The translations under genes were made by a program, and so were the position numbers. From NCBI GenBank assembly GCA_016867715.1, contig VGIW01000020.1:1-43555 (forward strand): 43,555 nucleotides of DNA. Reading direction: 5' to 3'. Below, piece after piece: positions 1 through 43,555 of the stretch (position 1 is the first letter of the stretch; the number at the start of each line of letters is the position of its first letter). Source of the DNA: Candidatus Eisenbacteria bacterium (GTDB taxonomy: Bacteria; Orphanbacterota; Orphanbacteria; Orphanbacterales; Orphanbacteraceae). The notes beneath the pieces are model-generated. The model did not search any database. It saw only the letters and a list, made by a program, of their open reading frames with translations, and was not told the DNA's origin.

Positions 1-112
1 TGCGGAGCTTCTCGTCCGCGCCCTTCTCAGTCGCCTCCCCGAGGAGCGGGAACACGACCGCCGCCGCCAGGACGAGAGCGCCGACGAGGAACATGCGTCT
101 TCCTGTCTTCAT
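1..112 (-). CDS. Secreted protein, 5' end only (runs off the window)
   Basis: The minus strand opens with an ATG at 112-110, preceded by GGGAGG about 9 nt upstream, and stays open to the window edge (37 codons visible). The peptide begins MKTGRRMFLV and continues as a positively charged n-region plus a hydrophobic stretch ending near FPLLGEA, a classic Sec signal peptide. The mature part visible (ATEKGADEKLR) is too short to name. It diverges from the acyl-CoA ligase. Function unknown; only export is supported. Confidence 0.6.
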   Translation of the reverse strand, partial: MKTGRRMFLVGALVLAAAVVFPLLGEATEKGADEKLR

Positions 113-217
113 CGCGATACCTCCCTCGGGCCTTCCGACCCCGCACGATACGACGAGAAAGGGCTCCTCGTCGATTAAGGATTCTTGAGGCGGGCGCCGC
201 CATGGTACCCTGGGGCC

Positions 218-1738
218 GTGAAGAGGACAATCGATCGGTCTCTCGAGAAGACGGCGCGGCTTCGCCCGCGGGCCCCCTTCCTCTTCTTCGAGCGGAAGAC
301 GATTCGCTACCGGGAGTTCCTCGAGCGCGTTCTCCGAATCGCCGGGGGCTTCGCACGCGCCGGCATCCGCCCCGGGGATCGGGTCGCCCTCCTTCTCGGA
401 AACGTCCCGGAGTTCGCGGAGGCGGTCTTCGCGCTCCTTCGCCTCGGGGCGGTCCTCGTTCCGATCAATCACTTCCTCGCCCCGCGGGAGATCGCCCGGC
501 TCGTGCGACGGGCCGAACCGGTGCTGATCGTCGCGGGGGAGGAGATGCTCCCCCTCCTCGCGGAGACCCCCGAGCCCTCGAAGGGCGTGATCGTGGTCGG
601 AGGGAGCGGGGGGGAGGGCCGCGAGCTGTTCGGGAATCTCGCCCGAGGAGAGGCGGTTTCGCCGGAGGCGGAGAGGCCCGCTCCGGAGTCGACCGCGCTC
701 CTTCTCTTCACGTCGGGGACGGAAGGAGAGCCGCGGGGCGTTCTCCTCTCGCACCGGAACCTCGCGGCGAACGCGCGGCAATGCGAGGAGGCTCTCGGGC
801 CGCGCTCGAGCGACCGCTTTCTCCTCTTTCTTCCCCTCTTCCACACGTTCACGCTGACGGTCTGTCTCTTCCTCCCCGCCCTTATCGGCGCGTCGATCGC
901 GCTGGAGCGCTCCGCGCGGAACTTCCGCCCGCTGATGCGCAGGGCTCTTCTCTCGCGGCGCGTGTCGATCTTCGTCGGGGTTCCCGCCGTCTACAACGCC
1001 CTCGCGCGCGCGCGCATCCCCTTCCTCGTCCGCAAGCTCCACAAGATCCGCATGATGATCTCGGGGAGCGCCCCTCTTTCCCCGCGCACGATCGCGGCGG
1101 TGGAGGAGCGGTTCGGCGCGCCGCTCCTCGAGGGTTACGGCCTGACCGAGGCCGGCCCGGTCGTCTCCGTGAACCGTCTGGAAAGAAGGGTGCCGGGGAC
1201 GGTCGGGCCGCCCCTCCCCGGGATCGAGGCGCGCGTGCTGGGGGAGAGGGGGGAGGAGCGGATGCCCGGCGAGGCGGGGGAGCTCCTCGTCAAGGGAGAG
1301 AACGTCGCCGACGCCTTTCTCGGAGGCAAGTCCCCCGTGGAGAACGGGTGGCTCCGCACGGGGGACCTCGCGAGCCTGGATCTCCAGGGCTTCCTCACGA
1401 TCCACGACCGGAAGAAGGACGTGATCCTCGTCCGGGGGATCAACGTCTACCCGCGCGAGATCGAGGAGGCGATCGAGGAGCATCCGGCGGTTGCCGGAGC
1501 GGCGGTGGTCCGCGCCAAGAGCGAGAAGAAGGGGGAGGTGCCGCGCGCCTTCGTCGTCCCCGCCGAGGGGATCGCGCTCTCCCCCGCGATGATCCTCGAG
1601 CACCTCCGCGGGCAGCTCGCCCCGTACAAGATCCCGGCGTACGTGGAGATCGTGAGCGAGCTCCCTCGGAGCGGAACGGGCAAGGTGCTCCGCAGGGTTC
1701 TCGAGGGACGCCCGCTCCCCGAGGGGGGCGGCGGATAG
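218..1738 (+). CDS. Long-chain acyl-CoA synthetase / AMP-dependent ligase
   Basis: Activates a carboxylic (probably fatty) acid to acyl-AMP and then acyl-CoA in the cytoplasm. All core ANL-superfamily motifs are visible: the phosphate loop LLFTSGTEGEPRG, GYGLTEAG (A5), GWLRTGDLASLD (A7), the hinge DRKKDVILVRGINVYPREIE (A8), and the C-terminal catalytic lysine in SGTGKVLRR. About 506 aa is normal for FadD-like enzymes. I chose GTG 218 because VKRTIDRSLEKTA matches the usual N-terminus; an in-frame TTG at 185 is the alternative. A -10-like TACCCT at 206-211 would put the transcription start almost on the GTG, so the message may be leaderless. The gene ends 3 nt before the POTRA/barrel gene, suggesting co-transcription and a possible envelope-lipid role (inference). 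The exact acid substrate cannot be read from sequence. Confidence 0.9.
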   Translation: MKRTIDRSLEKTARLRPRAPFLFFERKTIRYREFLERVLRIAGGFARAGIRPGDRVALLLGNVPEFAEAVFALLRLGAVLVPINHFLAPREIARLVRRAEPVLIVAGEEMLPLLAETPEPSKGVIVVGGSGGEGRELFGNLARGEAVSPEAERPAPESTALLLFTSGTEGEPRGVLLSHRNLAANARQCEEALGPRSSDRFLLFLPLFHTFTLTVCLFLPALIGASIALERSARNFRPLMRRALLSRRVSIFVGVPAVYNALARARIPFLVRKLHKIRMMISGSAPLSPRTIAAVEERFGAPLLEGYGLTEAGPVVSVNRLERRVPGTVGPPLPGIEARVLGERGEERMPGEAGELLVKGENVADAFLGGKSPVENGWLRTGDLASLDLQGFLTIHDRKKDVILVRGINVYPREIEEAIEEHPAVAGAAVVRAKSEKKGEVPRAFVVPAEGIALSPAMILEHLRGQLAPYKIPAYVEIVSELPRSGTGKVLRRVLEGRPLPEGGGG

Positions 1739-1741
1739 AGG

Positions 1742-3412
1742 ATGCGCGATCGCCGGGACACGCGGCCGCCCCGCGGCGGAGGAGCGAGGAACGCGCGCGC
1801 CGCATGCCTCTCGGCGCTCCTCATCGTCGCGGCGGCTCCCCTCGCGAGGGCGGAAGAGCCGCGCGTGGAGGCGATCCACATCCTTCGCAAGGATGTCTTC
1901 AACCCGTCGGTCCCGCGCTTCGATCGCTTCCCCTACTCCTGGGTGAACGCCCTCCACATCCGGACGCGCGAGAACGTGATTCGCCGCGCGCTCCTCTTCC
2001 GCCCGGGGGACCCCTTCGATCCGGATGTTCTCGAGGAGACCGAGCGAAGCTTGAGGCATCTATCGTTCATCGCCTATGCGTCCGTCGTTCCGGGCGAGCG
2101 GAGAGGGAACGAGCAGGATGTCGTGGTCGAAACGCACGACATGTGGTCCACCCAAGTTTCACTTGATCTCGGGGACGGCCCGGAGGAACGGGCGGAGGGA
2201 GAGTCCTTCCTCGAGGTGAAGCTGGAGGAACAGAACCTCTTCGGGTTCGGGAAGCGGGTCGAGCTTCTCTACCGGCGAACGGACGGGGAGAACGCGTTCG
2301 GATGGCTCGTGTTCGACCCGCAGCTCCTCGGCGGCCGATGGACCCTGCGCGCCTACGACCTCGCGAGAAGCCCGGGGCAAGAGGCAGGCATCGAGATCGA
2401 TCGCCCGTTCTACTCGCTCGATTCCCGCTGGGGAATGGGCGCGGCGACCGTACATCGCTCGCGGGACGACCGTCTCTATCGCAGAGATCGGGAGATCGGA
2501 ACGTTCTTCCACGAAGATCGCCGGGACTACGCCCACGCCGGAAGGATGATCGGGGATCGCCGCCGCAAGCTCCTTCTTCGCGCGCTGTTCCTGCGTCAGG
2601 CGACCGACTTCTCGGACCTTCGCCCGACGGAGGGGGAGACCCCCGACCCCTCCCTCCTTGAGGCCGGCGAGACATCCCGACATCTCGCGATCTCGGCGGC
2701 GTACGGCCGGTTCCGCTTCGCCGAGGACGAGGGGATCGACTTCTTCGACCGTGTGGAGGACATCGAGCGAGGAGCGTACGCGGCGCTCTCCGCGGGGCCG
2801 GTGTGGGGAGCGCCCGACCGCTGGCGATTCGGCGCGGAGACTCACTGGGGCACGGAGATCGGGTCGCGCCGATACGCGTCCCTCGAGGCCGCTTCCCTCG
2901 TCGAGCGTCGCGCGAGCCGTTGGGGGAAGACGACGCTCGGCGCCGGGGCCCTCTACCATCAGAAGTGGGCGGGGCGGATGTGCGTCGCCGCCCGCGCCCT
3001 CTGGGACGAGGAGTGGCGGTCGGAAGCGGGGCGCGAGCTCTTCGCGGACGGGCCGGCCGGCCTCCGGGGGCGCGGCGATCGGGGCGACGCGGGAACGCGC
3101 CGCGTGTTGTTCAACTTCGAGAACCGGGTGGACACCGGCCTCCGGTTTCTCACGGTCGCCTTCGGCGCCGCCCTCTTCTTCGACGCGGGGGGCGCGTGGG
3201 ACGCGGACGAACCGGTCCGCTTCCGCGATCTGGGTTCTTCCGTCGGGGCGGGCCTCCGGCTCGGCCTGACGAAGTCGCAGGACGGGCGTACCTACCGAAT
3301 CGACCTCGCCCGGAACCTGGAGGACGGCTCGTTCCGCGTCGATATCGGTCTCGGCCACCTCTTCCTCGTCGGGAGACCCTTCGCGGAGTTCACCCGTCCT
3401 TTCCGCCTCTAG
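1742..3412 (+). CDS. Outer-membrane POTRA/beta-barrel protein (Omp85/BamA-TamA-like)
   Basis: A 556-aa protein with a basic N-terminus and signal sequence ending near ARAEEP. It then has a POTRA-like unit (roughly residues 40-145: RVEAIHILRKD, two-helix segment with PGDPFDPDVLEETERSLR, then a strand VVVETHD) and a long region of alternating polar/aromatic strands typical of a 16-strand barrel. The C-terminus ends RPFAEFTRPFRL rather than in a clear terminal Phe signature. Omp85 members insert or secrete proteins across the outer membrane; only one POTRA is evident, against five in BamA, so this is probably a TamA- or FhaC-like accessory or a lineage-specific barrel rather than BamA itself. 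The start is 3 nt after the ligase stop. Substrate unknown. Confidence 0.75.
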   Translation: MRDRRDTRPPRGGGARNARAACLSALLIVAAAPLARAEEPRVEAIHILRKDVFNPSVPRFDRFPYSWVNALHIRTRENVIRRALLFRPGDPFDPDVLEETERSLRHLSFIAYASVVPGERRGNEQDVVVETHDMWSTQVSLDLGDGPEERAEGESFLEVKLEEQNLFGFGKRVELLYRRTDGENAFGWLVFDPQLLGGRWTLRAYDLARSPGQEAGIEIDRPFYSLDSRWGMGAATVHRSRDDRLYRRDREIGTFFHEDRRDYAHAGRMIGDRRRKLLLRALFLRQATDFSDLRPTEGETPDPSLLEAGETSRHLAISAAYGRFRFAEDEGIDFFDRVEDIERGAYAALSAGPVWGAPDRWRFGAETHWGTEIGSRRYASLEAASLVERRASRWGKTTLGAGALYHQKWAGRMCVAARALWDEEWRSEAGRELFADGPAGLRGRGDRGDAGTRRVLFNFENRVDTGLRFLTVAFGAALFFDAGGAWDADEPVRFRDLGSSVGAGLRLGLTKSQDGRTYRIDLARNLEDGSFRVDIGLGHLFLVGRPFAEFTRPFRL

Positions 3413-3661
3413 GCTGTCCAGGTACACGAGCCAGGCACACGGGCCAGGAACTCGCTGGGCCCTCCTTGGACAAGAAAGCGGATCCTCAAGGAATCGCGCG
3501 GTCGTTTCGATAAGGGGTGGGGGGCGGAAGCGCCGCCCCGGGTCGAACACGGCTCGCGAGGAGCGCCCGTGCGGAGCGGCCGGCGCGCGCGGAGTTGACG
3601 CGCGGCGCGGAAGAGTCGCCGCTGCGTGGCGCGGGGCGCGGGTATCGAGGAGAGGATCGAC
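3413..3661. other. Intergenic gap before the pseudopilin gene
   Basis: A 249-nt stretch without a supported gene. It holds only weak promoter-like sequence (a TTGGAC near 3474 and TTGACG near 3596, neither with a good -10). A segment around 3445-3490 (GCCAGGAACTCGCTGGG followed by CCTTGG) faintly resembles, on this strand, the reverse complement of the 51-bp repeat at 12321-12466; I regard this as weak. Confidence 0.35.
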
Positions 3662-4192
3662 ATGGAGCCGAGGCAACCCCGAAAGAAGGGAATTTCTCCG
3701 GGCGAGCTGCTCATCGTTCTGGCGATCATCGCGATCACCGCGGTGGTCGTCTTGCTCAACTTCGCGAGCACGCACTCTCGCTCGAAGGAAGCGGCTCTCG
3801 AGGAGAACATCAGCCTGCTTCGCGAGGCTCTCGACCTCTACCGCGAGGATCACGGCTGGTATCCCTGCGATCCGGAAAGAGACTGGAACCGCGTGGGAGA
3901 CGGCGAGACGTTCAAGCAACAACTCACACGGTACACGAACGCGCACGGCGAACCGTCCGCCGAGAGGAATCGCGACTTCCGCTTTGGTCCATACTTGAGG
4001 TCGTGGCCGCTCGAGCCGATTTCCGGGAGCGCCGAGGTCACGATCGACCGAACCCACCGGAGGATCTTCGACCGGATGGCGGATCACGTCTCGGTTGGGC
4101 GGGGGAGCGGGGGGTGGCATTACGAGCCGCGTTCGGGGAACATCTGCGCGAACCTGGGAAACGAGTACCCGGTGGAATACGCTCACTACTAA
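3662..4192 (+). CDS. Type II secretion / type IV pilin-like pseudopilin (GspG-type)
   Basis: A 176-aa prepilin-like protein. The N-terminus reads MEPRQPRKKG then ISPGELLIVLAIIAI: a short basic leader ending in Gly(-1), Glu at +5 and a ~20-residue hydrophobic helix, the hallmark of class III signal peptides cleaved by PilD. Position +1 is Ile instead of Phe/Met and +3 is Pro, so the usual FTLIE is altered. After the helix, SKEAALEENISLLREALDLYREDHGWYP matches the GspG alpha-1 layout. I chose ATG 3662 because GAGGAGAGG sits 6 nt upstream and the upstream in-frame ATG would add a non-leader extension. No other secretion gene is adjacent. Likely a minor pseudopilin assembled in the inner membrane; specific system unknown. 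Confidence 0.8.
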   Translation: MEPRQPRKKGISPGELLIVLAIIAITAVVVLLNFASTHSRSKEAALEENISLLREALDLYREDHGWYPCDPERDWNRVGDGETFKQQLTRYTNAHGEPSAERNRDFRFGPYLRSWPLEPISGSAEVTIDRTHRRIFDRMADHVSVGRGSGGWHYEPRSGNICANLGNEYPVEYAHY

Positions 4193-4214
4193 CCCGGCGA
4201 CACCGGCAAGCGCC

Positions 4215-4244
4215 TTGACACGACTTCCCGCCCTCGACTAACTT
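4215..4244 (+). promoter_or_regulatory. Sigma-70-like promoter upstream of larE operon
   Basis: TTGACA at 4215-4220, an 18-nt spacer and TAACTT at 4239-4244. Predicted start near 4251, about 100 nt before larE. Confidence 0.5.
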
Positions 4245-4262
4245 ACTTTCGTGAATGAAGAT

Positions 4263-4291
4263 CCCCCCGGTCCTTCCGGGTCGGGGGTTTT
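4263..4291 (+). terminator. Terminator-like hairpin with T-run in the larE leader
   Basis: CCCCC (4263-4267) pairs with GGGGG (4283-4287); after one bulged C, GGTCC (4269-4273) pairs with GGGTC (4278-4282) using two G-U pairs, loop TTCC (4274-4277), then TTTT (4288-4291). It could terminate the pseudopilin transcript, or act as an attenuator because it lies just downstream of the TTGACA promoter. Confidence 0.55.
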
Positions 4292-4350
4292 CTGCCTACC
4301 GCCGGGGCGGGGTGCGTCCGGGCGAGCCCCGAGCATGAAAGGCGTTTTCG

Positions 4351-5178
4351 GTGACGGAGGCATCAACCGCCGCGCGGCGGCTTCGCGATCTCGAGCGAAC
4401 CGTTGCGGAAATGGAATCGGCGCTCATCGCCTTCTCGGGGGGTGCCGACAGCGCTCTTCTGGTCCGGGTCGCCCACGATGTTCTCGGCGAGGGAGCGGTC
4501 GCCCTCACCGCGGTTTCGCCGTCCCTTCCGCGCGATGAGCTCGAGGAGAGCCGGCGCTTCGCCCAGGCGGTCGGAATTCGCCATCTTCTCGTCCCCTCGC
4601 GCGAGATGGAGAACCCCGACTACGTCGGCAACCCGGTCGATCGCTGCTACCACTGCAAGAGCGAGCTCTTCCGTCTGTGCCGCGCCGAGGCAGACCGGCT
4701 CGGGCTCCGCTGGGTGGCGGAGGGGAGCCAACGGGACGACCTTGGGGATTTCCGCCCGGGGCGGCGCGCCGCGGAAGAGCAAGGCGTGCGATCCCCGCTG
4801 ATCGAGGCCGGGCTCGGGAAGACGGACGTTCGCGAGATCTCGCGGCTTCTCGATCTCGCGACCTGGGACAAACCGGCGATGGCCTGCCTCGCCTCACGCT
4901 TCCCTGCGGGGACCCCGATCACCGAGGAGGGGCTCCGGCGGGTCGAGGTTTGCGAGCGCTTCCTTCGTGAGAACGGCTTTCGCGTGGTTCGGGTTCGCCT
5001 CGAGGGGGAGGGGGCGCGCGTGGAGCTCGATCCGAAGGAGATCGAGCGCCTCGCCTCGGGGGAGATGCGGGGGCGCTTCCTCGCCCTCTGCAAGGAGAAC
5101 GGGTTCGCGCGCGTCGCGCTCGATCTCGAGGGATACCGGCCGGCCGGGAAGGAGGCGGCCCGTGCGGGTCTCGCGTGA
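4351..5178 (+). CDS. larE: LarE-type ATP-dependent sacrificial sulfur transferase (PP-loop)
   Basis: A 275-aa PP-loop ATP pyrophosphatase. Known LarE donates sulfur from a cysteine side chain to make the nickel-pincer cofactor of lactate racemase. The PP-loop FSGGADS is at residues 28-34, the family motif RCYHCK at 98-103, and a conserved Cys179 lies in KPAMACLASR, near the sacrificial cysteine position known from Lactobacillus LarE. Start is GTG 4351 with AAAGG 8 nt upstream. It overlaps queD by 17 nt. No larB or larC is present in the window, and the operon instead contains queuosine-pathway genes, so the physiological acceptor could differ (inference). Confidence 0.88.
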   Translation: MTEASTAARRLRDLERTVAEMESALIAFSGGADSALLVRVAHDVLGEGAVALTAVSPSLPRDELEESRRFAQAVGIRHLLVPSREMENPDYVGNPVDRCYHCKSELFRLCRAEADRLGLRWVAEGSQRDDLGDFRPGRRAAEEQGVRSPLIEAGLGKTDVREISRLLDLATWDKPAMACLASRFPAGTPITEEGLRRVEVCERFLRENGFRVVRVRLEGEGARVELDPKEIERLASGEMRGRFLALCKENGFARVALDLEGYRPAGKEAARAGLA

Positions 5179-5503
5179 GTTCCGCTTCGAAGCGGCCCAC
5201 CGCCTGCGCGATCACGGCGGAGGATGCGAGGCGCTGCACGGCCACACTTGGACGCTCCGAGTCACCGTCCAAGCCCCGGTCCGCGAGGACGGGCTCGCCT
5301 TTGACTTCCTCCTTCTCGAAGAGGAGGTCCGGGCCCGCGTTCTCGCTCGGATGGATCATTCGTATCTCAATGATTTACTCCCATCCCCATCGGCGGAAAA
5401 CGTGGCGAGGTGGGCCTGGAAAGCCCTCGCTCATCTCCCGCTCGCCGAGATTCGGGTGTGGGAAACGCCGGACTCATTCGTGGCGTATGATGGGCGAGAG
5501 TAA
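5162..5503 (+). CDS. queD: 6-carboxytetrahydropterin synthase QueD
   Basis: Converts 7,8-dihydroneopterin triphosphate to 6-carboxy-5,6,7,8-tetrahydropterin, the second step to preQ0/queuosine. The 113-aa protein shows the PTPS-family zinc histidines (AAH13, and LHGH giving H26 and H28), catalytic Cys22 in GGGCEALHGH, the MDHSYLND segment with its conserved Asp-His, SAENVARW, and the substrate-binding Glu in VWETP. Start GTG 5162 has AAGGAGG 6 nt upstream and lies inside the 3' end of larE. Length fits the short bacterial QueD class. folE, the preceding enzymatic step, is two genes downstream. Confidence 0.92.
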   Translation: MRVSREFRFEAAHRLRDHGGGCEALHGHTWTLRVTVQAPVREDGLAFDFLLLEEEVRARVLARMDHSYLNDLLPSPSAENVARWAWKALAHLPLAEIRVWETPDSFVAYDGRE

Positions 5504-6101
5504 ACCGAACAGTCCGAGCCGAGCGGAGGCGGTGCGCCGCGAGACGATCGAGGCGTATCGCGCCCAGTACGCGCGCGCGTACAGGCGGAGATGGGGAATC
5601 GACCCCCCGGGGCGCCGTGTCCGGAGGATCGCCTTCGTGCACGACGGGCCGGGCGACGTCGAGGCGACGCATCGGCGCTCCCTGCTCGAGGCGAGGGGGG
5701 CCGCTGTGGAGGAGTGGTGGCCCGGCGCGGGTTTCGCGCCGCCGATCGACGGGGAGTGGCAAGGGCTCTTTCTCTCGGCCGCGGAACCGACCGATCGGGA
5801 GGCCAGATCGCTTCTCGCGCGGCTCGCGCGGCGGGCCGCCGAGAAGGGCGCGATCGTGGCGGCCGGGCCCCCGGCCGTGGCGTACCTCGCGCGGGAAGGC
5901 CTGCTCCGCGGGCGGACGGTCGCCTGCCCGCCCTCCGCGGAGGAGGAGATCGCTCGGTTCGGAGCCGTCCCCTCCCGCGCCTCGCTCGCCGAAGACAGGG
6001 GCTTCCTCACCTGCTCCGGCTGGGAACGAATCGGGGACCTGATCGTCGCGCTGCTCGACGTCTTGCATCCTCCTCGGCGGGAAGAGAGGGCGGAATCATG
6101 A
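5487..6101 (+). CDS. DJ-1/PfpI-like (class I glutamine amidotransferase-fold) protein lacking the nucleophile Cys
   Basis: A ~204-aa protein starting at ATG 5487 (or 5490), overlapping queD by 17 nt and ending in a 4-nt overlap with folE. From about residue 40 it follows the DJ-1/PfpI pattern: [29 protein letters not shown], an elbow region [28 protein letters not shown], and [22 protein letters not shown]. In active members the elbow is A-x-C-x-G-P; here it reads VAAGP, so the nucleophilic cysteine is missing and enzymatic activity of the usual type is doubtful. Fold assignment is from pattern recognition only. Its place between queD and folE suggests a role tied to the pterin/preQ0 pathway, unproven. 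Confidence 0.6.
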
Positions 6102-6685
6102 AGCGAACAAACGACACGGCCGCCGCGATCGAGCCGATCGATCTCGTGCGGAAGCTCCTTCTCGCGATCGGAGAAGACCCGGATCGGGAAGGCCTGCGAA
6201 AGACCCCCGAACGCGTGGTGCGCGCCTATCAGTTTCTCACCGAGGGGTACCGGCTGACGCCGGAGGCGGTCGTCCAGGACGCCGTCTTCCACGAATCGGT
6301 CAACGAGATGGTGATGATTCAGAACATCGATGTGTATAGTTTGTGCGAGCATCACCTTCTCCCGTTCTACGGGCACTGCCACGTCGCGTATATCCCGGAC
6401 GGCAAAGTGATCGGCCTTTCGAAGGTTCCGCGCATCGTGGAGGTCTACTCGCGCAGGCTCCAGCTCCAGGAACGCCTGACGAACCAGATCGCCGACGCGA
6501 TCGAGAGGATCCTCTCGCCGAAGGGGGTCGCGATCGTGATCGACGCGATCCACCTTTGCATGGCGATGCGCGGGGTGGAGAAACAGAACGCGTTCACGAA
6601 GACCAGCGCCCTACTCGGGGAGTTCCACGAGGACCCGCAAACCAGGGCGGAGTTCTTCTCCCTCCTGCGCGGGTCGAGGGGATGA
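6098..6685 (+). CDS. folE: GTP cyclohydrolase I FolE
   Basis: Hydrolyses GTP to 7,8-dihydroneopterin triphosphate, feeding both folate and queuosine synthesis. The 195-aa protein has the zinc ligands Cys83 and His86 in SLCEHH and Cys154 in HLCMAMRG, with the same 71-residue spacing as the E. coli enzyme (Cys110 to Cys181). [30 protein letters not shown] and [11 protein letters not shown] are family signatures. Start ATG 6098 overlaps the upstream stop (ATGA). Because queD is in the same operon, the preQ0 branch is the likely main destination, although queC and queE are not in the window. Confidence 0.96.
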
Positions 6686-6713
6686 ACGGGAGCGGAGATC
6701 GAAAGGAGCTCGG

Positions 6714-7520
6714 ATGGATACGGCGCTGAAGGAGCCGAAATCGGCGGCGGTGCGCCTCGGGGACGCCTGGCGCCAGTGGGACGGAGACCTCGCCGCCTAC
6801 GAATGGAAGGTCGAAACCTCGCACCGTCCGTTTCTCCTTCTCTTCGCGCTCTTCTGCATCCTGGTCGTGGCGGCCGGATGGCTCCTCTGGTATCTCGTGG
6901 TGCCGCGGCTCGCCGAGCTCCATCCGCGCGCGCCCTACTGGACCGGCCTCGCCTTTCTCGTCGGGGGAGGCGGGATCGTTCTCGTCAGCCTGTCGGTCAT
7001 CCTCAGCGTCCTCACGAACCGCCGGCTCTTGCTCACCCGCCTCGCGCTCGTTTTCCTCGTTCTCGCGGTCCGCCCGAGCGCTCGTATCGCCCAGCGATTC
7101 GGCTTCTCGCGCGACCGCGTGGAGAACTCCTTCCTCAAGATCCACAACACGGTCACTCGGCTGATCGATTCCGGCCAGGGATACGACCGCATCCTCGTTC
7201 TTCTCCCGCGCTGTCTCTCGAAAGAGGCCCGGAATCGCCTCGTCGCGCTCGCGGAGAAGCACTGCTGCCGTCTCTACACCGCGGCGGGAGGGTCCGAAGC
7301 CCTCGTCCAGATCCGCGCCCTTCGCCCGAGGGCAATCGTCGCGGTCGCGTGCGAGCGCGATCTTGTCTCGGGGATCCGAGACGCGGGGACCGGAATCCCG
7401 GTGATCGGAATCCCGAACATTCGGGAGAACGGCCCGTGCTGGAAGGCGAACGTCGATTTCGGCGAGTTCGAGAAGGCGATTCGCTACTTCGCGTGCGGAA
7501 CATCGAAAGACAAAGAATAG
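6714..7520 (+). CDS. DUF116 domain membrane protein
   Basis: A 268-aa protein with two predicted membrane helices (about residues 40-62 and 76-100) followed by a cytoplasmic DUF116 domain. The domain is recognised from ILVLLPRCLSKEARNRL, the GGSEALVQIRALRPRAIVAVACERDLVSGI block and the closing GIPNIRENGPCWKANVDF. DUF116 has no established biochemical function. Start ATG 6714 has AAAGGAG 6 nt upstream; it follows folE by 28 nt and is probably the last gene of the larE operon. It converges with the M28 peptidase gene. Confidence 0.8.
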   Translation: MDTALKEPKSAAVRLGDAWRQWDGDLAAYEWKVETSHRPFLLLFALFCILVVAAGWLLWYLVVPRLAELHPRAPYWTGLAFLVGGGGIVLVSLSVILSVLTNRRLLLTRLALVFLVLAVRPSARIAQRFGFSRDRVENSFLKIHNTVTRLIDSGQGYDRILVLLPRCLSKEARNRLVALAEKHCCRLYTAAGGSEALVQIRALRPRAIVAVACERDLVSGIRDAGTGIPVIGIPNIRENGPCWKANVDFGEFEKAIRYFACGTSKDKE

Positions 7521-7557
7521 AACGGCGCGGCGCGCAGAGAGGAATCGTCCGCGGCGG

Positions 7558-8865
7558 TCAGCGACCACCCTCCCGAGCCCCCGCCGGATGCCCCGCCGCC
7601 CCCTCCGGGGGTGTCTCCCGCCGCGCGAGGACCGCTTCGAGGACGAGCGTCTCGGCCCCCCTGCGAATGCGAATCCAGACCCGATCCCCCGGACGATGCG
7701 CGCGGAGCGCGGCCGCGTAGCCGGCGAGGTCGCGGACCGCGTGTCCTCCGACACCGGTCACGAGATCGCCGGGGAGCACGCCCGCCGACTCGGCGGGGGA
7801 GCCGGGCGCGACGGACGCCACGAGAACCCCGTCGCCGGCCGGCACGGAGAAGTCGGGTAGGGTTCCGAGAAAGGGCCTTTCGCGATCGGGAGGGGGCGCG
7901 CCCGAAGAGACGCCCTCCCCGTGAAAACCTCGGGCAAGGCGCGCGAAGAGGGGAGCGGCCTCGCGAGCGAACCGGGTCACGCGCGCGAGCCCTTCGTAGT
8001 CGATCTTCTCTTCCGTGTCGGTCGGCCGATGGTAGTCGGCATGAGGCCCGGTGAAGAGCATCATCGATGGGACGCGCGCCCCGGCGAAGGAGGCGAGGTC
8101 GCCCGCCTCGTAGCCGGACCGCATCTCGAGGGTCGGTGGGTCGGCGGGGAGGAGGGCCGCGAGCGAGTCGCGCGCCTCCTCGAGAAGCCCGGCGACCGCG
8201 ACGAGAAGAGGGCCGCCGCCGAGGCGCCCCACCATGTCCACGTTCACCATCGCCGCGGCCTCGGAGAGGGGGACGGGCGGGCGGCACACGTACGCCCGCG
8301 AGCCGAGGAGCCCCGCTTCCTCTCCCGTAAACGCGGCGAACACGACCGGCCCCTCGTGCGGGTTCTCCCTCGCGAACGCCCGCGCGGTCTCGATGAGAAG
8401 CGCGACTCCCGACGCGTTGTCGTCGGCGCCCGGATGCATGACTCCATCTTTCATACCTAAATGATCATAATGCGCGCCGATGACGAGAACACGCCCCTCT
8501 CGATCCGGATCGACGGCGCCGATCACGTTCCCCATGCGCTTCGCGGGAACGAAGGGCTCGTCCCCGGCGGCGCATCCCTCGATCCTCCCCTCCGCACCGA
8601 CCGCGAACGTATGGAGGAACGAACCGGGCGCGTCGCCCGCCCCGATCGCCGACAGCCCGATCTCCAGGAACCTTCCGGCGATGTACTCGGCCGCCGCACG
8701 CTCCCCCTCGCTCCCCGCTTCCCGCCCGGCGAGCGTGGGAGAGGAGAGGAAACGGACGTGCGCGGCGAGCCGCCCCTCGAGCGAGGAATCGGGAAGAGCG
8801 CCCGCGGCGAGCGCGCCGCGCGCCGCGAGGAAGAAGAGAACCGGAAAGAACACCGCTCGGTTCAT
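7558..8865 (-). CDS. Secreted M28 family zinc aminopeptidase with C-terminal PDZ domain
   Basis: A 435-aa exported metallopeptidase. A signal peptide (MNRAVFFPVLFFLAARGALA) is followed by an M28 catalytic domain with all co-catalytic zinc ligands and acids visible: His132 in GAHYDH, Asp148 in GADDN, Glu182/183 in FTGEEAG, Asp210 in NVDMVGR and His279 in HADYHRPTDTEEK. A PDZ-like domain spans about 335-415 (GTLPDFSVPAGDGVLVASV, PGSPAESAGVLPGDLVTGVGG). Known members remove N-terminal residues from peptides in the periplasm or outside the cell; PDZ may bind substrate C-termini. The start ATG has no Shine-Dalgarno sequence, but a promoter whose -10 ends at 8875 puts the transcript start within a few bases of it, so a leaderless mRNA is likely. 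Confidence 0.92.
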   Translation of the reverse strand: MNRAVFFPVLFFLAARGALAAGALPDSSLEGRLAAHVRFLSSPTLAGREAGSEGERAAAEYIAGRFLEIGLSAIGAGDAPGSFLHTFAVGAEGRIEGCAAGDEPFVPAKRMGNVIGAVDPDREGRVLVIGAHYDHLGMKDGVMHPGADDNASGVALLIETARAFARENPHEGPVVFAAFTGEEAGLLGSRAYVCRPPVPLSEAAAMVNVDMVGRLGGGPLLVAVAGLLEEARDSLAALLPADPPTLEMRSGYEAGDLASFAGARVPSMMLFTGPHADYHRPTDTEEKIDYEGLARVTRFAREAAPLFARLARGFHGEGVSSGAPPPDRERPFLGTLPDFSVPAGDGVLVASVAPGSPAESAGVLPGDLVTGVGGHAVRDLAGYAAALRAHRPGDRVWIRIRRGAETLVLEAVLARRETPPEGAAGHPAGAREGGR

Positions 8866-8874
8866 GATGCTATG

Positions 8875-8904
8875 AAGATAGAAGAGAGGGCGCCGTCCGG
8901 GCAA
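8875..8904 (-). promoter_or_regulatory. Promoter of the M28 peptidase (leaderless)
   Basis: On the minus strand TTGCCC (8904-8899), 18-nt spacer, TATCTT (8880-8875). The predicted transcript start, about 7 nt on, falls next to the ATG at 8865. Confidence 0.55.
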
Positions 8905-8911
8905 GAGACGG

Positions 8912-8940
8912 TTGCGCGGAGGGGGCCGCTTGTCTAAGCT
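8912..8940 (+). promoter_or_regulatory. Promoter of the SRPBCC-like gene
   Basis: TTGCGC at 8912-8917, 17-nt spacer, TAAGCT at 8935-8940; about 36 nt of leader with AAGGAAGGG before ATG 8983. Confidence 0.5.
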
Positions 8941-8982
8941 GAGGGAGTCGGCCCGCGACCCCGGCCGCAAGGAAGGGACGCG

Positions 8983-9399
8983 ATGGACTCTCCTGATCCC
9001 CGCGAAAGAAACGACACTCCTCGCCGTTCGCGGAAGATCTCCGCCGACGCGGACGAGACGTTCGAGTTCCTCTCCGACGACCGGAACCTCCCCTCTTGGT
9101 GGGGTTCCGGCGCGGAACGGGAGGAGGAAGGCGCGGAGGGGCTTCACATGGATGCCGATCCGGGCGCGCGCGCCGTTCATCTTCGCTGGGGGTCGCCGGG
9201 GATGTGGCGGCACATGGTGGCGAGCGTGGCCCCGGACGGGCCCGGCTCTCGCGTCACGATCCAATTCGTTCCGGTCCCCGGATGCGACGGGGTCTGCCTC
9301 GACCGGGAGATTCTTCGGGCGGGCGGATCGCTCCGGAGGCTCGCGCGGCTTCTCGATCGCCGCGCCCACCTGGTGGACACCGACCACTATTGGCTCTAG
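8983..9399 (+). CDS. Small SRPBCC/START-like domain protein
   Basis: A 138-aa protein. The stretch RKISADADETFEFLSDDRNLPSWWGSG is the typical opening of SRPBCC (polyketide-cyclase/START-like) domains, in which a hydrophobic cavity binds lipids or other ligands; later strands (VHLRWGS, WRHMVASVAPDGPGSRVTIQFVPVPG) fit the same fold. The final helix is RLARLLDRRAHLVDTD. No catalytic residue can be inferred. Start ATG 8983 has a strong AAGGAAGG and its own promoter; the gene stops 6 nt from the convergent BMC gene. Family assignment is moderate, function unknown. Confidence 0.6.
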   Translation: MDSPDPRERNDTPRRSRKISADADETFEFLSDDRNLPSWWGSGAEREEEGAEGLHMDADPGARAVHLRWGSPGMWRHMVASVAPDGPGSRVTIQFVPVPGCDGVCLDREILRAGGSLRRLARLLDRRAHLVDTDHYWL

Positions 9400-9405
9400 G
9401 CAGGC

Positions 9406-10023
9406 TTACTTCTCGCGCCCCCTGATCGCCTCGACCGCCGTGATCGCCGCCTTCGCCGCGGCGTCGATCTCCGCTTCCTCTCCTCCCATCTGGAGGCGCC
9501 CGAACGCTCCGAAGGTCTGCACCTGCACGAGCGTCACGCGCGCCGCCTTCTCCGCCTCGTTCGCGGCAAGAGCGATGTAAGCGGCCGGCTCCGTCTCCAT
9601 GATGAAGAGAGATTGTCCCGGGAGAAGCATCGAGCCGTACCGGGTTCGGTTCACCGCTTGGGCGTGCATCGGCTCGACCGCACGGATGATCTGGCTCGAG
9701 ACGACCCTCGGACGGATCCGATCCGTTGCCTTGAGTCGTAAATAATTCAGGGCTGCTTCTCCGGCTTGGCGGACCTCTCCCTGCGCCTTGTGGTGCACCT
9801 CGAGGAGCCCGTACGCGCGCTCGACGACCTGGATGGCCGGTTGGACGGCGGTTGCCTTGAGACAGACGTCGGTGATCGTGTGAATCGGCATGCCGGGGGC
9901 GACCTCGATCCAGAGCGAGGCATCGTCCCGGACCGGCGGAAAGCCGCGCCCGGTGCACCCGGTGAACGCGGCGAGTTGTGGTTGCAGGCTGTCCAGAAAC
10001 ACGAAGGACCTGAGCTCGATCAT
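9406..10023 (-). CDS. Bacterial microcompartment (BMC) shell protein, apparent tandem-domain (BMC-T) type
   Basis: A 205-aa protein with two BMC-like halves. In the N-terminal half (about 35-95) [40 protein letters not shown] and [13 protein letters not shown] match the BMC alpha/beta layout; in the C-terminal half (about 110-203) [73 protein letters not shown] is a clear BMC domain ending in the usual Ala-rich helix. Tandem BMC proteins form pseudohexameric trimers in polyhedral shells. The first ~35 residues ([20 protein letters not shown]) precede the first domain. AGGAGG precedes ATG 10023, and a good promoter lies upstream. No other shell gene is in the window; mdh diverges from it. Confidence 0.85.
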
Positions 10024-10048
10024 CTCGCCCTCCTCGTCGGTCGTTCCT

Positions 10049-10077
10049 CTTCTATCGCATCGCCGCCCGCCGGTCAA
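10049..10077 (-). promoter_or_regulatory. Promoter of the BMC shell gene
   Basis: On the minus strand TTGACC (10077-10072), 17-nt spacer, TAGAAG (10054-10049); about 19 nt leader including GAGGAGGG before ATG 10023. Confidence 0.6.
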
Positions 10078-10097
10078 GGACGAGACGCGGGAACCCA

Positions 10098-10113
10098 CTG
10101 GGGTTGGCCCCAG
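10098..10113. repeat. Inverted repeat between BMC and mdh promoters
   Basis: CTGGGG (10098-10103), loop TTGG, CCCCAG (10108-10113), flanked by partly pairing CC/GG. It lies between the two divergent promoters, so it could be an operator or a hairpin; no regulator is known. Confidence 0.4.
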
Positions 10114-10151
10114 GGGCGGCGCCCGACGATCGAAGAACGGCGCGGCGTTTC

Positions 10152-10180
10152 TTGACAGAACGCCCCGCCCGTGGGAGCAT
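10152..10180 (+). promoter_or_regulatory. Promoter of mdh
   Basis: TTGACA at 10152-10157, 17-nt spacer, GAGCAT at 10175-10180 (perfect -35, weak -10). It would give a leader of about 119 nt before ATG 10306. Confidence 0.4.
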
Positions 10181-10305
10181 AGCCGAGCGAAGGGGCGGGC
10201 ACGCTCGAGGAGCGCGAAGGCGTCTCCGGCGAGCCCTTTCCTCTCGTGTTCAGACGGGAGGAGTTCCGAGAAGCATCGCGCAATCCGCAAAGGTGGGGGT
10301 GCAAG

Positions 10306-11229
10306 ATGAAGATCACCGTTGTCGGCGCCGGACACGTGGGCGCCACCGTCGCGCAGCAGATCGCCCAGCAGGAGTTGGCCCGGGAGGTCGTGCTCGTCGA
10401 CATCTTGGAAGGAATCCCGCAGGGGAAAGGGCTCGATCTCTGGGAGACCGCGCCCGTGCTGGGCTCCGACACGAGGTTGCGCGGAACGAACGCCTACGAA
10501 GATACGGCCGGATCGGACATCTGCGTGATCACCGCCGGCGTGGCCCGAAAGCCCGGCATGAGCCGCGATGATCTCCTCGAGACGAACAAGAAGATCGTGA
10601 AGTCGGTCACCGAGTCGCTCGTGAAGCACTCGCCGAAGTCGATCCTTGTCGTCGTTTCGAACCCGCTCGACGTGATGTGCTACGTCGCCCTCAAGACGAG
10701 CGGCTTCCCGCACGCGCGCGTGTTCGGCATGGCCGGCATTCTCGATACCGCCCGCTACCGCGCCTTCCTCGCCGAAGACCTCGGCATCTCCGTGCGCGAC
10801 ATTCAAGCGATCGTGCTCGGCGGCCACGGGGACTCGATGGTTCCCCTTCCGCGCTACACGACGATCGCGGGGATCCCGCTCTCGGAGTGGATGTCCCCCG
10901 ACCGGATCGAGAAGCACGTCGACCGCACGCGGAACGGCGGCGCGGAGATCGTCGGCTACTTGAAGACCGGATCCGCCTACTACGCGCCCGGAGCGGCGGT
11001 GGCCGAGATGGTCGAGGCGCTCGTGAAGAACAGCAAGCGGATCCTCCCCTGCTCGGCGTGGCTCAACGGCGAGTACGGGCTCCGCGAAGTCTACATCGGC
11101 GTCCCGGTCGTGCTCGGCGCGAAGGGGATCGAGAAGATCGTCGAGGTGGCGCTCACTCCCGAGGAGAAGGCCGCGCTGGAGACATCAGCGGGCCACGTGA
11201 AAGGGGTCATGGAGCGGATGGCGCTGTAG
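10306..11229 (+). CDS. mdh: Malate dehydrogenase (LDH-like clade)
   Basis: NAD-dependent oxidation of malate to oxaloacetate. The 307-aa protein has the Rossmann loop VVGAGHVG (residues 5-12), Asp32 for NAD ribose binding, the substrate arginines R81 and R87 in [14 protein letters not shown] (the Arg-Lys-Pro loop marks malate rather than lactate specificity), the conserved VVSNPLDVM, and the catalytic His in [13 protein letters not shown]. Length is usual for this clade. Start ATG 10306 is chosen because it begins exactly at the canonical MKITVVGAG; in-frame upstream codons would add a non-homologous extension. Monocistronic, with its own promoter and an intrinsic terminator. Confidence 0.96.
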
Positions 11230-11265
11230 TCGGGTCGCCGCCCGGACCGCTTCCAGAGAAGAAAC

Positions 11266-11297
11266 GCCCGGGCCGTCGATCGACCACCCGGGCTTTC
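11266..11297 (+). terminator. Intrinsic terminator after mdh
   Basis: GCCCGGG (11266-11272) pairs with CCCGGGC (11287-11293); the loop contains the self-complementary GTCGATCGAC, and TTTCGTT follows. It lies between convergent genes. Confidence 0.65.
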
Positions 11298-11361
11298 GTT
11301 CGCCCGGCCGCGCGCCCTCGGGGAGGAGAGGACCGCCCGCGGGGCTCGAGGGACGCCCCGT

Positions 11362-12156
11362 CTACTCCTCGAAAAAGTTTCGTCCCTGAAACATCGGGAA
11401 ATCGATTCCCGTCGTCGCCTGGTTGTTTCTCACGTCGATCGCGAGGAGTTGGACGCCGAGCCCCCACTTTCCGTAGAGGCCGAAAAGGCTCTTCTGTTCG
11501 TCATAGGCCCCGTCCGTGGTCACGTTCCGGAACGCGTAGAGGTAGTACTTCCCAGGAGCGAGGTTCTCGATCGAGTAGTCGCCGTCCGGATCGTCGACCC
11601 AGCCGAGGGCCATGATGTAGTCCTCGAAGGCCTGCCCCCAGCCGACCCACCGATACGCATCCACGAGGATCAGGACCGAACCGACCGGGTTGTAGGAGCC
11701 CGGCGTCTGGATGTGGCCGTGGATCGAACCGGTCGGGGGGACGGCGGTCGTGCTGAACGAGAGGAGGGCCGCCTCGTCGAGACCGGTCGAGTCGGCGCCG
11801 AGCGCCCACAGGACGAGCAGCTGGTACGCCGTGTTCGGGTCCAGGGCGATGTTCCGGCTGAACGTCCGCATGTCCTCGCTCCGAAGAAGCCACTGCTGGT
11901 ACCCGCCGCTGCCGCCGAGACCCCTGAGGCCGGGAACCAGAATTGCCCCCACCTCGAGAACCGGACGGTCGAACGTGATCGACACGGTGACCGTATCACC
12001 GAGAGCATGCGACCCGTGCTCCGGCGAGAGCGCGAGGATCTTCACCGTCTCCTCTGTGTCGCCCGGGCCGGACGGGTTGTCGCTTCCCCCACCGCACCCG
12101 AGGACGAGGAGCGGGACGAGAACGCCGACCCAGAGGAGAACCTTCCGCGCGTTCAT
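11362..12156 (-). CDS. Lipoprotein with Ig-like and carboxypeptidase-regulatory-like domains
   Basis: A 264-aa exported lipoprotein. The signal peptide ends in the lipobox LVLGC (Cys near residue 20), followed by a Gly/Ser/Pro linker. Residues ~35-130 (VKILALSPEHGSHALGDTVTVSITFDRPV ... LDPNTAYQLLVLWA) resemble Ig-like SbsA/Big_5 domains. Residues ~145-250 (GSIHGHI ... DDPDGDYSIENLAPGKYYLYAFRN ... LFGLYGKWG) resemble a carboxypeptidase regulatory-like beta-sandwich. Such proteins are usually surface or periplasmic structural factors; no enzyme motif is present. GGAGG lies 8 nt before ATG 12156. No partner gene. Confidence 0.75.
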   Translation of the reverse strand: MNARKVLLWVGVLVPLLVLGCGGGSDNPSGPGDTEETVKILALSPEHGSHALGDTVTVSITFDRPVLEVGAILVPGLRGLGGSGGYQQWLLRSEDMRTFSRNIALDPNTAYQLLVLWALGADSTGLDEAALLSFSTTAVPPTGSIHGHIQTPGSYNPVGSVLILVDAYRWVGWGQAFEDYIMALGWVDDPDGDYSIENLAPGKYYLYAFRNVTTDGAYDEQKSLFGLYGKWGLGVQLLAIDVRNNQATTGIDFPMFQGRNFFEE

Positions 12157-12187
12157 GGCATGACCTCCTGGACGTTTGATCCTACCT

Positions 12188-12202
12188 CTCGGAGATTCCG
12201 AG
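12188..12202. repeat. Inverted repeat in the lipoprotein leader
   Basis: CTCGGA (12188-12193), 3-nt centre, TCCGAG (12197-12202), about 32 nt upstream of the lipoprotein ATG on the minus strand. Possible operator or RNA hairpin. Confidence 0.35.
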
Positions 12203-12320
12203 CCTCCCACCGATAGACGCCGGAACCTCCCCGAGGGTTCATCCGTTTCGACACGAACTGCATACGATCCATCGTTCTTCTCTATTCTCCGCTCCGCGAG
12301 CGGCAGGCGGGAGTCCTCTT

Positions 12321-12371
12321 GCCGGGGAGCGGGGCAAGGGGGTGAACCGGCGAGTTCCCGAGCGCGCCGGG
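12321..12371. repeat. 51-bp direct repeat, copy 1
   Basis: Nearly identical to 12416-12466, with a few differences in the GGGGAGC/GGAGAGC and AAGGGGG/AAGAGAG parts. The shared core from GTGAACCGGCG to the final GCCGGG contains an inverted pair CCGGCG ... CGCCGG separated by 11-12 nt, so each copy can form a hairpin (REP-like). Confidence 0.7.
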
Positions 12372-12415
12372 CCCTTGTTTGCTCGGCGAGCCAGGGTCGT
12401 GCAGGCGTTTTCTCG

Positions 12416-12466
12416 GCCGGAGAGCGGGGCAAGAGAGTGAACCGGCGAGTTCCCGAGCGCGCCGGG
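12416..12466. repeat. 51-bp direct repeat, copy 2
   Basis: Second copy, offset 95 bp from the first. Sequence just upstream of both copies (GCGAGC ... CAGGCG) is also similar, so the true repeat period is probably about 95 bp with a diverged part. Confidence 0.7.
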
Positions 12467-12570
12467 TTCTTTCGAGCCAGCTGCCTTCCGCGCGCACCGC
12501 GCGCGAGGGGTGTCTGAGCCGGCACCCCCTTGCCCGATCCCCGGCGGTCGCTCAGGGAGCATCCTCCTGG

Positions 12571-13599
12571 CTAATGCATGCGGCGCACGGTGAAGCGGCA
12601 AAGCTCCGCCAGCGCCTCCCGGTGCGCGGATTCGGGGAAGCGATGAAGCCGCTCGAGGCCCTCTCGAACATGGTCCTCCGCGATCCGAATCGAATCCTCG
12701 ACCGCCCCGTTCCTCGCCACGGTGGCCGCGATCCACGCGACTCGGTCTTTGTCGTCGGCAGCTCCGTGAAGGAGCTCGCGCACTTCCCCCGCGAGAGCCT
12801 CGTCTTTCTCCATCGCGAGGATGAGCGGGAGGGTCACCTTCCCCTCCGCGAGGTCGCTCGTCTCCCCCTTGCCCGTGTCCCGCGACACCCCGACATAGTC
12901 GAGCACGTCGTCGGCGATCTGGAAGGCGATGCCGAAGTGGTGTCCGAAGCGGGCGAGGTCTTCCGCCCTCTCGCCGGGGAGCCCGCCGATCATCGCCGCG
13001 GCCCGCCCGCACCAGGAGAAGAGCGAGGCGGTCTTACAGCGGATGATCTCGTCGTAGGCCTCGCGCGCGAGGAGCGGATCCCCGGCGTGGGCGAGCTGGA
13101 GCAGCTCCCCCTGCACGAGATCCTCCACGGTGCGCGCCAGATGCCGCGCGATCTGAAAGTGCCCGCGGTCCATCATGATCGTGAAGGCGCGCGCGAAGAT
13201 GAAGTCGCCGACGAGGACCGGCGCCTCGTTCCCCCAGATCCGGTTCGCGGTCGGACGCCCGCGCCTCACCGTCCCCTCGTCGATCACGTCGTCGTGGAGA
13301 AGCGTGGCCGAGTGGATCATCTCGCTCACGGAGGCGAGAACGATATGCTCCTCTCCGCCGTAGCCCGCCAGACGGGCCGCGAGGCAGTGAACGATCGGGC
13401 GGATCCGCTTCCCGCCCGCCCCGACGAGGTGGCGCACGACCGTCGGAACAAGATCGAATGAAGCATCGACGCTCGAGGTGAGAAGCTTCTCGACCTTCGC
13501 GTAGTCCTCATTCACCACGCCGAGCGGCCCGCGCGCGAAGAGATCGTCGAAGGTTCTCGCGGGGGAGAGCCCGCCCTCCGAGTGGATCGGCGCGCTCAT
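12571..13599 (-). CDS. Polyprenyl diphosphate synthase (IspB/HepT-like trans-prenyltransferase)
   Basis: Condenses isopentenyl units onto an allylic primer to build the long isoprenoid tail of quinones. The 342-aa protein shows GGKRIRP (residues 62-68), the first aspartate motif LLHDDVIDEG (Asp103, 104 and 107), GDFIFARAF, KTASLFSWC and the second aspartate motif FQIADDVLDY (Asp230, 231 and 234), then GKVTLPLI. Length is typical of medium/long-chain synthases; chain length cannot be fixed from sequence. AAAGGAGG precedes ATG 13599. The start overlaps the stop of the GbsR-type regulator by 4 nt, so the two are co-transcribed and the enzyme is probably controlled by that regulator. Confidence 0.93.
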   Translation of the reverse strand: MSAPIHSEGGLSPARTFDDLFARGPLGVVNEDYAKVEKLLTSSVDASFDLVPTVVRHLVGAGGKRIRPIVHCLAARLAGYGGEEHIVLASVSEMIHSATLLHDDVIDEGTVRRGRPTANRIWGNEAPVLVGDFIFARAFTIMMDRGHFQIARHLARTVEDLVQGELLQLAHAGDPLLAREAYDEIIRCKTASLFSWCGRAAAMIGGLPGERAEDLARFGHHFGIAFQIADDVLDYVGVSRDTGKGETSDLAEGKVTLPLILAMEKDEALAGEVRELLHGAADDKDRVAWIAATVARNGAVEDSIRIAEDHVREGLERLHRFPESAHREALAELCRFTVRRMH

Positions 13600-14147
13600 C
13601 GCGGCTCCTCCTTTCCGCCGAGGAGAACATCCCACGCGGGAGCGCCCGCCCCCTCTCTCCCCAACAGACCGAGAAAGAGCGTGCGGCCGGTTTCCGCGAT
13701 CCCGAGGAGATCCCGGGTCCGCCGGGAGAGCGTCGGATCGGACGCGCCTCCGCCGCCGTCCTCGATCCCTCGGAGAACCGCGCGAAGAGCGTCGATCGCC
13801 TCGTTGATCGCGGGGAGCTCGCGCTCGTTCAGCACGCGGAGGACCATCTTCGGCACGTTCTCTTCCGCCTCGAAGAAGTCCTTCCGTTCGCCCGGCTTCC
13901 ACGACTTACGAACGACCCCCCATCGGAGCAGCTCCTGGAGCGCCATGCTCGCGGAGCCCCGGCTGATCGAGAGCTGTTCGGCGATCTCCGCGGCCGAGAG
14001 GGCGTTGTCTTGCAGGTAGAGGAGCGTCCAGATCCTCCCGAGGTTCTTGCGGAACCCCCAGAGCTCCATCATCCGCCCGATGATCTGGCAGATCTCGAAG
14101 CGCGCCCCCGCCTCCGAGGAAGGGGAAGAACCTCTTTCGGGACGCAC
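13596..14147 (-). CDS. GbsR/MarR-family transcriptional regulator
   Basis: A ~183-aa winged-helix protein. FEICQIIGRMMELWGFRKNLGRIWTLLYLQ, the helix-turn-helix AAEIAEQLSISRGSASMALQELLRWGVV and the wing RKSWKPGERKDFFEAE match the GbsR subgroup of MarR-like regulators. A C-terminal segment (ERELPAINEAIDALRAVL) probably dimerises. GTG 14147 is chosen because AAGGAG lies 7 nt upstream; a TTG at 14174 would add nine residues but lies inside the inverted repeat and at the predicted transcript start. The gene is first in an operon with polyprenyl synthase and carries a palindrome over its own promoter, consistent with autoregulation. The ligand is unknown. Confidence 0.85.
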   Translation of the reverse strand: MRPERGSSPSSEAGARFEICQIIGRMMELWGFRKNLGRIWTLLYLQDNALSAAEIAEQLSISRGSASMALQELLRWGVVRKSWKPGERKDFFEAEENVPKMVLRVLNERELPAINEAIDALRAVLRGIEDGGGGASDPTLSRRTRDLLGIAETGRTLFLGLLGREGAGAPAWDVLLGGKEEPR

Positions 14148-14159
14148 GCCCACGCTCCT

Positions 14160-14186
14160 TTTCAGAAGTTTCAATACTTTCTGAAA
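14160..14186. promoter_or_regulatory. Probable operator: perfect 8-bp inverted repeat at the regulator promoter
   Basis: TTTCAGAA (14160-14167), 11-nt centre, TTCTGAAA (14179-14186). The arms abut the -10 box and cover the predicted transcript start of the GbsR/MarR-type gene. Arm spacing of about two helical turns, centre to centre, fits a dimeric winged-helix regulator. Confidence 0.7.
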
Positions 14187-14214
14187 GACTATTCGGATCG
14201 GCGCGTCGTGTCAA
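14186..14214 (-). promoter_or_regulatory. Promoter of the regulator-polyprenyl synthase operon
   Basis: On the minus strand TTGACA (14214-14209), 17-nt spacer, TAGTCT (14191-14186). A perfect -35 and good -10; start predicted near 14179, inside the inverted repeat. Confidence 0.7.
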
Positions 14215-14330
14215 GGCGAAGCGCAGGTGATGACGTAAGGCCGGAGAGACCGCGCGCGGGGGTGCGCGAAAGAGAGAAGGTGAACTCCGCGGACGCACGG
14301 GCTACCATGCGGGAAGAGGGGAAGAGGCGC

Positions 14331-15410
14331 GTGACCACCTGCCGCTACGAGGACACGAGGAACCGGTTTCGCTGCCCGGAGAGCGTTTCGGGAGCCTCGC
14401 CCTGGTGCTTCTGGCACAACCCGGAACAGCCGAAGAGCCGAGACGCGGTGGAGGCGGCTGTTTCCGAGAAGCGGAACCTGACGGGCGCGTGGATCGAGGG
14501 GATCGATCTTTCCGGCGTCGACCTCACGAACGTCTGTCTGTACGGATCGGTTCTCCGCTTCGCGAAGCTGGACGGCGCCAGGCTGGGGCGCGCCGATCTT
14601 CGTTACGCGGATCTCACGCGCGCCTCGCTCACGGAGGCGGATCTCTCCGACGCGCGTCTCGAGGGAGCTCTTCTCCCAAAAGCCGTTCTTCGGAAGGCGA
14701 TGCTCCGCTACGCGAACGCAGCCGGTGCGAACCTCCGCGAGGCGGACCTCACCGAGGCGGACGCGCTCTCCGCGCATCTCGCCGGAGCCGACTTCTCCGG
14801 CTGCGCGCTCGCTCTCGCCTCGCTCGGCCTCGCGAACCTCGCGAAGGCGAGTTTTCGAGGAGGCGTTCTCGACCGCGCCGATCTCGCCGGCGCGAACCTC
14901 GCGGGGGCGGATCTTCGCGGCGCGAGCCTCCGCGGGGTCCGCGTCGACCGCGCGACGCGCTTCGACGCGGCGCGCTACGACCGGAGAACCGTCTTCTCCG
15001 GCATCGACACCTCCGCGATCGATCCGGGGCAGCATCCCGTTCTGCTCCGGGACATCCGCGACGCCCAGTTCCTCGCGGAGTACGCGAAGGAGCATCCGGG
15101 GATCTTCCGTCTATGGAAGGAGACATCGGACTGCGGGCGCTCGCTCCGCCGTTGGTCGCTCCTCTACCTCGCCGCGGGGGCGCTCTTCGGAACCGCGCGA
15201 GCGTTTCTTCCCGGCGCGATCGACGGACGATCCTCGATCGCGGGCGCCTTTCTCGATTCGCTCATACGCATCCTCTCGCTCGGCGGCTCGGGAGGCAGCG
15301 CGCTCACGAACACCGGGCGCGCGCTCCTCCTCGCCGAGAGCGCCGCCTCGTATCTCCTCTTCGCCGGTTTTCTTGCGATCCTCTTCCACAAGATCGCGAG
15401 AAGGGGATAG
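14331..15410 (+). CDS. Pentapeptide-repeat protein with C-terminal two-helix channel-like membrane domain
   Basis: About 359 aa from GTG 14331 (AAGAGG just upstream); an ATG at 14307 is possible but overlaps a TACCAT -10-like box. Residues 3-30 hold three cysteines and a histidine (TCRY ... RFRCPE ... PWCFWH), a probable zinc-binding knuckle. Residues ~55-215 are a pentapeptide-repeat beta-helix of A(D/N)LxxA units (for example LGRADLRYADLTRASLTEAD and GANLAGADLRGASLRG). After a linker, two hydrophobic helices (SLLYLAAGALFGTARAFL and LLLAESAASYLLFAGFLAILF) flank a SLIRILSLGGSGGSALTNTG segment that resembles the pore loop of 2-TM ion channels but lacks the potassium filter. Role unknown; a membrane sensor or channel-like protein is an inference. 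Confidence 0.75.
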   Translation: MTTCRYEDTRNRFRCPESVSGASPWCFWHNPEQPKSRDAVEAAVSEKRNLTGAWIEGIDLSGVDLTNVCLYGSVLRFAKLDGARLGRADLRYADLTRASLTEADLSDARLEGALLPKAVLRKAMLRYANAAGANLREADLTEADALSAHLAGADFSGCALALASLGLANLAKASFRGGVLDRADLAGANLAGADLRGASLRGVRVDRATRFDAARYDRRTVFSGIDTSAIDPGQHPVLLRDIRDAQFLAEYAKEHPGIFRLWKETSDCGRSLRRWSLLYLAAGALFGTARAFLPGAIDGRSSIAGAFLDSLIRILSLGGSGGSALTNTGRALLLAESAASYLLFAGFLAILFHKIARRG

Positions 15411-15467
15411 GACGCCGCGGGCGAGCTTCGCAGCCGATCGCAGCGAAAGGCGATTGTGAGACCGGGC

Positions 15468-16229
15468 CTACGCGTGCAGGAGCATTTCCGGGTGGTTCGA
15501 GGCGATGCCGTGGACGCCCATCGCCTTCAGCTTGCGGATGACGTCGATGTCGTCGACCGTGTACGCGTACACGGGGACGCCCCGCTCCTCGAGGAAGCGG
15601 ACGAGGCCGGGCGTGACGAGCTTGTAGTAGAGCATCACGGCGTCGGCCCTCGCCTTTTCGATCTGCCGGAGCACGAGGAAGCGGATCGTCCGGCGGAGAA
15701 CGAAGAGGGCCGCCCAGCGGAGCGGCGCGATCCGCTCGAGCGCGGAAAGATGAAAAAAGTCCTTCGGGAGGGAGATGCCGGTGTGGATCTTCGGCTCGAG
15801 CTCCTTGATCTTGCGGAGGCTCTTCGCGTGATGCGAGCTGATGAGGACGTCTCTCTCGACCCCCTTGCCGACGAGCATCTCGACGAGCCGTTCTTCTCCG
15901 CCTCGTGATTTCAGATCGATGTTCATGAGGGCGGAGCCCTTGACCACATCGATCACCTGCTGGAGAAGCGGGATCGTCTCTCCCTGCCCCACGCGGTGTT
16001 GGAGGAGATCGTTCCACCGTTTCCGGGCGATGCGCGACTGGAGATCGAAGAAGCGCCCGACCCGACTCGAGTGCCAGAGGACGAACTGATCGTCGAGCGT
16101 CTTCCGGATATCGAACTCGACCACGTCGACCCCCATCTCGACCGCCTTTCGGATCGACGCGATCGAGTTCTCCCAGAAGTGGGAGGGGGCCCCGCGGTGG
16201 CCGATTCGGAGAACTTGTTTCTTCTTCAT
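15468..16229 (-). CDS. Glycerophosphodiester phosphodiesterase (GDPD family)
   Basis: Hydrolyses glycerophosphodiesters from phospholipid turnover to sn-glycerol-3-phosphate and an alcohol. The 253-aa protein begins MKKKQVLRIGHRGAP, with catalytic His11-Arg12, the metal ligands ENS (20-22) and EFDIRKTLDDQFVLWHS carrying the conserved Glu, Asp and second catalytic His; NIDLK and YTVDD are later family elements. No signal peptide, so cytoplasmic. The downstream ATG at 16229 is used because upstream codons are low-complexity. The Shine-Dalgarno is weak but a perfect promoter lies about 80 nt upstream. Converges with the pentapeptide gene. Confidence 0.9.
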   Translation of the reverse strand: MKKKQVLRIGHRGAPSHFWENSIASIRKAVEMGVDVVEFDIRKTLDDQFVLWHSSRVGRFFDLQSRIARKRWNDLLQHRVGQGETIPLLQQVIDVVKGSALMNIDLKSRGGEERLVEMLVGKGVERDVLISSHHAKSLRKIKELEPKIHTGISLPKDFFHLSALERIAPLRWAALFVLRRTIRFLVLRQIEKARADAVMLYYKLVTPGLVRFLEERGVPVYAYTVDDIDVIRKLKAMGVHGIASNHPEMLLHA

Positions 16230-16308
16230 CGTCCTCGATGCGGGCGGACGCCGCTTGCGCCGACCCGTGAAATCCTCAACCTGCTCCCGTCCGGGCAAAT
16301 CAACGGGA

Positions 16309-16337
16309 AATCTACTCGAAGAGGACCGCCTTGTCAA
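16309..16337 (-). promoter_or_regulatory. Promoter of the GDPD gene
   Basis: On the minus strand TTGACA (16337-16332), 17-nt spacer, TAGATT (16314-16309). Near-consensus. Confidence 0.7.
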
Positions 16338-16346
16338 CTGCTTTCC

Positions 16347-16376
16347 TTGCAAAGACTACCGCCTCCATGCTAGCCT
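16347..16376 (+). promoter_or_regulatory. Promoter of the 8-oxoguanine deaminase gene
   Basis: TTGCAA (16347-16352), 18-nt spacer, TAGCCT (16371-16376); a short leader with GGGAGAAG precedes ATG 16395. Divergent from the GDPD promoter. Confidence 0.5.
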
Positions 16377-16394
16377 CCGCCAGGGAGAAGCGGC

Positions 16395-17750
16395 ATGAGC
16401 GTCCTCATTCGAAACGCGGAAACGGTCGCCCTGCTCGACCCGGGACGGCGCGAGATCCGAGGAGGCTGGGTCCTCTTCGACGAGGGGGTGATCCGCGCCG
16501 TCGGCGAGCCGGGGAACGAGCCGGCGGGCGCGGGCGAGATCGTGGGCGCGCGCGGCGCGGTCGTCCTCCCCGGCCTCGTCAACACGCATCATCATTTCTT
16601 CCAGACGCTCACGCGCGCGTTCCCCGGCGCGGCCGATTCCTCTCTCTTCCCGTGGCTTCGAGCCCTCTATCCCGCCTGGGCGGGGTTGACGCGGGAGGCG
16701 GTCCGCACGGCTTCCCTCACCGCGATGGCGGAGCTCCTTCTCTCCGGCTGCACGACGACCTCGGATCACCATTATCTCTTCACTCGCGCATGCTCCGATC
16801 CGACCGACGCGACGATCGAGTCGGCGCTCGCGATCGGCATTCGCCTTCACGCGACGCGCGGAAGCATGAGCCTCTCGGAGAAGGACGGCGGCCTTCCGCC
16901 CGACTCGGTCGTCCAAGACGAGGAGACGATCCTTCGTGATTCGGTCCGCCTCATCGAGCGGTACCACGACCCTTCGCCGGGCGCGCGCGTCCGGATCGCC
17001 CTCGCCCCCTGTTCCCCCTTCTCGGTCACCGAGGACCTCATGCGGGAGACGGCGCGGATCGCCTCGTCGTACGGCGTCCGCCTCCACACGCACCTCGCGG
17101 AGACGAAGGACGAAGAGGAGTACTGCCTCGCGCGCTACGGAGTTCGGCCTCTCGACTTCCTCGAGCGCGCGGGGTGGCTCGCCGACCGGACGTGGATCGC
17201 GCACGGGATTCACTTTGAACCTCAAGAAATCGATCGGATCGGGCGCGCGCGGATGGGGGTCGCGCACTGCCCCTCCTCGAACATGAGGCTTGGATCGGGC
17301 GCCGCGCCGGTTCTCGATCTTCTCGCCGCAGGCGCGAAGGTAGGCCTCGGCGTGGACGGGTCCGCGTCGAACGACGCATCCTCGATCGCTGCGGAAGCGC
17401 GCCAGGCGCTCTTCGCCGGACGGCTCCGATACGGCGCCGAACGGGTGGCGGCGGACGAGGTCCTTCGATGGGCGACGCGCGGCGGCGCCGAGATCCTCGG
17501 GCGGGACGACATCGGCCGAATCGCCCCCGGTTTTCGCGCGGACCTCGCCCTCTTCCGCCTGGACGACATCGCGTTCTGGGGCGCCGGCGATCCGATCGCG
17601 GCCCTCCTCCTCTCGGGACCGGCGCGGGTCGATACGCTCTTCGTGGAGGGACGCGCGATCGTGCGGGAGGGACGTCTCCTCACGATCGACCTCGACCAGC
17701 ACCGCGAGCGGCACCATCTTGCCGCGCGCGCGCTCGCGGCCGGATCGTGA
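16395..17750 (+). CDS. 8-oxoguanine deaminase (amidohydrolase superfamily)
   Basis: Predicted to deaminate 8-oxoguanine to urate. The 451-aa amidohydrolase has the metal-binding LVNTHHHFFQTLTR (His65 and His67), THLAET, AHGIHF and GVDGSASND blocks. The segment RGSMSLSEKDGGLPPDSVVQ (about 154-174) is the specificity loop I associate with the 8-oxoguanine deaminase/AtzB-like clade rather than with plain guanine or cytosine deaminases. Start ATG 16395 follows a good ribosome site. It sits directly before the SsnA-YgeY-YgeW set, whose known context is anaerobic purine and urate breakdown, so urate made here could be the input of that pathway (inference). Another aminohydrolase substrate such as guanine remains possible. 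Confidence 0.85.
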   Translation: MSVLIRNAETVALLDPGRREIRGGWVLFDEGVIRAVGEPGNEPAGAGEIVGARGAVVLPGLVNTHHHFFQTLTRAFPGAADSSLFPWLRALYPAWAGLTREAVRTASLTAMAELLLSGCTTTSDHHYLFTRACSDPTDATIESALAIGIRLHATRGSMSLSEKDGGLPPDSVVQDEETILRDSVRLIERYHDPSPGARVRIALAPCSPFSVTEDLMRETARIASSYGVRLHTHLAETKDEEEYCLARYGVRPLDFLERAGWLADRTWIAHGIHFEPQEIDRIGRARMGVAHCPSSNMRLGSGAAPVLDLLAAGAKVGLGVDGSASNDASSIAAEARQALFAGRLRYGAERVAADEVLRWATRGGAEILGRDDIGRIAPGFRADLALFRLDDIAFWGAGDPIAALLLSGPARVDTLFVEGRAIVREGRLLTIDLDQHRERHHLAARALAAGS

Positions 17751-17776
17751 CGGCTCCCGGCCTCCTCTGATACGAT
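17747..17776 (+). promoter_or_regulatory. Possible promoter of the ssnA operon
   Basis: GTGACG (17747-17752), 18-nt spacer, TACGAT (17771-17776). Weak -35. If real it excludes the ATG at 17775 as a start and favours 17811. Confidence 0.4.
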
Positions 17777-17810
17777 GGCGCGACGAAGACGATCGATCGG
17801 AGGATTCGAC

Positions 17811-19145
17811 ATGCGTCCCCTCGTTCTTGGCGGCGGCACGGTCGCGACCCTCGACGCGTCGAACCGCGTGTTCGCTCCCGGCGCGGTGCGCGTCGAAGGG
17901 GACCGCATCACCCACGCCGGGTTCGATGCCGACGTCCCGACCGAGGGGGCCGACCGGATCGACGCGCGGGGGATGATCGTTCTTCCCGGGCTCTTCAACG
18001 CGCACACGCATCTCTACAGCTCGCTCGCGCGCGGGCTCGCCCCGCGCGGCGATCCGCCTGCTTCTTTCCGCGCGATCCTCGAAACGCTCTGGTGGAGATG
18101 GGATCGCCTGCTCGATGAAGACGCGATCCTTTGGAACGCGAAGGCGGGACTTCTCGAATCGATCCGGCGCGGGGTGACCGCGGTGAACGATCATCACGCG
18201 AGCCCGAACGCGGCGCGCGGCTCCCTCGACAGGATCGCGGAGGCGGCGCTCGCGATCGGAGTGCGTGTTTGTCTTTGCTACGAGGTCTCCGACCGGGACG
18301 GGCCCGCGCTTCGCGATCGGGGGATCGAGGAGAACGAGCGCTTCGCGCGGCGCGCGGCGTCCGAGCCGAACCCGCTTCTCGCGGCGACGATCGGCGCGCA
18401 CGCGTCGTTTACGCTCTCCGACGAGACGCTCGAGCGGATCGCATCTCTCTCTGCCGCCTCGGGGAGGCCGGTTCATCTTCACGTCGACGAGGGTCCCGAG
18501 GACGGCGAGGACGCGCGCGCGAGGGGAGAGCGATCGGCCGCGGCGCGCCTCGCGCGCGCGGGAATCCTCCGCGAGGGGACGATCGCCGTTCACGCGGTAC
18601 ACGCGGACGAGGAGGACGCCGCGCTCCTCGCCCTGGCGGGGGCTTTCGTCGTGCACAACCCGCGCTCGAACGGAGCGAACGCGGTGGGGCGCGCGCCGAT
18701 CGAGATGTTCCTCCGGGCCGGCGCGGCGCTCGCGCTCGGGACCGACGGCATGAGCGGCGATCTCGGAGCGGATGCCGCCGCGCTCGGTGCGGTTCACCGT
18801 TCGGCGGCGAGGGATCGCTCGATCCCGTTCGATCTTCCGTTCCAGCTCGCATGGAGAGGGAACGCGCGCCTCGCGAGCGCTCTCTTCGGAAAGCGGATGG
18901 GCGTGCTCGCCCCCGGTTGCGCGGGAGACATCGCCGCGTTCCGCTACGATCCGCCCTCGCCGATCCGCGCAGAGAACCTCGCGGCGCACTGGCAGCTCGG
19001 GATCGCCTCGCTCCCGGCCGCGCACCTGGTCGTGGCCGGAGAGCCGGTCCTCGTCGACGGGCGCATCCTCCGGATCGACGAAGAGGAGACGATGGAGGGG
19101 GCGCGCGCGGCGGCGGCGCGGCTCCATCAAGCCTTTTATAGGTGA
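17811..19145 (+). CDS. ssnA: SsnA-type putative aminohydrolase
   Basis: A 444-aa amidohydrolase of the SsnA family, found next to selenium-dependent molybdenum hydroxylases and purine-degradation genes. Family hallmarks are GLFNAHTHLYSSLARGL, PPASFRAILETLWWRWDRLLDEDA, VTAVNDHHASPNA, CLCYEVSDRDGP, IGAHASFTLSDETLE and HVDEGPED; the metal residues continue in VHAVHADE and LGTDGMSGD. ATG 17811 is preferred over an in-frame ATG at 17775 because CGGAGG lies 7 nt upstream and the peptide begins MRPLVLGGGTVATLD, the normal family start. It leads a tight operon with ygeY, ygeW, a PLP enzyme and yqeB. Exact substrate not established; a ring-opened purine intermediate is likely. Confidence 0.9.
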   Translation: MRPLVLGGGTVATLDASNRVFAPGAVRVEGDRITHAGFDADVPTEGADRIDARGMIVLPGLFNAHTHLYSSLARGLAPRGDPPASFRAILETLWWRWDRLLDEDAILWNAKAGLLESIRRGVTAVNDHHASPNAARGSLDRIAEAALAIGVRVCLCYEVSDRDGPALRDRGIEENERFARRAASEPNPLLAATIGAHASFTLSDETLERIASLSAASGRPVHLHVDEGPEDGEDARARGERSAAARLARAGILREGTIAVHAVHADEEDAALLALAGAFVVHNPRSNGANAVGRAPIEMFLRAGAALALGTDGMSGDLGADAAALGAVHRSAARDRSIPFDLPFQLAWRGNARLASALFGKRMGVLAPGCAGDIAAFRYDPPSPIRAENLAAHWQLGIASLPAAHLVVAGEPVLVDGRILRIDEEETMEGARAAAARLHQAFYR

Positions 19146-19170
19146 ACGAAAACAAAGGGGATTCACGCGC

Positions 19171-20376
19171 ATGAGGGAAGCGCTGATCGATCGAGCGGAA
19201 GGCTACCGGGAACGGATGACCCGTTTCCTACGGGATCTGATCGCGATCCCCTCGCCGAGCGGCGAAGAAGGGAAGGTCGTCGCGAGGATTGGCGAGGAGA
19301 TGGCAGCGCTCGGTTTCGACGAGGTCCGGACCGACCGGATCGGCAACATCATCGGGAGAATCGGGAAGGGCTCCCGGATCCTTCTCTTCGACTCGCACGT
19401 CGACACGGTCGGAATCGGCGATCCGGACGCGTGGCCGCACGACCCGTTCCGAGGGAAGGTCGAAGGGGAGATCGTGTTCGGACGGGGAGCGTCGGACAAC
19501 AAGGGGGGCGTCGCGGCGATGGTCTACGGCGGGCGCCTCATCCGCGACCTCGCGCTCGACGGCGGCTTCACGATCCTCGTGGTCGGCTCCGTGATGGAGG
19601 AGGACTGCGACGGCCTCTGCTACAAATCGCTGATCGAGGAGGAGAAGGTCCGCCCGGACTTCGTCGTGCTCGGGGAGGCGACGGGGCTTCGCATCTACAG
19701 GGGGCACCGCGGGCGCGTGGAGATGCGCGTCGAGACGCGCGGCCGCTCGTGCCACGCGAGCGCTCCGGAACGGGGGAAGAACGCGGTCTATCGGATGGCG
19801 CCGATCGTGCAAGGGATCGAGCGTCTCGGGCCGAAGCTTCGGACCGATCGCTTTCTCGGCAAGGGGAGCGCCGCGGTCACTCACATCGACTGCCGAACTC
19901 CCTCGCTGAACGCGGTCCCCGACCGCGCGTCGATCGTGATCGACCGCCGCCTCACCGCCGGCGAGACGAAGGCGTCCGCTCTTCGCGAGGTGCGCCGCAT
20001 CGCCGGGAAGGAGGGGAAGGTCGAGATCCTCGAGTACCGAAAGCCGAGCCACACCGGCCACGTGCTTCCGATGGAGAAGTACTTCCCCTCTTGGGTTCTT
20101 CCCGCGGACCACGCGCTCGTCCTGGCCGGCGCCGACGCCTACCGAACGCTCGTCCGCCGGAAGCCCGCGATCGGGCGATGGACCTTCTCGACGAACGGAA
20201 CCTACACGATGGGAATCGCCGGGATCCCGACGATCGGGCTCGGGCCTTCCGAGGAGCGCTTCGCCCATTCGATCCTCGACCGTTGCCCCATCAACCATCT
20301 GACCGCCGCCGCCGCCTTCTACGCGGCGCTTCCGCGCGCGCTCCGGGCGCGCCTCGAAGGAGCCGAACGGAAATGA
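19171..20376 (+). CDS. ygeY: YgeY family M20-type hydrolase (selenium metabolism-linked)
   Basis: A 401-aa M20/ArgE-like amidohydrolase. Metal and catalytic residues are visible in FDSHVDTV, FGRGASDNKGG, SVMEEDCDG and the later GPSEERFAHS; GEATGLRIYRGHRGRVEM and RSCHASAPERGKNAVYRM belong to the dimerisation lid. YgeY is defined by its constant neighbourhood with YgeW and SsnA in purine-degrading bacteria; it is predicted to open or deacylate an N-carbamoyl or ureido intermediate. Start ATG 19171 has AAAGGGG upstream. The stop overlaps the ygeW start by 4 nt. Confidence 0.88.
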   Translation: MREALIDRAEGYRERMTRFLRDLIAIPSPSGEEGKVVARIGEEMAALGFDEVRTDRIGNIIGRIGKGSRILLFDSHVDTVGIGDPDAWPHDPFRGKVEGEIVFGRGASDNKGGVAAMVYGGRLIRDLALDGGFTILVVGSVMEEDCDGLCYKSLIEEEKVRPDFVVLGEATGLRIYRGHRGRVEMRVETRGRSCHASAPERGKNAVYRMAPIVQGIERLGPKLRTDRFLGKGSAAVTHIDCRTPSLNAVPDRASIVIDRRLTAGETKASALREVRRIAGKEGKVEILEYRKPSHTGHVLPMEKYFPSWVLPADHALVLAGADAYRTLVRRKPAIGRWTFSTNGTYTMGIAGIPTIGLGPSEERFAHSILDRCPINHLTAAAAFYAALPRALRARLEGAERK

Positions 20377-21356
20377 CCACCGATCTCAAGGGACGCGACT
20401 ACATCGAGACGAGCGACTGGAGCGACGCGGAGATCGAAACCGCCCTCGCGGTCTCGCGCGACCTCAAGGAGAAGTTCCGGAGGAAAGAGCCGCACCGCTT
20501 GCTTCCCGACCGAACGATCTTTCTTCTCTTCTTCGACAAGTCGACGAGGACCAGGAACTCGTTCGAGGCGGGGATCACGCAGCTCGGCGGGCACGCGCAC
20601 TTCATCACGACGGAGACGAGCCAGATCTCCCACGGCGAGAGCCCGAGGGACACCGGCGTCATTCTCTCCCGCTACGGACACGGCATCGCGATCCGCCACG
20701 ATCTCATCCCGGGCGAGGGGAACGCCTACATGCGCGAGGTCGCCGAGCAGGCGGACAAACCGGTGATCAACATGCAATGCGACATCGACCATCCGTGCCA
20801 GACGCTCGCCGATCTCCTCACGATCCGCGAGCGCTTCGGCGAGACCCTGAAGGGGCTCAAGGTCGCGGTCTCGTGGGCCTACGCGCCGTCGTACGCCAAG
20901 CCGCTCTCCGTCCCGCAAGGGCTCGCGATGCTGCTCACGCGCTTCGGGATGGAGGTCGTCCTCGCCCACCCGCCCGAGTTCCCGCTCATGCCGCACACGC
21001 TCGAGAGGGCGCGCGCGAACGCGAAGCGCTCGGGAGGCTCCTTCCGCGTCGCCCACTCGATGGAGGAGGCGTTCGAGGGAGCGCACGTCGTCTATCCGAA
21101 GAGCTGGGGGTGCATCGATCTCTTTCGCGAGCCGGAGCGTTCGCTCGCGCTCGCGAAGAAGTACGCGCACTGGATCTGCGATGAGAAGAAGATGGCGATC
21201 GCGCGCAAGGATTCGATCTACATGCACTGCCTCCCGGCGGACCGGGGGCACGAGGTGACCGACGCGGTGATCGACGGCCCGCACTCGGTCGTGTACGACG
21301 AGGCGGAGAACCGGCTGCACACGGCGAAGGCGCTCATGGCGCTCGTAATGGAGTAG
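20373..21356 (+). CDS. ygeW: YgeW-type knotted carbamoyltransferase
   Basis: A 327-aa ornithine/aspartate-transcarbamylase-fold enzyme of the YgeW subgroup. The carbamoyl-phosphate site is FDKSTRTRNSFEAG, followed by HPCQTLADLLTIRERFG and the C-terminal HCLPADRGHEV. Subgroup features are SHGESPRDTGVILSRYGHGIAIRH and WAYAPSYAKPLSVPQG. In purine fermentation the enzyme is thought to run in the catabolic direction, giving carbamoyl phosphate for ATP synthesis from a ureido substrate. Start ATG 20373 overlaps the ygeY stop (ATGA). No carbamate kinase is in the window. Confidence 0.9.
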   Translation: MTTDLKGRDYIETSDWSDAEIETALAVSRDLKEKFRRKEPHRLLPDRTIFLLFFDKSTRTRNSFEAGITQLGGHAHFITTETSQISHGESPRDTGVILSRYGHGIAIRHDLIPGEGNAYMREVAEQADKPVINMQCDIDHPCQTLADLLTIRERFGETLKGLKVAVSWAYAPSYAKPLSVPQGLAMLLTRFGMEVVLAHPPEFPLMPHTLERARANAKRSGGSFRVAHSMEEAFEGAHVVYPKSWGCIDLFREPERSLALAKKYAHWICDEKKMAIARKDSIYMHCLPADRGHEVTDAVIDGPHSVVYDEAENRLHTAKALMALVME

Positions 21357-21361
21357 CGGCG

Positions 21362-22621
21362 ATGCGGCTCCCCCCGACGGAGACGGTTTCCGGGTTCGCG
21401 TGCCTCGCGTGCGCGCAGCTCGAACCGCCGGAGACCGAGCGTCTCACCTGCCCTTCGTGCGGGGCGAACCTCGACGTGCTCTACGATTACGAGCGGATCG
21501 CGCGAAGGATCGACCCGGACCGCCTCCGCGCGGAGCGGGATCCCTCGATCTGGCGGTATCGGGCGCTCCTTCCGCTTCGCGAGTCGAGCGGGCCGCCGCC
21601 TCTTCTCGTGGGGGGGCGGCCCCTTCTCCGCGCGCCCCGTCTCGGCGAGGCGCTCGGGATGAAGCGGGTCTTTCTTCACGACGACACCGGGAACCCGACC
21701 GCGTCGTTCAAGGACCGGGCAAGCCTCGTCGCCGCGCTTCGGGGGCGCGAGATCGGGACCGACACGGTCTCGTGCGCCTCGACCGGGAACGCCGCTTCGT
21801 CGCTCGCAGGCGTAGCCGCCGCGCTCGGGATGCGCGCGGTGATCTTCGTCCCCGAGAAGGCGCCTCTCCCCAAACTCACGCAGATCCTCCTCTACGGGGC
21901 GCGCGTCTTCCGCGTGAGGGGGACGTACGACGACGCGTTCGACCTCTGCCTCGCGGCGAGCGAGCGCTTCGGCTGGTATACCCGCTCGACCGGCGTGAAC
22001 CCATTCACGGCTGAAGGAAAAAAGACCGCCGCCTTCGAGATCGCGGAGTCGCTCGAGTGGAAGAGCCCGGACCTGGTGTTCGTTCCGACCGGGGACGGGA
22101 ACATCCTCGGAGGGGTGGGGAAGGGGTTTCAGGAGATGCGGCGGCTCGGGTGGATCGACCGCGTCCCGAGGATGATCGCGGTGCAGGCGGAAGGAGCCTC
22201 TCCTCTCGCGACGGCGTGGCGAACGGGGAGCGACGCGGTCGAGCCGGTCGCGCCCCGCACGATCGCCGACTCGATCGCGGTCGGGCGCCCGCGCGACGCG
22301 CACCGGGCGCTCCGCATGCTCCGCGAGACGGAGGGGGACGTCGTCGTCGTTCCTGACGAGGCGATTCTGGAGGCGATGCGCGAGCTCCCCTCGACGACGG
22401 GCCTCTTCGCGGAGCCCTCCGCCGCCGCCTCGCTCGCCGGGCTTCGCAAGATGCTCGCCGAGGGGCGGATCGACCCGGGCGAAACAATCGTTCTCCTCAT
22501 CACCGGGAGCGGTCTCAAGGACACGGCGACCGCCGCGCGGCTCACGGCGGAGCCTCCTCTCGTCGAGCCGCGCCTCGAGGATTTGGAGCGCGCCCTTTCC
22601 CGTGAGAAAGGGGACCGATGA
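21362..22621 (+). CDS. Threonine synthase-like PLP fold-type II enzyme with N-terminal zinc ribbon
   Basis: A 419-aa protein. A zinc ribbon (Cys14, Cys17, Cys30 and Cys33) precedes a fold-type II PLP domain with the Schiff-base lysine Lys117 in NPTASFKDRAS, CASTGNAASSLAG for phosphate binding, STGVNPFTAEGKKTAAFEIAE, PTGDGNILGG and the closing GSGLKDT. This is the architecture of threonine synthase (O-phosphohomoserine to threonine). However, it sits 5 nt after ygeW, in the position that YgeX (2,3-diaminopropionate ammonia-lyase, also fold type II) holds in other purine-degradation operons, and no other threonine-pathway gene is near. It may therefore act on a diaminopropionate-like intermediate; that is an inference from context. 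Confidence 0.8.
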   Translation: MRLPPTETVSGFACLACAQLEPPETERLTCPSCGANLDVLYDYERIARRIDPDRLRAERDPSIWRYRALLPLRESSGPPPLLVGGRPLLRAPRLGEALGMKRVFLHDDTGNPTASFKDRASLVAALRGREIGTDTVSCASTGNAASSLAGVAAALGMRAVIFVPEKAPLPKLTQILLYGARVFRVRGTYDDAFDLCLAASERFGWYTRSTGVNPFTAEGKKTAAFEIAESLEWKSPDLVFVPTGDGNILGGVGKGFQEMRRLGWIDRVPRMIAVQAEGASPLATAWRTGSDAVEPVAPRTIADSIAVGRPRDAHRALRMLRETEGDVVVVPDEAILEAMRELPSTTGLFAEPSAAASLAGLRKMLAEGRIDPGETIVLLITGSGLKDTATAARLTAEPPLVEPRLEDLERALSREKGDR

Positions 22622-23442
22622 GGATCCGCGCCACAAAGGTCGCGATCCTCGGCGCGGGAGAGGTCGCCTCGGGGGTCGCTCTTCGGCTCCATCGATGCGG
22701 CTTCTCGCTCCTTCTCACGGAGGTCGAGGAGCCGCGCGCGATCCGGCGCCTCGTCGCCTTCAGCGAGGCGGTGTTCGACGGGAGGGCGGCCGTCGAGGAG
22801 GCGCGCGCCGCCCGGGTCGTCTCGCTCGCGGAGGCGGACGCGGCGAGGGAGCGCGGCGAGATCCCGGTTCTCGTCGATTCCGAAGGCCGCGTGTGGCCCG
22901 CGTGGAATCCGGATGTGCTCGTCGACGCCCGCATGCTGAAGGGATCGCACGGGCTCTCCCGCTCGAGCGCTCCCCTCGTGATCGGCCTCGGCCCCGGCTT
23001 CACCGTCGGAGGGGACTGCCATCTCGTCATCGAGACGCTGAGAGGTCACGAGATGGGCCGCGTCCTCGCGAACGGCTCCACTGCGCCGAACACGGGGGTT
23101 CCGGCCGAGAGGGCGGGGGAAGGGGCCCGTCGGGTTTTTCGCGCTCCGACTGATGGTATCTTTAACTCCGATAGGCGATTAGGGGATCTTCTTGAAGCGG
23201 GGGATGAAGTGGCGCGGGTCGGAGAATCCCCGTGCGTGACGGCGATCGGCGGCATGCTGAGGGGCCTTCTTCGACCGGGGCTCCTCGTCCGCGCCGGGGA
23301 AAAGGTGGGGGATGTCGATCCCCGCGGGTCGCAGGTCAATCCCCACACGGTCTCCGACCGCTCGCTTGCGATCGCCGGAGGGGTTCTGGAGGCGATCCTC
23401 TCCTCCCGACCGGCGAGGGGGGAGGGCCCGCGGATTCCTTAA
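22618..23442 (+). CDS. yqeB: YqeB-like selenium-dependent molybdenum hydroxylase system protein
   Basis: A 274-aa protein of the EF2563/YqeB family. It opens with a Rossmann motif VAILGAGEVASGVALRLHRCGF, then LLTEVEEPRAIRRLVAFSEAVFDG, VDARMLKG, VIGLGPGFTVGGDCHLVIETLRGH and GIPRGSQVNPH-like GDVDPRGSQVNPHTVSDRSLAIAGGVLEA, all typical of the family. Members are thought to help mature selenium-containing molybdenum hydroxylases such as the purine/xanthine type. No hydroxylase subunit, selD or mocA is in the window, so its client must be encoded elsewhere. Start ATG 22618 overlaps the upstream stop by 4 nt; last gene of the ssnA operon. Confidence 0.88.
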   Translation: MRIRATKVAILGAGEVASGVALRLHRCGFSLLLTEVEEPRAIRRLVAFSEAVFDGRAAVEEARAARVVSLAEADAARERGEIPVLVDSEGRVWPAWNPDVLVDARMLKGSHGLSRSSAPLVIGLGPGFTVGGDCHLVIETLRGHEMGRVLANGSTAPNTGVPAERAGEGARRVFRAPTDGIFNSDRRLGDLLEAGDEVARVGESPCVTAIGGMLRGLLRPGLLVRAGEKVGDVDPRGSQVNPHTVSDRSLAIAGGVLEAILSSRPARGEGPRIP

Positions 23443-23476
23443 CCGAGATTTCACAAATCGTTGCGCAAGAAAAGCA

Positions 23477-23506
23477 TTGATTCGAGCCGCCCTCGCGTGA
23501 TATCAT
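23477..23506 (+). promoter_or_regulatory. Promoter of the lamin-tail-like secreted protein
   Basis: TTGATT (23477-23482), 18-nt spacer, TATCAT (23501-23506). The leader to ATG 23696 would be about 180 nt long; no known riboswitch was recognised in it. Confidence 0.6.
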
Positions 23507-23695
23507 ACGTTTGTCGATATGCAGAACGGGGAGAGGGCTTCTCGGCACGGTCGCGCGCCCTGGCTTGTCTTCTCGGTTTCTGCGCGGGTCGCGAACGGAG
23601 GGCAGGCGCCGAATCGGGAGGTCGATTGGCCGGCTTCCCGTCGCTGGGAGGGTGGAAAACCCTTAGCCCCTCAACCAAGGAGGAGGACGGACGGA

Positions 23696-24400
23696 ATGAA
23701 GAAAGTTACGATGCTGTGCGTGGCGCTCGCGTTCATGGCCATGCCGGCCGCGGCTCAGATCCTCGTGATCAACGAGGCGTTCGTGAGCCACACCGGCACG
23801 GACACCTACGAGTTCATCGAGCTCTGCGGCACGCCGGGCATGAGCCTCAGCGACTACTCGATCATCACGATCGAGGGGGATGCCACCGTGATCGGCCGGG
23901 TCGACAAGAGGTGGAATCTAACCGGCACGATGCCGATGGACGGCTACTTCGTTCTCGGCGTCACCGCGGTTCCGAACGTGGATCTCAACATCGGCACGTC
24001 GGATCAGTTCGAGAACGGAACCGAGACCATCCTTCTCGTCCGGAACTGCACGGTCACCGCCGGCACCGATGTCGACACGAACGATGACTGCGTGCCGGAA
24101 ATCGGCGTTGGGACGATCGTGGACGGGATGTGCTTGCCGGACGCGGGCATCACCACGGGCGACTGCTGCTACTTCAACGTCCCGGTCTTCGGCCCCGAGG
24201 TCGGGACCAACTTCAAGTGGGCAGGCGCGGCCCGCTGCGCGGACTGCATCGGCGAGTTCCGCGCGATGTGCTTCAACAACCCGGTTTCCCAGTGCGACGT
24301 CGCGCTCTACTCGAACACGACGCCGGGCTATGCCAACGACTGCCCGGCGACCGCGACCGAGGACGCGACCTGGGGCGGCGTGAAGTCGCTGTTCCGGTAG
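23696..24400 (+). CDS. Secreted protein with lamin-tail-like domain
   Basis: A 234-aa exported protein. A signal peptide (MKKVTMLCVALAFMAMPAAA) is followed by ILVINEAFVSHTGTDTYEFIELCGTPGMSLSDYSIITIEGD, the usual opening of bacterial lamin-tail domains, an Ig-like fold found on secreted and cell-surface proteins. The rest is Cys-rich (about ten cysteines, including GDCCYFNV and ARCADCIG), suggesting disulphides after export. No catalytic motif. AAGGAGGAGG lies 8 nt before ATG 23696. It is a single gene with its own promoter, a long leader and a strong terminator, suggesting high expression. Confidence 0.8.
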   Translation: MKKVTMLCVALAFMAMPAAAQILVINEAFVSHTGTDTYEFIELCGTPGMSLSDYSIITIEGDATVIGRVDKRWNLTGTMPMDGYFVLGVTAVPNVDLNIGTSDQFENGTETILLVRNCTVTAGTDVDTNDDCVPEIGVGTIVDGMCLPDAGITTGDCCYFNVPVFGPEVGTNFKWAGAARCADCIGEFRAMCFNNPVSQCDVALYSNTTPGYANDCPATATEDATWGGVKSLFR

Positions 24401-24418
24401 TCTCGCTCGCGCTTTTTC

Positions 24419-24463
24419 GAGAACTCCGGGCCCTCTCTGCGAGGGGGCCCGGTTCTCTTTTCT
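24419..24463 (+). terminator. Strong intrinsic terminator after the lamin-tail-like gene
   Basis: CCGGGCCC (24426-24433) pairs perfectly with GGGCCCGG (24445-24452); the stem extends as GAGAA/TTCTC around a 2-nt bulge, and TTTTCT follows. Confidence 0.85.
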
Positions 24464-24533
24464 GTTCCCCACGGTCGAGCCTTCACGTGCGAAGAAACAG
24501 CGGCCCGGCCTTCTCCGGCGGCGGCCTTTCTGT

Positions 24534-24562
24534 TTGACCCGAGGGGCGATCGGAACGATACT
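24534..24562 (+). promoter_or_regulatory. Promoter of the nucleoside phosphorylase operon
   Basis: TTGACC (24534-24539), 17-nt spacer, GATACT (24557-24562); about 24 nt of leader with GAGGAGGAG before GTG 24593. Confidence 0.6.
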
Positions 24563-24592
24563 CTGTCTTTCCGGTCCGGCGAGGAGGAGACG

Positions 24593-25915
24593 GTGCGCGC
24601 GATCGAGCTGATCGAGAAGAAGAAGCGGGGAGAGATTCTCTCGGACGAGGAGCTCGCCTTCTGGATCCGCGGGGTCGTGAGCGAGGAGATCCCCGACTAC
24701 CAGAGCGCGGCGCTCCTCATGGCGATCCGCTTCCGCGGGCTCTCGGAACGCGAGACCTTCGCGCTCACCTCGGAGATGGTCCGCTCGGGGGATGTCCTCG
24801 ATCTCTCCTTTCTCGGCGCGCCGACCGCCGACAAGCACTCGACCGGAGGCGTCGGGGACAAGCTCTCGTTTATCGTGGGACCTCTCGTCGCGGCGTGCGG
24901 CGTGAAGGTCCCCATGCTCTCCGGACGCGCGCTCGGTCATACCGGCGGAACGCTCGACAAGCTCGAGTCGATCCCCGGCTATCGAACGCGTCTTCCGACC
25001 GCGCGCTTTCTTGAGATCGTCTCCGATGTCGGGATCTCCATCGTGGGGCAGAGCGATCGCCTCGCCCCCGCCGACGGAAAGCTCTACGCGCTCCGCGACG
25101 TCACGGCCACGGTCGATTCGATCCCGCTGATCGTCTCCAGCATCCTCTCGAAGAAGATCGCGGCCGGAGCGAGCGTTCTTGTATTCGACGTGAAGCACGG
25201 GGACGGGGCGATCCTCCGCGAACCGGAGGAGGTGCGGGCGCTCGCGCGGATGCTCGTCGCGGTCGCCGAACGCCTCGGACGAGGAGCCTCGGCGCTCGTC
25301 ACCGACATGTCGGCTCCCCTCGGCCGGACGGTGGGGAACGCGCTCGAGATCGTCGAGTCGATCGAGGCCTTGCGGGGAAAGGGCGCCGCCGATATGATGG
25401 CGATCAGCATGGCTCTCGCCGCGGAGATCCTCCTCCTCACCGGACGCGCCGCGGGGGAGGAGGAGGCGCGCCGGCTTCTCGCGGGCGCGCTCGAAGAGGG
25501 ACGCGCCCTCGATGTCTTCCGAAACATGATCGCGGCGCACGGCGGCGACGCGGCGGTCGTCGATGACCCCGGCCTGCTCCCGCGGGCGCGGCTCGTTCGA
25601 GAGGTGACCGCGGGAACGGGCGGCAACGTCCTCTCTCTCTCCGCGCGCGCCGTCGGGATCGCCGCGATGCGACTCGGCGCGGGGCGAAGCCGGGTCGAGG
25701 ACGAGGTCTCCCCGGGCGCGGGGATCGAGATCATGCGAAAGCCGGGCGACGCGGTCGCGAAGGGGGATCTCCTCGCGCGCATGCACGGCGACCGCGAGGA
25801 GCGACTCGCCGCGATCGAGCCAGAAGTGCGCGGCGCCTTTCGGATCGGAGAGGGAGAAGGTCCCGATCCGCGCTTCGTCCTCGAGAACGTCCGCGGTTCG
25901 AACCAGGGAGAGTGA
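24593..25915 (+). CDS. pdp: Pyrimidine-nucleoside phosphorylase
   Basis: Reversible phosphorolysis of thymidine/uridine to base plus (deoxy)ribose-1-phosphate. The 440-aa protein has KHSTGGVGDK (81-90) for phosphate, the family signature SGRALGHTGGTLDKLE (about 110-125) and the C-terminal barrel-sandwich domain (SPGAGIEIMRKPGDAVAKGDLLARMHG). The length and Lys-containing substrate loop fit both DeoA and broader PyNP, so the exact substrate range is open. GTG 24593 follows GAGGAGGAG. It starts an operon running through hpt, deoC, a lipoprotein, a kinase-like protein and btpA with gaps of no more than 8 nt, giving a direct route from nucleoside to DeoC substrate (a phosphopentomutase is needed but is not in the window). 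Confidence 0.92.
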   Translation: MRAIELIEKKKRGEILSDEELAFWIRGVVSEEIPDYQSAALLMAIRFRGLSERETFALTSEMVRSGDVLDLSFLGAPTADKHSTGGVGDKLSFIVGPLVAACGVKVPMLSGRALGHTGGTLDKLESIPGYRTRLPTARFLEIVSDVGISIVGQSDRLAPADGKLYALRDVTATVDSIPLIVSSILSKKIAAGASVLVFDVKHGDGAILREPEEVRALARMLVAVAERLGRGASALVTDMSAPLGRTVGNALEIVESIEALRGKGAADMMAISMALAAEILLLTGRAAGEEEARRLLAGALEEGRALDVFRNMIAAHGGDAAVVDDPGLLPRARLVREVTAGTGGNVLSLSARAVGIAAMRLGAGRSRVEDEVSPGAGIEIMRKPGDAVAKGDLLARMHGDREERLAAIEPEVRGAFRIGEGEGPDPRFVLENVRGSNQGE

Positions 25916-25918
25916 GCG

Positions 25919-26488
25919 ATGCAGAGCGAGCCGGCCCGGGGCCGCATCAGCGAGGAGGAGGTCGAGGTCTACATCTCCGAGGAGGAGATCCGGAAGAAGG
26001 TCGCCGAGCTCGGGGCGATGATCACTCGGGACTACGAGGGGAAGGACCTCTTCGTCGTGGCGGTCCTTCGGGGAGCGATCTTCTTCGCCGTCGATCTCGT
26101 CCGCGCCATCGATCTTCCGCTTGTTCTCGATTTCGTTCAGATCTCGTCCTACGGCGACTCGACCGAATCGAACGGACGGGCGAAGATCACGCGCGAGCTC
26201 GACCTCTCGATCAAGGACAAGGATGTTCTCGTCGTCGAGGATATCGTCGACACGCGCCACACCCTCTTCAACCTGCTCAGCTTCCTTCGCTCCAAGTTCC
26301 CAAGGAGCATCCGCATCTGCACGCTTCTCAACAAGAGGGAACGCGCGGAGCGGGAGATCCCTCTTGACTACGTCGGCTTCTCGATCGAGAACCTGTTCGT
26401 CATCGGATACGGCCTCGACTACGCGCAGCGCTACCGGAACCTCCCCTTCGTCGGCGTGCTGCGGAAAGGGGGCGAGATCGTTCGATGA
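25919..26488 (+). CDS. hpt: Hypoxanthine phosphoribosyltransferase
   Basis: Salvages hypoxanthine/guanine to IMP/GMP with PRPP. The 189-aa protein has [19 protein letters not shown], the flexible-loop SYGDSTES, the PRPP motif [10 protein letters not shown] (103-112) and the C-terminal [22 protein letters not shown] typical of bacterial Hpt. The N-terminus is extended by a few acidic residues ([17 protein letters not shown]) as usual. Start ATG 25919 is 3 nt after the phosphorylase stop; the stop overlaps deoC by 4 nt. Cytoplasmic. Confidence 0.95.
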
Positions 26489-27345
26489 GGGATGAAGGAT
26501 CGATCGATCGGATCGTCGAGAAGGTGCTCGCGCGGCTTGGGAGGAGCGCGTCGGACGCGCCGAATCTGGACGGCCGCTCGTGCGCCTCGTGCGCGGTCCC
26601 CGGTCAATGCGCTTCGCTCTGCCCGGAGACGACCGCGACGATCGTTCGCGAAGGGGCGAACCGCGTCTCGAGCGCCTTGGGTGCGGGGAGCGTCCCAAAG
26701 GACCTCGCTCCCCTCATCGATCACACGATCCTTCGCGCGAACGCGGCCCGCGCGGAGATCGAAACGCTCGTCGACGAGGCGAAGCGGTTCCGCTTCGCGT
26801 CGGTTTGCGTGAACCCGTGCTGGGCGCGGCTCTGTCGAGACGCGCTCGAGGGGACCGGCGTTCTCGTTTGCACGGTCGTCGGCTTCCCGCTCGGAGCAAA
26901 CGCGCCGCTCACGAAAGCCTTCGAGACGCGCCGCGCCTGCTTCGACGGGGCCGAGGAGATCGACATGGTGATCAACGTCGGCGCTCTGAAGTCCGGGGAG
27001 GACGCGTTCGTCGAAAAGGAGATCCGCGGCGTCGTCGAGTCGGCCGGAGCGGGCGTCACGGTGAAGGTGATCTTGGAGACCGCCTATCTCGACAACGACG
27101 AGAAGGTCCGCGCGTGCCGGGCGGCCCTCCGCGCGCGGGCCGCCTTTGTGAAGACATCGACCGGATTCGGGCCGTCGGGCGCGACGGTCGAGGATGTGCG
27201 CCTCATGCGCGAGACGGTCGGACCGAAGATGGGCGTGAAAGCGGCCGGAGGAATCCGCTCGCGGAGCGACGCCGAGGAGATGATCCGCGCCGGAGCGAGC
27301 CGCATCGGCGCAAGCGCCTCGGTGGCGATCGTGAAGGAGGAATGA
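26485..27345 (+). CDS. deoC: Deoxyribose-phosphate aldolase with BMC-like N-terminal targeting helix and four-Cys segment
   Basis: Cleaves deoxyribose-5-phosphate to acetaldehyde and glyceraldehyde-3-phosphate. Residues ~76-286 are a complete DeoC barrel: LIDHTIL, Asp160 in [10 protein letters not shown], the Schiff-base lysine Lys223 in FVKTSTGFG and Lys252 in GVKAAGGIR. The 286-aa length exceeds the usual 220-260 because of an N-terminal extension of ~70 residues. Residues 6-19 ([14 protein letters not shown]) have hydrophobics at 7, 10, 11, 14, 15 and 18, one face of a helix, like BMC encapsulation peptides. Residues 33-46 carry Cys33, 36, 42 and 46 (CASC ... CASLC), a possible Fe-S or zinc site. 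ATG 26485 overlaps hpt by 4 nt. Targeting and metal binding are inferences. Confidence 0.93.
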
Positions 27346-27346
27346 C

Positions 27347-27778
27347 GTGCGGAAGCTGACCGGGTTCTTCCTGATTGGCGCGGGCCTTCTCTTCGTCGCG
27401 GCCTGCGGAGACGAGGAGATCCTCCACCGCGAGAGCTTCTACACCGGGCTTTGGCGAACGCAGGGCTTCGAGGGGTCTTCGTTCCTCTTCGAGTTGGAGC
27501 AGATCGGCGATTCGCTCGCGGGATCCGTGTACACCGAGGACGCCGCCGGCGCGAGGAGCGCGCCGAAGGCGATCCGCGAGGGGACCGCGCGGGGGGATGT
27601 GATCCGCTTCACGATCGATTCCGAGGGAGAGATGTACGAAGGCGCGCCGGTCGACACCCTCGCCTTCCGGGGGACGAGACGCACGGAACATCTGATCCGG
27701 ATGGAGCACACCTTCTGCACCGCCGACACGTGCCTCGCGATTGTCTTCGACGCGGTGCGCGGGCCCTCCGGGTTCTAG
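27347..27778 (+). CDS. Small lipoprotein of unknown function
   Basis: A 143-aa exported protein starting at GTG 27347 with AAGGAGG 6 nt upstream, 1 nt after deoC. The signal peptide ends in the lipobox FVAAC (Cys20), and the mature part is a compact beta-rich domain (YTGLWRTQGFEGSSFLFELEQIGDSLAGSVYTED ... VIRFTIDSEG ... LAFRGTRR) resembling small lipocalin-like ligand sinks; this resemblance is weak. Two further cysteines (TFCTADTC) may form a disulphide. Its place inside a cytoplasmic nucleoside operon is unusual; it might bind nucleosides or sugars in the envelope, but that is speculation. Confidence 0.7.
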   Translation: MRKLTGFFLIGAGLLFVAACGDEEILHRESFYTGLWRTQGFEGSSFLFELEQIGDSLAGSVYTEDAAGARSAPKAIREGTARGDVIRFTIDSEGEMYEGAPVDTLAFRGTRRTEHLIRMEHTFCTADTCLAIVFDAVRGPSGF

Positions 27779-27786
27779 GAACGACG

Positions 27787-28863
27787 ATGACGAAGCCCGA
27801 CGCGGCTCTTCCGGAGTCCCCTCGCGGGACCGTGATCTGCACCGGAATCAGCAAGATCGACAAGGTCCCCCTTCTCCGCGAGGTCGCCGAGGAAGGACGA
27901 AGGCGGGGTGCCCGCGTCGAGGTCCACGACGTCGGAAGCATGCTCCTCCGAAAAGCGGAGATCCTCGGCGTCCCCTATCGCGACGAGAAGATCCTCGACG
28001 CGCCGGACGTCACGCTGAAAACCCTGAGGGCCGCGGTCTTCGAGGAGATCTTGAAGAACCTCAGCCCCGACCGCGTCGATCTCGTTTCCCTCCACGCCTG
28101 CTTCCGTTGGGAGGGGATTCTTCTTTCGGGGTTCGACCCTTACTATCTCAACCTCTTGAAGCCGAGCCTCTTTCTCACGCTCGTCGACGACCTCCGCAAG
28201 ATCGAGGAGAGGATGGAAAAGAGCCGGCAGTGGAAGGGGAGGCTCACGCGTGCGGAGATCGTCGACTGGCAGAACGTCGAGACGTTCGTAACGCAAACGA
28301 TGTCAGCCTTCCTGAACCGCCCCTTCTACATGATCCCCAAGGCGCAGCCGGTCGATTCGCTCTGGAAGCTGATCGTCCGGCCGGAGCACCCGAAGGCGTA
28401 CCTCTCCTATCCGATCAGCGCGCTGTTTAAGAAGGAGACCGGCGTCGATCCCGAGGCGTTCTTCGAGGAGGTGCGCGCCTTCCGGGATTTCGCGAGTCGC
28501 TTCCTCGTCCTCTTCGACCCGATGAGTATCAAAGATCTCGACATGGATCCGGAGACGGGAGGGGAAGGAGCGGACACCGCCCTTCTCAAGAAGGTGACGG
28601 TTTGGCGCGACTTCACCTTCATCAACCAGAGCGACATCGTGATCGTGTACAACCCGTACGGCCTCGACTCGCCGGGGGTGAACGACGAGGTCTTTCACGG
28701 CTTCTCGAACAACAAGGATGTCTATCTCTACTACGCGAGCACGAGGCGTTCCCCCTTCCTCGAAAGCAAGACCACGCGCATCTTCACCGACCTCGGCGAG
28801 ATGAAGGAGTTCCTTCTCGAGAAGTTCGGGCCGCCCCACCCCGGGGAGCCCTCGGGGCGATGA
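27787..28863 (+). CDS. Two-domain protein: nucleotide-kinase-like N-terminus plus nucleoside 2-deoxyribosyltransferase-like C-terminus
   Basis: A 358-aa cytoplasmic protein I cannot assign to a named family. Residues 14-75 resemble archaeal-type adenylate kinases (GTVICTGISKIDKVPLLREVAEEGRRRG, then HDVGSMLLRKAEILGVPYRDEKIL), but the Walker A glycine-lysine pattern is degenerate (GISKIDK in place of GxxGxGKT). Residues ~203-320 resemble nucleoside 2-deoxyribosyltransferases: KAYLSYPIS (usually YLAGP), FLVLFDP, NQSDIVIVY and SPGVNDEVFHGFSNNKDVYLYY (compare the catalytic-Glu and 'KPV' segments). Position between deoC and btpA in a nucleoside operon supports a nucleoside or nucleotide substrate. 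Both domain calls are from pattern reading only. Confidence 0.6.
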   Translation: MTKPDAALPESPRGTVICTGISKIDKVPLLREVAEEGRRRGARVEVHDVGSMLLRKAEILGVPYRDEKILDAPDVTLKTLRAAVFEEILKNLSPDRVDLVSLHACFRWEGILLSGFDPYYLNLLKPSLFLTLVDDLRKIEERMEKSRQWKGRLTRAEIVDWQNVETFVTQTMSAFLNRPFYMIPKAQPVDSLWKLIVRPEHPKAYLSYPISALFKKETGVDPEAFFEEVRAFRDFASRFLVLFDPMSIKDLDMDPETGGEGADTALLKKVTVWRDFTFINQSDIVIVYNPYGLDSPGVNDEVFHGFSNNKDVYLYYASTRRSPFLESKTTRIFTDLGEMKEFLLEKFGPPHPGEPSGR

Positions 28864-29660
28864 GGGCGCCCGTCGCTTCCTGGCTTCCCGCGCGCCGTCC
28901 CTCGCTGATCGGGGTCGTCCATCTCGGGCCGCTCCCGGGCGCGCCCTTCTGCCGCGAACCCCTTTCCCTCACGATCGAGCGCGCGATCGAGGACGCGCGC
29001 GCGTGGGAGAGAGGCGGGGCGGACGCCGTCCTCGTCGAGAACTTCGGGGACGCGCCGTTCTTCCCGGGCCGAGTGCCGCCCGAGACGGTTGCATCGGTCA
29101 CGGCGGCGGCGCGCGCGGTTCGGGAGGCGGTGCGGCTTCCTGTCGGCGTCAACGTTCTCCGAAACGACGCGGAGGCGGCCCTCGCGGCGGCGGCCGCATC
29201 CGGAGCGGCCTTCATCCGCGTGAATGTCCTCGCACACGCGTACTTGACGGATCAAGGGATCATCGAGGGGCGCGCGCACGCGCTTCTTCGAAAACGTTCC
29301 CGGCTCGGAGTCCCGATCTCGATCCTCGCCGATCTTCTCGTGAAGCACGCCGAGCCGCTCGCCCCTCTCGATCCGGTTCTCGCCGCGCGCGATCTCCTGG
29401 AACGAGCGGGCGCGGATGCTCTCGTGGTCACCGGCAAGGCGACCGGACTTCCGCCGGAGGCGGCCCGCCTCGCCGATCTCGCCCGCGCGCTTCCGGAAGC
29501 GCCGCTCTTCGCGGGGAGCGGCGTCACGCCGGAGAACGCTCCTCCTCTTCGGTCGAACGTGCGAGGCGTTCTCGCGGGGACGTGGTGCGAGAAGGAGGGA
29601 CGCGTTCGGGAAGAACGCGTGCGCGCCCTCGCCGAGGCGATCCACGCCGGGAACTCCTGA
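28860..29660 (+). CDS. BtpA/SgcQ family TIM-barrel protein
   Basis: A 266-aa protein of the BtpA/SgcQ family. Family features are SLIGVVHLGPLPGAP at the start, WERGGADAVLVENFGDAPFFPG, LPVGVNVLRNDAEAALAAAAASGAAFIRVNVLAHAYLTDQGIIEG and LFAGSGVTPEN. Known members include a photosystem I biogenesis factor in cyanobacteria and SgcQ in sugar operons; no enzymatic activity is firmly assigned, but a phosphate-binding TIM barrel is expected. ATG 28860 overlaps the upstream stop by 4 nt, and the gene ends the phosphorylase operon, converging with udk. In this context a ribose- or nucleoside-derived substrate is plausible. Confidence 0.85.
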   Translation: MRAPVASWLPARRPSLIGVVHLGPLPGAPFCREPLSLTIERAIEDARAWERGGADAVLVENFGDAPFFPGRVPPETVASVTAAARAVREAVRLPVGVNVLRNDAEAALAAAAASGAAFIRVNVLAHAYLTDQGIIEGRAHALLRKRSRLGVPISILADLLVKHAEPLAPLDPVLAARDLLERAGADALVVTGKATGLPPEAARLADLARALPEAPLFAGSGVTPENAPPLRSNVRGVLAGTWCEKEGRVREERVRALAEAIHAGNS

Positions 29661-29666
29661 GCGGAA

Positions 29667-30296
29667 TCAGGCGCGCGCGTCGGCCGCGAGAGCGGCCTGG
29701 ATGCGCGAGATCACCATCTCGAGGGCGGCGAGGTTCATTCCCCCCATCGGCACGATGACGTCCGCGTAGCGCTTCGAGGGGAGAACGAAGCGAAGATGCA
29801 TCGGCTTCACTTTCTCGAGGTAGACGCGGCAGATTTCATCGAGATCCATCGCCTTCTCCGCGAAATCGCGGCCGAGCCTCCGAATGAAGCGAAGGTCCGA
29901 GTCGGCGTCGATGAAGACCTTGAAGTCGAGAAGGTCGCGGATCCTCTCCTCCGCGAGGATGAGAATCCCCTCGACGAGAATCACGCGGCGCGGCTCGATC
30001 TTCTCGCCGGTCTCCTCGCGCGCGCATGTGTCCCGATGATACACGAGCCGCGGGATCGCCACCCCATCGATCAACATGCGGAGGTGCTTCTCCATGAGGT
30101 CGAAATCGATCGAGTCCGGATGGTCGAAGTTGATCTTCTCGGGGTTCTCGGAGAAATGCGAGCGGTCGTGGTAGTACGAGGACTCGGCGAGGAGGACGGC
30201 GTTCTCCAAGCCGACTGTTTCGGCGACGCGGAGCGCGAACGTGCTCTTCCCGGCGCTCGTCCCGCCGGCGACTCCGACTAGAAGCGGTCTCGCCAT
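29667..30296 (-). CDS. udk: Uridine kinase (PRK/Udk-type P-loop kinase)
   Basis: Phosphorylates uridine/cytidine to UMP/CMP. The 209-aa protein starts [19 protein letters not shown] with Walker A at residues 11-19, then [20 protein letters not shown] (substrate Asp region), [19 protein letters not shown] and [22 protein letters not shown], all typical of Udk. The C-terminus carries [22 protein letters not shown] 30296 has GGAGGG 6 nt upstream and a candidate promoter. It stops 6 nt from the convergent btpA. Confidence 0.92.
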
Positions 30297-30337
30297 CGAT
30301 TTCCCTCCGGGCGCGGCCCGCGTCCGACGCGCGTCCG

Positions 30338-30366
30338 ATGCTACCGCGTCCGCTCCCGCCGGTCGA
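30338..30366 (-). promoter_or_regulatory. Promoter of udk
   Basis: On the minus strand TCGACC (30366-30361), 17-nt spacer, TAGCAT (30343-30338). Confidence 0.45.
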
Positions 30367-30403
30367 GACCGAAGATCGGCGGGCCCGACTCCACGCTTCC
30401 CGG

Positions 30404-30433
30404 TTGCCTCCCGCGATTTCCCTCTGCTAGCAT
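30404..30433 (+). promoter_or_regulatory. Promoter of the tdk operon
   Basis: TTGCCT (30404-30409), 18-nt spacer, TAGCAT (30428-30433). The ATG at 30432 lies inside this -10 box, which favours the downstream start at 30498. Confidence 0.5.
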
Positions 30434-30497
30434 GACCGCGAAGAGGAGACTTCCCCCCACGGGGACCCCGCGAGGTCCCGCGCGCAAGGAGCGTCCC

Positions 30498-31085
30498 ATG
30501 GACACCATTCCCTCCAGGCCCGGATGGATCGAGGTGATCGCCGGCTGCATGTTCAGCGGGAAGAGCGAGGAGCTGATCCGCCGACTCCGGCGCGCGCAGA
30601 TCGCGAAGCTCAAGGTTCAAGCGTTCAAGCCGGCCATCGACACGCGATGGCAGGGGAACGCGAGCGGCGAGATTGTTTCGCACGACGCGCGCCGCATTCG
30701 CTCGGTCACGGTCGCCTCGGCCGACGAGATCGAAAAGAAGATCGAGGCGGACACGGAGGTCGTCGGCATCGACGAGGGGCAGTTCTTCGACGCCTCGCTC
30801 GTGCACCTCGCGCAGGCGCTCGCCGCCGGCGGCAAGCGCGTGATCGTGGCCGGCCTCGACCTCGACTACCAGGGGAGACCCTTCGAGCCGATGCCGCACC
30901 TCATGGCGGTCGCCGATTTCGTGACGAAGGTTCACGCGATCTGCGCGGTCTGCGGGGCGCCGGCGACGCGCTCGCAGCGCCTCGTCCGCTCTGAAGAGCG
31001 CGTTCTCATCGGCGACGAGAAGGTGTACGAGGCCCGTTGCCGGCATTGCTTCGCGCCTCATGAATCGGGAGCGGGCGAACCGTGA
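30498..31085 (+). CDS. tdk: Thymidine kinase (type II, zinc-containing)
   Basis: Phosphorylates thymidine to dTMP. The 195-aa enzyme has the P-loop [12 protein letters not shown] (Lys22), IDEGQFFD with catalytic Glu93, [15 protein letters not shown], and the structural zinc cysteines Cys149, 152, 181 and 184 (CAVC ... CRHC). ATG 30498 is chosen: AAGGAG lies 7 nt upstream and the peptide then starts like other Tdk proteins; a more upstream ATG (30432) overlaps the promoter. First gene of a four-gene operon with 4-nt overlaps (tdk - rpiB-like - add - P-loop kinase). Confidence 0.95.
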
Positions 31086-31630
31086 ACCGGGAAGCTCTCC
31101 GCGCCCTCGTCCGCGAGACCTTGCGCGAGACGGGCGAAGCGATCTCTCCCCGGGCGGTCGCGATCGGCGCCGACCACGGAGGCTTCGCGCTCAAAGAAAG
31201 GCTGAAACGCTATCTCGAAGAGGAGCTCGACATCCGCGTGGTTGATTGCGGAACGCACTCGACCGAGCCGGCCGACTATCCGGACCTCGCCGCGGAGGTC
31301 GCGCGGCGCGTCGCCTCCGGGGCATGCGCGCGCGGCATCCTCATCGACGGAGCCGGAATCGGCTCCTCGATCGCCGCGAACAAGATCCCCGGCGTCCGCG
31401 CGGCGGTCTGCCACGACGAGCGGACGACCGTGAACAGCCGCTCGCACAACGACGCGAACGTTCTTTGTCTTGGAGCGAGCTTCCTTCCGGCCGGAGAGGC
31501 GAGGAGGCTCGCGCGAATCTTCCTCGCGACGGAGTTCGCGGGCGGGCGGCACGCGCGCCGCGTGGAGAAGCTGAACGCGCTCGACCGCGCCCGCGGCGCG
31601 CCGCCGGAGGAAAGGAGCGCCGGACGATGA
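31082..31630 (+). CDS. RpiB/LacAB-family sugar-phosphate isomerase-like protein with BMC-like N-terminal helix, catalytic Cys replaced
   Basis: A 182-aa member of the RpiB family, which interconverts ribose-5-phosphate and ribulose-5-phosphate. [54 protein letters not shown] and [11 protein letters not shown] are conserved. In canonical RpiB the loop reads I-C-G-T-G-I-G with the catalytic cysteine; here it is ILIDGAGIG, with Asp89 in its place. Residues 1-17 form an extra amphipathic helix ([16 protein letters not shown]) whose hydrophobic pattern L6, L9, V10, L14 matches that of the PduP encapsulation peptide. GTG 31082 overlaps tdk by 4 nt. It may bind or isomerise a different sugar phosphate, perhaps inside a microcompartment (inference). 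Confidence 0.88.
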
Positions 31631-32802
31631 GCCCGAAGAAGACCCGCCGCCGCTATCGCCTGAGCGAGGAATGGCGCGAGTTCACCGAACCCTACGTCCG
31701 GCGGATGCCGAAGACCGACCTTCATGTCCATCTCGACGGATCGCTTCGCCTGCGAACGTTGTGGGACCTCGCCCGCGCGCAAGGGGTCCGACTCGGCGCG
31801 CGCGATCTCCGCTCGCTCCGGAAGAAGGTTCAGGTCGGAGAGGAGTGCCGAAGCCTCGGAGACTATCTGAGAGCCTTCCAAACCATCCTCAAGGTGATGC
31901 AGGAGGAGGAGGCGCTCACGCGGATCGCTTACGAGCTGGCCGAGGACGCAGCCGCCGAGAACGTCCGCTACATCGAGGTCCGCTACTCGCCGCTCCTCCA
32001 CGTGCAAGGCGGGCTCCGCATGTCCGATTCGATCGACGCGGTCCTCCAAGGGCTGAAGGCGGCCGAACAGAGATACCCGATTCGCACCGGCGTGATCCTC
32101 TGCGGGATCCGCTCGATGACGCCCGACCGTTCTCTCGAGCTCGCGGAGCTCGCCGTGGCGTATCGGCCGGACGGCGTGGTCGCCTTCGATCTCGCCGGAC
32201 AGGAGAAGGACTACCCGGCCAAGAAGCACCGCGAGGCCTTCTATCGGGTGCTCAACGAGAACCAGAACGTCACCGTGCACGCGGGCGAAGCGTTTGATGT
32301 GCGAAGCATTCATCAGGCGGTCCACTACTGCGGCGCCCACCGGATCGGCCACGGAACCCGACTTCTCGAGGACGAGGGGCTGATGAACTATGTCATCGAC
32401 CATCGGATTCCTCTCGAGGTGTGCCTCACGTCGAACCTCCAAACGCGGGTCGTCCGGCGGATGCGGGACCATCCGTTCCGGTTCTACCTCGACAAGGGGC
32501 TCCGGGTGACGATCAACACCGACAGCCGTCTCGTTTCCAACACGACGGTCACGAAGGAGCTCGTTCTGGCCGCGCGGGCGTTCCGCCTGAACCATTACGA
32601 GTTCCGACATGTGCTCCTGAACGGCTTCCGCGCCGCGTTCCTCCCTTACGCGGCCAAAGTGCGGGCGGTGCGCGAGGCCCTTCTCGAGATCGACTCGATC
32701 CTCGGCGAGCGGTTCCCGATGGACGACGTCGTCATCCTTCAAGATTGGAGACAGCTTCAAGTAAAGCCGCACGCGGCGAGCCGGGCGGGAGGAAGAGCAT
32801 GA
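31627..32802 (+). CDS. add: Adenosine deaminase family protein
   Basis: Converts (deoxy)adenosine to (deoxy)inosine. The 391-aa protein has the metal site DLHVHLDG (His33 and His35), VTVHAGEAFD with the catalytic Glu, RIGHGTRL, and the zinc Asp in TINTDSRLVSNTT. The usual NTDDP is NTDSR here, so the second Asp, which contacts substrate in classical ADA, is replaced; NTDN-type variants exist in other bacteria. ADA-like proteins also include 6-aminodeoxyfutalosine deaminases, so the substrate is not certain. ATG 31627 overlaps the rpiB-like stop by 4 nt. Product inosine could feed the nearby purine nucleoside phosphorylase and Hpt. Confidence 0.88.
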   Translation: MSPKKTRRRYRLSEEWREFTEPYVRRMPKTDLHVHLDGSLRLRTLWDLARAQGVRLGARDLRSLRKKVQVGEECRSLGDYLRAFQTILKVMQEEEALTRIAYELAEDAAAENVRYIEVRYSPLLHVQGGLRMSDSIDAVLQGLKAAEQRYPIRTGVILCGIRSMTPDRSLELAELAVAYRPDGVVAFDLAGQEKDYPAKKHREAFYRVLNENQNVTVHAGEAFDVRSIHQAVHYCGAHRIGHGTRLLEDEGLMNYVIDHRIPLEVCLTSNLQTRVVRRMRDHPFRFYLDKGLRVTINTDSRLVSNTTVTKELVLAARAFRLNHYEFRHVLLNGFRAAFLPYAAKVRAVREALLEIDSILGERFPMDDVVILQDWRQLQVKPHAASRAGGRA

Positions 32803-33515
32803 GAGAGGGGGCTTTCGAACGGATCGCGCTGGTCGGAAGGCCGGCCGCGGGCAAGTCCGAGGTGATCGACTATCTCAAGAAGACCGACCGAGAGGAGCGG
32901 ATCCGACGCTTCCACATCGGCGACTTCGTCGAGATCGACGACTTCCCGTTCATCTGGGAGCGCTTCCAAGACGACGACATCCTCTCGCGCCTCGGGATGG
33001 AGCGGATGTTTACGGACGCGAAGTATTACTTCAAAGACGAACGAATCTGGGACTTCTTCATCCGGAAGATCGACGCGCGCGTCCTCGAGATCGAGCGCCT
33101 CGATCCCGGCTTCTTCCAGAGAACGACGGGGATTCTCGAGTTCGCCCGGGGAGGGGAGAGGGCTTTCCGGAACGCGTTCGAACAGCTCAGCGACGGGGTC
33201 CTCAGGCGGCTCGGCGTCGTGTACATCGAGGTGAGCTACGAGGAGTCGTGCCGGAAGAACCGCCGCCGCGCGCGGCCCGGGCTCGAGGGGTCGATCCTGC
33301 ACCACTCCCTACCCGACGACAAGATGGACTACTACTACCGCACGAACGACTGGTACGAGCTCGCCCCCGATCGGGAGGGGTTTTTCACGATCCGCGACAT
33401 CCCGGTCCCCTACGCGGTCCTCCCGAACGAGCCGGAGGTGACCGACCGGCCCGAGGCGCTCGGACCCGCGCTCGAGAACACGCTGAGCGCTCTCTGGAAG
33501 CTGCGCAGCCGATGA
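32799..33515 (+). CDS. Uncharacterised P-loop kinase-like protein
   Basis: A 238-aa cytoplasmic protein with a clean Walker A, ALVGRPAAGKSEV (Gly13-Ser20). Later motifs are RFHIGDFVEIDDFPFIWERFQDDDI, a hydrophobic strand VVYIEVSYEESCRKNRRRARPG with a basic LID-like patch, and LPDDKMDYYYRTNDWYEL. This layout recalls nucleoside/nucleotide kinases, but I recognise no named family. It is the last gene of the tdk operon, overlapping add by 4 nt, so a nucleoside or nucleotide substrate is the best guess. Confidence 0.6.
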   Translation: MREGAFERIALVGRPAAGKSEVIDYLKKTDREERIRRFHIGDFVEIDDFPFIWERFQDDDILSRLGMERMFTDAKYYFKDERIWDFFIRKIDARVLEIERLDPGFFQRTTGILEFARGGERAFRNAFEQLSDGVLRRLGVVYIEVSYEESCRKNRRRARPGLEGSILHHSLPDDKMDYYYRTNDWYELAPDREGFFTIRDIPVPYAVLPNEPEVTDRPEALGPALENTLSALWKLRSR

Positions 33516-33519
33516 CCGT

Positions 33520-33533
33520 ACCTGGTAACAGGT
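33520..33533. repeat. Short perfect hairpin between convergent genes
   Basis: ACCTG, loop GTAA, CAGGT fills the 18-nt gap between the P-loop kinase gene and punA. No T-run, so terminator function is uncertain. Confidence 0.4.
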
Positions 33534-34367
33534 TCAGGCCGGCTCGGCGGCGATGCGCCGCGCGATGCGGGCGATGAGGGTCGAGAAGGGCTCCGCCACG
33601 CGCGCCGCCGTCTCGATCACCTCTTGATGAGTGAGGGGGGCGTCGGTGGTTCCGGCCGCTCGGTTCGAGACGCACGAAAGGACGAGGATCTCGAAGCCGA
33701 CCTGCCTAGCCACGATGACGTCCGGAACCGTCGACATCCCGATGAGGTCCGCTCCGGCCTCCCCGAGAAAGCGGATCTCCGCGGGGGTTTCGTAGCTCGG
33801 GCCGGAGACCGCCGCGTAGATCCCTTCCTTGAGAACGCGCCCCATCCCTTCCGCCTCCTCGCGCGCGATCGCGCGAAGCCTCTTCGAGTAGGCCTCGGAA
33901 AGATCGACGAAGCGAGGCTCGCCGCTCGAGGGAACGTACCCGATCAGCGGGTTCGTCCCCATCAGGTTGATGTGATCGCGCACCGCGACGATCTCCCCCG
34001 GCTCGAACGCCGGGTTGATCCCGCCGCTCGCGTTGGTGAGGATGAGGAAGCGGACGCCGAGGCGGCGCACGACGCGGAGCGGGAGGGTGGCCTCCGCGAG
34101 CGGGATCCCTTCGTAGTAGTGGACGCGCCCCTGGAGAAAAAGAACCGGCGTCTCCCCGATCCGCGCCACGATGAGGTGCCCCGGATGCCCCGGGACGGTC
34201 GACTTCGGGAAGTGCGGGATCTGCCAGTACTCGAGCGAGAAGAGACGCTCCGAACGATCGGCGAGGGGCGCGAGGCCGGACCCGAGCACGATCGCGATCT
34301 CCGGCTTCTCCGGAAGGCGAAGGTCGAGAAAGGAGACCGCTTCGACGACGCGCTTGTCGATTTCCAT
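33534..34367 (-). CDS. punA: Purine-nucleoside phosphorylase (trimeric PNP)
   Basis: Phosphorolysis of (deoxy)inosine/guanosine to base plus pentose-1-phosphate. The 277-aa protein has IAIVLGSGLAPLAD, TVPGHPGHL, FLQGRVHYYEG, LTNASGGINPAFEPGEI, GPSYETPAEIRFL, GADLIGMSTVPDVIVARQ and SNRAAG, the full low-molecular-mass PNP pattern. Length is usual for the trimeric class. ATG 34367 is preceded by GGAGAG. It has its own promoter, overlapping that of the divergent TonB-dependent receptor. It closes the purine loop with adenosine deaminase and Hpt. Confidence 0.95.
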   Translation of the reverse strand: MEIDKRVVEAVSFLDLRLPEKPEIAIVLGSGLAPLADRSERLFSLEYWQIPHFPKSTVPGHPGHLIVARIGETPVLFLQGRVHYYEGIPLAEATLPLRVVRRLGVRFLILTNASGGINPAFEPGEIVAVRDHINLMGTNPLIGYVPSSGEPRFVDLSEAYSKRLRAIAREEAEGMGRVLKEGIYAAVSGPSYETPAEIRFLGEAGADLIGMSTVPDVIVARQVGFEILVLSCVSNRAAGTTDAPLTHQEVIETAARVAEPFSTLIARIARRIAAEPA

Positions 34368-34413
34368 CGGGCTCTCCCCGCGGCGCGCAGACCGGGCCGG
34401 GCGAAAGATTCCC

Positions 34414-34442
34414 TTGTCGGCTCGCCCGGCGCTGTTTATAGT
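34414..34442 (+). promoter_or_regulatory. Promoter of the TonB receptor operon
   Basis: TTGTCG (34414-34419), 17-nt spacer, TATAGT (34437-34442); leader about 119 nt. Confidence 0.6.
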
Positions 34443-34449
34443 TGCGCCG

Positions 34450-34479
34450 ACTCTAACCCCCGCTCGCGGTCCGAGTCAA
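34450..34479 (-). promoter_or_regulatory. Promoter of punA
   Basis: On the minus strand TTGACT (34479-34474), 18-nt spacer, TAGAGT (34455-34450). The -10 boxes of the two divergent promoters are only 7 nt apart, so the transcripts and polymerases would overlap. Confidence 0.6.
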
Positions 34480-34567
34480 CGCCTCGCGCGCGGCGCGGCC
34501 GGAAGCCTCGGAAGACGGAGGGCGGGGCGACGGTTCACTTCCGACGACCGAGGAGCCGGAGAACGGC

Positions 34568-37420
34568 ATGACGCCGATTCGCTCTGCAAACGGATCGATC
34601 GTCGGACCGCGCGGCGGCCCTCTTCTCCGCGCGCTTCCGCTTCTCCTTCTCGCAATGCTGATCGCCTTCGGAGGCGCTTCCGCGCAGCAGAGGCCCGCCA
34701 AACCGTCCGGCCCGGTCGGCTCCATTCAAGGGCGCGTGTACGACAAGGAGACGAGAGACCCGGTCCCCTTCGCCGACGTGATCCTCGTCGGCACGGGGAA
34801 GGGGGTCATCTCGGGGACGGACGGGACCTTCCGCTTCGTCCAGATTCCGGAGGGTATCTACCAGCTCCGCGTGAACCGGATGGGCTACTCGAGCGAGCTG
34901 ATCGATCAGGTGCGCGTCGTGGGAACGTATGCGATCAAGGTCGACGCCGGCCTCTCGCCGATCGAGGTGCGCGAGATGGAGCCGATCGAGGTGAGCGGCC
35001 TTCGCGAGATCGTGGACGTCGAGGTCGCCAAGTCGTCGCAGTACGTCACCGCCGAGGAGATCCAGGGGATGGCGGTCTCGGTGGTGAGCGACGTGATCGG
35101 CAAGCAAGCGGGCGTCGTGCAGGAGGACGGAGGGCTCTTCGTCCGCGGCGGGCGCGCGGAGGACACGGTCTATCGAATCGACGGGGTGATCATCCGCGAC
35201 CTGATCACCGGGCAAAGCTCGGCGGGGAACATCAGCGCGCGCGCCGTGAAGAGCGTCGAGATCATGACCGGCGGCTACGAGGCCGAGTTCGGCCAGGCTC
35301 TTTCCGGCGTCATCGACATCGAGACGAAGGAGGGGAGCACCGAGTTCCAGGGATACGTGGAGTATCAGAGCGATCACCTCCCCCTCTTCGGCGACATCTA
35401 CCGGGACACGAGGCTCGACAACTTCGAGGTGCAGGTCGAGGGGGAAGAGCCGATCCAGAAGCTCGTGCTCCGACCGCTCGGGGCGGAGCTTCCCGGGAAG
35501 ATCACTTACTTCGCCGACGTCGCCGGTTCGTTCGACGATACCTATCTCCCCGTGCGCGCGGCGGACGGAAGCCGGAACACCCTCCGATCCGATTACGTCG
35601 ACCGTTTCCTCGGCATGGACATCGACTACGGAAAGAGCTTTTGGACCCCGCGCGCGGAGAACCGCTGGAGCGGGCTCTACAAGATCTCGTGGCAGCCGAA
35701 CGGGAAGCACAAGCTCTTTCTTTCGTTCCAGAAGAAGCTCGAGATCGATCACGGGTTCGACCGAACGACGCTCGCGCGGGGGGTCGATCCGACCGACGTC
35801 GCCTCCTCGTACAACTGGGAATGGAGCCGCCGCAAGGACCACGACTACACCGTGACCGACGACAACAACACGATCACGCTCGACTGGCGGTACCTCTGGA
35901 ACCGGAAGACCCGGACGACGGTCCGCCTCTCCCGGAACTTCAACGCGTTCTTCCAGAATGTCTACGGCCGCCCGTGGTTCACGTACGAAGAACCGAACGA
36001 CTTCGATCTTCCCCGAGAAGAGGACACCCCCTTCTTCGTCGACACGGGAGATAACACCGTCTGGCACAGCCGATACACGGAGCAGTACGTCGGCTACTTC
36101 GACGTCGAGCACACGAGGGGGGAAGCGCACGTCTTCAAGACCGGCTTCGAGCTCTCCCGCGAGGACCTCCAGTTCGTCACGATCGCGGAACCGTGGGTGG
36201 CCGACCCGGACGGCCTCGGGCGGAACCACGATCTCTGGAACGTCCGCCCGACGACGGGAGCGATCTACATCCAGGATCGGTTCAAGTACGAAGGGTTCAT
36301 TGGGCACGTCGGCCTCCGCTGCGACTACTGGTTCCCGGGGAAGGAGGCCGAGGACGCACTCCGCGATACCTCGCGCGATTCGTACAACGAGGCGCTCCTC
36401 CGGGATTACGAGCGGGACTCCCACGCCTTCTTCGGAAGGAACCGGGTGAAGGCGAACCTCGAGCCCCGCTTCCAGGTCTCGCATCCGATCACGGACCGCT
36501 CCCATCTCTTCTTGAACTACGGGCACTTCTCGCAGCGGCCGAACTACTACAACGTGTATTCGAAGATCTCCTCGGTTTCGAGCGAGGACTTCCCTCTCGT
36601 CGGAAACCTGAACCTGAACCCGAAGCGCGAGGTGAAGTACGAGCTCGGCGCGAGGCACCAAATCGCTTCCGATCTCGCCGTCGACTTCTCGGTCTTCTAC
36701 AACGATATCTACGACTACCCGAAGTCGCTCCGTTTCGACCGCCGGGGCCGCCCGGAGTACTTCGTGTACATCAACGAGGATTTCGCCCGCGCGCGCGGCA
36801 TCGATATCAACCTCCGCAAGAACCGGAGCAAGTACCTGTGGGGCCGCCTCGCCTACTCGTACACGGTCGCGACTGGGAAGGCCTCCGACCCGAACCAGTT
36901 CAACCTCTTGCAGCGCGAGGTCGGCACCTTCACGCAGATCGGAAGAGACGAGGAGTATCTCTATTGGAACCGGCCGCACAAGCTGACCGCCGATCTCACG
37001 ATGTCGGTGGGGGAGAATCAGGACCCGCCGGCGATCCGCGGGTGGACGCTTCCGCGCGACTGGTCGCTGAACGTCTACTTCTGGGTGCAGTCGGGGCGCG
37101 CGTACACGCCGACGTCCTCGACGGGCGCGGAGACCGGAACGCGCTACTCGGCGAACGCCCCCTTCAACACAACGTTCGATCTTCGCTTTTCGAAAGGCTT
37201 CCGCCTCGGCGGGTCGAAGTGGAACTATCTCATCGAGGGGAGGAATCTCTTCAACCATCGGTATCCGAAGCGGATCGACCCGCGGACCGGCGACGCGTAC
37301 CTCCCCGGCGTTGGTTCGCTCGACAATGAAACCGACGTGTACACGATCGCGAGGTATGGCGATCCGTCGCTCTGGAGCACGCCCCGCTCGTTCCGGGTGG
37401 GCCTGTCGACCGAGTTTTAG
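34568..37420 (+). CDS. TonB-dependent receptor with N-terminal carboxypeptidase-regulatory-like domain
   Basis: A 950-aa outer-membrane transporter. Signal peptide to about residue 40 (LLLLAMLIAFGGASAQQ); regulatory-like beta-sandwich at ~50-130 (GSIQGRVYDKETRDPVPFADVILVGT ... TDGTFRFVQIPEGIYQLRVNRMGY); plug at ~140-260 with VSDVIGKQAGVVQEDGGLFVRGGRAEDTVYRIDGV and GGYEAEFGQALSGVIDIETKEG; the rest is a beta-barrel ending GLSTEF with a terminal Phe. This is the SusC-like/Bacteroidota-style layout. No TonB box was identified with confidence. ATG 34568 follows GGAG. It heads a five-gene operon with a PorV-like barrel and secreted lipoproteins. The imported substrate is unknown. Confidence 0.93.
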   Translation: MTPIRSANGSIVGPRGGPLLRALPLLLLAMLIAFGGASAQQRPAKPSGPVGSIQGRVYDKETRDPVPFADVILVGTGKGVISGTDGTFRFVQIPEGIYQLRVNRMGYSSELIDQVRVVGTYAIKVDAGLSPIEVREMEPIEVSGLREIVDVEVAKSSQYVTAEEIQGMAVSVVSDVIGKQAGVVQEDGGLFVRGGRAEDTVYRIDGVIIRDLITGQSSAGNISARAVKSVEIMTGGYEAEFGQALSGVIDIETKEGSTEFQGYVEYQSDHLPLFGDIYRDTRLDNFEVQVEGEEPIQKLVLRPLGAELPGKITYFADVAGSFDDTYLPVRAADGSRNTLRSDYVDRFLGMDIDYGKSFWTPRAENRWSGLYKISWQPNGKHKLFLSFQKKLEIDHGFDRTTLARGVDPTDVASSYNWEWSRRKDHDYTVTDDNNTITLDWRYLWNRKTRTTVRLSRNFNAFFQNVYGRPWFTYEEPNDFDLPREEDTPFFVDTGDNTVWHSRYTEQYVGYFDVEHTRGEAHVFKTGFELSREDLQFVTIAEPWVADPDGLGRNHDLWNVRPTTGAIYIQDRFKYEGFIGHVGLRCDYWFPGKEAEDALRDTSRDSYNEALLRDYERDSHAFFGRNRVKANLEPRFQVSHPITDRSHLFLNYGHFSQRPNYYNVYSKISSVSSEDFPLVGNLNLNPKREVKYELGARHQIASDLAVDFSVFYNDIYDYPKSLRFDRRGRPEYFVYINEDFARARGIDINLRKNRSKYLWGRLAYSYTVATGKASDPNQFNLLQREVGTFTQIGRDEEYLYWNRPHKLTADLTMSVGENQDPPAIRGWTLPRDWSLNVYFWVQSGRAYTPTSSTGAETGTRYSANAPFNTTFDLRFSKGFRLGGSKWNYLIEGRNLFNHRYPKRIDPRTGDAYLPGVGSLDNETDVYTIARYGDPSLWSTPRSFRVGLSTEF

Positions 37421-37421
37421 G

Positions 37422-38426
37422 ATGAATGCAAGACGAACCGTAGCCGCCGCGGCCGCTCTTCTCCTCCTCGCCGGAGCCGCTTTCGCGGAAGGCGATCTCG
37501 GTGCCGTCCGCGTCGCGACGAACGCCGGGTCGTTTCTCAAGATCGGCGTGGGCGCGAAGGCGGTCGGTCTCGGCGAGGCGTTCACCGCGGTCGCGGACGA
37601 TCCGACCGCCCTCTTCTGGAACCCGGCGGGGATCACGAACCTCGCGCGCCGGGAGGCTCACGTCTCGCACACCGAATGGATCGCCGACATCGGCTACGAC
37701 TACTTCGCCTACGCGCAGCCGCTCCCCTACTTCGGCGGCATCGGCGCGGGGATCCACATGGGGACCCTTCGGACCGAGATGATGGAGACGACCGAGTACC
37801 AGCCCTACGGAACGGGGCGCGAGTTCACCTACTCGGATCTCTTCATCGGGATCGGAGCGGCGCGCATGTTCACCGACAAGCTCTCGATCGGTATGGGTCT
37901 CAAGTATGTTCGCGAGAGCTACGGGGCCGCGATCGGGGGCCCGGTCGTGAACACATGGTGCGCCGACTTCGGCACGTTCTACCGCCTCGGCGCCCGGGAG
38001 GCGGTCTTCTCCGTCGCGCTTCTCAACTTCGGCCCGAACTGGAGGCCGTCCGGGACCTACGTCGAGTACGGCGGGGACGCGTACGGAGAGGAGCGCGACT
38101 TCGAGAGCTTCGCCGCCCCGACCAGCTTCCGCGCGGCGGTTTCCGGACTCCTGTGGGAAGGATCCGATCTCCGCCAGATCGGGATCATCGAGATGAGCCG
38201 CCCGCCCGACAACACCGAGACGTACAAGCTGGCGACCGAAATCGTCTATCAGAGGACCCTCGCGCTCCGGACCGGCTACATCCTGAACGCAGACGACCTG
38301 AACTGGAGCGGAGGGATGGGGCTCGTTCTCGAAGCCGGAGGCTTCACGGAGCGCGTGGACTACGCGTTCACCCACTCCGAGTTCTTGGGAAGGGTGGACC
38401 GCATCTCGCTGGGGTTGGGATTCTGA
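37422..38426 (+). CDS. PorV/PorQ family outer-membrane protein
   Basis: A 334-aa barrel. Signal peptide MNARRTVAAAAALLLLAGAAFA; then the family opening SFLKIGVGAKAVGLGEAFTAVADDPTALFWNPAGIT, shared with PorV/PorQ and FadL-like barrels, YFAYAQPLPYFGGIGAGIHMG, and a C-terminal GLGF. In the type IX secretion system PorV shuttles cargo to the cell-surface attachment complex. The start is 1 nt after the TonB receptor stop. The cargo-like protein two genes on has a Por-type tail, in keeping with such a role; other T9SS genes are not in the window. Confidence 0.88.
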   Translation: MNARRTVAAAAALLLLAGAAFAEGDLGAVRVATNAGSFLKIGVGAKAVGLGEAFTAVADDPTALFWNPAGITNLARREAHVSHTEWIADIGYDYFAYAQPLPYFGGIGAGIHMGTLRTEMMETTEYQPYGTGREFTYSDLFIGIGAARMFTDKLSIGMGLKYVRESYGAAIGGPVVNTWCADFGTFYRLGAREAVFSVALLNFGPNWRPSGTYVEYGGDAYGEERDFESFAAPTSFRAAVSGLLWEGSDLRQIGIIEMSRPPDNTETYKLATEIVYQRTLALRTGYILNADDLNWSGGMGLVLEAGGFTERVDYAFTHSEFLGRVDRISLGLGF

Positions 38427-38428
38427 CG

Positions 38429-39610
38429 ATGACGAGGAAGATCATCCTCTTCGCTCTTCTCTTGTTCGCCGCCGGCTGCGGGCGCAAGATGCCTCTCCCC
38501 GTGGAAGAGGACCGAGGTGAGATTCCCTTCTCCGGCTACTTCGTGTACGGATCGTGGGAGAACGTCGGAAACGTGACCGACATCCTCGTCACGGAGAACC
38601 AGTGGCTCTTCTTCGCGGAGGACAGCGCGACGGTCACGCGCTATCGGCGCAAGGGAGCGAACGAGGGGGGGAAGCTCGTCGCGCGAGCGATCGGCACGCT
38701 CAAGGATCTCGAGCGTCCTCTTTATCTCGACGAAGGGGCCGAGGATCACCTCGTCATTCTCGACCTTCACGAAGAGGCGATGCCGGTCCCGCCCGACTCG
38801 ACCGAAACGCGCCCCGTCTTCCGTCCCGTCGTCCGGATTTACGATCTCTTCTCGGAGACGTACGTGGGATCGTGGAGCGATACCTCCTGGACGCCGATCG
38901 ACTCCTTCTACCGCTTCCCGGGAAGGGACTCGGCGAAATCGACCCGCACGATCCGAGCAGCGACCCCCACGGCGATCGCCGCCGACCCGGAGGATCGCGT
39001 GTACGTGACCGCCTTCAGCCTCCGCTATCGCCAGAAGGTCCTCCGTCTGTACGACACGACCTATACCGAGTCGGGGCGGATCGAGTCGCTCACGCCGATC
39101 GGCGCGGACACCTCCTATGCCGATACGCTTCAAGCATGGAGTATCCGCGCCTACGATGCCCGCGGCGCGTTCCTCGGAACGGCCGCCGGCGACGGTACCG
39201 GGCTCGGGTACGGACGGGAGATCCGGGACGCGGCTCTCTCGCCGTCCTATCTCTTCTTCGTCGACGGATCGATGGGCCGCGTCAAGGTGAACGCCGCGCG
39301 CGGGGAGTCGCAGGGGATCGAGTGGCTCGACGGATCGGAGATCACCGAGCCCGCGGAGGCCGTCCCTTTCGTTCTCGATCCTTCCGGGCTCGCGGTCGAT
39401 CCGCTCGGTTCTCTCTACCTCAGCGACGGAGGGAACGGGAGGGTTCTCAAGTACACGAGCGCGCTCCGGTACCGAGAGCGGGTCGATCGGAACGCGGCCG
39501 ACCTCCTCTCCGCGCCGGGGGCGCTCGCCGCTACCGACTCGCTCGTCTATGTGTTCGATCACGCGGGGCCGAAGGTCGTTCTCTTCGAGCTTCCGAAAGC
39601 GGAGAAGTGA
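38429..39610 (+). CDS. Lipoprotein with NHL/beta-propeller-like repeats
   Basis: A 393-aa exported lipoprotein: MTRKIILFALLLFAAGC, with the lipobox FAAGC at Cys17. Mature repeats such as NVTDILVTENQWLFFAEDSATVTRY, TPTAIAADPEDRVYVTAF, LRLYDTTYTESG, AALSPSYLFFVDGSMGRVKV and DPSGLAVDPLGSLYLSDGGNGRVLKY fit a six-bladed NHL-type propeller, usually a protein- or ligand-binding scaffold. ATG 38429 lies 2 nt after the PorV-like stop, and its own stop shares one base with the next start. Probably part of a surface complex with the receptor. Confidence 0.75.
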   Translation: MTRKIILFALLLFAAGCGRKMPLPVEEDRGEIPFSGYFVYGSWENVGNVTDILVTENQWLFFAEDSATVTRYRRKGANEGGKLVARAIGTLKDLERPLYLDEGAEDHLVILDLHEEAMPVPPDSTETRPVFRPVVRIYDLFSETYVGSWSDTSWTPIDSFYRFPGRDSAKSTRTIRAATPTAIAADPEDRVYVTAFSLRYRQKVLRLYDTTYTESGRIESLTPIGADTSYADTLQAWSIRAYDARGAFLGTAAGDGTGLGYGREIRDAALSPSYLFFVDGSMGRVKVNAARGESQGIEWLDGSEITEPAEAVPFVLDPSGLAVDPLGSLYLSDGGNGRVLKYTSALRYRERVDRNAADLLSAPGALAATDSLVYVFDHAGPKVVLFELPKAEK

Positions 39611-41520
39611 TGCGCGCCGAATTGAAATCCGCGCTCCGATTCGCCCTCGCCGCACTCCTCGCGGCCGCGCTCGCGCCTTTTGCGGGGGCGCAGTACTCCG
39701 TTCCGGCCGCTCGCTTCACGAACGTGAACAAGATCGGCCTCATGCTCAACAACAACGGGTTTCTCGGCACGAACCTCCCGGGCGCGGGCGGGGAGCCGGC
39801 CACGATGGACCCGTCGTTCGAGTTCCCGCTCGGCTCCGCGCACGAGCGGATGATCCGCGGGGGGATCTGGGTGGGCGCGGTGAACGTGGACGGGGATTCG
39901 CTCGTCTCCACCACGACGGTATCCGGGTACTACGGACCGACGCTTCGATCGGAGTATCGCGAAGGATCGCTGATCGTCGAGAGATCCTCTCTCCGGAACA
40001 GCCCGGTGTACGACGCGAAAGCCGTCTCGGAGCAGGATCTCCTCTGCTTCTTCTTCGACACCGATTCGACGATCCTTCAAAGGCACCGCCCGCTCAACCT
40101 CAAGGTCGAGTATCGAACCTACGGATGGAGCTTCGATCCGGTGGATCAGTTCCTCATCCTCTCCTCTACGATCACGAACATCGGGAGGAACCGGCTCCAG
40201 GATGTCTATGTCGGCCTCTACGCCGAGCTCCTCTCCTGCAACAAGAAGTTCGCCGGGCCGGGCGAGGGAGCGGGGGGCTTTCCGGGACGTTGCTTCGACA
40301 CGAAGCACGTCGAGTACGACCCAAACCGCCGCCTCGTCGGCTGCCACTTCTATTTGTTCGATCAGACGGTCCTTCCCGGATGGGGCGGGTACGCGCTCCT
40401 CGGATCCGGCCCCGACTCGATCGCCGGGAAGACGATCACCTTCGATTGGTGGCGATGGACCGGAGACGAGGAGACGCGCGAGACCGATCGCATCCGCTAC
40501 GCGCGCATGACGAGCGGCGTCATCGACGGGACCGCGAGCGATCTCACGGGGGCGGAGGGAGAGCCGCCGCCGATCGATCCGGTCGAGATCCTTTCCGTGG
40601 GTCCCTACCGTTTCCTCGATCCGGGGGACACGCTGAACGTCGTCTTCGCGCTCGTCGGCGGGAGGGACCGACAGGACTTCGAGTTCCGCTCCGATTGGGC
40701 GCAGAGAACCTACGATTCGAACTACAAGATCCCGGAGCCGCCCCCCTCGCCGGTTCTCGCGGTCGATCCGGGTCCGGGCTCGGTGCGGCTCTTCTGGGAC
40801 GCGTCTCCGGAGACGATCCCGGATCCGGTTCTCCCCGATTCGGCCGACTTCCAGGGGTATCGCGTCTACCTCTCGCGCGACAATGTCGAGTTCACGCTGA
40901 TCGGCGAGTACGACCTCGTCGACACGATCGGTTTCAACACGGGATTCGAGGCGGTCCGCATGGACACGCTGATCGACGGATGGGGATACAACTACTCGCT
41001 CACGATCCCGAACCTGAAGGACGGCTTCCCCTATTACACGGCGGTCACCTCGTTCGACCGGGGGGACAAGGCGTCGGGCGTCCCCTCGCTGGAGAGCGGC
41101 GTGTCGCAGAACCGGACCGTCCTCGTTCCCGGCCCAAAGGGACGTGTGCCCGAGAAGAAGAGCCCCGGCGTGATCGTCTTTCCGAACCCGTACCGAGGGG
41201 AATCGACGTGGGACGGCGCCTTCCCGAGAGAGCGCCTGATCTACTTCGCGAACCTCCCGCGCCGCTGCACGATCCGCATCTACACGCTCTCGGGGGATCT
41301 CGTCGACACGATCGAGTTTGACTCGAGGACCTACCGCGCGATCGACAACGCGGTGCTCTACGATCCGGTCTTTCCGCCGCCGGTTCTCTCGGGCGGGATC
41401 GCGGCGTGGGATCTTCTCACGCGCGAGGACCAGTCGATCGCGTCGGGTCTCTATGTGTTCTCGGTGGAGAACCGTGAGAACGGCGACATCGAGGTCGGAA
41501 AGTTCTTGGTGATCCGATGA
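39610..41520 (+). CDS. Large secreted surface protein with FN3-like domain and Por/T9SS-like C-terminal tail
   Basis: A 636-aa exported protein. Signal peptide to about residue 28 (ALAPFAGAQ); a ~350-residue N-terminal region of unknown fold rich in aromatic beta strands (GGIWVGAVNVDGDSLVSTTTVSGYYG, STITNIGRNRLQDVYVGLYAEL); an FN3-like segment at ~375-500 (PPSPVLAVDPGPGSVRLFWDAS); and a final ~95-residue tail (GVIVFPNPYRGESTWDG, IYFANLPRRCTIRIYTLSGDLVDTIEFD, GLYVFSVENRENGDIEVGKFLVIR) matching Por secretion-system sorting domains: FPNPF-like motif, beta sandwich, conserved G-x-Y-x-F and final lysine-rich strand. Likely surface-attached with help from the PorV-like barrel. ATG 39610 shares a base with the upstream stop. 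Confidence 0.8.
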   Translation: MRAELKSALRFALAALLAAALAPFAGAQYSVPAARFTNVNKIGLMLNNNGFLGTNLPGAGGEPATMDPSFEFPLGSAHERMIRGGIWVGAVNVDGDSLVSTTTVSGYYGPTLRSEYREGSLIVERSSLRNSPVYDAKAVSEQDLLCFFFDTDSTILQRHRPLNLKVEYRTYGWSFDPVDQFLILSSTITNIGRNRLQDVYVGLYAELLSCNKKFAGPGEGAGGFPGRCFDTKHVEYDPNRRLVGCHFYLFDQTVLPGWGGYALLGSGPDSIAGKTITFDWWRWTGDEETRETDRIRYARMTSGVIDGTASDLTGAEGEPPPIDPVEILSVGPYRFLDPGDTLNVVFALVGGRDRQDFEFRSDWAQRTYDSNYKIPEPPPSPVLAVDPGPGSVRLFWDASPETIPDPVLPDSADFQGYRVYLSRDNVEFTLIGEYDLVDTIGFNTGFEAVRMDTLIDGWGYNYSLTIPNLKDGFPYYTAVTSFDRGDKASGVPSLESGVSQNRTVLVPGPKGRVPEKKSPGVIVFPNPYRGESTWDGAFPRERLIYFANLPRRCTIRIYTLSGDLVDTIEFDSRTYRAIDNAVLYDPVFPPPVLSGGIAAWDLLTREDQSIASGLYVFSVENRENGDIEVGKFLVIR

Positions 41521-42980
41521 AGACGACGATCGTGTTTGTCGCGGCCGCGTGCGCCGCGCTTTTTGCGGCGGGCTGCTCGGACAACCTCTTCGAGCCGCGC
41601 GGGAACCTCCCGCCCGAAACCGGCCTCGCGATCACCGGGGATTCGCTCGCCACGACGCTCTACAAGGTCCATCTCAAGTGGTGGGGGAGCGACACGGACG
41701 GCGAGGTCGCGGGCTTCCAGTACAAGTGGACCGGTCCGCCCGAAAGCGAGACGTACGAACTGGAGACGGATTGGACGTACACCGCCTTCACGAAGAAGAC
41801 CTTTCTTCTCCCGGTGCCCGACTCTCTCTCGAGCTATCTCTTGGAGGTGCGCGCCGTCGACGATCAGGGGCTCGTCGATCCGACGCCCGCCGCGCAGGAA
41901 TACCCTTTCTACAACAACCGCCCGACCGTCACGATCCGCTTCCGCGAGGTTCTTCCCGACTCCGCATGGCCGGTTCTCCCGTTCGGATGGGAGTCGACCG
42001 ATCCCGAGGGGGACTCGACGATCGCGAGGCACCTGATTTGGGTGAAAGGGAGAGAGGGGACGCCGAAGGAAGTGGCCGGGGACGCGGACACGGTTCTTCT
42101 CCTACCGGCGGACATCGACACCTTCGGCGCGACGACCGTCTTCATCCAGGCGGTGGATGAGGCGCACGGCGCGAGCGGCGCGGACAGCTTCGAGATTTAC
42201 TTCCATAAGATTCAAGGTTCGATTCTTCTTGTCGACGACTTCGATCCGGGGCCGACGCCGATCGTGAACCCGGACGCGTTCTACCGCGGGCTTCTCACCG
42301 CGCGGGTCGGAGAGGATGGCTACACGCTCCTCGATCTCACGGCGAGGCCCTTCGACTCGAACCTCCGCTTCGCGGGGTTTCTTACCGCGTTCGACCACGT
42401 GGTCTGGTACACGGGGACGAGGCAGCGGTCGGTGCTCGCCGACCAGGCGCTATTCACGCAGATGGCGCTCGCCGACTCCGGGCTCGGGGCGTTCCTCATG
42501 AGAGGCGGGAACCTCTTCATGGAGTCGTTGAACGCGGTCGGAACCTACGGCGGCCTTGCGCCCGGGTTCCCCGCGCGGTACATGGGCTTCGAGGAGCTCT
42601 ACGTCAACCCGACGACCGGGGGGACGAACTTCGAGTTCCTCCCGGCCGTCCCGCCGGTCCCGCGCCCATGCGAGGTCCCCTTCCTCGCGGTCCCGGGGAC
42701 CGGTCTTCCGGATCTCTATCTCCGGTGCCCGATCCAGTACCCGGGGATCGACTCCCCGGTCGACACCGCCCCCTCGTTCGCCGCCGAACGGCTCTACCTC
42801 GTCCCGATGGGAACGTTCAAGAACCAGCCGGGCGAGTTCACCCCCGCGATCCGCTACAACCTCCCGAGCCCGGGCGGCCGCGTGATCCTCTGCACGTTCC
42901 CCTTCTCGATGTACTTCGGCGACCCGGGGAACAACGACGAGGCCTTCGCGGCGTTCCTCGAGTGGTTCGGGATCCCGTAA
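41517..42980 (+). CDS. Large lipoprotein with tandem Ig/FN3-like domains
   Basis: A 487-aa exported lipoprotein (FVAAACAALFAAGC, lipobox Cys20). Residues ~30-215 contain two FN3/Ig-like beta-sandwiches (VHLKWWGSDTDGEVAGFQYKWTG ... LLEVRAVDDQGLVDPTPA; LPFGWESTDPEGDSTIARHLIWV ... VFIQAVDEAHGASGADSFEIYF). Residues ~225-487 form a mostly hydrophobic-strand domain beginning GSILLVDDFDPG with FDHVVWYTGTRQR and RGGNLFMESLNAVGTYG, which looks like a Rossmann/ThuA-type alpha/beta fold; this is tentative. ATG 41517 overlaps the upstream stop by 4 nt. It closes the receptor operon and probably binds at the cell surface. Confidence 0.75.
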   Translation: MKTTIVFVAAACAALFAAGCSDNLFEPRGNLPPETGLAITGDSLATTLYKVHLKWWGSDTDGEVAGFQYKWTGPPESETYELETDWTYTAFTKKTFLLPVPDSLSSYLLEVRAVDDQGLVDPTPAAQEYPFYNNRPTVTIRFREVLPDSAWPVLPFGWESTDPEGDSTIARHLIWVKGREGTPKEVAGDADTVLLLPADIDTFGATTVFIQAVDEAHGASGADSFEIYFHKIQGSILLVDDFDPGPTPIVNPDAFYRGLLTARVGEDGYTLLDLTARPFDSNLRFAGFLTAFDHVVWYTGTRQRSVLADQALFTQMALADSGLGAFLMRGGNLFMESLNAVGTYGGLAPGFPARYMGFEELYVNPTTGGTNFEFLPAVPPVPRPCEVPFLAVPGTGLPDLYLRCPIQYPGIDSPVDTAPSFAAERLYLVPMGTFKNQPGEFTPAIRYNLPSPGGRVILCTFPFSMYFGDPGNNDEAFAAFLEWFGIP

Positions 42981-43017
42981 CCGTTCAGCCGACCGTACGT
43001 TACATCTGAAGCTCCGA

Positions 43018-43046
43018 TTGACTCGCGGCTCGGTTTCTGCTAGAAT
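43018..43046 (+). promoter_or_regulatory. Promoter of the OB-fold-like secreted protein
   Basis: TTGACT (43018-43023), 17-nt spacer, TAGAAT (43041-43046). Near-consensus; leader about 125 nt to ATG 43178. Confidence 0.7.
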
Positions 43047-43177
43047 AGCTTCGAGTTCTATTGTTGGCGGTGGTCGGCCTCCCGGCGTTCCCCTTCGAAC
43101 GCACGGGGTGGCGGCCGGATCATCGCGCGGAGAGACCTGCCGTCTCGACCCGGGTAGTCGATGGAGGGAAAGAACCG

Positions 43178-43555
43178 ATGACCAGAGTCACAGCGATCCT
43201 TGCCGGGCTGGCCGTGATCCTCTCGGCCGGCGCCTCGTACGCGGGCATCTTGGACTGCGACGGGGTGACGTGGACGAAGGAAGGGACGATCCAAGATGTC
43301 CAGCTCGGGATCGACATCCTCCCGTTCGACCGCGTCAAGCTCACGAACCGGGTGGTCGTCACCGGCCTCATGTTCGACGGCTTTTACGTGCAGGAACAGG
43401 GGGCGATCGGCTCGCCATTCTCGGGGGTCTTCCTCTACACCGGCGGCGCGCCGACGAGCTGGGCGGTCGGCGACCTCGTCGAGGTGATCGGCGAGGCGTA
43501 TGAGTACTACGGGCTCACCGAGATCCGCATCTACAACAACCTCGGTTGCGCGAAG
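43178..43555 (+). CDS. Secreted protein with OB-fold-like domain, 3' end beyond window
   Basis: ATG 43178 with GGAGGG upstream opens 126 codons without a stop to the window edge. A signal peptide (MTRVTAILAGLAVILSAGASYAG) is followed by a domain with the beta pattern of OB-folds in extracellular nucleases of the ExeM/YhcR type: LTNRVVVTGLMFDGFYVQEQG, FSGVFLYTGG, AVGDLVEVIGEAYEYYGLTEIRI. Such domains often accompany lamin-tail and endonuclease domains; the part that would show an enzyme is outside the window. It has a strong promoter of its own. A second gene of similar secreted style is at 23696. Confidence 0.7.
   Translation, partial: MTRVTAILAGLAVILSAGASYAGILDCDGVTWTKEGTIQDVQLGIDILPFDRVKLTNRVVVTGLMFDGFYVQEQGAIGSPFSGVFLYTGGAPTSWAVGDLVEVIGEAYEYYGLTEIRIYNNLGCAK

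What the first reader, a model, noticed from the sequence alone, without database searches (positions are those of the whole stretch)
26485..27345. DeoC with a BMC encapsulation-peptide-like N-terminus plus a four-cysteine segment
Seen: ~70 extra residues before the aldolase barrel. Residues 6-19 ([14 protein letters not shown]) place hydrophobics at 7, 10, 11, 14, 15 and 18, the i/i+3/i+4/i+7 pattern of microcompartment targeting helices, followed by a disordered Ser/Ala/Asp linker. Then Cys33, 36, 42 and 46 form a compact CxxC-x5-CxxxC site. Known: DeoC makes acetaldehyde, a volatile toxic intermediate of the kind metabolosomes contain; published catalogues describe sugar-phosphate-utilising BMC loci with DeoC. 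The Cys site might bind Fe-S or zinc and is not part of classical DeoC.
Basis: partly seen in the sequence, partly recalled or inferred. Interest (0 to 1): 0.85.

Follow-up and report, generated by a model that had tools for sequence, protein, structure and literature searches.

The report
Microcompartment-tagged DeoC with ferredoxin-like cysteine box
A sugar-splitting enzyme that releases toxic acetaldehyde from DNA sugars appears to carry an address tag sending it into a protein-shelled bacterial compartment, and next to the tag sits a conserved cysteine cluster, resembling an iron-sulfur binding loop, that I did not find described.

Summary
The ORF at 26485-27345 is a single-copy DeoC whose aldolase barrel begins near residue 74. 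The first ~70 residues hold an amphipathic helix (6-19), a variable linker, a Cys box (C33-x2-C36-x5-C42-x3-C46-P) and a second short helix ending in an invariant Arg60.

The targeting reading is supported. The same genome has an HO/SPU-like microcompartment locus on another contig. Its acylating aldehyde dehydrogenase starts with a similar helix (8/14 identical). All seven genomes of this small phylum carry the extension and shell genes. 51 of 53 genomes with extended DeoC have a BMC-domain gene, against 9 of 27 with unextended DeoC. AlphaFold does not pack the helix on the barrel. The shell gene at 9406-10023 is a gated BMC-T trimer (HO-5816/CcmP type).

EP-like extensions on off-locus DeoC in HO-type genomes were already noted (Sutter 2021). 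The Cys box is the newer element: all four Cys are invariant in the phylum, Cys boxes recur in most extended DeoCs, a profile of the box matches [4Fe-4S] ferredoxin loops while its reversal does not, and a Cys box recurs on the compartment's class II aldolase. Metal binding and encapsulation are untested.

The parts
26485..27345 (+). deoC: deoxyribose-phosphate aldolase, 286 aa, with ~73-residue N-terminal extension; only copy in the genome
   Evidence: TIGR00126 273 bits at residues 74-283; single match in the genome; nearest solved folds are DERAs
26500..26541 (+). Encapsulation-peptide-like amphipathic helix, residues 6-19 ([14 protein letters not shown])
   Evidence: helix 4-20 in AF2 model at low confidence, not packed; 8/14 identical to N-terminus of the genome's BMC aldehyde dehydrogenase
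26542..26562 (+). Variable linker, residues 20-26
   Evidence: 14-57% identity to the window in the phylum versus 70-97% for the barrel; pLDDT below 50
26563..26625 (+). Cys box, residues 27-47: NLDGRSC-x2-C-x5-C-x3-C-P (C33, C36, C42, C46)
   Evidence: invariant Cys in 7/7 phylum genomes; profile matches [4Fe-4S] ferredoxin loops, reversed control does not
26626..26670 (+). Second helix and GA-x-R60 motif, residues 48-62
   Evidence: R60 50/50, G57 48/50 across extended DeoCs
26704..27333 (+). DeoC barrel, residues 74-283; D160, K223 and K252 invariant
24593..25915 (+). Pyrimidine-nucleoside/thymidine phosphorylase, same operon
   Evidence: NF004490 and TIGR02644 above cut-off; order conserved in relatives
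25919..26488 (+). Hypoxanthine phosphoribosyltransferase, overlaps the deoC start
   Evidence: TIGR01203 above cut-off
9406..10023 (-). Satellite BMC-T double-layer gated trimer shell protein (HO-5816/CcmP/CsoS1D type)
   Evidence: 5v74 HO-5816 E 3.3e-74; CcmP model 284 bits, below its cut-off of 340; present 14-23 kb from deoC in G082-G085

Best explanation
This is the acetaldehyde-producing DeoC of a nucleoside-catabolic operon. Its first ~20 residues act as an encapsulation peptide that takes it into an HO/SPU-like microcompartment encoded elsewhere in the genome. Inside, the acylating aldehyde dehydrogenase, which carries a matching N-terminal helix, would convert the acetaldehyde to acetyl-CoA. 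Between tag and barrel sits a Cys box that most likely binds a metal, by its spacing a [4Fe-4S]-type cluster. Its role is probably to organise or rigidify the tag-bearing arm or to join cargo enzymes, less likely to carry electrons. Shown by computation: anatomy, conservation, co-occurrence with shell genes, tag similarity, ferredoxin-like Cys spacing. Inferred: encapsulation, metal identity, role of the box.
For: The extension is conserved in all 7 phylum genomes. All 7 have BMC-domain genes and 6 of 7 have pentamers. The own BMC locus holds BMC-H, BMC-T, 3 BMC-P, acylating AldDH and a class II aldolase. AldDH starts YIDAIVDRVLEKLG after 6 residues; the match to DeoC 6-19 has p = 4e-4 against shuffles that keep the hydrophobic pattern. 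In two sets, extension goes with shell genes: 51/53 vs 9/27 and 35/36 vs 10/38. In 34 of 53 extended cases a shell gene lies in the fetched flank of deoC. The helix is unpacked in AF2. The Cys-box profile hits 4Fe-4S ferredoxins (best E 3.7e-4, 160 hits up to E 10) versus 4 hits, best 0.5, for the reversed profile. The class II aldolase of the same BMC has a C-terminal Cys cluster in 5 of the 6 phylum genomes where it was read.
Against: The window's deoC is not in the BMC locus; in relatives it is about 40-60 kb from it, so the link is by sequence and co-occurrence. The co-occurrence could not be confirmed under a phylogenetic control: only 2 independent supported pairs, so no power. Cys number and spacing vary widely outside the phylum, and some extended DeoCs lack the box. 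No Fer4 model gives a confident match, and AF2 shows the box disordered. The PduT-like BMC-T in this phylum has Asp where PduT homologues have the cluster Cys, which argues against an electron relay through it.
Confidence: 0.77

Rival explanations
1. The N-terminal extension is an oligomerisation or stability arm of the aldolase and has nothing to do with shells.
For: The second helix with invariant R60 may pack on the barrel or a neighbouring subunit; T. maritima DERA (3r12/3r13) aligns over more columns than the barrel alone, and from general knowledge it has an extra N-terminal helix without any BMC.
Against: The extension strongly co-occurs with shell genes; the first helix is unpacked and resembles the BMC AldDH tag; the linker is free to vary.
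Confidence: 0.13
2. The tag is genuine but the Cys box is a structural zinc site or a redox-switched disulfide cluster, not Fe-S.
For: Cys number and spacing vary (CxCxxC, CxxCxxC, Cx2Cx5Cx3C and others), which is easier for zinc or disulfides; carboxysome interiors are reported oxidising (general knowledge).
Against: Directional match to ferredoxin loops including the Pro after the last Cys, lost on reversal.
Confidence: 0.4
3. The Cys box carries a [4Fe-4S] cluster that moves electrons in the lumen, for example to recycle NADH made by the aldehyde dehydrogenase.
For: Ferredoxin-like motif; published SPU loci lack an alcohol dehydrogenase for cofactor recycling (PMC4207490).
Against: DeoC chemistry is not redox; the PduT-like shell protein of this phylum has Asp in place of the cluster Cys; a single loop rather than a full ferredoxin fold.
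Confidence: 0.1

Closest known systems
HO-type BMC with off-locus pfam01791 enzyme bearing an EP-like N-terminal extension (Sutter et al. 2021, PMC8217296)
   Same: DeoC at a different genomic place from the shell locus, EP-like N-terminus, HO-5815-like BMC-H, HO-5816-like double-layer trimer, three pentamers, AldDH and an aldolase
   Different: Small single-family phylum of seven held genomes; Cys box beside the tag, which the passages read there do not mention; nucleoside-phosphorylase operon context
SPU (sugar phosphate utilisation) BMC (Axen et al. 2014, PMC4207490; Sutter et al. 2021)
   Same: DeoC plus acylating AldDH, inferred catabolism of DNA sugars
   Different: DeoC is not in the shell locus here; RpiB was not looked for in this genome; in Neomarinimicrobiota relatives RpiB is fused to DeoC with a comparable helix in between
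Encapsulation peptides of PduP/EutE-type aldehyde dehydrogenases
   Same: N-terminal amphipathic helix of ~15 residues plus variable linker
   Different: On an aldolase, followed by a Cys box
Single-loop [4Fe-4S] ferredoxin motif (C-x2-C-x2-C-x3-C-P)
   Same: Order, last spacing and trailing Pro
   Different: Middle spacing is 5 in the window; no Fer4 Pfam match to the window protein; cluster not demonstrated

Membership tests
DeoC (TIGR00126) | Full-length match to the curated family model | tested here: met
   273 bits, cut-off 117
DeoC (TIGR00126) | Schiff-base Lys and partner Lys/Asp (E. coli K167, K201, D102 by general knowledge) | tested here: met
   K223 (KTSTG), K252 (KAAGG), D160 invariant in alignment A1; mapping to E. 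coli numbers is from memory
BMC cargo with encapsulation peptide | 15-20 residue amphipathic helix at a terminus joined by a flexible linker | tested here: met
BMC cargo with encapsulation peptide | Shell genes in the same genome | tested here: met
BMC cargo with encapsulation peptide | Similar helix on another core enzyme of that BMC | tested here: met
   AldDH N-terminus, 8/14 identical
BMC cargo with encapsulation peptide | Localisation inside the shell | not testable with these tools
   needs fusion or shell proteomics
HO-type BMC | Pentamer triplet, HO-like BMC-H and double-layer BMC-T, AldDH | tested here: met
   assignment by nearest relatives, not by the published locus-scoring HMMs
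SPU BMC | pfam01791 and pfam02502 enzymes in the shell locus | tested here: not met
   deoC lies on another contig in the window's genome and ~40-60 kb away in relatives; RpiB not sought
[4Fe-4S] ferredoxin-type site | C-x2-C-x2-C-x3-C-P | tested here: inconclusive
   window has C-x2-C-x5-C-x3-C-P; profile hits ferredoxins, reversed control does not; only weak Pfam Fer4 hits in a few members
[4Fe-4S] ferredoxin-type site | Bound cluster | not testable with these tools
   needs purified protein

The most novel reading that the evidence does not exclude
Aldolases delivered to HO/SPU-type microcompartments carry, next to their encapsulation helix, a ferredoxin-like [4Fe-4S] loop that takes part in cargo assembly or lumen redox control; in this phylum both presumed lumen aldolases (DeoC and the class II enzyme) have such a Cys box at opposite termini, implying convergent recruitment.
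Probability: 0.3. Interest if true: 0.75.

Novelty: new variant of a known kind. Interest (0 to 1): 0.5.

Why it matters
The function of the HO microcompartment, the main structural model of BMC shells, is called enigmatic in the 2021 catalogue. A tagged DeoC in a nucleoside operon, linked over tens of kilobases to an HO-like shell locus and beside purine-breakdown genes, strengthens the case that such organelles digest nucleic-acid sugars. A cysteine box conserved next to the targeting helix of its aldolases would be a new cargo feature, possibly a metal site, that can be tested directly with purified protein.

Tried and rejected
A search of the Cys segment alone in the own genome found only DeoC plus weak chance hits. 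Class II aldolases of other BMC genomes have tag-like C-terminal helices but no Cys cluster, so the shared Cys box of the two aldolases is a property of this phylum, not a general rule. Extended DeoCs do not form one supported clade, and the independent-pairs test had no power, so the co-occurrence figures are not phylogeny-corrected. Pfam gave no domain for the extension. G182, first counted as extended, has a stop codon inside the match and was removed. The idea that the protein at 9406-10023 is a degenerate BMC-like protein was rejected: it is a full double-layer trimer protein. Literature searches of the open-access library found no description of the Cys box; subscription papers and supplements were not covered.

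Full report
What is there. The ORF 26485-27345 (+) encodes 286 residues and matches the deoxyribose-phosphate aldolase model over residues 74-283 at 273 bits. It is the only DeoC in the 3.51 Mb genome. Its ATG overlaps the stop of the upstream hypoxanthine phosphoribosyltransferase gene, itself 3 bases after a pyrimidine-nucleoside phosphorylase gene. The same gene order and start are kept in relatives.

The extension is constrained. The phylum of this genome has seven held genomes in one family, and all seven carry the extension. Compared with the window, the helix 6-19 is 50-100% identical, the Cys box 27-47 67-100% and the barrel 70-97%. The linker 20-26 is 14-57% and the spacer 63-73 27-82%. 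All four cysteines are invariant. In a wider set of 50 extended DeoCs from Acidobacteriota, Myxococcota, Elusimicrobiota, Neomarinimicrobiota, Ignavibacteriota, Chloroflexota, Planctomycetota and others, Arg60 is invariant and Cys occupies position 36 in 42, position 42 in 38, position 33 in 34 and position 46 in 12.

Link to microcompartments. The genome has a shell locus on contig C31: BMC-H, tandem BMC-T, three BMC-P, an acylating aldehyde dehydrogenase and a class II aldolase. In four relatives on long contigs (G082-G085) this locus is about 40-60 kb from deoC. The BMC-H is, among natural proteins, nearest to HO-5815 of Haliangium ochraceum, and the window's own shell gene at 9406-10023 is a double-layer trimer nearest to HO-5816, present 14-23 kb from deoC in G082-G085. 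The seventh genome, G086, which gave no pentamer hit, does have BMC-domain genes, one cut by a contig end. The aldehyde dehydrogenase begins VPNDNPYIDAIVDRVLEKLG. Its helix is 8/14 identical to DeoC 6-19, p = 4e-4 against shuffles that keep the hydrophobic pattern.

Co-occurrence. Of 53 genomes with an extended DeoC, 51 have a BMC-domain gene, against 9 of 27 with an unextended one (Fisher p = 2e-9). In 119 genomes of one phylum (that of G025), 35 of 36 genuinely extended DeoCs are in genomes with pentamer genes, against 10 of 38 others (the Fisher p of 1.5e-9 was computed with G182 still in the extended group, 35/37 vs 10/37). The rows are related, and the independent-pairs test had no power. 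In 34 of the 53 extended cases a shell gene lies in the fetched flank of deoC, and in Neomarinimicrobiota DeoC is fused to RpiB with a helix between the two domains, the fusion being published for that group (PMC4207490).

Structure. AlphaFold2 with 50 sequences gives a confident barrel (above 90), a helix at 4-20 with pLDDT about 53-58, residues 17-40 below 50, and a short helix at 47-55 at about 57-63. So the first helix is not confidently packed, as expected of a tag. The second helix with Arg60 may belong structurally to the barrel or to an interface.

The Cys box. A profile of 16 boxes searched against PDB sequences returns [4Fe-4S] ferredoxins and photosystem I PsaC at the top (best E 3.7e-4, 160 hits up to E 10). 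The residue-reversed profile returns 4 hits, best E 0.5. The E-values rest on a short motif and the 16 boxes were chosen by hand, so this shows a ferredoxin-like spacing, not a cluster. The class II aldolase in the same shell locus has a C-terminal GCGGCKTC followed by an amphipathic helix. Four relatives keep a Cys tail, in G081, G082 and G084 without an obvious helix after it; in G083 the helix is kept and the cluster is not. Class II aldolases of other BMC genomes lack the cluster. The PduT-like BMC-T of this phylum has Asp at the position where BMC-T of several SPU-type loci have the Cys of a CPGKY motif, so a relay to a shell Fe-S centre is unlikely here.

What is known. Axen 2014 named SPU loci with DeoC and RpiB. 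Sutter 2021 states that some genomes with HO loci have a pfam01791 enzyme elsewhere, some with an EP-like N-terminal extension. The targeting idea is therefore a new instance of a published suggestion. I found no description of the Cys box in the open-access library.

Mechanism. Shown: anatomy, constraint, co-occurrence, tag similarity. Inferred: encapsulation, conversion of DeoC-made acetaldehyde by the co-encapsulated dehydrogenase, and a metal at the Cys box whose most likely role is structural or assembly-related. The neighbourhood fits nucleic-acid catabolism: nucleoside phosphorylase, hypoxanthine phosphoribosyltransferase, an 8-oxoguanine deaminase model above cut-off, SsnA-like (below cut-off) and YqeB above cut-off.

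Noticed in passing
window 9406-10023 (-): Satellite double-layer gated BMC-T (HO-5816/CcmP type), scored only weakly by the Pfam BMC model (24-28 bits) but 252 bits to HO-5816.
   Followed up: yes
window 16395-23442 (+): Purine-breakdown-like cluster: 8-oxoguanine deaminase (above cut-off), SsnA-like, YgeW-like carbamoyltransferase, a PLP enzyme called threonine synthase by the models, and YqeB (selenium-dependent Mo cofactor) upstream of the nucleoside operon.
   Followed up: partly
L088 1258-2037 (-); L132, L138, L134, L136, L130: Class II aldolase of the BMC locus: C-terminal Cys tail and targeting helix come and go independently among genera (Cys tail without helix in G081/G082, helix without cluster in G083).
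   Followed up: partly
L088 2590-3153 (-); L130, L132, L134, L136: PduT-like BMC-T with Asp (DPGKY/F) where other loci have the CPGKY cysteine, in all phylum members read.
   Followed up: partly
L151, L156, L157, L162, L167: DeoCs in one group of the phylum of G025 carry a further upstream segment like 'ALITPAARDRARELGI' before the Cys box.
   Followed up: no
L015, L016, L020, L023, L024, L043, L067, L171: RpiB-DeoC fusions with an amphipathic helix as interdomain linker; L171 has the helix but no Cys box.
   Followed up: partly
window 19431-21356 (+): Carbamoyltransferase ORF has ~315 residues before the domain; in L135 the match is split over three ORFs, so it may be two genes or frame-shifted.
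   Followed up: no
L100, L109, L118: Class II aldolase matches crossing stop codons in three related genomes.
   Followed up: no
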